NCBI GenBank assembly: GCA_034717495.1
Contig: JAYELL010000026.1
Span: forward strand, 1 to 43,454
From: Chloroflexota bacterium
Lineage (GTDB): Bacteria > Chloroflexota > Anaerolineae > JAAEKA01
Reading direction: 5' to 3'
DNA length: 43,454 nucleotides
The notes under the pieces: generated by a model
Told to the model about the DNA's origin: nothing
Database searches by the model: none
The model's input: the letters and a program-made list of their open reading frames with translations, nothing else
Part shown: positions 1-43,454 of the stretch, piece by piece
Layout of the letters: each line of letters begins with the position of its first letter
Position numbering within the stretch: position 1 is the stretch's first letter
Translations under genes and position numbers: made by a program

Positions 1-96
1 CCCCTCCCCGTGTCCCCGCGTCCCCCCTCCCCGTGTCTCCCCTCCCCGTGTCCCCCCTCCCCGTGTCCCCGCGTCCCCCCTCCCCCCATCCCCCCC
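1..96. repeat. Octamer-type C-rich tandem repeat
   Basis: The window opens in low-complexity sequence made of variants of CCCGCGTC, CCCGTGTC and CCCCTCC, almost free of A. The same 8-bp motif family forms a cleaner array at 31552-31687. The array runs to the edge of the window, so its true start is unknown. It is open in some frames but encodes only a Pro/Ser/Cys-rich string, so I treat it as non-coding. Confidence 0.85.
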
Positions 97-126
97 TTGA
101 CAACCATTCACCCCTTGGGCTATAGT
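97..126 (+). promoter_or_regulatory. Sigma70-type promoter, probably giving a leaderless mRNA
   Basis: A perfect -35 box TTGACA lies at 97-102 and a -10 box TATAGT at 121-126, with an 18-bp spacer. A start about 7 nt after the -10 box would fall on the A of the ATG at 133. That ATG has no Shine-Dalgarno sequence in front of it, so the transcript is probably leaderless. The boxes are seen; the transcription start is inferred. Confidence 0.7.
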
Positions 127-132
127 AGCTCG

Positions 133-2070
133 ATGAATTGGAAAAGCCCCGAACGCTGGGCCGGAATCGTATTGGTGCTGGCGGCGCTCGCCCTCTATCT
201 CTGGACGTTGGACAATGGTCTGCGTCCGGAGGAACTGATGGGCGGCGACCTGATCACCCACCAGTACGCGCAGGTCCAGGGACGGCCCAGCAATGCGCCC
301 GGATATCCCCTCTACACCATGGGTGGCTGGCTCTGGTTCCATGGGTGGCGTTCCATCCTCGCTGCAGAAGCCAATCCAACCGCGATTCTCTCCACCTATT
401 CCACCCTTTGGGCGCTGTTGGCTCTCTGGCTGCTCTACCGTCTCATTCTCCACGAGACCGGCAACTGGCTGGTGGGATTGCTGCTCGGCGCGTTCTACGC
501 AGTGACCTATTTCTTCTGGTATTATGCCACCAGCACCGAGCAGTATACCTCGGCCGTGGCCTTGACTCTGGCCATCGTGCTGGTTGCCTACCATTGGGAG
601 GATACACTCGATCGCTCGCAACCTGGCAGGTCGGAAAAAGAAGAAGCCAGGGCGGATCGCTACATCCTGCTCCTGGCCTTCCTCTCAGGGGTAATCCTGG
701 CCCACATGGTCACGGTGGCATTCATCATTCCTCCGCTGCTCTGGTTCATCCTGAGTCGCCAACCGGGGCTTTTACGGCGTCCAAGGTTGATCCTGACATC
801 GATCGCGGCGGCACTGCTTCCTCTCCTGAGCTATTTCTTCGTCTATATTCGGGGTGCCCAACATCCGGAATGGCGAGGCGAAGGGCAGTGGCCCAACGCG
901 GGAGCGTGGTTCTGGGATTTCGTCAGCACCCAGCAGGGACAGGATGAACTTACCTGGTCCTTGACCCCCCTGTGGACCCACGAGTTTCCCAGCATGATCT
1001 GGCAGGAACTAACCTGGATCATTCTTTTTGGTGGCCTGGCCGGACTCTTTCTCATGAATCGGCGGCATGGCCTCTTTCTGGGCGCAACTCTGGCGATCTA
1101 TCTTGCCTTCAGTTTCATCGACCGGCTCGGTAACTGGTTTCAGGTGATCATGCCCGCCTACGCGTTGCTGGTCTTGAGCTTTGCTGTTGCCGTGCAGTGC
1201 TTGTGGACACGATTGAAGGATGCATCTCCGAAGAGTCGGCTCTCTACCGCAATGCTGCGGGGGCTTCAGATTGCTCTGGTGTCAGGCCTGCTGCTGCTGC
1301 TTGTATTTCGTTTCGACGCCAGCTGGTCCCGGGCAAATCAGCGCAATCGCGCCAGGGACACCGCACTGGCTGCCGGCCAGGCGATCCTGGCGGACGATCC
1401 ACAGCCCAACGCGGCCATTCTGGCTGACTTCGCCGAGACTGTCAGCCTGCGCTACCTTCGCGACATCTGGAACCTGCGTCCCGACCTGCAAGCTGTAGGC
1501 AGCAAGGATGCCGGCGACATCCTTGCGACCGGCGACCGCCCCCTGTACGTGACCAGAACGGCCGCTCCCCTTGTCTGGCAGGAAGTAAGCCCTTCGGCCC
1601 ATTTTTCATCGGCAGGAAACACACTGATCGCCCTTAGCAAGGAACCTGCTCCTGCATTGCCTGGCGATGTCCGGCCGTTGAGCCTGCCCGCAGGTCCTGC
1701 CCTCTCTTTGGCCGGCATCGAGACTCAGTTGGGCAACCCGATAGAGGACGGCCATCAATCTCTTTCGGTGCGGCTATTTTGGCAGGCCCGGGCGCCGGTG
1801 GCCGAGGACTGGCGGGTTTCCGTGCGGCCTACCGGATCGGGCCATCCCATCACCACCCCCGATGGATCGCCGCTGCAGATGGACTTGCTTCACCCCGTCC
1901 ACGGCACCTATCCCATGAGCCGCTGGCTGCCAGGTGAAGTCGTGGCCGACGACTATCTGATTCCCATTCCACCAGGACAGCAGGTGGACGGCATTCAGGT
2001 GTTTGTCTACCGCCCCCTGGAGGATGGCACCTTCGAAAACCTGACTGTTTTGGAGATCCCCCTGAAATGA
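133..2070 (+). CDS. DUF2723-type polytopic membrane glycosyltransferase-like protein
   Basis: A 645-residue integral membrane protein. A first hydrophobic segment lies at about residues 9-27, followed by an acidic loop and the motif NAPGYPLYTMGGWL. That motif resembles the H/N-x-PGYPLY signature of DUF2723 (GT117-like, related to lipid-linked-sugar-dependent O-glycosyltransferases). About ten further hydrophobic helices follow, to about residue 430. The last ~210 residues are soluble and probably extracytoplasmic. The in-frame region before 133 is repeat-encoded, so ATG 133 is preferred; it sits 7 nt after a -10 box. The likely role is transfer of a sugar from a polyprenyl-phosphate donor to envelope components, which is inference from the family. 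It is convergent with rplI, with a hairpin between them. Confidence 0.75.
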   Translation: MNWKSPERWAGIVLVLAALALYLWTLDNGLRPEELMGGDLITHQYAQVQGRPSNAPGYPLYTMGGWLWFHGWRSILAAEANPTAILSTYSTLWALLALWLLYRLILHETGNWLVGLLLGAFYAVTYFFWYYATSTEQYTSAVALTLAIVLVAYHWEDTLDRSQPGRSEKEEARADRYILLLAFLSGVILAHMVTVAFIIPPLLWFILSRQPGLLRRPRLILTSIAAALLPLLSYFFVYIRGAQHPEWRGEGQWPNAGAWFWDFVSTQQGQDELTWSLTPLWTHEFPSMIWQELTWIILFGGLAGLFLMNRRHGLFLGATLAIYLAFSFIDRLGNWFQVIMPAYALLVLSFAVAVQCLWTRLKDASPKSRLSTAMLRGLQIALVSGLLLLLVFRFDASWSRANQRNRARDTALAAGQAILADDPQPNAAILADFAETVSLRYLRDIWNLRPDLQAVGSKDAGDILATGDRPLYVTRTAAPLVWQEVSPSAHFSSAGNTLIALSKEPAPALPGDVRPLSLPAGPALSLAGIETQLGNPIEDGHQSLSVRLFWQARAPVAEDWRVSVRPTGSGHPITTPDGSPLQMDLLHPVHGTYPMSRWLPGEVVADDYLIPIPPGQQVDGIQVFVYRPLEDGTFENLTVLEIPLK

Positions 2071-2099
2071 ACAACCCCTCTCCGCTGGAGAAGGGTTGT
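2071..2099. terminator. Hairpin between convergent genes
   Basis: A 13-bp stem (left arm 2071-2083, right arm 2087-2099) with one mismatch closes a 3-nt loop. It directly follows the stop of the 133-2070 gene and faces the end of rplI. There is no clear U-run on either strand, so it may be a bidirectional terminator or only a transcript-end stabiliser. Confidence 0.55.
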
Positions 2100-2129
2100 C
2101 GATTTCACAGTCGATCGGGATGCTTCGGC

Positions 2130-2705
2130 TCAGGCTTCTGGTTCAACCTCGATCTGTTCTTCTCGCTGTTCTTCCAGCTCTTCAACCACCTCGACAGCGG
2201 CTTCGATCAGCGGGGGTATCTCTTCAGCCTCTTCGTACTCGCCAGTTTCGATCTCACCACCTTCGCGCTCGACGATCACGGTGACCTCGGGGATCACATC
2301 GGCCATTAGCCGAATCGGCACCTGGTGGGTGCCCAATTGGCGCAGCGGTTGGTCCAGCATGATCTGGCGCTTGTCGATCTCTTCGCCCGAGGCTTGTTCC
2401 ACCGCGATAGCGATATCGGAAGCGGTGATCGAACCAAACAGTCGATCGGTCTCCGCGGCTCGAGCGCTGAAGTTCAGGCTCAACTCGGCAAGCTTGTCGG
2501 CCACCGACATCGCGGCCTGTCGCTCGCGGTCCCGCTGCCGGTCGGCAGTTTCCTTGATCTGGGCGGCCTGTTTCTCCGCGCCCTTGTTGGCGGGAATCGC
2601 CAGACCCTCCGGGATCAGATAATTCCTTGCGTAGCCATTGGCAACCTCTTTGATATCGCCAGCCATGCCTACCCCTACAACGTCCTGCTTCAATAATATT
2701 TTCAT
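2130..2705 (-). CDS. rplI: 50S ribosomal protein L9
   Basis: A 191-residue protein. The N-terminus MKILLKQDVVGVG and the segment GYARNYLIPEGLA are the hallmark of L9, which binds 23S rRNA through the N domain and extends from the ribosome on a long helix. The C domain (FGSITASDIA, about residues 74-150) is present. A 40-residue acidic Glu-rich tail beyond the normal ~150-residue length is unusual. The start at 2705 is chosen because the L9 N-terminus begins there and AGGAGAAGAG precedes it; longer readings would add unrelated residues. It is alone here, away from the usual rpsF-ssb-rpsR neighbours. Confidence 0.96.
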   Translation of the reverse strand: MKILLKQDVVGVGMAGDIKEVANGYARNYLIPEGLAIPANKGAEKQAAQIKETADRQRDRERQAAMSVADKLAELSLNFSARAAETDRLFGSITASDIAIAVEQASGEEIDKRQIMLDQPLRQLGTHQVPIRLMADVIPEVTVIVEREGGEIETGEYEEAEEIPPLIEAAVEVVEELEEQREEQIEVEPEA

Positions 2706-2770
2706 CGGTGCTTTCTCTTCTCCTGCAAAAACTTGGCCGCCCAGCTCAGGCGGCATATTCACAACCACGT

Positions 2771-2799
2771 ATATTACATTAACTCCGACGAAATCACAA
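2771..2799 (-). promoter_or_regulatory. Possible promoter of rplI
   Basis: On the minus strand, TTGTGA (2794-2799) and TAATAT (2771-2776) are separated by 17 bp. Each box matches consensus at about four of six positions. Its place about 65 bp before the rplI start is suitable. Motif match only. Confidence 0.4.
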
Positions 2800-2897
2800 G
2801 TTTGTGCAGAGGCGCGGCAGCGTATGATCATGGGATCTCGTGGCGGCTCCAATGAGTTCCTAAGATCCCCAATGAGAAGACCTCATGTTCGAGCTCG

Positions 2898-2927
2898 TTG
2901 ACCTCCCCTTGCACCAGATGGTACAAT
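2898..2927 (+). promoter_or_regulatory. Probable promoter of the dockerin-like gene
   Basis: TTGACC (2898-2903) and TACAAT (2922-2927) are 18 bp apart, each one base from consensus. A start near 2934 would leave a leader of about 50 nt before ATG 2987, which has the ribosome binding site GGGAGG 7 nt upstream. Confidence 0.6.
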
Positions 2928-2986
2928 CATCACATCACCTGCCGATTCCCGGATGTGGGATTGGCCAACCATTGGGAGGTGCAACC

Positions 2987-3982
2987 ATGAAGGTGACGCG
3001 GCTTCTTACGATTTTCTGGTGTTTTCCGTTTTGGCGTTACTGAGTGTCACGGTCGGGGCATCAACGGTGGCGGCCCCAGCCGCTGGTCCCTGCCTGCCCG
3101 GCGAGCCCTACGACCCCGCCTGCGACGTCAACCACGACGGCCGCATCGACGTCGGCGACATCCTGCTCACCGCCGGCCACTGGAACCAGGCAGGCACCTG
3201 GACCAGCGATAACGACCACGAGCACCTGAACCAGACCTGGAGCCATTCGCGTGTCGGCCTGACTATCGAGGGCAACTTCGACGGCACGGCCGGATCCTAT
3301 CAAGCACCACCGGTGCTGGGCAACACAGCCACCCAGGGAGATGGCTTGCGAGTAGACTCGGTCAATCACGATGACGTGCATGTGAACTCGGCGGGCAACA
3401 ACGGCTTTTTCGTCTGCACCACAGGCAGCGAAACGACCTCCACCCCATCGCTTCAGAACAATGGGCTGGAGGTCGGCAGGGCAGAAAATGCCGGTGTACG
3501 GGTACAACACGCCGGCGATGATGGCGTATTCATATCCAGCGCAGATTCCAACGGACTGAATGTCTGGTTCGCCAACCACGATGGCCTGAGCGTCAACGAG
3601 GCGGGGGATCACGGCGTATCCATCAGCTCGGCCGGCGATGACGGGTTCTCCGTCTGCGGTACTGGCGGCAACAACACCTGCACCGCGTCCTTCGACGACA
3701 ATGGCCTGGAGGTGGGTAACGCCCAGAATTATGGCGTACCTGAGCAACAGCGACATCCTTATGTACAGCTACGACAATTTCCACATCCACCTGGACGAGG
3801 ACGACACCAACAGCGCCTTCGTGATCTACAGCGGCAGCGGTACCAACCTGTGGTCGATCTCGGAGAGCGGCCTGGCAGTCGCACACCAGGGCAGCGCCCT
3901 CGCCATCGATGCCGGCACGGAGGGACAGCAACTGGTCTACCCTGTCCACAGCCCCCAGAACTGGCCCACTGCTGACGACTGA
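2987..3982 (+). pseudogene. Frameshifted secreted protein: dockerin-like motif plus decapeptide repeats
   Basis: ATG 2987 has a strong ribosome binding site and begins a signal peptide (MKVTRLLTIF), but that frame stops at 3041. One extra T in the TTTT run near 3015 would join it to the next frame, which reads FLVFSVLALLSVTVGAS and continues the signal peptide. That frame holds a dockerin/EF-hand-like segment (DVNHDGRIDVGDILLTAGHW). About 15 ten-residue repeats follow, of form A-x-x-x-G-[VLF]-x-[VI]-x-x, such as AGDDGVFISS, ADSNGLNVWF and ANHDGLSVNE. Near 3740 the repeat pattern moves back to the first frame (YLSNSDILMYSYDNFHIH) and ends at 3982. The two shifts compensate. Either the gene is decayed or these are assembly errors. 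The repeats suggest a beta-helical cell-surface fibre; function unknown. Confidence 0.7.
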
Positions 3983-4014
3983 TTTTGCTCGTTTGTTGCA
4001 GGCGATGATCGATC

Positions 4015-4069
4015 ATCCGTAACCGGTGTTCGGTATTCGGATCACGGGTTACGGATGACCGAATACCGA
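4015..4069. repeat. Overlapping palindromic repeat, shared in part with 25664-25733
   Basis: Two perfect inverted repeats interleave: ATCCGTAACC (4015-4024) with GGTTACGGAT (4047-4056), and TCGGTATTCGG (4030-4040) with CCGAATACCGA (4059-4069). Because they interleave, only one stem can form at a time. The CCGAATACCGA word recurs at 25710-25733. This looks like a dispersed intergenic repeat; no mobility gene is present. Confidence 0.6.
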
Positions 4070-4082
4070 CGCGCTCCCACAG

Positions 4083-4117
4083 AAAAAGCCCGGCGCGTAA
4101 CCTGCTACGCACCGGGC
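4083..4117 (-). terminator. Intrinsic terminator of the META-domain lipoprotein gene
   Basis: A 12-bp stem with one mismatch (4088-4099 with 4106-4117, 6-nt loop) is followed on the minus strand by a run of five T (4083-4087). It lies about 35 bp after the stop codon at 4150. Confidence 0.85.
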
Positions 4118-4149
4118 CAATTGGTTTACCGGACGCATCAAATCCGGTA

Positions 4150-7100
4150 TTACTCGCCGAACATCATCGTGCCGCCGTCGGCGAAGAGATCCAGGAACAG
4201 CTTGCCATCCTTCACGAACCAGATGCGGGCAGCGTCCAGACTCTTCAGGTACTTGTCGCTGAGCGAGTCGGGTCCACAGATCGCCCGGGTCAATGCTTTC
4301 GCCTTGATCTCGATGGAACTGCCGTCGATGGTGTAGGGTCCGCCACCCCGGTTGCAGTCGGTCTGGACCTTGGCAATACCGCTGGGCAGCAGTTGCAGGG
4401 TGTAGGCATCCGGATTCGCGATCTCAGCCGGTCCCACAGCGGGATCACTGATGGACTGCCACTTCCAGACAGTCTTCTGGATGGCCGAAGCATCCACGGG
4501 CGCAGCACCAGGGGCTGCCACAGGCGCCGGGGCTTCCTCGGTCACAGGAGCTTCCTCGGTCACCGCAGCACCCTCGGCACCACCCGCATCCGCGGCCCTG
4601 TCACCCTGCTCAGCCACCAGGAACATGTTGCCAACATCGGATACCATGTTGATGACCAGTCCACCATCCTCGATGACATAGGTGCCGGCTGCCGCCAGGC
4701 CCTGTAGGAACTCGTCCGCCTGCGAATCGGGCGGGCACATGGCCATCGTGGAGGGACCGAGCTGGATCGTCAGGGAGCTGCCGTCGGCCTCGTAAGCACC
4801 TATCACCTGGTTGCAGTCCGCCTTGATGGCAACCCGGCCATCGTCGGCAAACTGCGCCAGGTAGCGGCCTGGATCGGCAACCTCGGTCACCGTATCGTTG
4901 CCATACTCGGTCTTCTGCCACATCCAGATAGCGCCGGCCAGCTCAGTGGCTCCAGCCACCTCTTCTTCCCCGGCCGGCTCGCTTGCCTCACCGGCGAAAA
5001 TCATGTTGCCAGTGTCATACTTGATGTTGATGACCAGGTTGCCCTCGCCGTCCCAGACATAGCTGGCGGCACCGGCCAGCCCCTGCAGGAATTCATCAAC
5101 CTGAGAGTCGGGCGGGCACATTGCCATGGTGGAGGGGCCAAGCTGGATCGTCAGGGAGCTACCCTCGGTCTCATAGGTTCCCGAAGCCTGGTTGCAGTCA
5201 GCTTTGACGCTGACAGCTCCGTCGTCCATGAACTGAACCGTGTAACGCTCAGGGTCTTCAACCTCGGTGATCGTGTCGTTGTTATACTGGGTCCGCTGCC
5301 ACTTCCAAACGGTGCCCACCAGGTCCTTCTCCGCCTCGGCCGCTTCCTCGCCCGTCTCAGCTTCAACGGTGCCGACGACCTCGCTGGAGGTCTGCTCCAG
5401 TTCACCCGCATCGTTCAGCGCATAGGTCTCCACCACATGCTGCGTCGGGCAGCACATGGGATCTTCGGGCCCCTGGCTGATCATATCGACGACGATCTGG
5501 CCATCCTCGAAGGTGAGTTCGTTGATGCTCACCCGATCGCCCAGGAAGACCGAACCGGCGTCCACCAGCTGGCCCTCCTGCTCGACAACCAGATGCAGGT
5601 CATAGAAGACGCCACTGCCGCCTGTGATGGTGACCAGCACCACCGCAGCTGCCGGGGTCCCGTCGGCCAGTTCCCCGATCGCAACAAAGTCGGTCAGAAC
5701 CGTATGGATCCTGGAGGCGGAATCGGGTGCCACCTCCTCGCTGAATTCACCATCGACCAGGGTGGCCGTACCGGATTGGCTGTACTGCGACTGGTATTCC
5801 ATGTTTCCCAACGCAGTCATCACCTTTTCCGGCACCGCTGCTTCGGCTTCAGGTTCAACTGCCTTCGTCTCGGCTTCCGGCTCAGGCTCAACAGCTTCTG
5901 CTTCCACTTCGACAGCCTGGTAAGCGGCTATGGCCGAGCCTTCGGCTGAACGCATCTCGAGCACGTCATCCACGATCGTGTAAGTGGCAGCCCTTTCCAG
6001 CGATGCCAGGTAGGCGTTCTCCTGTTCCATCACTGGCTCGGGGCACATCTTGCGAGTCGTAAGAGCAGGCCCGATCTTGATAGTGGAATCGTCAGCCTCG
6101 TAACCGGCCTGGTAGTCGTTGCAGCCGGCATTGCCGGTCATCAGGCCATCCTCTGTGAAGAAAGCCGTGATCTCGGTGCCTTGCGCGAGGGAGCTGAAGC
6201 CACCCTTGCCGTTGTTGTAACGGGTTGCCTGCCAGGGCGTGCCAGTCAGCGATGGCGGTACCACAGCCTTGAAGGCCAACACCGTATCGCCGCCGGCATT
6301 GCGAATCAGCAACTGATCGCCCGTGATCGTATAGGTGGCGGCCGTCGGAAGAATCGTTGTGAAATCCTGTTCCTGGACCATCAAAGGCTCCGGGCAAGCC
6401 ATCATGGTACTTCCCATAGGTTCTTGAATGGTGAGGTTCTCACCGTCCGCTTCATAGGAGCCAAAGTAGTTATTGCAACCCGTGCTGCCACTAACCTTGC
6501 CATCCTCGAAGAGAGCTGTTGCCTCCGAGCCAGGCAGCGTCAGGACCAGGTGGCCATCGGCATTGGAATAGGCTTGCAGCTTCCAATAGGTACCCTCCAG
6601 GGGCACTTCCGCCTCCGCCGTGCCAAACTCCTGCTTATCGATTTCCTCGATCATGGTGTACTCGAGCGAAGAGCCGCCAGCCGGGGGATTCTCGACAGGA
6701 TCGACGCGGACCAGCAACTCGTACTCGTAGCCAGGTTCGTATTCGAAGCCAGCGATTGCGTTATAGAAGAGGCTATACTGGTCATCGACATTCTCCTTGA
6801 CCAGCAGACACTTCGTGAGCCCCTCGCCCACGCAGTCCGCCTTCACGGGACCGACGAACATGGTAATCTCTTCGCCCTGATCCACGGCATCCTGCTCTTC
6901 AGGGGCCGCCTGGGCAACCGTTTCTTCAGTCGAAGGTTCTTCGGCCTCGGCAACTTGCTCTTCGGTGGCAGGTTGCTCAACTGCCTCTTTCTCTACCGCC
7001 TCTTCCTGGGCCACCGCGTCCGTATCAGCTGCTTCGTGGGTCTCGTCTTTGTCGGCATCGACGGCCCGTTCCTGCTGTGCCTCTTCGGGCACCGCCGGGG

Positions 7101-7197
7101 TTGGTGTTTCCTTGTCACCGCAGGCTACCACAAAGATGCTGACGAGGACCAGCAGGGTAACCAGCAACAGTGCTCTTCGCTTCAAGATTCGGTTCAT
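4150..7197 (-). CDS. Lipoprotein with DUF4377 and five META domains
   Basis: A 1015-residue lipoprotein. A signal peptide ends in a lipobox with Cys26 (VVAC), followed by an acidic Glu/Ala/Gln-rich linker to about residue 108. A DUF4377-like domain spans about 111-190 (VGPVKADCVGEG, GFEYEPGYEYELLVRVDP). Two META (HslJ-like) domains lie at about 200-305 and 315-425, each with the GC/DCNxxxGxY and MxxCPEP motifs. An unassigned domain fills about 465-620. Three more META domains lie at about 635-740, 755-865 and 910-1015 (VKADCNQ, MAMCPPDSQ). HslJ/META proteins are envelope heat-shock or antibiotic-resistance-linked proteins in other bacteria; the role here is unknown. Start 7197 is preferred because GGAGGAGAG precedes it; the upstream ATG at 7209 would use that site as coding sequence. 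META 3 and 4 are very similar to each other and suggest recent internal duplication. Confidence 0.88.
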   Translation of the reverse strand: MNRILKRRALLLVTLLVLVSIFVVACGDKETPTPAVPEEAQQERAVDADKDETHEAADTDAVAQEEAVEKEAVEQPATEEQVAEAEEPSTEETVAQAAPEEQDAVDQGEEITMFVGPVKADCVGEGLTKCLLVKENVDDQYSLFYNAIAGFEYEPGYEYELLVRVDPVENPPAGGSSLEYTMIEEIDKQEFGTAEAEVPLEGTYWKLQAYSNADGHLVLTLPGSEATALFEDGKVSGSTGCNNYFGSYEADGENLTIQEPMGSTMMACPEPLMVQEQDFTTILPTAATYTITGDQLLIRNAGGDTVLAFKAVVPPSLTGTPWQATRYNNGKGGFSSLAQGTEITAFFTEDGLMTGNAGCNDYQAGYEADDSTIKIGPALTTRKMCPEPVMEQENAYLASLERAATYTIVDDVLEMRSAEGSAIAAYQAVEVEAEAVEPEPEAETKAVEPEAEAAVPEKVMTALGNMEYQSQYSQSGTATLVDGEFSEEVAPDSASRIHTVLTDFVAIGELADGTPAAAVVLVTITGGSGVFYDLHLVVEQEGQLVDAGSVFLGDRVSINELTFEDGQIVVDMISQGPEDPMCCPTQHVVETYALNDAGELEQTSSEVVGTVEAETGEEAAEAEKDLVGTVWKWQRTQYNNDTITEVEDPERYTVQFMDDGAVSVKADCNQASGTYETEGSSLTIQLGPSTMAMCPPDSQVDEFLQGLAGAASYVWDGEGNLVINIKYDTGNMIFAGEASEPAGEEEVAGATELAGAIWMWQKTEYGNDTVTEVADPGRYLAQFADDGRVAIKADCNQVIGAYEADGSSLTIQLGPSTMAMCPPDSQADEFLQGLAAAGTYVIEDGGLVINMVSDVGNMFLVAEQGDRAADAGGAEGAAVTEEAPVTEEAPAPVAAPGAAPVDASAIQKTVWKWQSISDPAVGPAEIANPDAYTLQLLPSGIAKVQTDCNRGGGPYTIDGSSIEIKAKALTRAICGPDSLSDKYLKSLDAARIWFVKDGKLFLDLFADGGTMMFGE

Positions 7198-7493
7198 GAG
7201 AGTTCTCTCCTCCATTTTGTTTGTCCTGGCATGTTTAGAATTGGAAAGGCCTACAGCCAACGCCGGCGCTTTCCCTTCGATTTCACGCCATATTGGGCAG
7301 AAGTGTTCACAGATTGCCGCGGAAAATATCGATTGACTCGCGCAAAAAACGCCGCTGCCTACGATTATCCGCAGCGACATGGATATCAGCAGTTCACGCC
7401 GATGGGATCCCACTGGAGTCAACTGTCACCGATGATAACATATCTTCGGCGATTCGGGTAGGAAACGCACCGGCATCCTCTACTTTCAATGAT

Positions 7494-7580
7494 GTCATCC
7501 CCGCGCACGCGGGGAACCAGGGTCATGGGCGTCTATGTACCACCGGCGTTGTTCGTCATCCCCGCGCACGCGGGGAACCA
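7494..7580. repeat. Two identical 26-bp palindromic repeats with a 61-bp period (CRISPR-like)
   Basis: The same 26 bases occur at 7494-7519 and 7555-7580, separated by 35 bp of unique sequence. The core CCCCGCGCACGCGGGG is a perfect stem as in type I-E CRISPR repeats read in reverse, and the 61-bp period equals the usual I-E repeat+spacer length. No cas gene lies in the window and only two copies exist. Alternatively it is a dispersed palindromic repeat of the TCATTCCCGCG...CGGGAATCC kind; degenerate related words (GTCATCCAGGATCC, CTCCCGCCTTTGCG) follow to about 7710. The rest of the 7198-7685 gap holds no convincing gene. Confidence 0.55.
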
Positions 7581-7685
7581 TCGATTCATTCCCGGCTGTC
7601 ATCCAGGATCCAAAGGAACAAATCCACTGGGCTCCCGCCTTTGCGTGCACCCCGAAGGGGCCCCGCAGGAGCGACGGTGCCAGTG

Positions 7686-8207
7686 TCATGCTTTTCTGGC
7701 TCCCGGAATCCTGGTCTCCAGAGCAGCCGCCAATTCCTCCGCTCGTTGGGAACCCACCATGACGCTCTTGCCATCCTGGAGAGTCAACTCAACCCCCTGG
7801 TTACCGGAGGTAGTGTAAGCAACCCCGCTGCCGCGCCAGCCCCGGATCCCCCACCCGCCATATTCTCGAATCGGATCGTAGGAACGGGCCTCAAAGCTCT
7901 GGATGTCGGCCAGCGGGATGTCACGGCTGGTAATGGGAGGATAACGGATGTGCAACGAATTCTCGGAAACCTCCGTGACCAGTTTCAGCCTGTGGAATAA
8001 CAGGGGAAGCCCAATGCCGATAAAAAGCCAAAGCAACCACATCATCCAATCGGGAGCAGGCTTGGAGCCCCAGGGTTTTCCCAGGATGATCTGTTCGACG
8101 AAGCCCCACCACATCAGGGCCGAGATACCGTAGACCAGAAGCCATATCCACCACTGGGTGAACTTCTGGTCCTCATGATATGACACCTCGAAGTCGTAAG
8201 GGGCCAT
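7686..8207 (-). CDS. Small two-helix membrane protein with PH-like C-terminal domain
   Basis: A 173-residue protein. Two hydrophobic segments (about residues 17-38, WWIWLLVYGISALMWWGF, and about 55-75, MMWLLWLFIGIGLPLLF) are followed by a soluble domain. That domain has the pattern YGGWGIRGWRGSGVAY ... GVELTLQDGKSVMVGSQRAEELAAAL, which resembles DUF6141/PH-like membrane proteins from memory; function is unknown. The start at 8207 is chosen because it lies 4 bp after the stop of the upstream lipoprotein gene, suggesting coupling; the ribosome site is weak. A longer reading would overlap that gene's C-terminus. Confidence 0.75.
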   Translation of the reverse strand: MAPYDFEVSYHEDQKFTQWWIWLLVYGISALMWWGFVEQIILGKPWGSKPAPDWMMWLLWLFIGIGLPLLFHRLKLVTEVSENSLHIRYPPITSRDIPLADIQSFEARSYDPIREYGGWGIRGWRGSGVAYTTSGNQGVELTLQDGKSVMVGSQRAEELAAALETRIPGARKA

Positions 8208-8211
8208 GGAT

Positions 8212-9027
8212 CTAGCCGCCGACAGGTACCACCATGATCTCAACGTTTTCGCTGGGATTGCCCCGCGTGATCACCGGCACGATGGTGTCGTTGATCATCA
8301 ACAGCTTGCCGTCAGCCGAGGTAATCCTGGCCGCCATGCCATAGCTATGGTTGGGCACGACGTCTGCCGGATCGTAGATAACCTCATAGGGCATGGGCAT
8401 CTGGCCCGGAATTGTGAAGGTCTCTTCGCCCAGAATGATGGCTGGTGCGTCGGCCCGGGAAATGTCCTGCAATTGCACCTGAACAATGGCGTCGTCGGGC
8501 AAGGCAATCCGCACCTGGTAGTTGACCCCACCGGTGACGCTGGCCTGCCCGTCGGTTCCCCGCGCAGCCTCCTCCATCTCTCCGACCGTGATCGTTTCGT
8601 CGGCAGCGACCCCATTGACCTCGACGGTGTACTCCCCAGGTTCCAGGCCGGCGGTGTCGATTACGATGGCGTCCGAATAGGGCGTCATCATCTGGCTGCA
8701 CATGAGATCGGCAGGCTGGCCCGCGACCAAAGATATCTCGATGGTGTTTTCCACAACCTCCTGCTGAGAGTCCCCGGTCTTGGTACATGAATTGGGATGA
8801 TCACCCTGGACGACAGCAACCTGCTCGCCATCCTCTTCTTCGATCGTGACGCTGCTGACGTTGGCGGGCGAGGTTTCGATCACACCCTCGGGTGGCGTAT
8901 CAGCAGAAGCATCAACTTCTGGCGCGCGCGTGTCCACCGGTTGGCCAACTATCGGTGGCGGCATGACGCAGCCCGCCAGGCCAAGCGCGAGGATCAATAG
9001 GACAGTTGTGAAGAATAATCGGTACAT
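8212..9027 (-). CDS. YbaY-type lipoprotein
   Basis: A 271-residue protein with a signal peptide and lipobox LAGC (Cys20). The N-terminal half, about 60-160, is unassigned and contains two Cys (SCTKTG, LMCSQMM). The C-terminal about 105 residues match the YbaY family: NYQVRIALPDDAIVQVQLQD, IPGQMPMPYEVIYDPADV, LLMINDTIVPVITRGNP. YbaY proteins are poorly understood envelope lipoproteins related to type III secretion pilotins. TAGGAGAG precedes the ATG. It is the first gene of a probable two-gene unit with the membrane protein at 7686-8207. Confidence 0.82.
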   Translation of the reverse strand: MYRLFFTTVLLILALGLAGCVMPPPIVGQPVDTRAPEVDASADTPPEGVIETSPANVSSVTIEEEDGEQVAVVQGDHPNSCTKTGDSQQEVVENTIEISLVAGQPADLMCSQMMTPYSDAIVIDTAGLEPGEYTVEVNGVAADETITVGEMEEAARGTDGQASVTGGVNYQVRIALPDDAIVQVQLQDISRADAPAIILGEETFTIPGQMPMPYEVIYDPADVVPNHSYGMAARITSADGKLLMINDTIVPVITRGNPSENVEIMVVPVGG

Positions 9028-9290
9028 GTTTCTCTCCTATGTTATTAGCAGTTTTTGCTGGCCGCCCGAGAAGGACTTCCCTGTTTCGGGCAGGCAACTG
9101 ATTGCACGGTCCGCTCAAATGAAATGTTCACACAAACCCGATCTTGCCATCGCAAAGTTGTTTCGTGACCTCGACCTCCGGAATCACCACCCCCATGCAA
9201 TCGGCGTTAGGCAACCCCTGCAACACCCAGGTAATGTCCTCCAGAGAAACTGGTTCTCGATATTCCAGACGGTCTGCGTAACACCAGTTC

Positions 9291-11729
9291 TTAATAGGGA
9301 CATTTCCAGGGCGGGTAGTTGTCAACACCCCCCTTCACCCGGAATTCGGGCTCACCACTGTAAATGTTGCCAACCGAATTGATCAACGTGCCGGCTACCC
9401 ACTGTTCCACGCGATAGGGATGGCCCACATTGCCGAAGGTTTCAAGATGAACCGCTAAACCGTCGATCCTGACATTTCCGGCCTTATCCATCGCACCCCA
9501 ACCACTGGGCTTCACATCCCGCCACTGGTTGTCGCCGATCAGTTGGTAGACCTTGATCCACGAGCTGGCTGGCGGCGGGGCGACACAGGTTACGATATTG
9601 CCTGCCGACGGGGTGATTTCATCCTTGATCTTCTCCCAGGTCAGGTTCGCCGACGCCAGCGCCGTGTCCTCGAAATACTCCATACGGATGTCGTGGTATC
9701 CCTCAAGTAACGATACATCGGTCACAAAACGGGTCCGGGACATCGGGTGCCACTGGTTGATGAGTCGCTGCCCATCGATCCAGAGTCGTACGCCGTCATC
9801 CGTTTCAGTGGTGAAGCGATAACGTCCCTGGGGCAAGAACATGCGCCGCGTCCAGCGGACTGAAAACTTGTCGTCGGAAATGGTCGGTGCAGGCGATCCC
9901 GAGCCCCAATCGAAATTCACGAAGTAATCCCGACGGTTCATTGTCGGTTTCCCACTGAGGCCGGTATTATTGAAATACTCGCCCAACCAGACAGTATCCT
10001 GGCCACCACCACCGCCTCCGCTGCCACCACCAGAGCCGCCATCCGAACCACCGGAGCTGCCGATTCGCCGCCACGTCAGTTTGGCAACCGCGTCGCCACC
10101 ATCCTCGAAGTATTCCATGCGGATATCATGGGGCCCCGGCGTTATGTTAATTTCCTTGGCGTAAGGGGTCAGCCCTTGAGTCTTCCAGCGATCGATCAGC
10201 AACTGATTGTCGATATAGAGTCGAACGCCATCGTCGGTTTCTGTACGAAACTCATAGGTGCCGCCATCGAGATCGATCGTCTGTGTCCACCGGGCAGAGA
10301 AGAAGCCGGTCGGAATCGCCGGGGCCGGCGACCCCTTGCCCCAATCGAAGTCGATCTCCGGATCGTCGCGGGTGATCACCGGTAAGCCCTCCAGATCGCG
10401 GTTGTCAAAATACTCACCCAGCCAGCCCTTGGGCTCAACCGGTACATACTCGTCGATCTTTTCCCAGGAGAATTTTGCCAGGGCCCGCCCAGTGGCCTCG
10501 AAGTACTCTACACGAACCTGATAGGTTTCCCTGTTGACGTCCAGATCGACGACTACCTCGGCAGCGCCAGTCTGCCAGCGATCGATGACCAGCCGGTTGC
10601 CGATATACACACGCGCCCCGTCATCAGTATTGACTCGAATCCGATACTTTCCCGTATCCAACGGCACACTGCCAGACCACCGGACCGAAAAATTGTCCGG
10701 TGGTACCTCCGGTGCCGGCGAACCGGTACCCCAGTCAAAATCGATGGCCGGGTCGATACGGGTGAGCACAGGTGGCCCCTGGAGATTGCGGTTGGCGAAA
10801 TACTCACCCAGCCAGGATACAGATGGCGTTGGTGGCGTTGGGCCAACGCCGATCTTCTTCCAGGTCAGTTTTGCGCTGGCTTCCCCACCCCCCTCGAAGT
10901 AATCCATGCGGAGTTGATGGACGCCAGAAGGAAGAGCAACCTTGGTTTTGCGCGGGGTCGCCGACTGGTGGCGCCAACGATCCAACAGCAACTGTCGATT
11001 TACGTAAAGCCGAACACCATCATCAGTCTCCGCAGTAAACTCATAGGTGCCACCGTCAAAATACCAGTCGCCGAGCCAACGAACGGAGAATTCGTCCTTG
11101 GGCATTCCTGGTGCCGGCGCCCCAGTTCCCCAATCGAAATCGATGGATGGATCCTGGCGCACCGCAACGGGAGATCCTGTCAGGTTGCGGTTGGCATAGT
11201 AGGACCCTTGCCATCCTGCATTTGGGGGCGGCGCGGGAAACTCCAGCTGTTCCCAGGTCACCTTTACCTCGGCGCGCTGCGTGGCCTCGAAGTATTCCAC
11301 CCTGAATGGATGCCACCCTTCGCCCAGAATGATCTCCGCGCTGTGGTCGGATGGCGAGGAGATGTGCCACTGATCGATGATCAGATTCCCGTCGACGTAG
11401 ACCCGAACCCCGTCATCCGCCCGGGCGGTGACACGATACGTCCCGTCGGTCAGATGAATGTCCCGGTTCCAGCGCACAGAGAAGTTATCTCCGGGAAACC
11501 CGACTGCAGGTGACCCATAGCCCCAGTCGAAATCAATCGCAGCGTCGTAGCGGACCAACGCGGGTGCCCCGGACAGGTATCGATTGGTGAAATACTCCCC
11601 TGACCAGGCGTCGTTGCGACTGCCACCCGCCTGAGCTTGGGTCAGCGCAGGAAAGACACCCAGAATCACCACAAAACACAACGCGACCAGCCCGACAATG
11701 GTTAGGGGTTTCTTCATCTGGCGCAACAT
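9291..11729 (-). CDS. Secreted protein with five tandem PA14 domains
   Basis: An 812-residue protein. A signal peptide (about residues 5-34, ending TQAQA) precedes five PA14 domains at about 42-160, 170-290, 300-420, 430-555 and 578-700. Each opens W.GEYF.NR.L.G.P, has DFDWG.GSPAP and the core DDGVR(L/V)Y(V/I)D, and ends with a M/VEYFE segment. A Gly/Ser-rich linker (GGSDGGSGGGSGGGGGG region) separates domains 4 and 5. The C-terminal ~100 residues (WIKVYQLIGDNQWRDV...) are unassigned and contain two Cys, one near the end. PA14 domains bind carbohydrate, so a surface glycan-binding role is likely. AAGGAAGG lies 7 nt before ATG 11729, favouring that start over Met5. The 298-bp gap up to 12027 holds nothing I can name. 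Confidence 0.9.
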   Translation of the reverse strand: MLRQMKKPLTIVGLVALCFVVILGVFPALTQAQAGGSRNDAWSGEYFTNRYLSGAPALVRYDAAIDFDWGYGSPAVGFPGDNFSVRWNRDIHLTDGTYRVTARADDGVRVYVDGNLIIDQWHISSPSDHSAEIILGEGWHPFRVEYFEATQRAEVKVTWEQLEFPAPPPNAGWQGSYYANRNLTGSPVAVRQDPSIDFDWGTGAPAPGMPKDEFSVRWLGDWYFDGGTYEFTAETDDGVRLYVNRQLLLDRWRHQSATPRKTKVALPSGVHQLRMDYFEGGGEASAKLTWKKIGVGPTPPTPSVSWLGEYFANRNLQGPPVLTRIDPAIDFDWGTGSPAPEVPPDNFSVRWSGSVPLDTGKYRIRVNTDDGARVYIGNRLVIDRWQTGAAEVVVDLDVNRETYQVRVEYFEATGRALAKFSWEKIDEYVPVEPKGWLGEYFDNRDLEGLPVITRDDPEIDFDWGKGSPAPAIPTGFFSARWTQTIDLDGGTYEFRTETDDGVRLYIDNQLLIDRWKTQGLTPYAKEINITPGPHDIRMEYFEDGGDAVAKLTWRRIGSSGGSDGGSGGGSGGGGGGQDTVWLGEYFNNTGLSGKPTMNRRDYFVNFDWGSGSPAPTISDDKFSVRWTRRMFLPQGRYRFTTETDDGVRLWIDGQRLINQWHPMSRTRFVTDVSLLEGYHDIRMEYFEDTALASANLTWEKIKDEITPSAGNIVTCVAPPPASSWIKVYQLIGDNQWRDVKPSGWGAMDKAGNVRIDGLAVHLETFGNVGHPYRVEQWVAGTLINSVGNIYSGEPEFRVKGGVDNYPPWKCPY

Positions 11730-12027
11730 GAGGTTCCTTCCTTCGAATCCTGTCCAATTGTTCCGAAAAGGCCTGTTTCACCTGCGGAATGCAAAGAGTT
11801 TGGGATACAACACCCGGTTGACCTGTCCTGACCGAAATCAGAAAGTGTTTCGACACCAGCTGCAAGCGATCCGGAAAGACTTTACCTTAGTCCGAATCAC
11901 CGCTTACATCCCTCACAAGAAAGAGGTGACTGCGCTCAGATGGCAGCTTCCGATGACAGACTCTCGTTGAGGCAAGCAATATCCTGCGGGGCACAATCCG
12001 CAGCGTGGGGGATGCACAACGGGCCGG

Positions 12028-13383
12028 CTAGAGGACACCCAGGATCAAGCCCGCCAACGAATAGTAGATGATCAGGCCTGAAACATCTACCACGGTTGAA
12101 ATCATCGGGCCGCTGATCACCGCCGGATCAATGCCAATTCGATCGGCCACAATGGGAACAATGGTCCCCACCGTAGTGGACCACATGACGACCAGAGGCA
12201 AGGTCAGTGCAACAGCAAGGGCAACCTGCCATCCTGCTTGCCAGAGGATCTGGGCCAGCACAAAACCCAGTATCCCCATCACCAGTCCAAGCAGCAGACC
12301 CACGGAAATCTCCCGCCGCCACGCGCGAAGCAGAGTGGAAAAACGAACCTCGCCCACTGTGATTGCCCGGATGATGGTAGCAATGGTCTGCGATCCAGCA
12401 TTTCCTCCCGTGCCGATGATAAGAGGCACAAAGGCTGCCAGCACCAGGTATTGACCCCAAACGACCTCAAATTTTTGGGTAACAAGGCCGGTCAGTGCGC
12501 CCGCTCCGAAGAGAAGCAGCAACCAACCGATCCTTTTTTTGAACACGCTGGTAGGTGAGACAGAAAAGTAGGGCTGCTCCAATGGCAACGAGCCACCAAA
12601 TCGCTGGAAGTCCTCGGTGGCTTCCTCTTCCAGCACATCCAGGACGTCGTCAACCGTCACAACGCCAAGCAGCCGATTGAATTGATCTACGACCGGCATA
12701 GCGGTGTAGTCGTACTTGGCCATCTCCTCGGCAAGCTCCTCCTGATCCGCTGTAGCCTGTACCGAGATGGCTGGGGACAGCATGAGATCTTCGACCTTTT
12801 CGTCCGGTTGCGCCAGTAACAAAGAGCGAATCGGCACCACCCCGATCAAACGATTTTCCTGATCGACGACATAGAGATACACCAGGGTCTCGACCTCATC
12901 CAGAGAATGCAGACGTTCGATCGCCTCTGCCGCTGTCCACTGCCGTCTCAGGGAAGCGATCTCGGTGGTCATCAGCCGGCCGGCCGTGCCCTCGTCGAAA
13001 CGCAGCAGCGTGCGGACGTCCTCGGCCTCCTCCGGCTCCATCAGGTCCAGCAACCGGTAGGAGACATCGTCCGGCAGCTCATCGAGAATCTCTGCCGCGT
13101 CATCCATGGGCAACTCATCCAGGATGTCCGCCAGGTGTTCGTCGTCGACTTCCCTGACCAGCTCAGTACGAATCAGGCTGCCTGTTTCGTCCAACACCTC
13201 GCTGGCTGTGACCAGGGGAAGCCGGCCAAAAACCACCACAGCTTCCCGGGAGGGCAGTTCGTCGAGCAGATCGGCAATGTCGGCGGGATGGCTGGTTGCC
13301 AGGAGCTGCTGCAGCTCACCCAACCGGTCTTGCTTTATCAGTTCATGAACTTCCTCGGCGCTGGGTATCACCGCGACAGGCAT
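12028..13383 (-). CDS. mgtE: MgtE-type magnesium transporter
   Basis: A 451-residue protein. An N-terminal MgtE helical domain with repeats such as HPADIADLLDELP and DILDELPMDDAAEILDELP spans about 25-125. Two CBS domains follow at about 130-255, ending VDDVLDVLEEEATED. A five-helix membrane domain from about 285 has the ion-pore motif PLIIGTGGNAGSQT. This is a Mg2+-gated channel of the inner membrane, where the cytoplasmic N and CBS domains sense Mg2+. Start 13383 has AAGGATAGG upstream; an in-frame ATG ten codons earlier is less well placed. It follows the LysM gene by 55 bp on the same strand. No Mg2+ riboswitch was recognised. Confidence 0.96.
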   Translation of the reverse strand: MPVAVIPSAEEVHELIKQDRLGELQQLLATSHPADIADLLDELPSREAVVVFGRLPLVTASEVLDETGSLIRTELVREVDDEHLADILDELPMDDAAEILDELPDDVSYRLLDLMEPEEAEDVRTLLRFDEGTAGRLMTTEIASLRRQWTAAEAIERLHSLDEVETLVYLYVVDQENRLIGVVPIRSLLLAQPDEKVEDLMLSPAISVQATADQEELAEEMAKYDYTAMPVVDQFNRLLGVVTVDDVLDVLEEEATEDFQRFGGSLPLEQPYFSVSPTSVFKKRIGWLLLLFGAGALTGLVTQKFEVVWGQYLVLAAFVPLIIGTGGNAGSQTIATIIRAITVGEVRFSTLLRAWRREISVGLLLGLVMGILGFVLAQILWQAGWQVALAVALTLPLVVMWSTTVGTIVPIVADRIGIDPAVISGPMISTVVDVSGLIIYYSLAGLILGVL

Positions 13384-13438
13384 GTTCCTATCCTTATGAT
13401 AGCGCGCGGCCACCGACTATCCAATGGACGCGTCGTGA

Positions 13439-14848
13439 TTACCACGTACAGTTGCCCTGGGTACCCGCGAGAGAGCTCTGGGGAGCCCACGACGGCGGGT
13501 TTCCCATACTGGCCTCGGGGTTGAACATATACCAGTAAACACCGTTGATCCGCGCACCGCGAAAGGCATCAAACAGGGCATTTGATCCGAACGAACCTGT
13601 CACAGGCCCATCCGGATAGGCGTATAGCGGCGCACCAGGCTGACCACTGATCCGGCACTCGCCAGGGTGGAAATCCTTGTAGGTTGGCCCCGGAGGTTGC
13701 CCCCCATACGTCACACCAACGGTCGTCGAAGCTGTCGTCTCTGGTGAATACGAACGAATCGTGCCCGGCGTGCCCGGCGCAGCGTTGACCGTGAGGCTGA
13801 CAGAATAAACGCCCCGTCCTCCGGTGCCAACGCTGGAGCCCTGCAATGTCGTCGCCTTCCTGAGCAATAGCTGGCCGTAGTTAGTCCATGCTTCCACCAC
13901 CACATTTCCCTCAACCAGACCACCCCCCTCGCCGCTGACTGTGAAGGTTGCCGGTAGCACGCTGCCCGGTCCAGGGCTGCTGATGGTCACGAAGGCCTGT
14001 GTGGGCTGCGAACCCCCGTAGGTCACTGAAACACGCGCGGGCGCCACTGGGGATCCTGGCGACGATGCCTGGATGTAGCCGGCCGTCGCGTTTGCGACGC
14101 TGACGGTAAGATTAATGGAGTAGGTGCCTCGCCCTCCGGTGCCCACATTCGAGCCCTGCAATGTGGTAGCCTGCTGCATCAACAGCTGACCCGTATTGGT
14201 CCATGCTTCCACCACCACATTGCCCTCGTACAAACCAGCGCCCTCGCCACTGACGGTGAAGGTCGCTGGCAGGGTGGCGCCGGGAACGGGATGCAGGATC
14301 GTAATGAATGCCGCCTGCGGCGTGGGGTGTGGCGTGGGATAGGGGGTCGGATAGACCGTCGGGTAAGGCGTCGGGTAGCCGAAACCAGGGATAACCAGTC
14401 GCTGCCCCGCGTAAATGAGATAAGGGTTCGCAATGCCGTTGGCCGATGCCATCTGGCCGACGGTCAGGCCAAAGCGGTTGGCAATCGAAAACATCGTATC
14501 GCCGGGCGCCACGAAATAGGTGTTGCCAACCACCGTGCCCTGGGCATGGTGACTGGGGCCCCTGTCGTAGACACCGCCCGATCCAGGGGGAGGTGAAGTA
14601 CCGCCGCAACGGTTCACCACGTGTAGCACGGTGCCCGATTTCAGTACCTCTGGATAGGGTCCAATGATCTGCCGGTTCTTGTAGTACACCTCCTGCCAGG
14701 ATGTACAGTACTGACGGGCAATACTGTAGACAGATTCCCCTGGCTGCACGACATGGCGCGTTCCATGCCCGGAATAGGCCATGGCAGATCCGCCTGGCAG
14801 CATGGCCAACAGCATGACGACGATGAGTGCAACGGCTAGTCGTTTCAT
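13439..14848 (-). CDS. Secreted LysM and Gmad2 domain protein
   Basis: A 469-residue protein. A signal peptide (about 1-25, ending SAMA) is followed by a LysM-like domain (HVVQPGESVYSIARQYCTSW), then a clear LysM (YFVAPGDTMFSIANRFGLTVGQM). A Tyr-Pro-Thr linker comes next, then two consecutive ~95-residue Gmad2 (Ig-like spore-germination) domains, each starting ITIL/ISSP.PG..LPATFTVSGEG. The last ~80 residues form a Trp/Cys-containing domain, possibly SH3-like. LysM binds peptidoglycan or other GlcNAc polymers, so it is likely a wall-associated protein. GGAGG lies 6 nt before ATG 14848. The two Gmad2 copies are nearly the same, evidence of tandem duplication. Confidence 0.9.
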   Translation of the reverse strand: MKRLAVALIVVMLLAMLPGGSAMAYSGHGTRHVVQPGESVYSIARQYCTSWQEVYYKNRQIIGPYPEVLKSGTVLHVVNRCGGTSPPPGSGGVYDRGPSHHAQGTVVGNTYFVAPGDTMFSIANRFGLTVGQMASANGIANPYLIYAGQRLVIPGFGYPTPYPTVYPTPYPTPHPTPQAAFITILHPVPGATLPATFTVSGEGAGLYEGNVVVEAWTNTGQLLMQQATTLQGSNVGTGGRGTYSINLTVSVANATAGYIQASSPGSPVAPARVSVTYGGSQPTQAFVTISSPGPGSVLPATFTVSGEGGGLVEGNVVVEAWTNYGQLLLRKATTLQGSSVGTGGRGVYSVSLTVNAAPGTPGTIRSYSPETTASTTVGVTYGGQPPGPTYKDFHPGECRISGQPGAPLYAYPDGPVTGSFGSNALFDAFRGARINGVYWYMFNPEASMGNPPSWAPQSSLAGTQGNCTW

Positions 14849-14933
14849 AGCTACCTCCACAGGACCATGTAAAAAGTAAGGAATGGGACGCGATTTCGAA
14901 ACGCCACCGGTTTGGCGATCAACACCGTCAACT

Positions 14934-14962
14934 ATTTTATCACCTGCCCATGATTCGGACAA
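14934..14962 (-). promoter_or_regulatory. Possible promoter of the LysM-mgtE pair
   Basis: On the minus strand, TTGTCC (14957-14962) and TAAAAT (14934-14939) are separated by 17 bp, in the gap just after the reductase gene ends. The -10 box is one base from consensus and the -35 box two. Motif match only. Confidence 0.4.
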
Positions 14963-14970
14963 TGTTTGCT

Positions 14971-15819
14971 CTAACCCCGCGACGTAGCCTCGCGTTTTCG
15001 CTCGTAGCCCAACAGCAGCTGTCCCAGGCCGTCGAACGCCTGGGGATCCAGGTAGATGCTGAAAAAGGACATATCGACGGCAGGCTGCAGCAGGTCACCT
15101 GCCACAATCGTCGCGAATGGATCTCCGCCCAGGATCCGGTTTGCCAGCGTGAGATACAGCCGATCCAGAACATCGCTCTCCAATAAGAGATGCAATACTT
15201 TGGGTCCCGATGCCGAGTAGACTGTTTGATAACCGAGCGCCCCCATGGCAGCGACCAACCCGGTACCGGTCACTTTCTTATCGCCGGCCACCACGACCTG
15301 GCCAGTTTGAGATTCTATTGCACTTACCCGATCCGGATCGACCTGGGAGCTGGTAAAGACCACGACCCGCCGGCCGCTTACAGTCAACTCAGCCGGAATC
15401 GGAAAATCCAGGCTGCCGCTGATGACCGCCAGATCGGGCTGGGGAGAGAGTCCTCGACCGGCGCGCCAGGCTGCCAGGTCCGCGAACCGCGGATCTTCGT
15501 GCACGCGCAGGATATCCTGGGCATTGCCCTGGGCGTAATCCCGCAGATACCGTCCGCTGCTGATGATGACATCTGCCTGCACGGCCAATTCCTGGAAGAG
15601 CCGCCAGTCGCGTGGGTTCGCTATCTGCTCCGGCACCACAAGCCCGGATCCTGTCGGTCCGGGGATGGCAATGCGGCCGTCAAGACTGGTCACAAAGTTG
15701 CTGTAAACGAATGGAGTCGTGTTCTCTTCGGCATATTGGCGTACATCGTGCGCCAGATATAGCCCCTCCAGCGAGTGTTCCCGTCCGCAGCCGGGAAAGA
15801 GTTCCAAAACAGGTTTCAT
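14971..15819 (-). CDS. RibD C-terminal domain (dihydrofolate-reductase-like) pyrimidine reductase family protein
   Basis: A 282-residue protein. The motif FVYSNFVTSLDGRIA near residue 35 is the NADPH-binding start of the RibD-C/HTP reductase fold. IISSGRYLRDY, a VVVFTSS strand and YSASGPKVLHLLLESDVLDRLYLTLANRILGG are further family motifs. RibD-C proteins reduce the ribosyl side chain in riboflavin synthesis; standalone members often have unknown substrates, and no rib gene is nearby. There is no deaminase domain. GGAGG 8 nt upstream supports start 15819 over an in-frame start seven codons earlier. Confidence 0.88.
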   Translation of the reverse strand: MKPVLELFPGCGREHSLEGLYLAHDVRQYAEENTTPFVYSNFVTSLDGRIAIPGPTGSGLVVPEQIANPRDWRLFQELAVQADVIISSGRYLRDYAQGNAQDILRVHEDPRFADLAAWRAGRGLSPQPDLAVISGSLDFPIPAELTVSGRRVVVFTSSQVDPDRVSAIESQTGQVVVAGDKKVTGTGLVAAMGALGYQTVYSASGPKVLHLLLESDVLDRLYLTLANRILGGDPFATIVAGDLLQPAVDMSFFSIYLDPQAFDGLGQLLLGYERKREATSRG

Positions 15820-15979
15820 GACGCCATCCTCCGATCCCAAGAGATCAAGCCAACGAACAACAGCATTATAGCAGCCACCGGCAGCTCACACAAGGCACTG
15901 AGCTTCCGCAATAGGGCCGCGCCCCTGCGATCTTAGCTCACAGTACGCCCGCTGGCGTGCGACTCTGCCAACTTTCCCC

Positions 15980-16008
15980 TTGACAAGCCATGGAACCGGT
16001 GTTATAAT
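15980..16008 (+). promoter_or_regulatory. Consensus sigma70 promoter of the thrS leader
   Basis: Perfect TTGACA (15980-15985) and perfect TATAAT (16003-16008) with an ideal 17-bp spacer. Transcription should begin near 16015, just before the T-box leader. Such a strong promoter fits regulation by termination downstream. Confidence 0.92.
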
Positions 16009-16034
16009 TTCAGCTACATTCGACATCGATTAAC

Positions 16035-16267
16035 GCGTTGATCGGGACGAGTAGACGAACGGTGAAGCGCCAGCAATTGGAGGCCACCGGCTGAGAGCCT
16101 CCATCGTCAAGCCCCGTCGAAAACCACCCGAGAGCGACTGGCGGAACGGCCCCGTGCCCAATATGCCAGCCCGGTTGGCCTCGTTAACGGCTTCCTGAGA
16201 TGGTACGGCCGTACCAAAGTTGGGTGGAACCGCGATGACCCCTCGCCCCAACAGCGAGGGGATTTTT
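16035..16267 (+). promoter_or_regulatory. Threonine T-box riboswitch
   Basis: The T-box core GGGTGGAACCGCG lies at 16222-16234, right before a terminator. In stem I, CGGG (16043-16046) pairs with CCCG (16127-16130) and GACG (16054-16057) with CGTC (16115-16118). These enclose the S-turn AGTA (16050-16053) opposite GAAAACCA (16119-16126). The specifier is therefore probably ACC at 16123-16125, a threonine codon followed by the usual purine, which fits thrS downstream. A 16-nt perfect palindrome TGGTACGGCCGTACCA (16201-16216) precedes the antiterminator. Uncharged tRNA-Thr should stabilise the antiterminator and permit transcription. Confidence 0.93.
16239..16267 (+). terminator. Regulated terminator of the T-box leader
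   Basis: CCCCTCGC (16239-16246) pairs perfectly with GCGAGGGG (16254-16261) around a 7-nt loop, followed by ATTTTT. It competes with the T-box antiterminator. The first ribosome binding site, AGGAG, lies just downstream. Confidence 0.93.
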
Positions 16268-16286
16268 GACTCCAGGAGCTTCTGTC

Positions 16287-16496
16287 ATGCCGCAGAAGAA
16301 TGATCGCATGAATGCTAAGATTCGTAACGCGCAGCTTTTCAAGGTACCCTACATGTTGGTGGTCGGCGACCGGGAAATGCAAGCCGGGACCCTATCTCTT
16401 TGCAAACGGGACGGCAGCCGTCAAAACAACATGGCGGTGGCCGAGTTCATCGAACTGGTGACAGAGCGCATCACCACTCGCTCAGGCAAGCTATGA
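16287..16496 (+). CDS. Orphan fragment of a ThrRS anticodon-binding domain
   Basis: A 69-residue product with an AGGAG ribosome site 8 nt before ATG 16287. Residues 4 to about 65 align with the last 64 residues (541-604) of the ThrRS encoded just downstream. NDRMNAK, PYMLV, GDRE and VAEF are identical, and about half of all positions match by hand count. It lacks the first ~40 residues of the anticodon-binding domain and all of the editing and catalytic domains. It is the first gene after the T-box. It may be the remnant of an older T-box-controlled thrS replaced in place, or a retained small protein. The divergence together with an intact frame and start signals argues against a very recent duplication. 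No function is assigned. Confidence 0.65.
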   Translation: MPQKNDRMNAKIRNAQLFKVPYMLVVGDREMQAGTLSLCKRDGSRQNNMAVAEFIELVTERITTRSGKL

Positions 16497-16577
16497 GTGC
16501 AATGCACCCCGGCGGTGTGTTGCACTTGGAAAACTGGTGGTATCCGTCGGATTCTATGTCAATCGGAGCAAGGTATC

Positions 16578-18392
16578 ATGGCTAAAAAACCAAACGATCT
16601 GCAACAGGACGAGCTTTACAGGCTCAGGCACAGCGCGGCCCACGTCATGGCCGAGGCCGTGCTGGACCGCTATCCCGAGGCCAAGGTCGCCATCGGCCCG
16701 CCCATCGAGAATGGCTTCTACTACGACTTCGATCTGGGGCAGGATGCCGATGGTTCGACCCGCACCTTCACGCCCGACGATCTCCAGTGGATCGAAAAAC
16801 GCATGCGCCAGATCATCGGCGGCCGACACGAATTCGCCTACCGCGAGGTGACCGCAGACGAGGCCAGGGATCTGTTTGCGGACCAGCCCTACAAGATCGA
16901 ACTGATCGAGGGGCTGGAAGCGGGAGGACTCGACGAGTACGGCGAGCCGCTCGACGAGGCCCCGGTCATCAGCACCTACAAACAAGACACCTTCGAGGAT
17001 CTTTGCCGCGGACCCCATCTGGAACACAGCGGTCAGATCCCGGCTGATGGATTCAAGCTGATGAACGTGGCAGGTGCGTACTGGCGGGGTGACGAGAATC
17101 GGCCCATGCTCCAGCGCATCTACGGCACCGCCTGGAAGAACAAGAAGCAACTGAAAGCTTACCTGAACCGTCTGGAGGAGGCCAAAAAGCGCGACCATCG
17201 CCGCGTTGGCAAACAACTCGACCTGTTTAGCACCGACTCCGACGACGTTGGCGGCGGTCTGATCCTCTGGCATCCCAATGGCGCGCTGATGCGCCACATC
17301 GCTGAGGACTTCGTCAAAAAGGAACACCTGGACAACGGCTACGTCTTTGTCAACACGCCGCATATTGGCAAGGCCAAGCTTTGGGAGACCAGCGGACACC
17401 TGGACTTTTACGCCGAGAACATGTACGCGCCCATTGAGATCGAGGGCCAGGCCTATTACCTGAAACCGATGAACTGCCCCTTCCACGTCAACATCTTCGA
17501 CAGCGGCGTGCGCAGCTATCGCGACTTGCCTGTCCGCATGGCCGAATGGGGTACGGTATACCGCTTTGAGCGCAGCGGCGTACTGCATGGCCTGGCCCGT
17601 GTGCGAGGCTTCACCCAGGACGATGCCCATATCTTCTGCCGCCCCGACCAGATGCCCGAAGAGATCGATCGGGTACTCAACTTCTGCCTGCACATTCTGC
17701 GCAGCTTTGGCTTCACCGAGTTCAATGCCTATCTGAGCACCAGGCCGGAAAAGGCCGTGGGGGCGGTAGAGACCTGGGACCTAGCCGAGGCCGCCCTGGA
17801 GGCCGCCCTTCAACGGGCCAATATCGATTACCAGATCGATCCCGGCGAGGGTGTATTCTACGGGCCCAAGATTGACCTGAAAATGCTGGATGCGCTGGGC
17901 CGGGAATGGCAACTCAGCACCATTCAGTTTGATTTCAACCTGCCGGAGCGCTTCGACCTTCACTTCATCGGCGAGGACGGCGAACGGCACCGCCCCTATA
18001 TGATCCATCGGGCCCTGCTGGGCAGCATGGAGCGCTTTTTCGCCGTGTTGATCGAGCACTACGGCGGCGCTTTCCCTGTTTGGCTGCAGCCTGTCCAGGT
18101 CGCAGTAATCCCCATCACCGATCGCAACAACGAATTCAGCCACGAAGTTGCCGAAACCCTGCGCGAGGCCAGACTGCGGGTTCAGGTCTTTGACAGCAAC
18201 GACCGCATGAACGCCAAGGTGCGCGATGCCCAGCTTCAGAAGATCCCCTACATGCTGGTCATCGGCGACAGGGAGCAGGAAGCGGGTCAGGTCAATCTTC
18301 GGTTGAGGACCGGCGAGCGCAGGGGCAGCCTTTCGGTTGCTGAGTTCCTGGGATTAGCCAGTGCTGCAGTTGAGACGAAGGCACTCATCTAG
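16578..18392 (+). CDS. thrS: Threonyl-tRNA synthetase lacking the TGS domain
   Basis: A 604-residue class II synthetase that charges tRNA-Thr. It starts directly at the editing domain: HSAAH (His18, His22) and CRGPH (Cys143, His147) are its zinc-like editing residues. The catalytic Zn ligands are Cys300, His351 and His477, with the same 51 and 126 spacings as E. coli Cys334/His385/His511. The C-terminal anticodon domain runs from about 505. The ~60-residue N-terminal TGS domain of the E. coli type is absent. Start 16578 has GGAGCAAGG upstream; an earlier in-frame start would add a non-homologous peptide. It is controlled by the T-box at 16035-16267. Confidence 0.97.
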   Translation: MAKKPNDLQQDELYRLRHSAAHVMAEAVLDRYPEAKVAIGPPIENGFYYDFDLGQDADGSTRTFTPDDLQWIEKRMRQIIGGRHEFAYREVTADEARDLFADQPYKIELIEGLEAGGLDEYGEPLDEAPVISTYKQDTFEDLCRGPHLEHSGQIPADGFKLMNVAGAYWRGDENRPMLQRIYGTAWKNKKQLKAYLNRLEEAKKRDHRRVGKQLDLFSTDSDDVGGGLILWHPNGALMRHIAEDFVKKEHLDNGYVFVNTPHIGKAKLWETSGHLDFYAENMYAPIEIEGQAYYLKPMNCPFHVNIFDSGVRSYRDLPVRMAEWGTVYRFERSGVLHGLARVRGFTQDDAHIFCRPDQMPEEIDRVLNFCLHILRSFGFTEFNAYLSTRPEKAVGAVETWDLAEAALEAALQRANIDYQIDPGEGVFYGPKIDLKMLDALGREWQLSTIQFDFNLPERFDLHFIGEDGERHRPYMIHRALLGSMERFFAVLIEHYGGAFPVWLQPVQVAVIPITDRNNEFSHEVAETLREARLRVQVFDSNDRMNAKVRDAQLQKIPYMLVIGDREQEAGQVNLRLRTGERRGSLSVAEFLGLASAAVETKALI

Positions 18393-18419
18393 CCCTCTGC
18401 AGAATCACTGCAGGAGGCT
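18391..18419 (+). terminator. Possible hairpin after thrS
   Basis: AGCCCTCTGCAG (18391-18402) and CTGCAGGAGGCT (18408-18419) form a 12-bp stem with two mismatches and a 5-nt loop, overlapping the thrS stop. There is no U-run, so termination is uncertain. Confidence 0.4.
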
Positions 18420-18620
18420 ACCCCGTTTCGGTTGGATGGTCTCTCTGACCTGGACAAGCCAGAGGAACGCTGATTTTCGCAGTCCTACGTCGAAGATTCC
18501 CGCTGATCTTTTCTGATATCTGATCAGCGGTTATGATTTTTCTCTGATTTCTCCGCAGATTTTCGCAGGCCTCCGGCGCAGATTCTCTCTGATCTTGTTT
18601 GGATTGATCTGCGTCCACCC
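18420..18620. repeat. Degenerate CTGAT/CAGATT-rich non-coding repeat
   Basis: The stretch repeats the words GCTGAT, CTGAT, CGCAGATT and TTTTCGCAG many times with no regular period. It has no plausible gene on either strand. It forms the first part of an almost 800-bp gap between thrS and the next gene. Confidence 0.5.
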
Positions 18621-18650
18621 TTCGGCTACGCTCACCGTCACGCTACGGCA

Positions 18651-18674
18651 GCACGTCAGCACGTCAGCACGTCA
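18651..18674. repeat. Three tandem copies of an 8-bp unit
   Basis: GCACGTCA occurs three times without interruption, and runs straight into the 16-bp array that begins at 18677. Confidence 0.9.
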
Positions 18675-18676
18675 GC

Positions 18677-18766
18677 AGACGATGCGTGAGCTAGACGATG
18701 CGTGAGCTAGACGATGCGTGAGCTAGACGATGCGTGAGCTAGACGATGCGTGAGCTAGACGATGCG
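18677..18766. repeat. 16-bp tandem repeat, five full copies and one partial
   Basis: AGACGATGCGTGAGCT is repeated exactly at 18677, 18693, 18709, 18725 and 18741, with a truncated sixth copy at 18757. The copies are identical, indicating recent expansion by slippage or recombination. Degenerate derivatives (GGTGCGTGAGCTAG, GGCGTACCGTGA) continue to about 18935. Beyond that, to 19139, I see no gene; the words CCCCTCGACAGGCTCGGG at about 18991 look like a dispersed repeat. Confidence 0.95.
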
Positions 18767-19139
18767 GCCTAGCACGCCAGCACGCCACGCCAGCAGGCGT
18801 ACCGTGAGGTAGCAGGCGGTGCGTGAGCTAGGCGTACCGTGACGCTAGCAAGCGGTGCGAGACGTCAGCAGACGGTGCGTGAGCTAGCTAGGTAAGGCCA
18901 CCGAGAGGTGTGAGCTAGGTAGCAAGCGCTCCGTGAGGAGGTGCCCTTGGGGAACCACCCCGGAGCGTCAGCGGAGTGGGCAGGACAGTGCCCCTCGACA
19001 GGCTCGGGACATTGCTGCGGTACATCCTTGTTAGGTTCGCGGATGATTTCCTTGCCCAGTGTGCAAGAATCTGACTCGAGAGGTATTGATCATGTGAAAA
19101 TGGATCCATCCTCGCCGAACCACCGGGACCTGGCCCTTG

Positions 19140-19148
19140 TGATATAAT
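19140..19148 (+). promoter_or_regulatory. Extended -10 promoter element
   Basis: TGATATAAT combines a perfect TATAAT (19143-19148) with an upstream TG. No good -35 box lies at the right distance, which is usual for extended -10 promoters. It sits 42 bp before the ATG of the Cys-rich protein gene. Confidence 0.6.
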
Positions 19149-19189
19149 ACACCGAGATCCGAAACATTCGCTACGCTGGGAACTCTAAC

Positions 19190-19900
19190 ATGGCTGAGAC
19201 ATTTGATTTTGAACAGAATTGGCAGAAAAAACTGTCCGCTTCCCTCGACAGGGAGGCCGGCCGGGCAATCCGTGTCCGCGTCATGCAGGGCTGCCAGGAA
19301 CTCACCAGGGATTCAAACCGCGAAGAGGTTATCGACTGGTCTCGCCAGGCTATGGAGAAACTCGACGCCCTGCTGGATCCTGGAGTTGCCCAGACCATCA
19401 TGGCCAGCTGTGCCTGTCGCTATCCCACCGCAGATCTACAGGCTGAGCGGGAAGTCTACGCCAGGACAGGGGAGATCGACAGGGTGCATCAGATGCTTCA
19501 GGACAAGTTCGAGCTGTTCCTTCGAAACACATTGCAGTTGGATGAGAGCCTGATCCAGACGGTGGTCGAACGCGGGTGGGGATTGGCAGGTAATAAAGAC
19601 GGCGACACGATTGTCGCTACCAAGATCCCCAAGAGTGGATTTCTGGAAGACTACTTCAACGAGCCGGACCCCGAAAAACGGCGACAGCTCTATTGCCATT
19701 GCCCCCGCGTCAGAGATGGGGTTGCTATGGGCGAGATGTTGCCTGTCACCTACTGTTACTGCGGCGCAGGTTTCTATCAGGGCATCTGGGAGGACATTCT
19801 CCAGCAACCGGTGAAGGTCGATATCTTGAGCAGCGTATTGCAGGGGGACGACCTATGCACGATCGCCATTCACCTGCCGCCAGCGAACACCTCCGGTTAG
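19190..19900 (+). CDS. Cys-rich protein of unknown function (DUF6144-like)
   Basis: A 236-residue soluble protein with no signal peptide or membrane helix. The N-terminal half is helical and charged and has CACRYPTADL near residue 70. The C-terminal half has YCHCPRVRD, then YCYCGAGFYQGIWEDILQQPVKV and GDDLCTIAIHLP. The paired Cys motifs suggest bound metal or an iron-sulfur cluster. From memory the C-terminal pattern resembles DUF6144/V4R-related families, but I cannot confirm this. It precedes the radical-SAM gene by about 100 bp on the same strand and may be co-transcribed with it. Confidence 0.75.
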   Translation: MAETFDFEQNWQKKLSASLDREAGRAIRVRVMQGCQELTRDSNREEVIDWSRQAMEKLDALLDPGVAQTIMASCACRYPTADLQAEREVYARTGEIDRVHQMLQDKFELFLRNTLQLDESLIQTVVERGWGLAGNKDGDTIVATKIPKSGFLEDYFNEPDPEKRRQLYCHCPRVRDGVAMGEMLPVTYCYCGAGFYQGIWEDILQQPVKVDILSSVLQGDDLCTIAIHLPPANTSG

Positions 19901-19948
19901 TGGATTATGTTATTCATTATGTCAATATGTCACGGTTCAGGTTTTGAC

Positions 19949-19988
19949 ATTCCGACATTCTGCTATTCTGCTATTCCGACATTCTGAC
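19949..19988. repeat. Five tandem 8-bp units before the radical-SAM gene
   Basis: The units read ATTCCGAC, ATTCTGCT, ATTCTGCT, ATTCCGAC, ATTCTGAC. The period is exactly 8 bp. It lies just upstream of the AGGAG ribosome site of the next gene, so copy number could alter leader length. Confidence 0.85.
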
Positions 19989-20003
19989 ATCTCAGGAGTA
20001 TCC

Positions 20004-20909
20004 ATGGGAATCGGTCTCGGTTTTTCCGCCTCATATCCCCGGGCATTGCAGATCCAAACGGTTACCGGTTGCAACGCAACCTGTGTCATGTGCCCAACAG
20101 GCGTTTCCGAGGATCGCAAAATCCGGCACTTGATGCCGCTTGAGCTTTGGCAAAAGATCATCGATGAGTGCTCCTCCTGGGACAGGCCGCTGGATACGCT
20201 GCTTGTTTCCCTCTTCAACGAACCACTGCTCGACCGCCGGTTGCTGGACCTGGTCGATTCGGCCAAAGGACGATTGCCCCTCACGCGCCTTTACATGGTC
20301 ACCAATGGGTCGTTGCTGACCGATGCACGCGTCGAGCGGATTCTGGCATCCAGGCTCGACATCATCCAGATCAGCGTCAACGCACGGACAGCCAACAGCT
20401 TTGATCTTCTGGAGAGCAGTCTTGATTTCGACCGCATTGTGGCTGGTACTCAGAAACTGCTTGAGGGCAATCGCGGGCGACGATTAAGCATCGTTGTAAG
20501 CATGGTAGAGATGCAGTACAATACGCAGGAGGTTCAGCAGTTCACAGAGTATTGGCAGGATCTCGGCGCCATCGTTCACGTCAGCCCCGCCTGGAATCGG
20601 GCAGGCAACTTGCCAGCGCAGAACGACTACCAACTGGAGCGTTTGCAACGCCAGGAACGAATCTGTCCCAAGCCCTTTTTCACGATGTGCATCACCGCCG
20701 GCGGAGATGTTGTGCTCTGTTGCGCAGACTATGGACATGAGGTAATCCTGGGTAATACTAGCGATCGCCCCCTCGCAGATATCTGGATGGGCCCGCAGCA
20801 CACAGAAGTCATCGTCAGGATGATGAAGGATGAGAACGCCTTGTGCAACCGCTGTGATAAGCTCTATGCCTTCCAGACCCACAACCAGCCTATCCCCCTT
20901 GTGGAATAG
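20004..20909 (+). CDS. Radical SAM protein with C-terminal SPASM-like cluster domain
   Basis: A 301-residue protein. CNATCVMC (Cys23, Cys27, Cys30) is the CxxxCxxC motif that binds the catalytic [4Fe-4S] cluster and S-adenosylmethionine. The C-terminal part has CPKPF..MC, VVLCCADYG, LGN and a final CNRC, the pattern of an auxiliary-cluster SPASM/twitch domain. Such enzymes modify peptides, sugars or cofactors by radical chemistry; the substrate is not evident. AGGAG lies 6 nt before ATG 20004, and residues upstream of this Met are repeat-encoded. It lies 38 bp before the kinase-nucleotidyltransferase gene and is probably in its operon, hinting at sugar or glycolipid chemistry. Confidence 0.88.
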   Translation: MGIGLGFSASYPRALQIQTVTGCNATCVMCPTGVSEDRKIRHLMPLELWQKIIDECSSWDRPLDTLLVSLFNEPLLDRRLLDLVDSAKGRLPLTRLYMVTNGSLLTDARVERILASRLDIIQISVNARTANSFDLLESSLDFDRIVAGTQKLLEGNRGRRLSIVVSMVEMQYNTQEVQQFTEYWQDLGAIVHVSPAWNRAGNLPAQNDYQLERLQRQERICPKPFFTMCITAGGDVVLCCADYGHEVILGNTSDRPLADIWMGPQHTEVIVRMMKDENALCNRCDKLYAFQTHNQPIPLVE

Positions 20910-20947
20910 CATTCCACACTCCCGAGGAGACTGAGGAAACACCCGCA

Positions 20948-22894
20948 ATGAAACTTTTTGTACCAGGACGCATCTGCATGTTCGGCGAGCATTCTGATTG
21001 GGCTGGTGGCTACCGGCGCATCAACGCCGATATCGAACAAGGCTTCACCCTCATTGCAGGCACCGACCAGGGAATCTACGCTGAGGCAGAGTCCCATCCA
21101 ACCTCCCTGGTCTTGTCAGCTACCCAGCCCGATGGCCAGCGAGTCGGGCCGTACGAAATTCCCATGGAGTCCCAGGCCTTGCTGGAAGAGGCCCAGGCAG
21201 GCGGCTTCTGGAGCTACATTGCTGGCGTTGCCTACCAGATGTTAACCCATTACCACGTACGCGGCCTCGCGATCGACAACTACAAGACCGATCTTCCGAT
21301 GAAAAAGGGGCTCTCCTCCAGCGCAGCGATCTGTGTGATGGCTGCCCGCGCCTTCAACCGGGTGTACGATCTGAAGCTGACAGTGCGGGGGGAGATGGAG
21401 ATGGCCTATCTGGGTGAGATCACCACGCCATCCCGTTGCGGACGAATGGATCAGGGCTGTGCCTTCGGCAATCGTCCCGTTCTGATGGTATTTGATGGAG
21501 ACCGGTTGGAAACCAAGGAACTCCTGGTAGACGACGATCTGCATTTCGTCATCGTCGACCTCGACGCAGCCAAGGACACCATGGAAATCCTCAATCGCCT
21601 GAACCGCTGTTATCCCTTTGCTGAAAACGATGTCGAAAAAGGGGTCCAGGAGTTGCTTGGTCCCATCAACAAACGGATAGTCCAACAGGCCATGGACCGA
21701 CTGGTCAATTCAGATGCCCAACACCTGGGAGAGCTGATGGTCGAGAGCCAGGCATTCTTCGACCGTTATGCCACCCCCGCCTGCCCGGAAGAACTGACTG
21801 CCCCGGTATTGCACAAGGTTCTGGCATATGAGCCCCTCAAGCCCCACATCTGGGGTGGCAAAGGAGTTGGGTCGCAGGGGGATGGCACCGCTCAATTCAT
21901 GGCGCGAAGCAAGGCCGATCAGCAGGCAGTCATCGAGATTCTCAAGAGCGACCTGGCCATGGAAGCCCTGCCTCTGACACTCAAACCAGGGCAACAGGTG
22001 CGCAAGGCGCTGATCCCGGCAGCCGGCTTCGGTACTCGCCTCTTTCCAGCTACGAAGGCAGCCAAAAAGGAACTGTTCCCGATCATCGACGAGGATGGTA
22101 TCGCCAAACCGGCTATCCTGCTGATCGTCGAAGAAGCGTTGGAGGCAGGCATTGAAGAGGTCATCATTATCGTCCAGGAGGACGACCTGCCGGAATTCGA
22201 AGACTTTTTCAACCAACAGGTGTCCATCGAGAACTTCAACAAGTTGCCGAGTCACTTTCAGGATTATGCTCGCCGGATTCTCGATATCGGTCGCAGGGTA
22301 ACCTTCGCCGTTCAGACTACCCAACAGGGTTTTGGCCACGCCGTCTATTGTGCCCGCGAGGCCATCGGCGATGAACCCTTCCTCCTGATGCTCGGTGACC
22401 ACATTTACCGTTCCCAGGGTAAAGCCTCTTGCGCCCGCCAGTTGATGGATGCCTACCAGCAACATGGTACGAGCATTCTGGGGCTTCGCCGTACACCTGA
22501 AAAGGATATTGCCAGCTTTGGCACCGTGGCAGGTGTCTGGCTGGAAGATAACCGCCTGCTCAGCGTCACCGAATTTGCCGAAAAACCCAACCTGGACTAC
22601 GCGCGCCAGTATCTGAGAGTCCCGGGCTTGCCCGACGATGAGTACCTGACGGTTTTTGGCCAATATATCATCAAGCCCAAGATATTTGATTATCTGGAGG
22701 AGCACGTAGCCCACAACGTCCGTGAGCGGGGAGAGTTTCAGCTGACGTCGACGCTGGACAGGCTGCGCCAGGAAGATGGTTTCCTTGGCTTGATCATGGA
22801 TGGGCGACGTTTTGACATAGGATTGCCATACCATTATCTGGAAACCCTGGCGACCTATGCTGCGCCGTCACCAACGGGGAGGGGTGCTGTTTGA
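20948..22894 (+). CDS. Fusion of a GHMP sugar kinase and a GalU-type nucleotidyltransferase
   Basis: A 648-residue two-enzyme protein. Residues 1 to about 345 are a GHMP kinase: GRICMFGEHSDWAGG (7-21) resembles the galactokinase signature, KKGLSSSAA (119-127) is the ATP loop and GKGVGSQGDGTAQ (304-316) the third motif. Residues about 352-640 are a UTP:glucose-1-phosphate uridylyltransferase-like enzyme with PAAGFGTRLFPATK (357-370), LMLGDHIY and FAEKP. The kinase would make a sugar-1-phosphate and the second domain activate it to a nucleotide sugar, as in the FKP-type fusions. The sugar and nucleotide are not determined. The last ~10 residues (SPTGRGAV) look non-native and overlap the BTAD remnant. 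Confidence 0.92.
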   Translation: MKLFVPGRICMFGEHSDWAGGYRRINADIEQGFTLIAGTDQGIYAEAESHPTSLVLSATQPDGQRVGPYEIPMESQALLEEAQAGGFWSYIAGVAYQMLTHYHVRGLAIDNYKTDLPMKKGLSSSAAICVMAARAFNRVYDLKLTVRGEMEMAYLGEITTPSRCGRMDQGCAFGNRPVLMVFDGDRLETKELLVDDDLHFVIVDLDAAKDTMEILNRLNRCYPFAENDVEKGVQELLGPINKRIVQQAMDRLVNSDAQHLGELMVESQAFFDRYATPACPEELTAPVLHKVLAYEPLKPHIWGGKGVGSQGDGTAQFMARSKADQQAVIEILKSDLAMEALPLTLKPGQQVRKALIPAAGFGTRLFPATKAAKKELFPIIDEDGIAKPAILLIVEEALEAGIEEVIIIVQEDDLPEFEDFFNQQVSIENFNKLPSHFQDYARRILDIGRRVTFAVQTTQQGFGHAVYCAREAIGDEPFLLMLGDHIYRSQGKASCARQLMDAYQQHGTSILGLRRTPEKDIASFGTVAGVWLEDNRLLSVTEFAEKPNLDYARQYLRVPGLPDDEYLTVFGQYIIKPKIFDYLEEHVAHNVRERGEFQLTSTLDRLRQEDGFLGLIMDGRRFDIGLPYHYLETLATYAAPSPTGRGAV

Positions 22895-23146
22895 ACCACC
22901 TGTGTTTGGCGAGGGTTCAACGCCCAACTCCTTCTGCAGGATCGAGGCGCAGGCATGGTAGACCCGCACCGCTGCCGGGCGATTGCCCTGCACGGCGTAC
23001 ACCTTCATGAGTCGACGATAGGCCGCTTCGTGCAGCGGATCGTGGTCCAGCAGTTGTTTAGCCCGGCCCAGCGCACTGTCGATCTGGCGCAGATCCAGTA
23101 GGGCATCGATCAGATCGTCCAGGATTTCTATATAGCGGAAACGCAA
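22868..23146 (-). pseudogene. Remnant of a BTAD-containing transcriptional regulator
   Basis: The frame reads ALGRAKQLLDHDPLHEAAYRRL and YHACASILQKELGVEPSPNT, the bacterial transcriptional activation domain (BTAD, TPR-like) of SARP-type regulators. The helix-turn-helix upstream and everything after the BTAD end are missing, and the frame closes at a stop near 23204. It overlaps the 3' end of the kinase fusion gene. This is probably the scar of a rearrangement, not a working gene. The rest of the 22895-23314 gap holds only a terminator. Confidence 0.7.
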
Positions 23147-23250
23147 CTGCTCCTTAGTAATTCTCTTGGTGGAATTGCCTGGATTCCGAACTTTTCGGAA
23201 CCTTCAAAATCTTTCAGACTTCTCCAATAGTCTGCCTGCGATTGTTCTCC

Positions 23251-23282
23251 AAAAAAGCGGGCAGCCATGGGGCTGCCCGCTT
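23251..23282 (-). terminator. Intrinsic terminator of the SPFH operon
   Basis: AAGCGGGCAGCC (23255-23266) pairs perfectly over 12 bp with GGCTGCCCGCTT (23271-23282), with a 4-nt loop. On the minus strand a run of six T follows (23251-23256). It lies about 30 bp after the SPFH stop. Confidence 0.93.
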
Positions 23283-23314
23283 CTTAATCTGATAGTGGGT
23301 CGTCGGGCGGTACT

Positions 23315-24355
23315 TTACCCGTTCGTGTCGTCGAGCCGCTGCTGCCATTTGGCAGTCAGCTTGTCATATAGACCCTCGCTGATTTCACCATTGGCCAGGC
23401 GCAAGTCCAGGCTATCCAGCAGGGCCTGAACTTCCTCCACTGTCTGCGGACTGGCAGGCGCAGCTGCGGGGGCCGCCTGCTGTGGCTGTGATGAAGCCCT
23501 CATGGCCTCGGCGATAGCCCCTGCCATGCCGGCACCCACGCCGACGCCGGCACCCAGGCCAAGGCCGGCGCTGGCAGCACCGCCACCTTCGCCACCGCCC
23601 TCGGCCATTCCCAACGCCTCGATAGCCAAACCGGTCTGATACTCGATGAAACTCTGAGCGCCAACCGCACCCATGGCAGCGCGCTTATCGATGGCCTCCT
23701 GGGTCTCCTTGGTGGGACTGATGGACTGGATGAAGAACTGCTTCATCTGGATGCCCAGCAGATTGAAATCATCTTCAACCTTCACCCGCACAGCGGCCGA
23801 GATCTCATCGAACAGCGCGGGCAGATCGAACAGGCCCTTTCCCAGCTCACCCAGGACATCTGTCAGGGCCGCTATGATGATGCTGCGAAGGAAATTCTGA
23901 ATCTGGTTTGTCTGATATATCCCCTGGGTGCCCACAATCTTGTTGACAAAGAGTTGAGGATCTTTGATCGCGATGGAGTAGGTGCCGAATGCCCGCAGCC
24001 GCGCGAGACCAAGATCAGGGTCCCGTAGCGCTATCGGTTCCGGAGTACCCCATTTTAGATCAAGAAAGTCGCGCCGGTTGACAAAATAGACTTCGGCTGT
24101 GAAAATCGTAGCACCGCTGGTGGCCAGCCCAAGCAGCGAGGACACGAGCGGTAGATTTGCGGTAGTGATCGTGTGTCTGCCTGGATCAAACATGTCCAGT
24201 GCCTTGCCATCACGATAGAAGACGGCCGTCTGGCTCTCACGCACGATTACCTGCGAGCCCATGCGAAAGTCCCCCGAACCATACTCGGGAATGCGCACGA
24301 CCATCTCGTTCGGCCCCTGATCGGGGGCTTCGATTACGTCAATTATCCTTGGCAT
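23315..24355 (-). CDS. SPFH/YdjI-like membrane-associated protein with SHOCT-like C-terminus
   Basis: A 346-residue protein. The N-terminal segment (GSGDFRMGSQVIVRESQTAVFYRDGKALDMFDPGRHTI) and the following 200 residues match the YdjI/'virion core' branch of SPFH (band 7, flotillin-like) proteins. A Gly/Ala-rich region at about 240-300 is followed by VEEVQALLDSLDLRLANGEISEGLYDKLTAKW, a SHOCT-like short C-terminal domain. In Bacillus, YdjI is recruited to the membrane by partner proteins and helps PspA. AAGGAG stands 8 nt before the ATG. It is the last gene of a four-gene minus-strand group. Confidence 0.88.
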   Translation of the reverse strand: MPRIIDVIEAPDQGPNEMVVRIPEYGSGDFRMGSQVIVRESQTAVFYRDGKALDMFDPGRHTITTANLPLVSSLLGLATSGATIFTAEVYFVNRRDFLDLKWGTPEPIALRDPDLGLARLRAFGTYSIAIKDPQLFVNKIVGTQGIYQTNQIQNFLRSIIIAALTDVLGELGKGLFDLPALFDEISAAVRVKVEDDFNLLGIQMKQFFIQSISPTKETQEAIDKRAAMGAVGAQSFIEYQTGLAIEALGMAEGGGEGGGAASAGLGLGAGVGVGAGMAGAIAEAMRASSQPQQAAPAAAPASPQTVEEVQALLDSLDLRLANGEISEGLYDKLTAKWQQRLDDTNG

Positions 24356-24456
24356 TGGGTTTTCTCCTTATACCTCTACACCTACACCTCTGGCATCGGG
24401 GTTTCGGCCCGACGATCTCTTTTCCCGGCGGATATCGTAGTCGCGGTTGGGGTGGG

Positions 24457-24990
24457 TCATTCGCTATCGATAGACTGCAAGATCACCTCGTCGCGACGGT
24501 TGTAGGCAATGTTCATGTTATCGAGCACAGAACTGAGCGCCCAACTGGCTTCCTTCCACTCCGGGTCGGGTCGGCCCGACAGGGTTGTCAGATTGTCGAT
24601 GATCTTGGCAACGCGATCCACATCCTGGAAGAGATTGTCATCAAATTCGGCCAGGGCATCGAGTTGGGCCTCCTTGACTCTCACCGAGTCGAAGAGGGGA
24701 GCGTAGCCATAGCTGGCGGTTCGGATGCGGTCTGTCAGAAGCTGAAGCTTTTTCCCCGCCCGATCCAGATCGCCAAGCACCAGGAGCTGGCCGCTATTGG
24801 TCAGCTCAACCATGATACCATCAAGGCGACCCTTCTGTTCATCCAGCCGCCTGGCCAGGAGCTTGCGCACCTCATAGTCGCTCTCGCGGCGCAATTCCTT
24901 CTCCTTGTAGCCCTTGATACCGGGAACACCGCTTACCACATCCTCCACCAGATCCATCTGGCTCTTGGCTTTGTCTACCAGTTCGTCCAT
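24457..24990 (-). CDS. Helical coiled-coil protein of unknown function
   Basis: A 177-residue soluble, highly charged, mostly helical protein with no Cys and no membrane segment. Segments such as KEKELRRESDYEVRKLLARR and LDRAGKKLQLLTDRIRTA suggest coiled coils. I recognise no family. It lies between the zinc-ribbon and SPFH genes, the place that PspA-like proteins take in related clusters, but its sequence is not obviously PspA. A role as cytoplasmic partner of the SPFH protein is inference. The 100-bp gap to the SPFH gene carries only that gene's ribosome site. Confidence 0.75.
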   Translation of the reverse strand: MDELVDKAKSQMDLVEDVVSGVPGIKGYKEKELRRESDYEVRKLLARRLDEQKGRLDGIMVELTNSGQLLVLGDLDRAGKKLQLLTDRIRTASYGYAPLFDSVRVKEAQLDALAEFDDNLFQDVDRVAKIIDNLTTLSGRPDPEWKEASWALSSVLDNMNIAYNRRDEVILQSIDSE

Positions 24991-25021
24991 CTCCTAGTTT
25001 TCTCCTTTCAGTTCAAACTTC

Positions 25022-25549
25022 TCAAGTTGCCAGGAAGAGTTCACTTCCACAGTATGGGCAGACGATGACCCCTTTGCCGGCATATGCCTGTTCGCCGCCA
25101 CAGTTGGGACACTTCTGCGTTTCCCGCATGTCCCCCGCCTGCTTGGAATAAAGAACACCTTCCTCCCAGTTGATATAACCGCTGAACAAGCCCTTGCCCA
25201 CCAGATCGTGGATCATGGCCTTGACCTCAGAGCGACTGCTTTTCAGCTCGAACACCAGGTCGGCGATAGTCACCTCTCCTCGCGCAAGCACAATGTTGAG
25301 CAGCTCTCGTTCCTTTTCAACTTCGGCCAGCTCAGTTTGCTCCTGAGTGCCCTTCATGAAAAGATAGATGCCAACGCCGATCAGGGGCGCTGCGATACAC
25401 AGGATTGCAATCGCCATCCCCAGGACAGCGCCGCTCACCGTGTTCTCTTCGCCACCGACCTGAGCAATCATAAGAACGCCCGCAATCAGGATCACCGCCA
25501 GACCGATGACCATCAGAACAATGCCGACAATGCGGCCTGATCCGCCCAT
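25022..25549 (-). CDS. Two-helix membrane protein with winged-helix-like and zinc-ribbon domains
   Basis: A 175-residue protein. Two hydrophobic helices (about 5-28 and 42-65) are followed by a charged segment. A winged-helix-like region (GEVTIADLVFELKSSRSEVKAMIHDLVGKGL) comes next, then a C-terminal zinc ribbon with CPNC and CPYC. It is anchored in the membrane with its zinc ribbon in the cytoplasm, similar in plan to YdjG, which recruits YdjI. AGGAGG lies 5 nt before ATG 25549. Confidence 0.85.
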   Translation of the reverse strand: MGGSGRIVGIVLMVIGLAVILIAGVLMIAQVGGEENTVSGAVLGMAIAILCIAAPLIGVGIYLFMKGTQEQTELAEVEKERELLNIVLARGEVTIADLVFELKSSRSEVKAMIHDLVGKGLFSGYINWEEGVLYSKQAGDMRETQKCPNCGGEQAYAGKGVIVCPYCGSELFLAT

Positions 25550-25663
25550 ACACACCTCCTGACTATTGCAGGCAAACGATCCTGCCATCAAGTTAATTAA
25601 CCGATATTGCGCAGAAGGCCGATCTTCTGCCGTTATCCAGACCGCCGAAGCAGTTATCCTTGA

Positions 25664-25733
25664 CCAGTAATCAGTAATCCGATATCGGAAGAGCGCCCAA
25701 TCGCAACTGATAACCGAATACCGAATACCGATC
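25664..25733. repeat. Short direct and inverted repeats related to 4015-4069
   Basis: Tandem CAGTAAT-CAGTAATCC, the palindrome CCGATATCGG and tandem ACCGAAT-ACCGAAT-ACCGAT lie in the 186-bp gap between two genes of the same operon. The CCGAATACCGA word is shared with 4059-4069. Confidence 0.6.
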
Positions 25734-25735
25734 AC

Positions 25736-27703
25736 CTAACCGAAGGAGCTTCCGCCACCACCACCGCCGCTGAAGCCGCCACCGCCGCTGAAGCCGCCGC
25801 CGCCGAAGCCGCCGCCGCCACTCCAGCCACCACCACTGCTGCTCCAGCTACCCCGTCCCGACGATTTGGGCGCCGGACGGCTGGTAAGGGTGCTTGAAGC
25901 TGTGGAAAGCATGGAGCCGAGCCCGGCACTCAAGCCGGACAGCGAGCTGCCCATCCCGCGAGAGAGGTCTCCCATGCTGGGAGGACTCATGGCGCCGCCA
26001 GTGGGCACCGGAGCACCGCTGCCAGGGGGCTTTCCGCCACCGGACGAGGTAGTAGTGGGCATCCACCAGTCATAATCGCGTGGCCTCGGGCCCACATAGG
26101 GTCCCGGATAGTACCAGGGAGGAGGCGCTGTCTCAACTTTGGCGAACTTGCGCATCCAGCTATCCTCGAGATCGAAAACAATGGCATAGGGCAGGTAGCG
26201 ATCGAAGATCTCTTTGGCTTCCGCAAGATCAGTGTACTTCTCGATATCCTCCATGTAACGTCTGAAGGCCAGCCATTTGGCAGCCTCTTCAGAACCCTCT
26301 TCGGTTTTCCGCGGCATATAACGGGCAAGAATGATCAGGCCAATGGCCGGAATACCCAGGGCCAGAGGCAGACAAAAGGTGAACCCTGTAAATTGACTCA
26401 AGAGAGTCATCGAGACGCATCCGGCAATCCCTGCCAGAACCAGCGCGGCTATTCCCAGGCCTGCATAGCTACTGCGGACCTTTTCCGGACTTGAGGCGAA
26501 GTGCCCTTCTTCGACGGTAGCTTCGTAGAGGTCCTTTTGAAGTCCCGGCATGCTCGTGTAGAACTTGTTTTTGAGATCGGATAGCTTCTTTTCCGTCTCC
26601 TTGCCGAAGAGTTTGCTGACGAGCCTGAACTCGTATTCACGCATGGGCAACGAGCGGTCTTCCAGGTGGTAGATGAAATCTCTTTTCTCGCCTATTCCCA
26701 GGGTGCCCGGTTCCTTGACCTCTTCGATTGCCAGCACCCCCCGCCGTGCCAGGTCGACCAGGGTTGCGATTATGTCTTTCGTTTCGGCCTGCTCGTCGAC
26801 CAGGGTACCAACCATGCCGGCCGGCAGGTCGCCGGGAGGTTCGGGGATCCACTCCGCCGGCAGTTTGACAGGTGCATCGCGGCCAGCCGTGTACCAGAGC
26901 AGATATAACCCCAGCAGGCCGCCGATCAAAATCATGGCACTTAGTGCGAGAACACCGATCCCCACGATATCCGCAATCTTCTCCTGCTGGTCCAGGTACG
27001 CTTCCTGCCGGTCTATGGCTTCCTGCCATGGCGGCGGCGCCCCCTCGACAACCCCATGAGGCCACTGCAACCGGACCGCGAAGTCAGGACCACCTCTCAT
27101 ACTGGAGGTTGTCTCAAAATAAACGCTGCGCCCATCATCGGAGACCTCGGCAATACCTGGAGGACCGGTGGCATCCCAATTGTCCAACGTCGCGCCTGGC
27201 GGCAGGTGGACGGTCACCGATGCGTTCTCAATTGGGATTGTAGCGTTTGATGGCACCCCCTTCCAGACCAGTTGGTCGCCGCCCTCGTAGTAGAGCAGTC
27301 CGCCGTCGACGGTGTATTCGACCACCATTACCTTGCCAACATCGTTTGGGGGGAAGTTATAACGGATATTGATCTCGTCGCTGTTCTGCTCAACGCTGTA
27401 GGTATAGGGATCGCCACTGTTCGACTCGCTATAAACCGGGCCGTCAAGCTCACTTACAGACACGTCGGTGATGCTGGTCACATAGTCGGTGGGAATAGTA
27501 CGTACACCGAACTGGAAGGTGCCTTCGGTGAACCTCAGATCCTGTGTCTCGACAACCCGAAACGTACCATCGGGCGAAATGGTGATATCGACGTCGTAGG
27601 CATCCCAATAAAGGCGCTTGTCCTGGGCCCCGGTTGGCGCCACGAATACGCCCAGAAACAACAAAATGGCTATGAATAGGCTTATCACGCGAACGATGCG
27701 CAT
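25736..27703 (-). CDS. DUF2207 membrane protein with glycine-rich tail
   Basis: A 655-residue protein. A signal peptide (about 1-25, ending TGAQ) is followed by the DUF2207 extracytoplasmic beta domain (about 30-220: YDVDITISPDGTFRVVETQDLRF, VVEYTVDGGLLYYEGGDQLVWKGVP). A membrane helix lies near 245-270 and two more near 405-455. Cytoplasmic segments lie between and after them, and the tail is Gly/Ser-rich (GGGGFGGGGFSGGGG type). DUF2207 proteins are uncharacterised and often sit beside SPFH/zinc-ribbon genes. AGGAGG lies 7 nt before ATG 27703. It is the first gene of the group that ends with the SPFH gene. Confidence 0.92.
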   Translation of the reverse strand: MRIVRVISLFIAILLFLGVFVAPTGAQDKRLYWDAYDVDITISPDGTFRVVETQDLRFTEGTFQFGVRTIPTDYVTSITDVSVSELDGPVYSESNSGDPYTYSVEQNSDEINIRYNFPPNDVGKVMVVEYTVDGGLLYYEGGDQLVWKGVPSNATIPIENASVTVHLPPGATLDNWDATGPPGIAEVSDDGRSVYFETTSSMRGGPDFAVRLQWPHGVVEGAPPPWQEAIDRQEAYLDQQEKIADIVGIGVLALSAMILIGGLLGLYLLWYTAGRDAPVKLPAEWIPEPPGDLPAGMVGTLVDEQAETKDIIATLVDLARRGVLAIEEVKEPGTLGIGEKRDFIYHLEDRSLPMREYEFRLVSKLFGKETEKKLSDLKNKFYTSMPGLQKDLYEATVEEGHFASSPEKVRSSYAGLGIAALVLAGIAGCVSMTLLSQFTGFTFCLPLALGIPAIGLIILARYMPRKTEEGSEEAAKWLAFRRYMEDIEKYTDLAEAKEIFDRYLPYAIVFDLEDSWMRKFAKVETAPPPWYYPGPYVGPRPRDYDWWMPTTTSSGGGKPPGSGAPVPTGGAMSPPSMGDLSRGMGSSLSGLSAGLGSMLSTASSTLTSRPAPKSSGRGSWSSSGGGWSGGGGFGGGGFSGGGGFSGGGGGGSSFG

Positions 27704-27762
27704 TGTTGGTCCTCCTGCGTAGGGGACGGAGTGGAGGCGGATGAAGGAGTTCCGGCCACCCC

Positions 27763-27791
27763 ATCTTATCACATTTCAGCGAAAAGGAAAA
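27763..27791 (-). promoter_or_regulatory. Weak candidate promoter of the DUF2207-SPFH group
   Basis: On the minus strand an extended -10 (TG-A-TAAGAT, hexamer 27763-27768) has a poor -35 TTTTCC (27786-27791) at 17 bp. A second -10-like word TAGAAT lies further upstream, so the assignment is tentative. Confidence 0.3.
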
Positions 27792-27900
27792 CCGCTTCTT
27801 TCTCTTGCTCTGATTCTAGCATACGTTGCACGGCGCTATCCGACGATTGTCCGACATTCCTCCGACAACAAGGGGGTCACCATTGCCGATTTGCTCTATT

Positions 27901-27930
27901 TTGGTCTTTCCGCGTCAACTGTGGCATAAT
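27901..27930 (+). promoter_or_regulatory. Probable promoter of the selenoprotein-GT2-flippase operon
   Basis: An extended -10 element TGGCATAAT (hexamer 27925-27930) lies 18 bp after a weak TTGGTC (27901-27906). A start near 27937 would give a ~35-nt leader carrying GAGGAGG. The 27704-27900 stretch shows nothing else. Confidence 0.5.
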
Positions 27931-27971
27931 CTGACAATTACAGAGAAGGCATTTTCGAGGAGGCTGTGACC

Positions 27972-28214
27972 TTGCGAATTGAAATAGAATACTGCGCAGT
28001 CTGACACTATACCTCAAAAGTCGCCAGGATGGCGGAAGAACTGTTGAGGGACTTCGAATTCCAGATCACCGAGCTTGCCATCGTTCCCAGTGATGGAGGG
28101 AAGTTCGAGGTCATGCTGGACGACAAGCTGATTTACTCGAAAAAACGTACAGGCCGCCACGCCGAATATGCTGAAGTGGCAGCGGAAGTGCGAAAAAACC
28201 TTGTATCGAGGTAA
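27972..28214 (+). CDS. Probable selenoprotein: Rdx family (SelW/SelT/SelH-like) with CxxU motif
   Basis: An 80-residue product if the in-frame TGA at 28002-28004 is read as selenocysteine. The N-terminus reads MRIEIEYCAV-U-HYTSKVARMAEELL, and the remainder FEFQITELAIVPSDGGKFEVMLDDKLIYSKKRTGRH matches the Rdx fold. Family members carry CxxC or CxxU at exactly this position at the end of the first strand, so U11 fits as a thioredoxin-like redox residue. TTG 27972 is chosen because GAGGAGG stands 8 nt before it; GTG 27966 is too close. A conventional caller would begin at ATG 28029 and lose strand 1 and the active site. A SECIS-like hairpin follows the TGA. Cytosolic redox role inferred. Confidence 0.82.
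28012..28049 (+). promoter_or_regulatory. Candidate bacterial SECIS element
   Basis: An outer stem CCTCAA (28012-28017) with TTGAGG (28044-28049) and an inner stem CGCCA (28022-28026) with TGGCG (28030-28034) enclose a GGA apical loop 23 nt after the UGA. Spacing and a G in the loop agree with the bacterial SECIS consensus, which SelB recognises. The structure is drawn by eye; no folding energy was computed. Confidence 0.6.
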
Positions 28215-28218
28215 CCAT

Positions 28219-29217
28219 TTGAGCAGTCAACCGCCGAACTTGTGCTGCAGCGTAGGAATTACGGCATACAACGAACAGGATAATATTGGCCCCCTTCTGG
28301 AGGCCATGATTGATCAGCATTTGCATCAGGTGACGATTTCGGAGATCATCATCGTTGCAAGTGGTTGCACCGATAACACGGTCCCGATCATCAAGTCCTA
28401 CCAGAAAAAAGATCCGCGTATCAGGCTGATCGAACAACCTGAACGGCGGGGAAAGACTTCGGCGATCAACCTTTTCCTGGAAGCCGCCAGCCAGGACATT
28501 CTGGTGCTGGAAAGCGGCGATACCCTTCCGCAGGAATATGCTGTCGAAAACCTGGTACGCGTCTTCGAGGATCCGACCGTGGGAATGACCGGCGCACATA
28601 AGATTCCCGTCAACACACCCGATCACCTGGTGGGACTGTTCACGCACCTGAGACTGCGAATGGAGCACGAACTGTGCATGGATATTCCCCGCCTCGGAGA
28701 GATGATCGCTTTCCGTCGCGTCCTGGACCACATTCCTCCCGACGTTGCGATGGACGAAGCCTTTGTGGAAGCGATCGTCGTCAAGAATGGATTGCGTGTC
28801 ATTTATTCGCCCGATGCAGTGGTCTACAACACAGGCCCCGACACGATCAGCGATTTTGTCCGTCAACGCCGGCGAAACCATGCCGGGCATCTCTTTCTCC
28901 AGGACAAGTATGGACACCAGGTGTCCAGCCTGCAGAATAAACGGGTCGCCAGGATTGCTTTCCGGGAAGTCTGGGGAGCTGTTCAGCTCGTTTATAGCAT
29001 CGGATTGTTGGGGATCCTGGAGGGGTTTAGCCGCTTTCTTGGCTGGTACGACTTCGCGATTAAACGCGAACGTCACGTGGTCTGGGATATGGCCTATTCA
29101 CAAAAACAGAACGTTCAGGAGTTGCGTAAGGACGCTGACGGGAATGGCAATGGCAATGGGGAAGAACGTCCCATAGTGCTTACGACAACACAACAGCAGC
29201 AACAGACAAACGGTTGA
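28219..29217 (+). CDS. Family 2 glycosyltransferase
   Basis: A 332-residue protein. CSVGITAYNEQDNIGPLLEAM is the GT-A nucleotide-sugar-binding start. LVLESGDTLPQEYAVENLV carries a likely DxD-equivalent (ESGD). GMTGAHKIP and the later VRQRRRNHAGHLFL are the Q/RxxRW-like region of processive or GT2 enzymes. One or two hydrophobic segments lie near 262-290. The C-terminal tail is Asn/Gly then Gln rich. TTG 28219 is preferred as start: GAGGT lies about 8 nt before it, overlapping the end of the selenoprotein gene 4 bp upstream. It probably builds a surface glycan or glycolipid with the flippase-like protein next to it. Confidence 0.88.
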   Translation: MSSQPPNLCCSVGITAYNEQDNIGPLLEAMIDQHLHQVTISEIIIVASGCTDNTVPIIKSYQKKDPRIRLIEQPERRGKTSAINLFLEAASQDILVLESGDTLPQEYAVENLVRVFEDPTVGMTGAHKIPVNTPDHLVGLFTHLRLRMEHELCMDIPRLGEMIAFRRVLDHIPPDVAMDEAFVEAIVVKNGLRVIYSPDAVVYNTGPDTISDFVRQRRRNHAGHLFLQDKYGHQVSSLQNKRVARIAFREVWGAVQLVYSIGLLGILEGFSRFLGWYDFAIKRERHVVWDMAYSQKQNVQELRKDADGNGNGNGEERPIVLTTTQQQQQTNG

Positions 29218-29233
29218 TTGGAGCTGAAGCGCT

Positions 29234-30232
29234 TTGAGAGACCGAGTCTTCACCATCGCTAAGATCGCGATCACCTTCGGGTTGATCGCGTATGTTTTCT
29301 CAAAGGTTGATCTACAGGCCGTTGCGACCAGCCTGCTGCACGCCAACCCCTGGCTGGTTTTGCTGGCGCTGCTCTTTTATCTGATCGCAATCGCAATCAA
29401 CGGCGTCAAGTGGTATGTACTGCTCCGGGCCCAGGAAGTGATGGTCCCATTCAGAGCGGTCCTTCAATATATGTGGGTAGGGGTCTTCTTCAACAACGTC
29501 TTTCCCGCCAATATCGGTGGTGACGTAATGCGAGGCTATGGCATGGCCCGCTACACCGATCGCACTGCCGAAGCTGCCGTGTCGGTGGTGGTTGATCGAA
29601 TTATCGGCTTGATTGCCTATATGAGTACCGCTGCCGTTATGGCGGTGATAATCGTCACTGTGATGGGCTATTCCAATCTCCGCTGGCTGTTTTACCTGGC
29701 AATCGTCGCCCTGATAGCAATCGCTGCCGCTCTGGCAGTCTTGCTGAGTCGTCGCCTTCGAACACAGGTTGGTCGTCTCTTCCAGTTCCCTTTGCTGGCA
29801 CCTTTTGCCCCGCTCTACCAGGGTGTCTCGGACGCGTTCGACGCCTACCGCACCCACTCCGGATCGCTGGTGCTGGCCTTCGGTATCGCCCTGACTGGCC
29901 TGATGTCGGCCAATATCGTCAACTGGCTGCTCTTCCAGGCGACCGGCGGCGGGGTACCCTTCCTCTACGTGCTATTGTTCAATCCCCTGATTGCCCTGGT
30001 GCTTCTGGTGCCGATCAGCGTGGGCGGTCACGGCGTCATCCAGGGAGCTTACCCCTTCTTCTATGGGCTGGTAGGTGTCCCCGAAATACAGGCCGTGGCG
30101 GTCAGCGTGCTCATGTCCTTTATCATCATCATGGGCAGCCTGCCCGGGGGCGTGCTTTGGTGGCGCAATCGTGGCGCCAGCAGCGACAGTTCCGACAGTC
30201 CCACGGTCACAGCCAGCCAGCCGTCAGGTTGA
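29234..30232 (+). CDS. YbhN/AglD-type integral membrane protein (LPG synthase TM family)
   Basis: A 332-residue protein with about eight transmembrane helices. FFNNVFPANIGGDVMRGYGM and VSVVVDRIIGL are the conserved motifs of the UPF0104 / lysylphosphatidylglycerol synthase transmembrane (flippase-like) family. PISVGGHGVIQGAYPFF is the C-terminal family motif. Members are often paired with GT2 enzymes and are thought to help handle lipid-linked sugars. The start is a TTG 16 bp after the GT2 stop, with GGAG upstream. It ends 22 bp from the convergent TolB-like gene. Confidence 0.9.
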   Translation: MRDRVFTIAKIAITFGLIAYVFSKVDLQAVATSLLHANPWLVLLALLFYLIAIAINGVKWYVLLRAQEVMVPFRAVLQYMWVGVFFNNVFPANIGGDVMRGYGMARYTDRTAEAAVSVVVDRIIGLIAYMSTAAVMAVIIVTVMGYSNLRWLFYLAIVALIAIAAALAVLLSRRLRTQVGRLFQFPLLAPFAPLYQGVSDAFDAYRTHSGSLVLAFGIALTGLMSANIVNWLLFQATGGGVPFLYVLLFNPLIALVLLVPISVGGHGVIQGAYPFFYGLVGVPEIQAVAVSVLMSFIIIMGSLPGGVLWWRNRGASSDSSDSPTVTASQPSG

Positions 30233-30254
30233 TTTCCCCATTGGCAATTGACAA

Positions 30255-31424
30255 TTAATCCGCGGTCCAGTCCGGGTAACGATCCGACTCCCCGTCGTTG
30301 GTTAACCGGTAAACCTCGGAGCCGTCGGCGCTCAACAGATAGATATCCCAGTTGACCATTACATCGCTATCCCGATCAGAACTCATCACAATCATGTCGC
30401 CATCCATGGCCCAGTTTGCCGCTTCGTCGTTGACGGCGGGGAAAGTGAGCAGGCGAACGCTCTCCTCCATGGGACCAGCGACGGCCACGCTGGGTGCATC
30501 CATCACATAGAGATTCTTGTTGCCATCCCGGTTACTCTCAAAGAGAATTGTCTCTCCATCAGGAGACCAACGGGGACGTTTGTCATCGGCAGGATTGTCG
30601 GTCAGGCGGACCTGATTGCTACCATCCGCGTTCATGACGTAGAGCTCCGGATTGCCATCGCGCTCCGAAAAAAAGAGGATTCGTTCGCCGTCGGGTGACC
30701 AATCTGGCCGCAGATTGTTGCCGGGATGATTGCTGATATTTTCGAGCTCGCTGCCATCCTTGCGGACCTTGTACACTTCGAAACGGGGAGAGCCTTCCAC
30801 CAGCATATTGCTGTAAAAGAGCAGCCATTCTCCGTTCGGTGACCAGCGGGCACCCAGCTGGTCGGATGGCATCAAGCTCATCAGACGACGCTGGTTGCTG
30901 CCGTCGGCGTCCATCACATAGAGCTGGACGTTGTCCGCATCATCGCGGCCCGACGAAAACAGGATAGTCTGGCCGTCGGGCGACCAATCAGGTTCCAAAT
31001 CTCGTCCCGGGGAATCGGTCAGCTGCTGCAGATCGCTGCCATCGGCGTTCATCGCCCAGATCTCCAGCCGCCCGGTGCGGTCCGAATGAAAGACGATCCG
31101 CCCCGGAAAGTCAGGCAGTGGCTCAGGCGTTGCTTTTTCCTGCCCGACCTCTTCGCTCGGCTCGACGACGGCCTCGGGTGAGGCCGCCGGCAGAGGCGTA
31201 GGTGTCGCAGCCACCTCGGCCACAGCCGGTGTCGGGGTTTCGGTTACGACAGGTTGGGCTGCGGCCATGCCGTACAACAGCAGGGTAAGCCCCCAACAGA
31301 TCAAACCCAACACGGCCAAGAGGATACGACGGTTTTTATCCCGCCCGAACGTTGCCCCGCCAATGGCCATCAGGCCGAGCACGAACAGCACGGCGGCAGT
31401 GGTATACAGAGTGAATGCTTGCAC
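30255..31424 (-). CDS. Membrane-anchored TolB-like beta-propeller protein
   Basis: A 389-residue protein. Two hydrophobic helices (about 5-25 and 33-55) are followed by a Pro/Glu/Ala-rich linker to about 105. About six WD40-like (PD40) repeats follow, such as IVFHSDRTGRLEIWAMNADG, PDWSPDGQTILFSSGRD and RWSPDGETILFESNRDG. The repeats form a TolB-type propeller, usually a protein-interaction scaffold at the cell surface. The start is GTG 31424, supported by AAGGAG about 8 nt upstream. Confidence 0.9.
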   Translation of the reverse strand: MQAFTLYTTAAVLFVLGLMAIGGATFGRDKNRRILLAVLGLICWGLTLLLYGMAAAQPVVTETPTPAVAEVAATPTPLPAASPEAVVEPSEEVGQEKATPEPLPDFPGRIVFHSDRTGRLEIWAMNADGSDLQQLTDSPGRDLEPDWSPDGQTILFSSGRDDADNVQLYVMDADGSNQRRLMSLMPSDQLGARWSPNGEWLLFYSNMLVEGSPRFEVYKVRKDGSELENISNHPGNNLRPDWSPDGERILFFSERDGNPELYVMNADGSNQVRLTDNPADDKRPRWSPDGETILFESNRDGNKNLYVMDAPSVAVAGPMEESVRLLTFPAVNDEAANWAMDGDMIVMSSDRDSDVMVNWDIYLLSADGSEVYRLTNDGESDRYPDWTAD

Positions 31425-31474
31425 AACAGTCTCCTTGCCAACCAGAAAATCGGTTCCCCGGTTTGCTCAGGCCG

Positions 31475-31503
31475 ATTATACTCCCCGCCCAGGCTCCTGT
31501 CAA
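31475..31503 (-). promoter_or_regulatory. Perfect consensus promoter of the TolB-like gene
   Basis: On the minus strand, TTGACA (31498-31503) and TATAAT (31475-31480) are exactly 17 bp apart. Transcription would start near 31468, giving a leader of about 44 nt. Both hexamers are perfect. Confidence 0.9.
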
Positions 31504-31551
31504 TGGTTGCAGAGGGCATCTACCAATAGGGTCGCGATTTCACGAATGGCC

Positions 31552-31687
31552 CCCGCGTCCCCGTGTCCCCGTGTCCCCATGTCCCCGCGTCCCCGTGTCG
31601 CCGCGTCCCCGTGTCCCCGCGTCCCCGCGTCCCCGCGTCCCCGCGTCCCCGTGTCGCCGCGTCCCCGCGTCCCCGCGTCCCCGCGTC
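31552..31687. repeat. Seventeen tandem 8-bp units (CCCGCGTC family)
   Basis: Seventeen contiguous octamers, CCCGCGTC or CCCGTGTC with a few CCCATGTC and GCCGCGTC variants. The period never slips. The minus strand of the array can be read as Gly/Arg/Asp/Thr strings in every frame, but these are artefacts. The same family begins the window at 1-96. The array lies between the promoter of the TolB-like gene and the end of the SdrD-B gene. Confidence 0.97.
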
Positions 31688-31782
31688 CCCGCTCCCGGCC
31701 AGCCAATGCCAACCGGGAGCAGCCACACCATGCTTGATTTGCCGGGCAATGTATCAATCCAATGCCCGGGGCCAAAGTTTGT

Positions 31783-33588
31783 CTACCTGCGCCGGCGCCA
31801 GGCGGCAAGGGCGCCGGCCAGTAGTACAAGACCTGCCGCCGTCGCAGGCACCGCGGCCGCAGGCACCGCGGCCGGACTGGCATCGAGCCCGCTCAATGCC
31901 ACCGCCGTCGGCGCCATCAGATCCACGCTCACCGGCCCGTGCAAACCTGTAGCCCCGGTAACATCCACATCCTCCAGCCAGTAGTAGTAGCTATTGCCGG
32001 CGCTTACCCCGGCGTCCTGCCACCGGTAGAAGGCGCCCTGTCCACCCGGAGCGGCCGAAGGCACGAACGCCAACAGCTCAGACGGTGCGCCGGCCGCGTC
32101 GCTGCGGTAAAGGTTGAAACCGACGTTGTCCACCTCGCTCACCGTTTCCCAGCTCACCGACACTACATTGCCCTCAGCCACAGCTTCGAACTGAGCCATC
32201 GCTACCGCCAGCGGCGCATCTGAGAACGGAAAGTCCAGGGTGTAGTCAAGCCCACCCGCAGCAAGTTCGACAGCGTCCTGACGGGTGGGGCCTGTCGAGT
32301 AGACTCTCGTTAAGGAGGCCGGCGGCGTGCCATCATCGATTGAGCAGGTCGGGAACCCACTACCGTTGTAGGCACTGATGAATCCTTCGATGTCAGGATC
32401 GTCAGCGTAGACAAGTGTTGTGTAATGCTTATCAGCCGAATTGGGATCCAGGCTCTTGAAGTAGTAGTTGCCAAAGCTGTCCGTATTGGTCGCTTCCATG
32501 AAGGACCCACCTTCATCGTACAGCCACACGGAGACACAGCGGATTCCCACCTCGTCCGGATCACCGTCGTCTTGTGCACCGTTGGAATTGATGTCATACC
32601 AGACCCAGTCCCCCACCTCCACGACACCCTCGTCATCGTCGTAGCCGAAATCAGCCTCCCGATGATGCTCGCCTGCAGCCAACGAATAGGGGTATGGCTC
32701 GTTGGCAGTCGTCAGCACAAACGGCCCGCCGAAGTAGGGATACAGATCCTGCTCGTTGACATCCACAATGTAGTCGCCTGCTTCCAGGTAACTGAAGAGG
32801 TAGTATCCGTTGACATCGGTGACATCGGTTTTGATCACCTGGTAGTTGTTGCTGCCCAGATCCATAAGGAGACGGACCTCGACGCCGGGAATGGGATCCT
32901 CGGTACCGATATCCTCCTCCATGTCGCGATTGTCGTCGTGCCAGACATAGTCACCGATGGAACCCAGCTCACAACCCATCACCAAATTGATGGACCGGCC
33001 CTCCACTGCGGAGGTCTGATTGGGCGACCCATCGTCTACCTGGGTATGGACATTGAGAGTGTTGTAGTTGCCAGGTGCCAGAACGAATGATGCTTCCCAG
33101 CCATCTGCGGTCGCATCAGGTGGTTCATACGGGGGGTTAGTGGGTGTAGGATCAAAATAACCGATATAGGCGAAATCGGGCGGGGTGCCATCGTTGCCGT
33201 CCAGGTTGCTCACCAGCTGGTTGCCATCCACCTTCACGTAGTGTTCGCCGCCAGTGTGATAGGCCTCGATAGCGATACCAGGCTCGGGCAGTACCAGCAC
33301 GTAGCCCGTCTCCGTGGCACAATCGTAGCGCACATAGAGCTTTGAGAGTACTGGCTTGTCGGGATTGCCGGCTTTATGCATGTCTGCGAAAAAATCATCA
33401 TCAAGGTCCCACTCCCCAGGGTCACCGTCTACAACAGCAATCCAGTAGGTTGGCTCCGGCGGAGTGGCCGCCAGCGAAGGCAAGGCAGCAACGATCAAAG
33501 TCAAGGCCAACAGGGTCGCCACAACAAGGCGCGGCCCGCGCGACATTTTTGTGCCGATTCTTTTCGAACGAGACCTGTCTAACATCAT
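31783..33588 (-). CDS. Secreted SdrD-B domain surface protein with C-terminal anchor signal
   Basis: A 601-residue protein. A signal peptide (about 1-41, ending SLAA) leads to a ~180-residue domain with an alpha/beta pattern of unknown family. Two SdrD-B-like domains follow (IGDYVWHDDNRD..., VGDWVWYDINSNGAQDDGD), then a FN3-like domain (VSVSWETVSEVDNVGFNLYRS). The C-terminus has PTAVALSGLDA, a hydrophobic stretch and RRRR. This three-part tail resembles PEP-CTERM-like sorting signals in plan and could anchor or process the protein at the cell surface. AGGAG lies before tandem ATG codons at 33588 and 33585; either may be used. Confidence 0.87.
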   Translation of the reverse strand: MMLDRSRSKRIGTKMSRGPRLVVATLLALTLIVAALPSLAATPPEPTYWIAVVDGDPGEWDLDDDFFADMHKAGNPDKPVLSKLYVRYDCATETGYVLVLPEPGIAIEAYHTGGEHYVKVDGNQLVSNLDGNDGTPPDFAYIGYFDPTPTNPPYEPPDATADGWEASFVLAPGNYNTLNVHTQVDDGSPNQTSAVEGRSINLVMGCELGSIGDYVWHDDNRDMEEDIGTEDPIPGVEVRLLMDLGSNNYQVIKTDVTDVNGYYLFSYLEAGDYIVDVNEQDLYPYFGGPFVLTTANEPYPYSLAAGEHHREADFGYDDDEGVVEVGDWVWYDINSNGAQDDGDPDEVGIRCVSVWLYDEGGSFMEATNTDSFGNYYFKSLDPNSADKHYTTLVYADDPDIEGFISAYNGSGFPTCSIDDGTPPASLTRVYSTGPTRQDAVELAAGGLDYTLDFPFSDAPLAVAMAQFEAVAEGNVVSVSWETVSEVDNVGFNLYRSDAAGAPSELLAFVPSAAPGGQGAFYRWQDAGVSAGNSYYYWLEDVDVTGATGLHGPVSVDLMAPTAVALSGLDASPAAVPAAAVPATAAGLVLLAGALAAWRRRR

Positions 33589-33784
33589 GGGCTCCTTTCA
33601 GGGGACCAAAGAAAATCGACGCCCAGAACCATGAAAAAAGGTGGTAAGGGCAAAATAAACTTCTCACTTTCTGCCGGGGAAACGGGCAGAGGTCGGGATT
33701 TCGCTTTTCCTCCTCGTCAAGCCTTCAACCGGATGTGATTGGGACGTCACAAAACAAGGGAGTAGCGCAATACTTCCTTGCTAT

Positions 33785-33790
33785 ATTATA
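33785..33790 (-). promoter_or_regulatory. Isolated -10-like hexamer upstream of the SdrD-B gene
   Basis: A perfect TATAAT lies on the minus strand about 195 bp before the start. The sequence 17 bp upstream (TCCAGA) is a poor -35 box. It would give a long leader. Confidence 0.3.
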
Positions 33791-33877
33791 CGACATTGTG
33801 GCGAAATTCTGGACGGGACCACCCATATTGTAAGGTTTTCTAAGAAAAGCCTCCATCATGCTCTGACATTCCCCACG

Positions 33878-33916
33878 AAAAACGTGCCTGCCGGAAGGTC
33901 ATCCAGCAAGCACGTT
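33878..33916 (-). terminator. Probable terminator of the hydrogenase/cNMP gene group
   Basis: AACGTGCCTGC (33881-33891) pairs with GCAAGCACGTT (33906-33916), 11 bp with one mismatch. The minus strand continues with a short T run (33878-33882). It lies about 290 bp after the stop at 34209, so it would end a long 3' region. Confidence 0.55.
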
Positions 33917-34208
33917 GCAGAGAATCCTACCCGTTTCGTAACTGCTCAGGCACAAGGTGCAATGCACTTGCTTATCCGGCTCCAGGTAGTCGTTGGACCA
34001 GACTCTTATTCAAAGCGGCTTGATTTTGGGGACCAGTTGCGTCGCGCCTGAGTAGCAAAGCATTGCCCGGTTTTTCAGCCACGAACGACACGTATTACCA
34101 CGAATTCAGGCCAGAAATTGCTGCAGATTCGTGCAATTCGCGCCAGATTTGGCTTCTGAAAAACCGACAACGCTCACGAGAAGAACTGGCGACTCCGCAA
34201 CCAAAGTT
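33917..34208. other. Gap with degenerate ACGAATT-type repeats, no gene seen
   Basis: The stretch around 34078-34150 repeats words such as CCACGAA, ACGAATTC, ATTCGTGCAATTCG and GCCAGA, a degenerate pattern without fixed period. No reading frame with family features or RNA gene was recognised. Confidence 0.4.
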
Positions 34209-34709
34209 TCAATCGGAGATGAAGGCCAGGGTCTCCATGTGAATGTCCATGAGCCGATTTTTGGCGATCTGGACCAGCTTTTCCATCATCGCAAAACCAA
34301 ACGCGCAATCCTCCTCGAAAGCCTGGCGCAGCCGGGCAGCGTCGAAGACAATCACGGTTGACGGGCTCATCGCTACGGCGCCGGCTGAGGCGTCGAAAGG
34401 CGGAACGAAGCCCGACCAGCCAAACATCGTTCCCGGTCCATCGGTGCTCATCACGGCGTCCCGGGTGACTATCTCACCGGTGAGTTGGCCCGCAACCGGT
34501 TGAGAAGCACTGGCATCCGGCAACGCCATCACGATGGCAACCTCCCCTTCCTGGACAAGATAGACGGTATCCAGCTTGTCCCCCTCCTCGAAAAAGCGAT
34601 AGCCTTCTTCGACAGACTGTATGGCTCCGGAATCGGCCAGAATGACGATCTGTTCATGGCTGAACCCTGCGAAAATGGGATATCGCCGGATAATTTCAGG
34701 TGAGATCAT
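34209..34709 (-). CDS. Stand-alone cyclic-nucleotide-binding domain protein
   Basis: A 166-residue protein. The Crp/Fnr-type cNMP-binding fold is visible: FAGFSHEQIVILADSGAIQSVEEGYRFFEEGDKLDTVYLVQEGEVAIVM, then GTMFGWSGF in the place of the phosphate-binding cassette and a C-terminal helix. There is no DNA-binding helix-turn-helix, so it is not a classical regulator; it may be a ligand sensor for a partner. Canonical FGE and RxAxV residues of the cAMP pocket are not clear. AAGGAG stands 7 nt before the ATG. It follows the hydrogenase maturation protease and is probably the last gene of the hdr-mvh operon. Confidence 0.82.
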   Translation of the reverse strand: MISPEIIRRYPIFAGFSHEQIVILADSGAIQSVEEGYRFFEEGDKLDTVYLVQEGEVAIVMALPDASASQPVAGQLTGEIVTRDAVMSTDGPGTMFGWSGFVPPFDASAGAVAMSPSTVIVFDAARLRQAFEEDCAFGFAMMEKLVQIAKNRLMDIHMETLAFISD

Positions 34710-34767
34710 AAGGGTCTCCTTGCTTGACTTACCAGGACCACGCGGCGTTTACACCGAGTCCCGGTCA

Positions 34768-34798
34768 GGACTATCGATCATCCCTTGATCGATAGTCC
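34768..34798. other. Perfect 13-bp hairpin overlapping the protease stop codon
   Basis: GGACTATCGATCA (34768-34780) is the exact reverse complement of TGATCGATAGTCC (34786-34798); the loop is 5 nt. It covers the last codons and stop of the protease gene. There is no U run. It may be an mRNA-processing or stabilising hairpin, or an operator. Confidence 0.6.
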
Positions 34799-35281
34799 TT
34801 CTGTTTCCATTACGGCTATCTCGGCGAGCACAGCCTGAGTCACCTCCGGAATGACTTTGTCCACCGCCGGCGTAGGTTGATCGCCGAAGTCGATCACGTT
34901 TTCGACGGCAACGCCGTAGATGACCACCTCATCTGGCAGTGAAAGCCCCATTTGCCTGCCAGCAGCAAGGGCCGTGATGAGTGTAGTATCGTGCGCCGAC
35001 GCGCTATGTTGCGTCGGACTGATGGCGCGCAAGTCGTCCAGTGTGAGCCTTTGCACGGTGCCTGGCGCAACGTCGCCATGGGTCATGGCGTCGATCAGGA
35101 TGACCCGATCGTAGCCGATCATCAACTCCATGAGACGAAGGCCGCCCACACAGGCCTCCACGATGGAAAGGCCGTTAGGAACCCTGCCTGCCAGGCACTC
35201 CTGCAAACGGTAGGCAACCTTCACACCGACACCATCGTCGGTGAGAATGGGATTGCCAAGGCCGACTATCAACGTTTTCAT
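34778..35281 (-). CDS. Hydrogenase maturation protease
   Basis: A 167-residue protein of the HycI/HyaD/FrcD family. LIVGLGNPILTDDGVGVKVA is the N-terminal signature with the acidic Ni-sensing residue. VILIDAMTHG carries the second acidic ligand and the HSASAHDTTL region the histidine. It clips the C-terminal peptide of the large subunit after nickel insertion. It lies 9 bp after mvhA, whose product has 28 residues beyond DPCMSCATH for removal. No hyp genes are in the window. Confidence 0.93.
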   Translation of the reverse strand: MKTLIVGLGNPILTDDGVGVKVAYRLQECLAGRVPNGLSIVEACVGGLRLMELMIGYDRVILIDAMTHGDVAPGTVQRLTLDDLRAISPTQHSASAHDTTLITALAAGRQMGLSLPDEVVIYGVAVENVIDFGDQPTPAVDKVIPEVTQAVLAEIAVMETEGLSIKG

Positions 35282-35290
35282 AGGCGGGTT

Positions 35291-36784
35291 TCAGTCCGTA
35301 TACTGGCTCACCCGCTCGACTACCTCACCATCGGCCTGCCGAATAGTTATCTCCAGTGGCATCTGGCCGGGCAGCGAATGGGTCGCGCACGACATGCACG
35401 GGTCGTAGTTGCGGAACGCCATCTCCACCCGGTTCAACATGCCCTCCGTCACCACTGTGCCCCTGGTAATCAGCGACTGCGCCGCCTTCTTGACCGACAT
35501 GGCGATCGGGGCGTAGTTGTTTGTGGTGCCCACGATCAGGTTCACCTTGGTTAGAATGCCCTTTTCGTCGGTCTGATAGTGATGGGTCAACGTACCGCGC
35601 GGCGCCTCAACAGAACCAATACCCTCGGTCGGCGTGCTGCTGACGTTGACACGCATATTCGGATCGGTGATCTCCGGATCCTGACTCAGTTCCAACATGC
35701 GTTCGGCGGCATACAGCAGTTCCACCAGGCGAGCCCAATGGGTTGCCAGGCGAAAATGAACGGGCTGATAACGCCCCTTCGTCTTTTTGCTTCCCAGTGT
35801 CTCATAGAAGCGCTCGAAGGCTTCCTGGGCCTGGGAAGTTGCCATGCCGTTGGATGCATTGAGGCGGGAAAGAGGTGTTGCGCAGTAGACACCACTGTCG
35901 GTGCCATCGACGAATCCCTTCCAGCCCACATCCTTGAGATAGGGGAACTTAAGATAGGTCCAGGGTTCAACCCGCTCGGCGATATGCTGAACGTAGTCCT
36001 TGGCCGGATACTTGATGAATTCCTTGCCGTCAGGACCGGTCACGCGGATCAAGCCATCGTAGAAATTGACCAGGTTCTTCTCGTCAACGGTACCCATGTA
36101 ATAGGTCTCATGGGTGAACGCGTCGGAAACGATCAGATCCACGTAATCCTGGTTAGCCAAAACCAGATCGTCGAACGCCTTGAGACTGAAGAGGGCGAAT
36201 TCGACGTTCTGGCGAGCGATCTCCTCGATCTCCGCACGTTCCTCCTCGTTGATAGATTTCGACCAACCACCCGGCATGCCTGCCACCGGATGTATGCCGC
36301 GGCCACCAAGCATCTTGATGACATGATGGTTTCTCATGCGACAGTTGATGACCTGCATGCCCACATCCACGCCCACTTTGTGGATCACGCCCAGGATATT
36401 GCGCTCCGCAGGCGGTGCGTCGGGCCCGAGAATGAAGTCAGGGCCACCCAGGGCATAGAAATGGGTCGTATGGTCGGTGACGTAGAAGGCCATATAGAAC
36501 ATCTCCCGCAGCTTTTTCACTGCGGAGCTGGGTTCCACGTCAAACAAGGCATCCAGGGCCTTGGTCGCAGCCATATGGTGCGCTTCAGGGCAAACGCCAC
36601 AGATGCGGTTGGTGATGCGCGGCATCTCCTCCGCCGGGCGACCGACACAGAACTGCTCGAAACCGCGCAGCTCGGGGATCTGAAGATAGGCATTCTCGAC
36701 GTCACCTGCCTCATCAAGGAAGATCTCGATCTTGCCATGGCCTTCAAGTCGTGTAATGGGGTCAATTGTGATACGCTTGGTCAT
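35291..36784 (-). CDS. mvhA: [NiFe]-hydrogenase large subunit, MvhA type (group 3c-like)
   Basis: A 497-residue protein. RICGVC (Cys62, Cys65) and DPCMSC (Cys463, Cys466) provide the four cysteines that bind the Ni-Fe(CN)2CO centre; ITRLEGHGK is the N-terminal L1 motif. The cytoplasmic enzyme splits or forms H2 and passes electrons through MvhG and MvhD to HdrA. A C-terminal 28-residue peptide follows His469 and is the expected substrate of the protease encoded next. The start overlaps the mvhG stop by 4 bp (ATGA-type coupling). All four ligands are Cys; there is no selenocysteine. Confidence 0.95.
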   Translation of the reverse strand: MTKRITIDPITRLEGHGKIEIFLDEAGDVENAYLQIPELRGFEQFCVGRPAEEMPRITNRICGVCPEAHHMAATKALDALFDVEPSSAVKKLREMFYMAFYVTDHTTHFYALGGPDFILGPDAPPAERNILGVIHKVGVDVGMQVINCRMRNHHVIKMLGGRGIHPVAGMPGGWSKSINEEERAEIEEIARQNVEFALFSLKAFDDLVLANQDYVDLIVSDAFTHETYYMGTVDEKNLVNFYDGLIRVTGPDGKEFIKYPAKDYVQHIAERVEPWTYLKFPYLKDVGWKGFVDGTDSGVYCATPLSRLNASNGMATSQAQEAFERFYETLGSKKTKGRYQPVHFRLATHWARLVELLYAAERMLELSQDPEITDPNMRVNVSSTPTEGIGSVEAPRGTLTHHYQTDEKGILTKVNLIVGTTNNYAPIAMSVKKAAQSLITRGTVVTEGMLNRVEMAFRNYDPCMSCATHSLPGQMPLEITIRQADGEVVERVSQYTD

Positions 36785-37806
36785 GACCCACCTCCGTTGA
36801 TTCGTACGCGGCGCAGCATCGATTTGGCCATGCTGAAGCGGTAGAAGGTACCGGCCGGATCGACGATGGTGTTCACTGCCTCCTGTACCCTGCGGTCCAG
36901 CTCGGCCTCGTCATCGCCAGGTTTGCCGCTCACTTCGAGTACCGAGGCAATGGCGGTCAGCATGCGAGCGCCCTGATCCTCGACACCCTCGATCGGTCCG
37001 TAGCAACCCCGACAGCCCATGCCCACCTGGGGGCACAGGGCACCACAGCCGCTGCGGGTAGCAGGTCCCATGCACATCAGACCCTGTTCCAGCAGACACA
37101 GGCTTGGCTCTGGTGTGATTTCATAGGGCCGGTAGAAACGAGCAATGGTCTTCACATCCTTTTCCAGCGGGCATTCCTCGCAGACAGCAAGGGTGCCGGC
37201 TCCCACCACCGATCCGGCCGGCGGCAATGGTGCGCCTTCAGTCAGAGCAGCGACCACCACCTGCAGGACGGCCCATATCTGATGGGGCTCAGGGGGACAA
37301 CCAGGAAGGAAGTAGTCCACATCTACCACCTGGTCCAGGGATTTCACCGTGTTGTAGAAACTGGGAATCTCCAGCTCACCCTCCCCCACCTCAGTGAGCA
37401 GTTGAGGGATGATGCCATCGGGATTGTCGATGGATGGGTTATCCAGATACACAGTCTCCATCGTTGCCCGGCGCGACGTCAGGTTGGAGAGCGCCGGGAT
37501 GCAGCCCTCATAGGCGCAGGACCCGAAGGCAACCATCACCTTGCTCTTTTTGCGTAGCAACCTTGCCATCTCCTCGTTTTCCGAGTTGCGAATGGCGCCG
37601 TTGAAGAGGCAAACATCGATAAACCCATCGGGATAGCCCTCTACATCAGCGATCTTGAAGTCGGCAATGCAGGGGAAGAAGGCGATGTCAAAGACCGCAT
37701 CCACGGTCAGGATATGCTCGCCGATGTTAAGCACTGAGATTTCGCAGCCACCACAGCCAGCGCCCCAGTACATCGCCAGCTGGGGTTTTTTTCCATTCCC
37801 GGTCAT
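36781..37806 (-). CDS. mvhG: [NiFe]-hydrogenase small subunit, MvhG type
   Basis: A 341-residue protein. YWGAGCGGCE (Cys18, Cys21), GSCAYEGC and the LPGCPP motif hold the proximal [4Fe-4S] cluster. The Cys-rich segment CEECPLE ... MCMGPATRSGCGALCP ... GCRGCYGP in the C-terminal third holds additional clusters. There is no Tat signal, in agreement with a cytoplasmic group 3 enzyme. It overlaps both neighbours (mvhD and mvhA) by 4 bp. Confidence 0.94.
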   Translation of the reverse strand: MTGNGKKPQLAMYWGAGCGGCEISVLNIGEHILTVDAVFDIAFFPCIADFKIADVEGYPDGFIDVCLFNGAIRNSENEEMARLLRKKSKVMVAFGSCAYEGCIPALSNLTSRRATMETVYLDNPSIDNPDGIIPQLLTEVGEGELEIPSFYNTVKSLDQVVDVDYFLPGCPPEPHQIWAVLQVVVAALTEGAPLPPAGSVVGAGTLAVCEECPLEKDVKTIARFYRPYEITPEPSLCLLEQGLMCMGPATRSGCGALCPQVGMGCRGCYGPIEGVEDQGARMLTAIASVLEVSGKPGDDEAELDRRVQEAVNTIVDPAGTFYRFSMAKSMLRRVRINGGGS

Positions 37807-38285
37807 GCTGCCACCTCCTCGACTGCTGCCGTGGCGGACACCCTGCCGTTGGTCTCGTCGGCCATCACCTCGGGCCAGTTGAGCGGCCCAAGGGCCCGCA
37901 CTTGCTCAACCATTTTTGAGACCTCCTCAGCAAATTGAATACCTTCGGCCGCGCTTGCCCACACCAGCTTCACCCGCTCAGGCTCGATGCCGAATTGTGC
38001 CAACATGTTAACCATCAGGTGATAGCGTCGAAGGGCTTTGTAGTTCTGTTCCAGGTAATGACACTCGCCAGGATGGCACCCCGTGATCAGTACGCCATCG
38101 GCGCCACTGGTGAATGCCTTCAGAACAAAGATTGGGTCCAATCTTCCGGAGCACATCAACCGCATAAGGCGGATATTGGGCGGATATTTGGTGCGCGACA
38201 TGCCCGCCAGATCAGCCGCCCGGTAGCTGCACCAGTTACAGGTGAAGCCAACGATGACCGGCTCGAAGCCGTTTTGTTCAGCCAT
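37803..38285 (-). CDS. mvhD: MvhD-type iron-sulfur electron-transfer subunit
   Basis: A 160-residue protein. Five cysteines (TCNWC, Cys16 and Cys19; RLMCSGR, Cys45; GCHPGEC, Cys70 and Cys75) are the [2Fe-2S] ligands of the MvhD/DUF1890-like family that connects the hydrogenase to HdrA. A ~25-residue C-terminal extension (VMADETNGRV...) is less conserved. GGGAGG lies 10 nt before the ATG. It lies between hdrA (14 bp gap) and mvhG (4-bp overlap). Confidence 0.94.
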   Translation of the reverse strand: MAEQNGFEPVIVGFTCNWCSYRAADLAGMSRTKYPPNIRLMRLMCSGRLDPIFVLKAFTSGADGVLITGCHPGECHYLEQNYKALRRYHLMVNMLAQFGIEPERVKLVWASAAEGIQFAEEVSKMVEQVRALGPLNWPEVMADETNGRVSATAAVEEVAA

Positions 38286-38299
38286 GGTTCATATCCTCC

Positions 38300-40336
38300 C
38301 TACGCCGGTACCAGCTCAGGCTCAAGCCTGACCACTGGAGTACCCTCAAAGTCCAGCATCAATAGGCCTTCGATTTGGGCCATGACCTGCTCGTTGCTAA
38401 ACTGGGTACCTGTGATGGCGCCAGACGGGCAAGCGGCCACACAGGTGCCGCAGCCCTGACAGAGCGCCGGATTGATCTCGGTTACCATTCGGTCCTCAAG
38501 GAACAGGATGGCGTTGTACGGGCACATGGTGTTGCAGATGCGGCACCCCGAACACAGTTCCTCGATTACGCTGGCCCGCACCGGTTCCAGTGCCAGCTGC
38601 CCCTGGTTGATGCGCGCCAACACACGGGCAGAAGCCGCAGCACCCTGGACTACACTGGCAGGAATGTCCTTCGGCCCCTGGCAGGCGCCGGCAATGAAGA
38701 CACCTTCCGTCATTGTGGACACCGGATCGAGCTTGGGGTGCTTTTCGATGAACCAGCCATTGGAACTGCAAGAGATACCGAACGTATGGCCGGTCTCGGC
38801 AGAATCGTGGCGTGGTTCCAGGCCCGCCGATAGCACAACCATGTCCAGGAGAATACGGCGTTGATTGCCAATGAAAGTATCCTCCACCTGCACGATCAGC
38901 TTGTCATCTTCACCAGGAAGACGGGCAGCATCGGTAACTTCGGCAACCTTGCCGCGCACGAAATGAACACCTTCCCCCAGAATCTTTTGGTAGAACTCGT
39001 CGTAATCCTTGAACGCGGTGCGCATGTCGATGTAGAAGTTGTACACCTCAGCCCCGGTACGTTCCTTCACCAGATGAGCGAACTTGAGGCTTTGCATGCA
39101 ACAGATAACAGAGCAGTGTTCGTTGTAGTGTTTGTCGCGGCTGCCCACACAGTGGATGATGCCAACCGATTTGGGCGGCGTCACCCCATCTCGCATAACC
39201 ACTTTGCCTTCTGTCGGTCCAGCGGCGTTGCACAGTCGCTCGAACTCCATACTGGTGAAGACATTGGCCAGCCGGCCATAGCCATACTGGGGAATACGGC
39301 GACAATCGAAAAGATCGAAGCCGGTGGCCAGAATGATATTTCCTACCTCGAACTGGACAACCTCGTCCTGCTGTTCGAAATCGATAGAGTTGGGCTGGGT
39401 AGGACAGAATATCTGACACGCCTTGCACTTACCTCGCTGGAAGTAGATGCAGTTTTCCGTGTCGATGACCGGATATTTGGGTACCGCCTGTGGGAAGGAG
39501 CGGTAGATTGCCTTACGGAAGCCAAGACCTGCCTCGAATTCATCGTCCACAATGCTTTTGGGACACTTTTCGATGCAGATGCCGCAGCCTGTACAGACAT
39601 CCTCGTTGATGTAGCGGGCCCGCTTTCTCACCGTTACTGTGAAGTTGCCCACGTAACCGTCCACCTGCTCCACCTCGCTCCATGTCATGAGTGTGATGTT
39701 TGCATGGTTGCCGGCCGATACCATCTTTGGGGTCAGAATACAGGCCGAACAGTCCAGGGTGGGAAAGGTCTTGTCGAACTGGGCCATGTGTCCGCCGATG
39801 GAGGAGTCTCGCTCCACCAGATAGACATGGTGCCCACTATCGGCAATCTCCAGGGCGGCCTGGATCCCAGCGATACCAGCACCAACGACCAACGTCGCAG
39901 GATGGATTGGTACGATCAGAGGCTCCAGGGGCTCGTGCAGGATAACACGCTCGACGCCGCCGGCGATCATGGCCTTAGCCTTGGCTGTGGCGATATCTCT
40001 GTCGGTGTGAACCCAGGAGACCTGCTCCCGGATCGAAACCATTTCGCAGAGGAAAGGGTTGAGACCGGCTCGGTCGCAGGCACCCCGGAAAGTTTCCTCG
40101 TGAAGGTGAGGGGAGCAGGCCGCAACCACCACCCGATTCAATCCCTTCTCCTTGATATCATCCTCGATCAGTTCCTGCCCCAGGCTGGAACACATGAACT
40201 GGTAGTCCCGTGAAACGACCACGCCATCTTCCGCCAGATCCTCTCCGGCCCAGGCGGAAACGTGTTCCACGTCCACCATGTCAGAAATGTTCGAGCCACA
40301 GTGACACACATATACACCGATACGTTCCTCACTCAT
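38300..40336 (-). CDS. hdrA: HdrA, FAD- and iron-sulfur-containing heterodisulfide-reductase-like subunit
   Basis: A 678-residue protein. An N-terminal VYVCHCGSNI region is followed by the FAD-binding Rossmann motif LVVGAGIAGIQAALEIADSGHHVYLVE near residue 150 and LDCSACILTPKM. A ferredoxin motif (CTGCGICIEKCP), a central KCKACQIFCP cluster and two C-terminal [4Fe-4S] motifs (CSGCRICNTMCP, CQGCGTCVAACP) follow. HdrA is the site of flavin-based electron bifurcation between ferredoxin and the HdrBC acceptor. Length equals that of methanogen HdrA; no selenocysteine. GGAGGG lies 8 nt before ATG 40336. It begins 3 bp after the hdrB stop. Confidence 0.96.
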   Translation of the reverse strand: MSEERIGVYVCHCGSNISDMVDVEHVSAWAGEDLAEDGVVVSRDYQFMCSSLGQELIEDDIKEKGLNRVVVAACSPHLHEETFRGACDRAGLNPFLCEMVSIREQVSWVHTDRDIATAKAKAMIAGGVERVILHEPLEPLIVPIHPATLVVGAGIAGIQAALEIADSGHHVYLVERDSSIGGHMAQFDKTFPTLDCSACILTPKMVSAGNHANITLMTWSEVEQVDGYVGNFTVTVRKRARYINEDVCTGCGICIEKCPKSIVDDEFEAGLGFRKAIYRSFPQAVPKYPVIDTENCIYFQRGKCKACQIFCPTQPNSIDFEQQDEVVQFEVGNIILATGFDLFDCRRIPQYGYGRLANVFTSMEFERLCNAAGPTEGKVVMRDGVTPPKSVGIIHCVGSRDKHYNEHCSVICCMQSLKFAHLVKERTGAEVYNFYIDMRTAFKDYDEFYQKILGEGVHFVRGKVAEVTDAARLPGEDDKLIVQVEDTFIGNQRRILLDMVVLSAGLEPRHDSAETGHTFGISCSSNGWFIEKHPKLDPVSTMTEGVFIAGACQGPKDIPASVVQGAAASARVLARINQGQLALEPVRASVIEELCSGCRICNTMCPYNAILFLEDRMVTEINPALCQGCGTCVAACPSGAITGTQFSNEQVMAQIEGLLMLDFEGTPVVRLEPELVPA

Positions 40337-40339
40337 GAC

Positions 40340-41314
40340 TTATCCCTCCTCCAACGAATTTGGCAGCGGGAGAGCATCCTTCGACCGGCGCTTTTTCTTC
40401 GGTTTGGGCGGCGGTTCGGCACCGATTTTCGCCAACGCGGGACCCGCATCCACGATCTCCTTGCCGAAACCCAGATTGGCCGTGGGCAAGCCAAAGGCCA
40501 GTCCCATCAACTGCGTGAAGTAGAGGATGGGAATCTTGTAGTCGGTTCCGAATGCCTTGTTGACAGCGTCTTGATAGCCGTCCAGATTGAGCTGACACAT
40601 GGGACACAGGGTGACAATAGCATCTGCGCCATAGTCGGCCGCGTTTTTAAGAAGGCGCCTGATGATGTCCAGCGCGATAGGCTCGCTGATCTGGGTCATA
40701 TGCCCGCCGCAGCAATGCGCTTTGACCGGAAAGTCGACCACCGTTGCGCCCAGCGCCACCATCAAGTCATCTAACGTGGTCGGATACTCGGGATCGTCGA
40801 AACCGCCGTGGAAACCAGGACGCACGATCAGACAACCGTAGTAAGGTGCGATTCGCAGGTCGTACAGTGGCTTGGTTACTTTTTCGGCAATGGCCTCATA
40901 GCCGACGTCGTTGACAAAGATCTCCAACAGATGCCGCACCAGCACGCTGCCCGGCTCGTACGAGAGCCCACCGGCAGCCAGGGCCTGATTGGTCTTATCA
41001 GCCAGGGGTGGATCGTTGCCCAGATATTCGTCCGCCTTGCTCAGATTCAGAAAACAGGCGCTGCAGGGAGCTACCAGCTGTTTGCCATCGCCATTGGTTT
41101 CCAGGTCCAATTGAGCAGCCAGGGCCAGATTGCGGCTGATCAACGCGAAGGCTGGTATCAGATCGATCGACATATACTCGGTAGCGCCGCAGCAGTTCCA
41201 GTCATTCACCTCGACAAAGTCGACGCCGACTGCGTCAGCAACCGCCATGGCAGAGACGTGGTAGGCAGCAGCATTCTTTTCCAGAGAGCAACCGGGATAG
41301 TAGCCATATTTCAC
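40340..41314 (-). CDS. hdrB: HdrB, heterodisulfide-reductase-like catalytic subunit
   Basis: A 324-residue protein with two CCG domains. The first has Cys9, Cys41-Cys42, Cys84 and Cys87; the second has Cys161, Cys201-Cys202, Cys237 and Cys240, the latter CX39CCX34CXXC. Each can carry a non-cubane [4Fe-4S] cluster that cleaves a disulfide or heterodisulfide. The natural substrate in a bacterium without coenzyme M/B is unknown. A Lys/Arg/Pro tail (PPPKPKKKRRSKD) of about 35 residues extends beyond the usual ~290-residue HdrB. It overlaps hdrC by 4 bp. Confidence 0.95.
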   Translation of the reverse strand: MKYGYYPGCSLEKNAAAYHVSAMAVADAVGVDFVEVNDWNCCGATEYMSIDLIPAFALISRNLALAAQLDLETNGDGKQLVAPCSACFLNLSKADEYLGNDPPLADKTNQALAAGGLSYEPGSVLVRHLLEIFVNDVGYEAIAEKVTKPLYDLRIAPYYGCLIVRPGFHGGFDDPEYPTTLDDLMVALGATVVDFPVKAHCCGGHMTQISEPIALDIIRRLLKNAADYGADAIVTLCPMCQLNLDGYQDAVNKAFGTDYKIPILYFTQLMGLAFGLPTANLGFGKEIVDAGPALAKIGAEPPPKPKKKRRSKDALPLPNSLEEG

Positions 41315-41925
41315 GATACACCTCCCTGACCATTCTTCTCGGCGGCACCCAATTCCTTTGCCTTGGCCAGGATTGCCTTGAGCTGATCAAGATTCTCGAT
41401 GCGGTTGGGAGTCAAGTCCATGCGCCCTTTGAGGAACATACTCAGTCCCATCCCTGTCGCCAATTTTACAGCATTCAGTGGGCGATGGCGAAGGTGGTAG
41501 CGGGTGGCAAGGCCCAGTTCGAAGCTGCGGCCGTAGTCCTCCACAAAGTCAATGAAGGTCTCCGAGAAATCTGGCGCAAGCGACGCCGAAGATTCCCGAT
41601 AATAGCCCTCCTGAATAGCCATGCGCTTCAGCGTATACATGATATCGGTGATGTGGATCTCCTGGGGGCACCGGGTCGTGCAGAAGTAGCAGGACACGCA
41701 GTACCACGGCGCGTTGCTTCGCAGGACATCTTCCCTCATTCCCGCTTCGATCATGGCGAAGAGCTTGCGAGGCGTGTGGTCCATGTCTGGCCCGGAAGGG
41801 CACGAGCCCCCACAGGTGCCACACTGGATGCACAGCGCCAGATTAGGGTCACCTCCCGGGGTGGCCGCGATCACCTCCTGCATGAACGTGGGAGGTGATG
41901 CCCGGGTCGCGGTCGTTGCTGACAT
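41311..41925 (-). CDS. hdrC: HdrC, iron-sulfur subunit
   Basis: A 204-residue protein with two [4Fe-4S] motifs: CIQCGTCGGSC (Cys32, 35, 38, 42) and CVSCYFCTTRC (Cys76, 79, 82, 86). It carries electrons from HdrA to HdrB. ATG 41925 is chosen because AAGGAG precedes it; a longer reading to 42123 adds hydrophobic non-homologous residues. It is the first gene of the hdrCBA-mvhDGA-protease-cNMP series. Confidence 0.95.
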   Translation of the reverse strand: MSATTATRASPPTFMQEVIAATPGGDPNLALCIQCGTCGGSCPSGPDMDHTPRKLFAMIEAGMREDVLRSNAPWYCVSCYFCTTRCPQEIHITDIMYTLKRMAIQEGYYRESSASLAPDFSETFIDFVEDYGRSFELGLATRYHLRHRPLNAVKLATGMGLSMFLKGRMDLTPNRIENLDQLKAILAKAKELGAAEKNGQGGVS

Positions 41926-42173
41926 ATCGTCACTCCTTGTGGATGGGTTTATGGGGCGATGGCCAGAGGCTTCGCCGATGGAACAATATAAAAGTATCTG
42001 ACGCCCGCCACCGGCATCGTGCCGGTAAAGACAGAAGCGAGAACATCGCGTTTGATTCAAAAAAGACATCAAGGCGAAAAACCCAATACTTAAAAATAGT
42101 GTTGTGAAAAGCATCCTTACCAACGCACAATCCTTGGCACCGGTACTAGCTTACCATCATTTTGCAGGCCGTT

Positions 42174-42191
42174 GTATGATCTAGGTCATAC
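42174..42191. promoter_or_regulatory. Inverted repeat matching CRP/FNR-family operators, upstream of hdrC
   Basis: GTATGA-TCTAGG-TCATAC contains the TGA-N6-TCA spacing of CRP/FNR superfamily sites with 6-bp perfect arms. It lies about 250 bp before hdrC, in a 383-bp gap (41926-42308) that holds no gene. No -35/-10 pair was convincing in the gap. Confidence 0.45.
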
Positions 42192-42221
42192 TTGGACAGC
42201 AATTTTCGAAAATCATCAAAC

Positions 42222-42252
42222 AAAAACACCCATCGAGACGATACCCGATGGG
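42222..42252 (-). terminator. Terminator of the RmlC-like gene
   Basis: CCCATCG (42229-42235) pairs with CGATGGG (42246-42252) around a 10-nt loop. The minus strand continues TG then five T (42222-42226). It lies about 55 bp after the stop at 42309. Confidence 0.6.
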
Positions 42253-42308
42253 CGTACCTATTGAATATGCGCTGGAACAGCGAAAATCTGGCTTGCGAAG
42301 GCCGTTAA

Positions 42309-42773
42309 TTACGTGATGGCAGGGCCAGCGGTCCAATCATAGCCAATCTGCGGATCGTCGTGGGAAATGCGGCCCTCGTCATCGGGATCATAGGTGCGAC
42401 TGGTGATGTAGAAGAGATGGGCCTCGGGACTGAGCACCCGATAGCCGTGGGCCACGCCAGGAGGAACTTTCAACACACAGGGCTCCAGGCCATCGCCAAG
42501 CAGGATTTCCTGAAGCTGTCCCGATGTCGGCGAACGGTCCCGTGTATCGTACAAGGCAACCTTTACCCGCCCACTCGCTACATACCACCAATCCACCTGC
42601 TTCCGATGGACGTGCCATGCTTTGACCACGCCTTGATAGGACGCCGTATGACTCCACTGCCCAAAGCCTTCGCCGAAAAAATCATCGCTTGCACGAATCA
42701 CCTCGCGGAAGAAGCCCCGCTCGTCGGGGTGGGTCGTCAGCTTTTTGATCTCAACACCGTGAAGTTGTGTCAT
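42309..42773 (-). CDS. dTDP-4-dehydrorhamnose 3,5-epimerase-like (RmlC family) cupin
   Basis: A 154-residue protein. THPDERGFFREV, the Q.SHTASYQGVVKAWHVHRKQVDWWYVASGRVKVALYD core and VPPGVAHGYRVLSPEA match the RmlC fold, with the catalytic-type His in WHVH. It is shorter than typical RmlC (~180 residues), and members of this short type may act on other sugars or lack epimerase activity. Start 42773 has GAGGACAA upstream. No rmlABD genes are nearby; it may join the surface-glycan genes of the window. Confidence 0.87.
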   Translation of the reverse strand: MTQLHGVEIKKLTTHPDERGFFREVIRASDDFFGEGFGQWSHTASYQGVVKAWHVHRKQVDWWYVASGRVKVALYDTRDRSPTSGQLQEILLGDGLEPCVLKVPPGVAHGYRVLSPEAHLFYITSRTYDPDDEGRISHDDPQIGYDWTAGPAIT

Positions 42774-42846
42774 TTGTCCTCGATCCCTTTCTCCAGGCCT
42801 CCAGGTTGTCGTTCCTGGCAATCATAACACCGAAAGGCCGCTGGGC

Positions 42847-42879
42847 AAAAAGAAGAAGCCCTGCACTCGACAGGGCTTC
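42847..42879 (-). terminator. Intrinsic terminator of the LysM protein gene
   Basis: GAAGCCCTG (42855-42863) pairs perfectly with CAGGGCTTC (42871-42879) around a 7-nt loop. The minus strand then reads TTCTTTTT (42847-42854). It lies 34 bp after the stop at 42913. Confidence 0.9.
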
Positions 42880-42912
42880 CTGAATTGACCGCTGACTACC
42901 GACAGGCCAGAC

Positions 42913-43454
42913 CTAGTAGGCGTATCCGGGGATACAGAGTGTCTCGCCCGCATAGAGCCAGTAGTTGGGTGGGCGCACCTTGCTCGGATTGGCGTTCTGC
43001 AAAGCAGAGACCGAGACGCCGGTCTTGTTGCAGACCGAGTACCAGGAGTCGCCAGGCAGCACGGTGTAATAGTACTGGCACATCGGCGGCTGAGGTGGAT
43101 GGGGCGGCTGCGGATGCGGTGGATGAGGCGGCTGCGGATGCGGCGGATAAGGCTGAGCGCACGGAATCCACAACCTGTGACCCGCATACAGCCAGTTGTA
43201 GGGATGGATATGAGCCGGATTGGCGCCCTTCAGGGTGTACATGGATATACCAGTCCTGGCAGCGAGCTTGCTCCACGAATCACCGTACTGCACCGTGTAC
43301 CAGTATCCACAGCCTGATGGCGGATGGGGCGGATGGGGTGGCTGCGGCGGATGGGGCGGCGGCGGCGGATGGGGCGGATATGGCTGGCCACATGGAATCC
43401 ACAGCGTATGGCCAATATACAACCAGTTGTAGGGATGGATATGGGACGGATTGG
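42913..43454 (-). CDS. Multi-LysM protein with Pro-His linkers, 5' end outside the window
   Basis: The frame is open to the edge of the window, so the N-terminus is missing. Three LysM units are seen: a partial one (HPYNWLYIGHTLWIP), YTVQYGDSWSKLAARTGISMYTLKGAN ... LYAGHRLWIP and YTVLPGDSWYSVCNKTGVSVSALQNAN ... LYAGETLCIPG at the C-terminus. They are joined by linkers rich in PPHP repeats. LysM domains bind peptidoglycan, so it is probably a wall-bound protein. The units are near repeats of one another, even at nucleotide level (GGATGGGGCGGATGG-type linker sequence). Confidence 0.88.
   Translation of the reverse strand, partial: NPSHIHPYNWLYIGHTLWIPCGQPYPPHPPPPPHPPQPPHPPHPPSGCGYWYTVQYGDSWSKLAARTGISMYTLKGANPAHIHPYNWLYAGHRLWIPCAQPYPPHPQPPHPPHPQPPHPPQPPMCQYYYTVLPGDSWYSVCNKTGVSVSALQNANPSKVRPPNYWLYAGETLCIPGYAY

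What the first reader, a model, noticed from the sequence alone, without database searches (positions are those of the whole stretch)
27972..28214. Unannotated selenoprotein: Rdx/SelW-like gene with in-frame UGA
Seen: an uninterrupted frame except one TGA at 28002-28004, a GAGGAGG site 8 nt before TTG 27972, and EYCAV-U-HYTSK in front of a normal Rdx C-terminal half. Also seen: a two-part hairpin with a GGA loop 23 nt after the TGA. Known: Rdx proteins have CxxC or CxxU exactly here. Inferred: the TGA is selenocysteine and the host has selA/B/C/D. Standard gene callers would start at ATG 28029 and lose the active site. It leads an operon with a GT2 glycosyltransferase and a flippase-like protein, an unusual setting for a redox selenoprotein.
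Basis: partly seen in the sequence, partly recalled or inferred. Interest (0 to 1): 0.85.

Follow-up and report, generated by a model that had tools for sequence, protein, structure and literature searches.

The report
Ordinary SelW-like bacterial selenoprotein gene
This is a real selenocysteine-containing SelW/Rdx redox protein gene, read through a UGA codon, but it belongs to one of the commonest known bacterial selenoprotein families, and its unusual place at the head of a sugar-transferase operon looks like a local gain of this lineage (or a loss in its relatives).

Summary
The observation and the interpretation both hold. Window 27972-28214 encodes a complete 80-residue Rdx/SelW-like protein with UGA at codon 11 (EYCAV-U), Pfam Rdx 75 bits. 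The host genome (Anaerolineae-type Chloroflexota, inferred) carries selA, selB and tRNA-Sec with anticodon UCA, plus two formate dehydrogenase-like genes with in-frame UGA at the expected site. No selD was found, in an assembly that is 95.6% complete. The UGA is not an error: 179 of 396 genomes of the class carry an Rdx gene, nearly all listed matches with exactly one in-frame TGA, and all 47 named loci recovered from Chloroflexota and other phyla have TGA at this codon. The hairpin after the UGA is a bacterial SECIS: short stem, loop starting with G, compensatory changes, some synonymous. [quoted passage not shown] The operon setting is local: four relatives keep the same glycosyltransferase and flippase with no Rdx gene in front. 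Function is inferred: a small thioredoxin-fold redox protein.

The parts
27922..27932 (+). Promoter-like element TGTGGCATAAT (extended -10 type), shared with relatives that lack the Rdx gene
   Evidence: Same sequence upstream of the glycosyltransferase gene in four family genomes; function inferred; start and end approximate by 2 bases
27957..27963 (+). Ribosome binding site GAGGAGG
   Evidence: Read directly, 8 nt before TTG
27972..28214 (+). SelW-like Rdx selenoprotein gene, 80 residues with Sec at codon 11
   Evidence: Pfam Rdx 75 bits; TIGR02174; same UGA in relatives
28002..28004 (+). In-frame TGA read as selenocysteine, second redox residue of CxxU
28021..28035 (+). SECIS hairpin, six-pair stem with loop GGA
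28219..29217 (+). GT2 glycosyltransferase, probable start TTG 28219, four bases after the Rdx stop
   Evidence: Pfam Glycos_transf_2 80.2 bits; orthologues in relatives at 77-82% identity
29234..30232 (+). Flippase-like membrane protein
   Evidence: PF03706 143.5 bits, TIGR00374 80.6 bits

Best explanation
The gene is a SelW-like (Rdx family) selenoprotein. SelB with Sec-tRNA binds the hairpin just after the UGA and inserts selenocysteine at codon 11, giving a CxxU redox site at the start of a small thioredoxin-like fold. The product most likely acts as a thiol/selenol oxidoreductase. The gene sits between an old promoter and the GT2-flippase pair as a lineage-specific arrangement, so the operon says little about its substrate. 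Shown: reading frame, family, conserved UGA, covarying hairpin, Sec genes in the genome. Inferred: actual Sec insertion, redox function, co-transcription.
For: Full-length Rdx match through the UGA. selA 465 bits, selB 349 bits over cut-off, tRNA-Sec 71 bits with anticodon tca. Two formate dehydrogenase-like genes in the same genome with in-frame TGA followed by His, SIDHCARL-U-H and YIEHQARI-U-H. 179 of 396 genomes of the class have Rdx; all but nine of the listed matches carry exactly one TGA. All 47 named loci carry TGA at this codon. The hairpin: 96.8% of cells paired and 14 cells changed on both sides against a shuffled mean of 4.5; 58 of 68 distinct sequences pair at all five inner positions against 38 of 3823 other in-frame stretches of the same genes, and all 68 have G as first loop base. 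Solved relatives include Selenoprotein W and bacterial SelW-related proteins.
Against: No selD found in this genome, although three of five family members have one. No protein-level proof of Sec.
Confidence: 0.95

Rival explanations
1. The UGA is a real stop and the gene is a decayed pseudogene, or a short protein starts at ATG 28029.
For: Standard gene calling gives a 61-residue ORF from ATG 28029; selD was not found.
Against: The nine residues before the UGA (RIEIEYCAV) are conserved in relatives that have the same UGA; the hairpin covaries; a pseudogene would not keep one UGA at one codon over many phyla; ATG 28029 lies inside the hairpin.
Confidence: 0.03
2. The UGA is a sequencing or assembly error for a cysteine codon (TGC or TGT).
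For: The assembly is a set of 120 contigs; Cys forms of Rdx exist (L020, L021, L045).
Against: The same TGA in all 47 named loci and in most of the class; the SECIS hairpin is present in the window, whereas it serves no purpose for a Cys codon.
Confidence: 0.01
3. UGA is inserted as another residue, for example cysteine by SelA using thiophosphate, because the host has no SelD.
For: selD not found by three searches.
Against: The AIRS_C search found neither PurM nor PurL, which nearly every free-living bacterium has, so assembly or search is incomplete for this superfamily. Relatives in the family have SelD, itself with a UGA.
Confidence: 0.03

Closest known systems
Bacterial SelW-like selenoproteins (Zhang et al. 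2006, PMC1794560; Zhang and Gladyshev 2008, PMC2398784)
   Same: CxxU motif, Rdx domain, size, SECIS directly after the UGA; Cys homologues rare
   Different: No difference in the protein itself; host lineage and gene neighbourhood only
Rdx family PF10262 / TIGR02174 SelT/SelW/SelH
   Same: Full-length match
   Different: Many family members have CxxC, not CxxU
Mammalian selenoprotein W (PDB 2npb)
   Same: Profile match E 4.6e-8 over residues 2-66
   Different: Distant in sequence; eukaryotic SECIS lies in the 3' untranslated region (general knowledge)

Membership tests
Rdx / SelW-like selenoprotein | Rdx domain over full length | tested here: met
   75 bits against cut-off 22.6
Rdx / SelW-like selenoprotein | CxxU with UGA at the second position | tested here: met
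   EYCAV-U, aligned with relatives
Rdx / SelW-like selenoprotein | Bacterial SECIS hairpin just after the UGA with G at the start of the loop | tested here: met
Sec-decoding trait | selA, selB, tRNA-Sec in the genome | tested here: met
Sec-decoding trait | selD in the genome | tested here: inconclusive
   Not found; assembly 95.6% complete and PurM/PurL also not found by the AIRS_C search
Rdx / SelW-like selenoprotein | Selenium in the protein and redox activity | not testable with these tools
   Needs protein chemistry

The most novel reading that the evidence does not exclude
This lineage decodes UGA without SelD, or with a strongly diverged selenophosphate supply, so that the residue at the UGA is not made by the standard route.
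Probability: 0.04. Interest if true: 0.6.

Novelty: new member of a known kind. Interest (0 to 1): 0.22.

Why it matters
It is an active-site residue that a standard gene call of this genome would lose, and it shows that SelW-like selenoproteins are widespread in the class (179 of 396 genomes have Rdx, mostly with UGA). That is useful for annotation and for counting selenium users. It does not change what is known of the family. The synteny shows that the unusual operon should not be read as a clue to function without more cases.

Tried and rejected
Functional link of Rdx with the glycosyltransferase and flippase: no match of either protein in the DNA held around 77 other Rdx loci (flanks 1.5-5 kb, cut by contig ends in some), and the pair exists without Rdx in four relatives. 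L018 as SelD: it scores highest as HypE-like (118 bits) and stays under every SelD cut-off. SelD in the own genome by a relative's protein and by AIRS_C: nothing. Rfam on the window: no match. No promoter or terminator excess in the region.

Full report
The observation. The sequence is as described. A GAGGAGG site at 27957-27963 stands 8 nt before TTG 27972; the frame runs to TAA 28212-28214 with one interruption, TGA 28002-28004. Read through, the product is an 80-residue protein that matches Pfam Rdx from end to end with 75 bits, and TIGR02174 (SelT/SelW/SelH) with 60.6 bits. Without the read-through only a 61-residue piece from ATG 28029 remains.

The host. The window lies in a 5.0 Mb genome of 120 contigs, 95.6% complete. 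It has selA (465 bits), selB (349 bits, over the cut-off of 242) and a tRNA-Sec (71 bits against a gathering score of 47) with anticodon tca by ARAGORN. It also has two formate dehydrogenase-like genes with an in-frame TGA followed by histidine, so UGA is very probably decoded as Sec elsewhere in the genome too. selD was not found: the best matches are HypE-like proteins below the cut-off, a relative's SelD gave no match, and AIRS_C found only two genes. The last search also failed to find PurM and PurL, which I would expect in such a bacterium, so I take the gap as assembly or search failure, not as biology. Three of five family members do have selD, itself with a UGA.

Relatives. In 396 genomes of the class, 179 have an Rdx match and nearly all the listed matches carry exactly one TGA; nine listed matches have none. 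All 47 named loci, from Chloroflexota, Gemmatimonadota, Planctomycetota, Acidobacteriota, Desulfobulbaceae and others, have TGA at this codon. The search patterns lay beside the UGA codon and did not require it. Cys forms exist (L020, L021, L045).

The SECIS. In 26 class sequences the stem at 20-25 with 29-34 after the UGA is kept: 96.8% of cells pair, 14 cells are changed on both sides (shuffled mean 4.5), and sliding the partner by 1-3 columns destroys it. Some compensatory changes are synonymous: GCC with ACG becomes GCG with ACC.

The setting. The Rdx stop and the probable GT2 start TTG 28219 are four bases apart, and the flippase gene follows, so co-transcription is likely (inferred). But four family genomes keep the divergent DUF2207 gene, the GT2 (76-82% identity) and the flippase (62-70%) with no Rdx between them. 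Three of them align to the same promoter-like sequence upstream, and the fourth shows it in the printed sequence. The five family members gave no Rdx match at all. So Rdx was gained here or lost in the relatives; the evidence does not say which. Neither neighbour was found in the DNA held around 77 other Rdx loci. No functional link should be read from the operon.

What is known. SelW-like was among the 25 bacterial selenoprotein families of the 2006 survey, ten members, with Cys homologues rare (PMC1794560). In the Global Ocean Sampling data it was the most abundant family: 427 Sec forms with CxxU and 56 Cys forms (PMC2398784). Solved structures of the family include selenoprotein W and several bacterial proteins. 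This gene is one more member, in a group where it is common. The function of the bacterial proteins beyond a thioredoxin-like redox role is, to my knowledge, open; nothing here bears on it.

Noticed in passing
window 20948-22894: One 648-residue ORF joins a GHMP (galactokinase-like) kinase domain to a sugar nucleotidyltransferase domain (GalU-like); an unusual fusion.
   Followed up: partly
window 31551-31696: Array of about 18 copies of an 8-base unit CCCCGCGT; similar C-rich arrays at 5-93.
   Followed up: no
window 18677-18766: Perfect tandem array of 5.6 copies of a 16-base unit AGACGATGCGTGAGCT.
   Followed up: no
L018 1378-2496: HypE/ThiL/SelD-like AIR synthase protein present in all family members searched (with partial coverage in one), separate from the true HypE next to hypD in L019; role unclear.
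   Followed up: partly
genome G000: selD not found although selA, selB and tRNA-Sec are present; AIRS_C search found no PurM or PurL either.
   Followed up: partly
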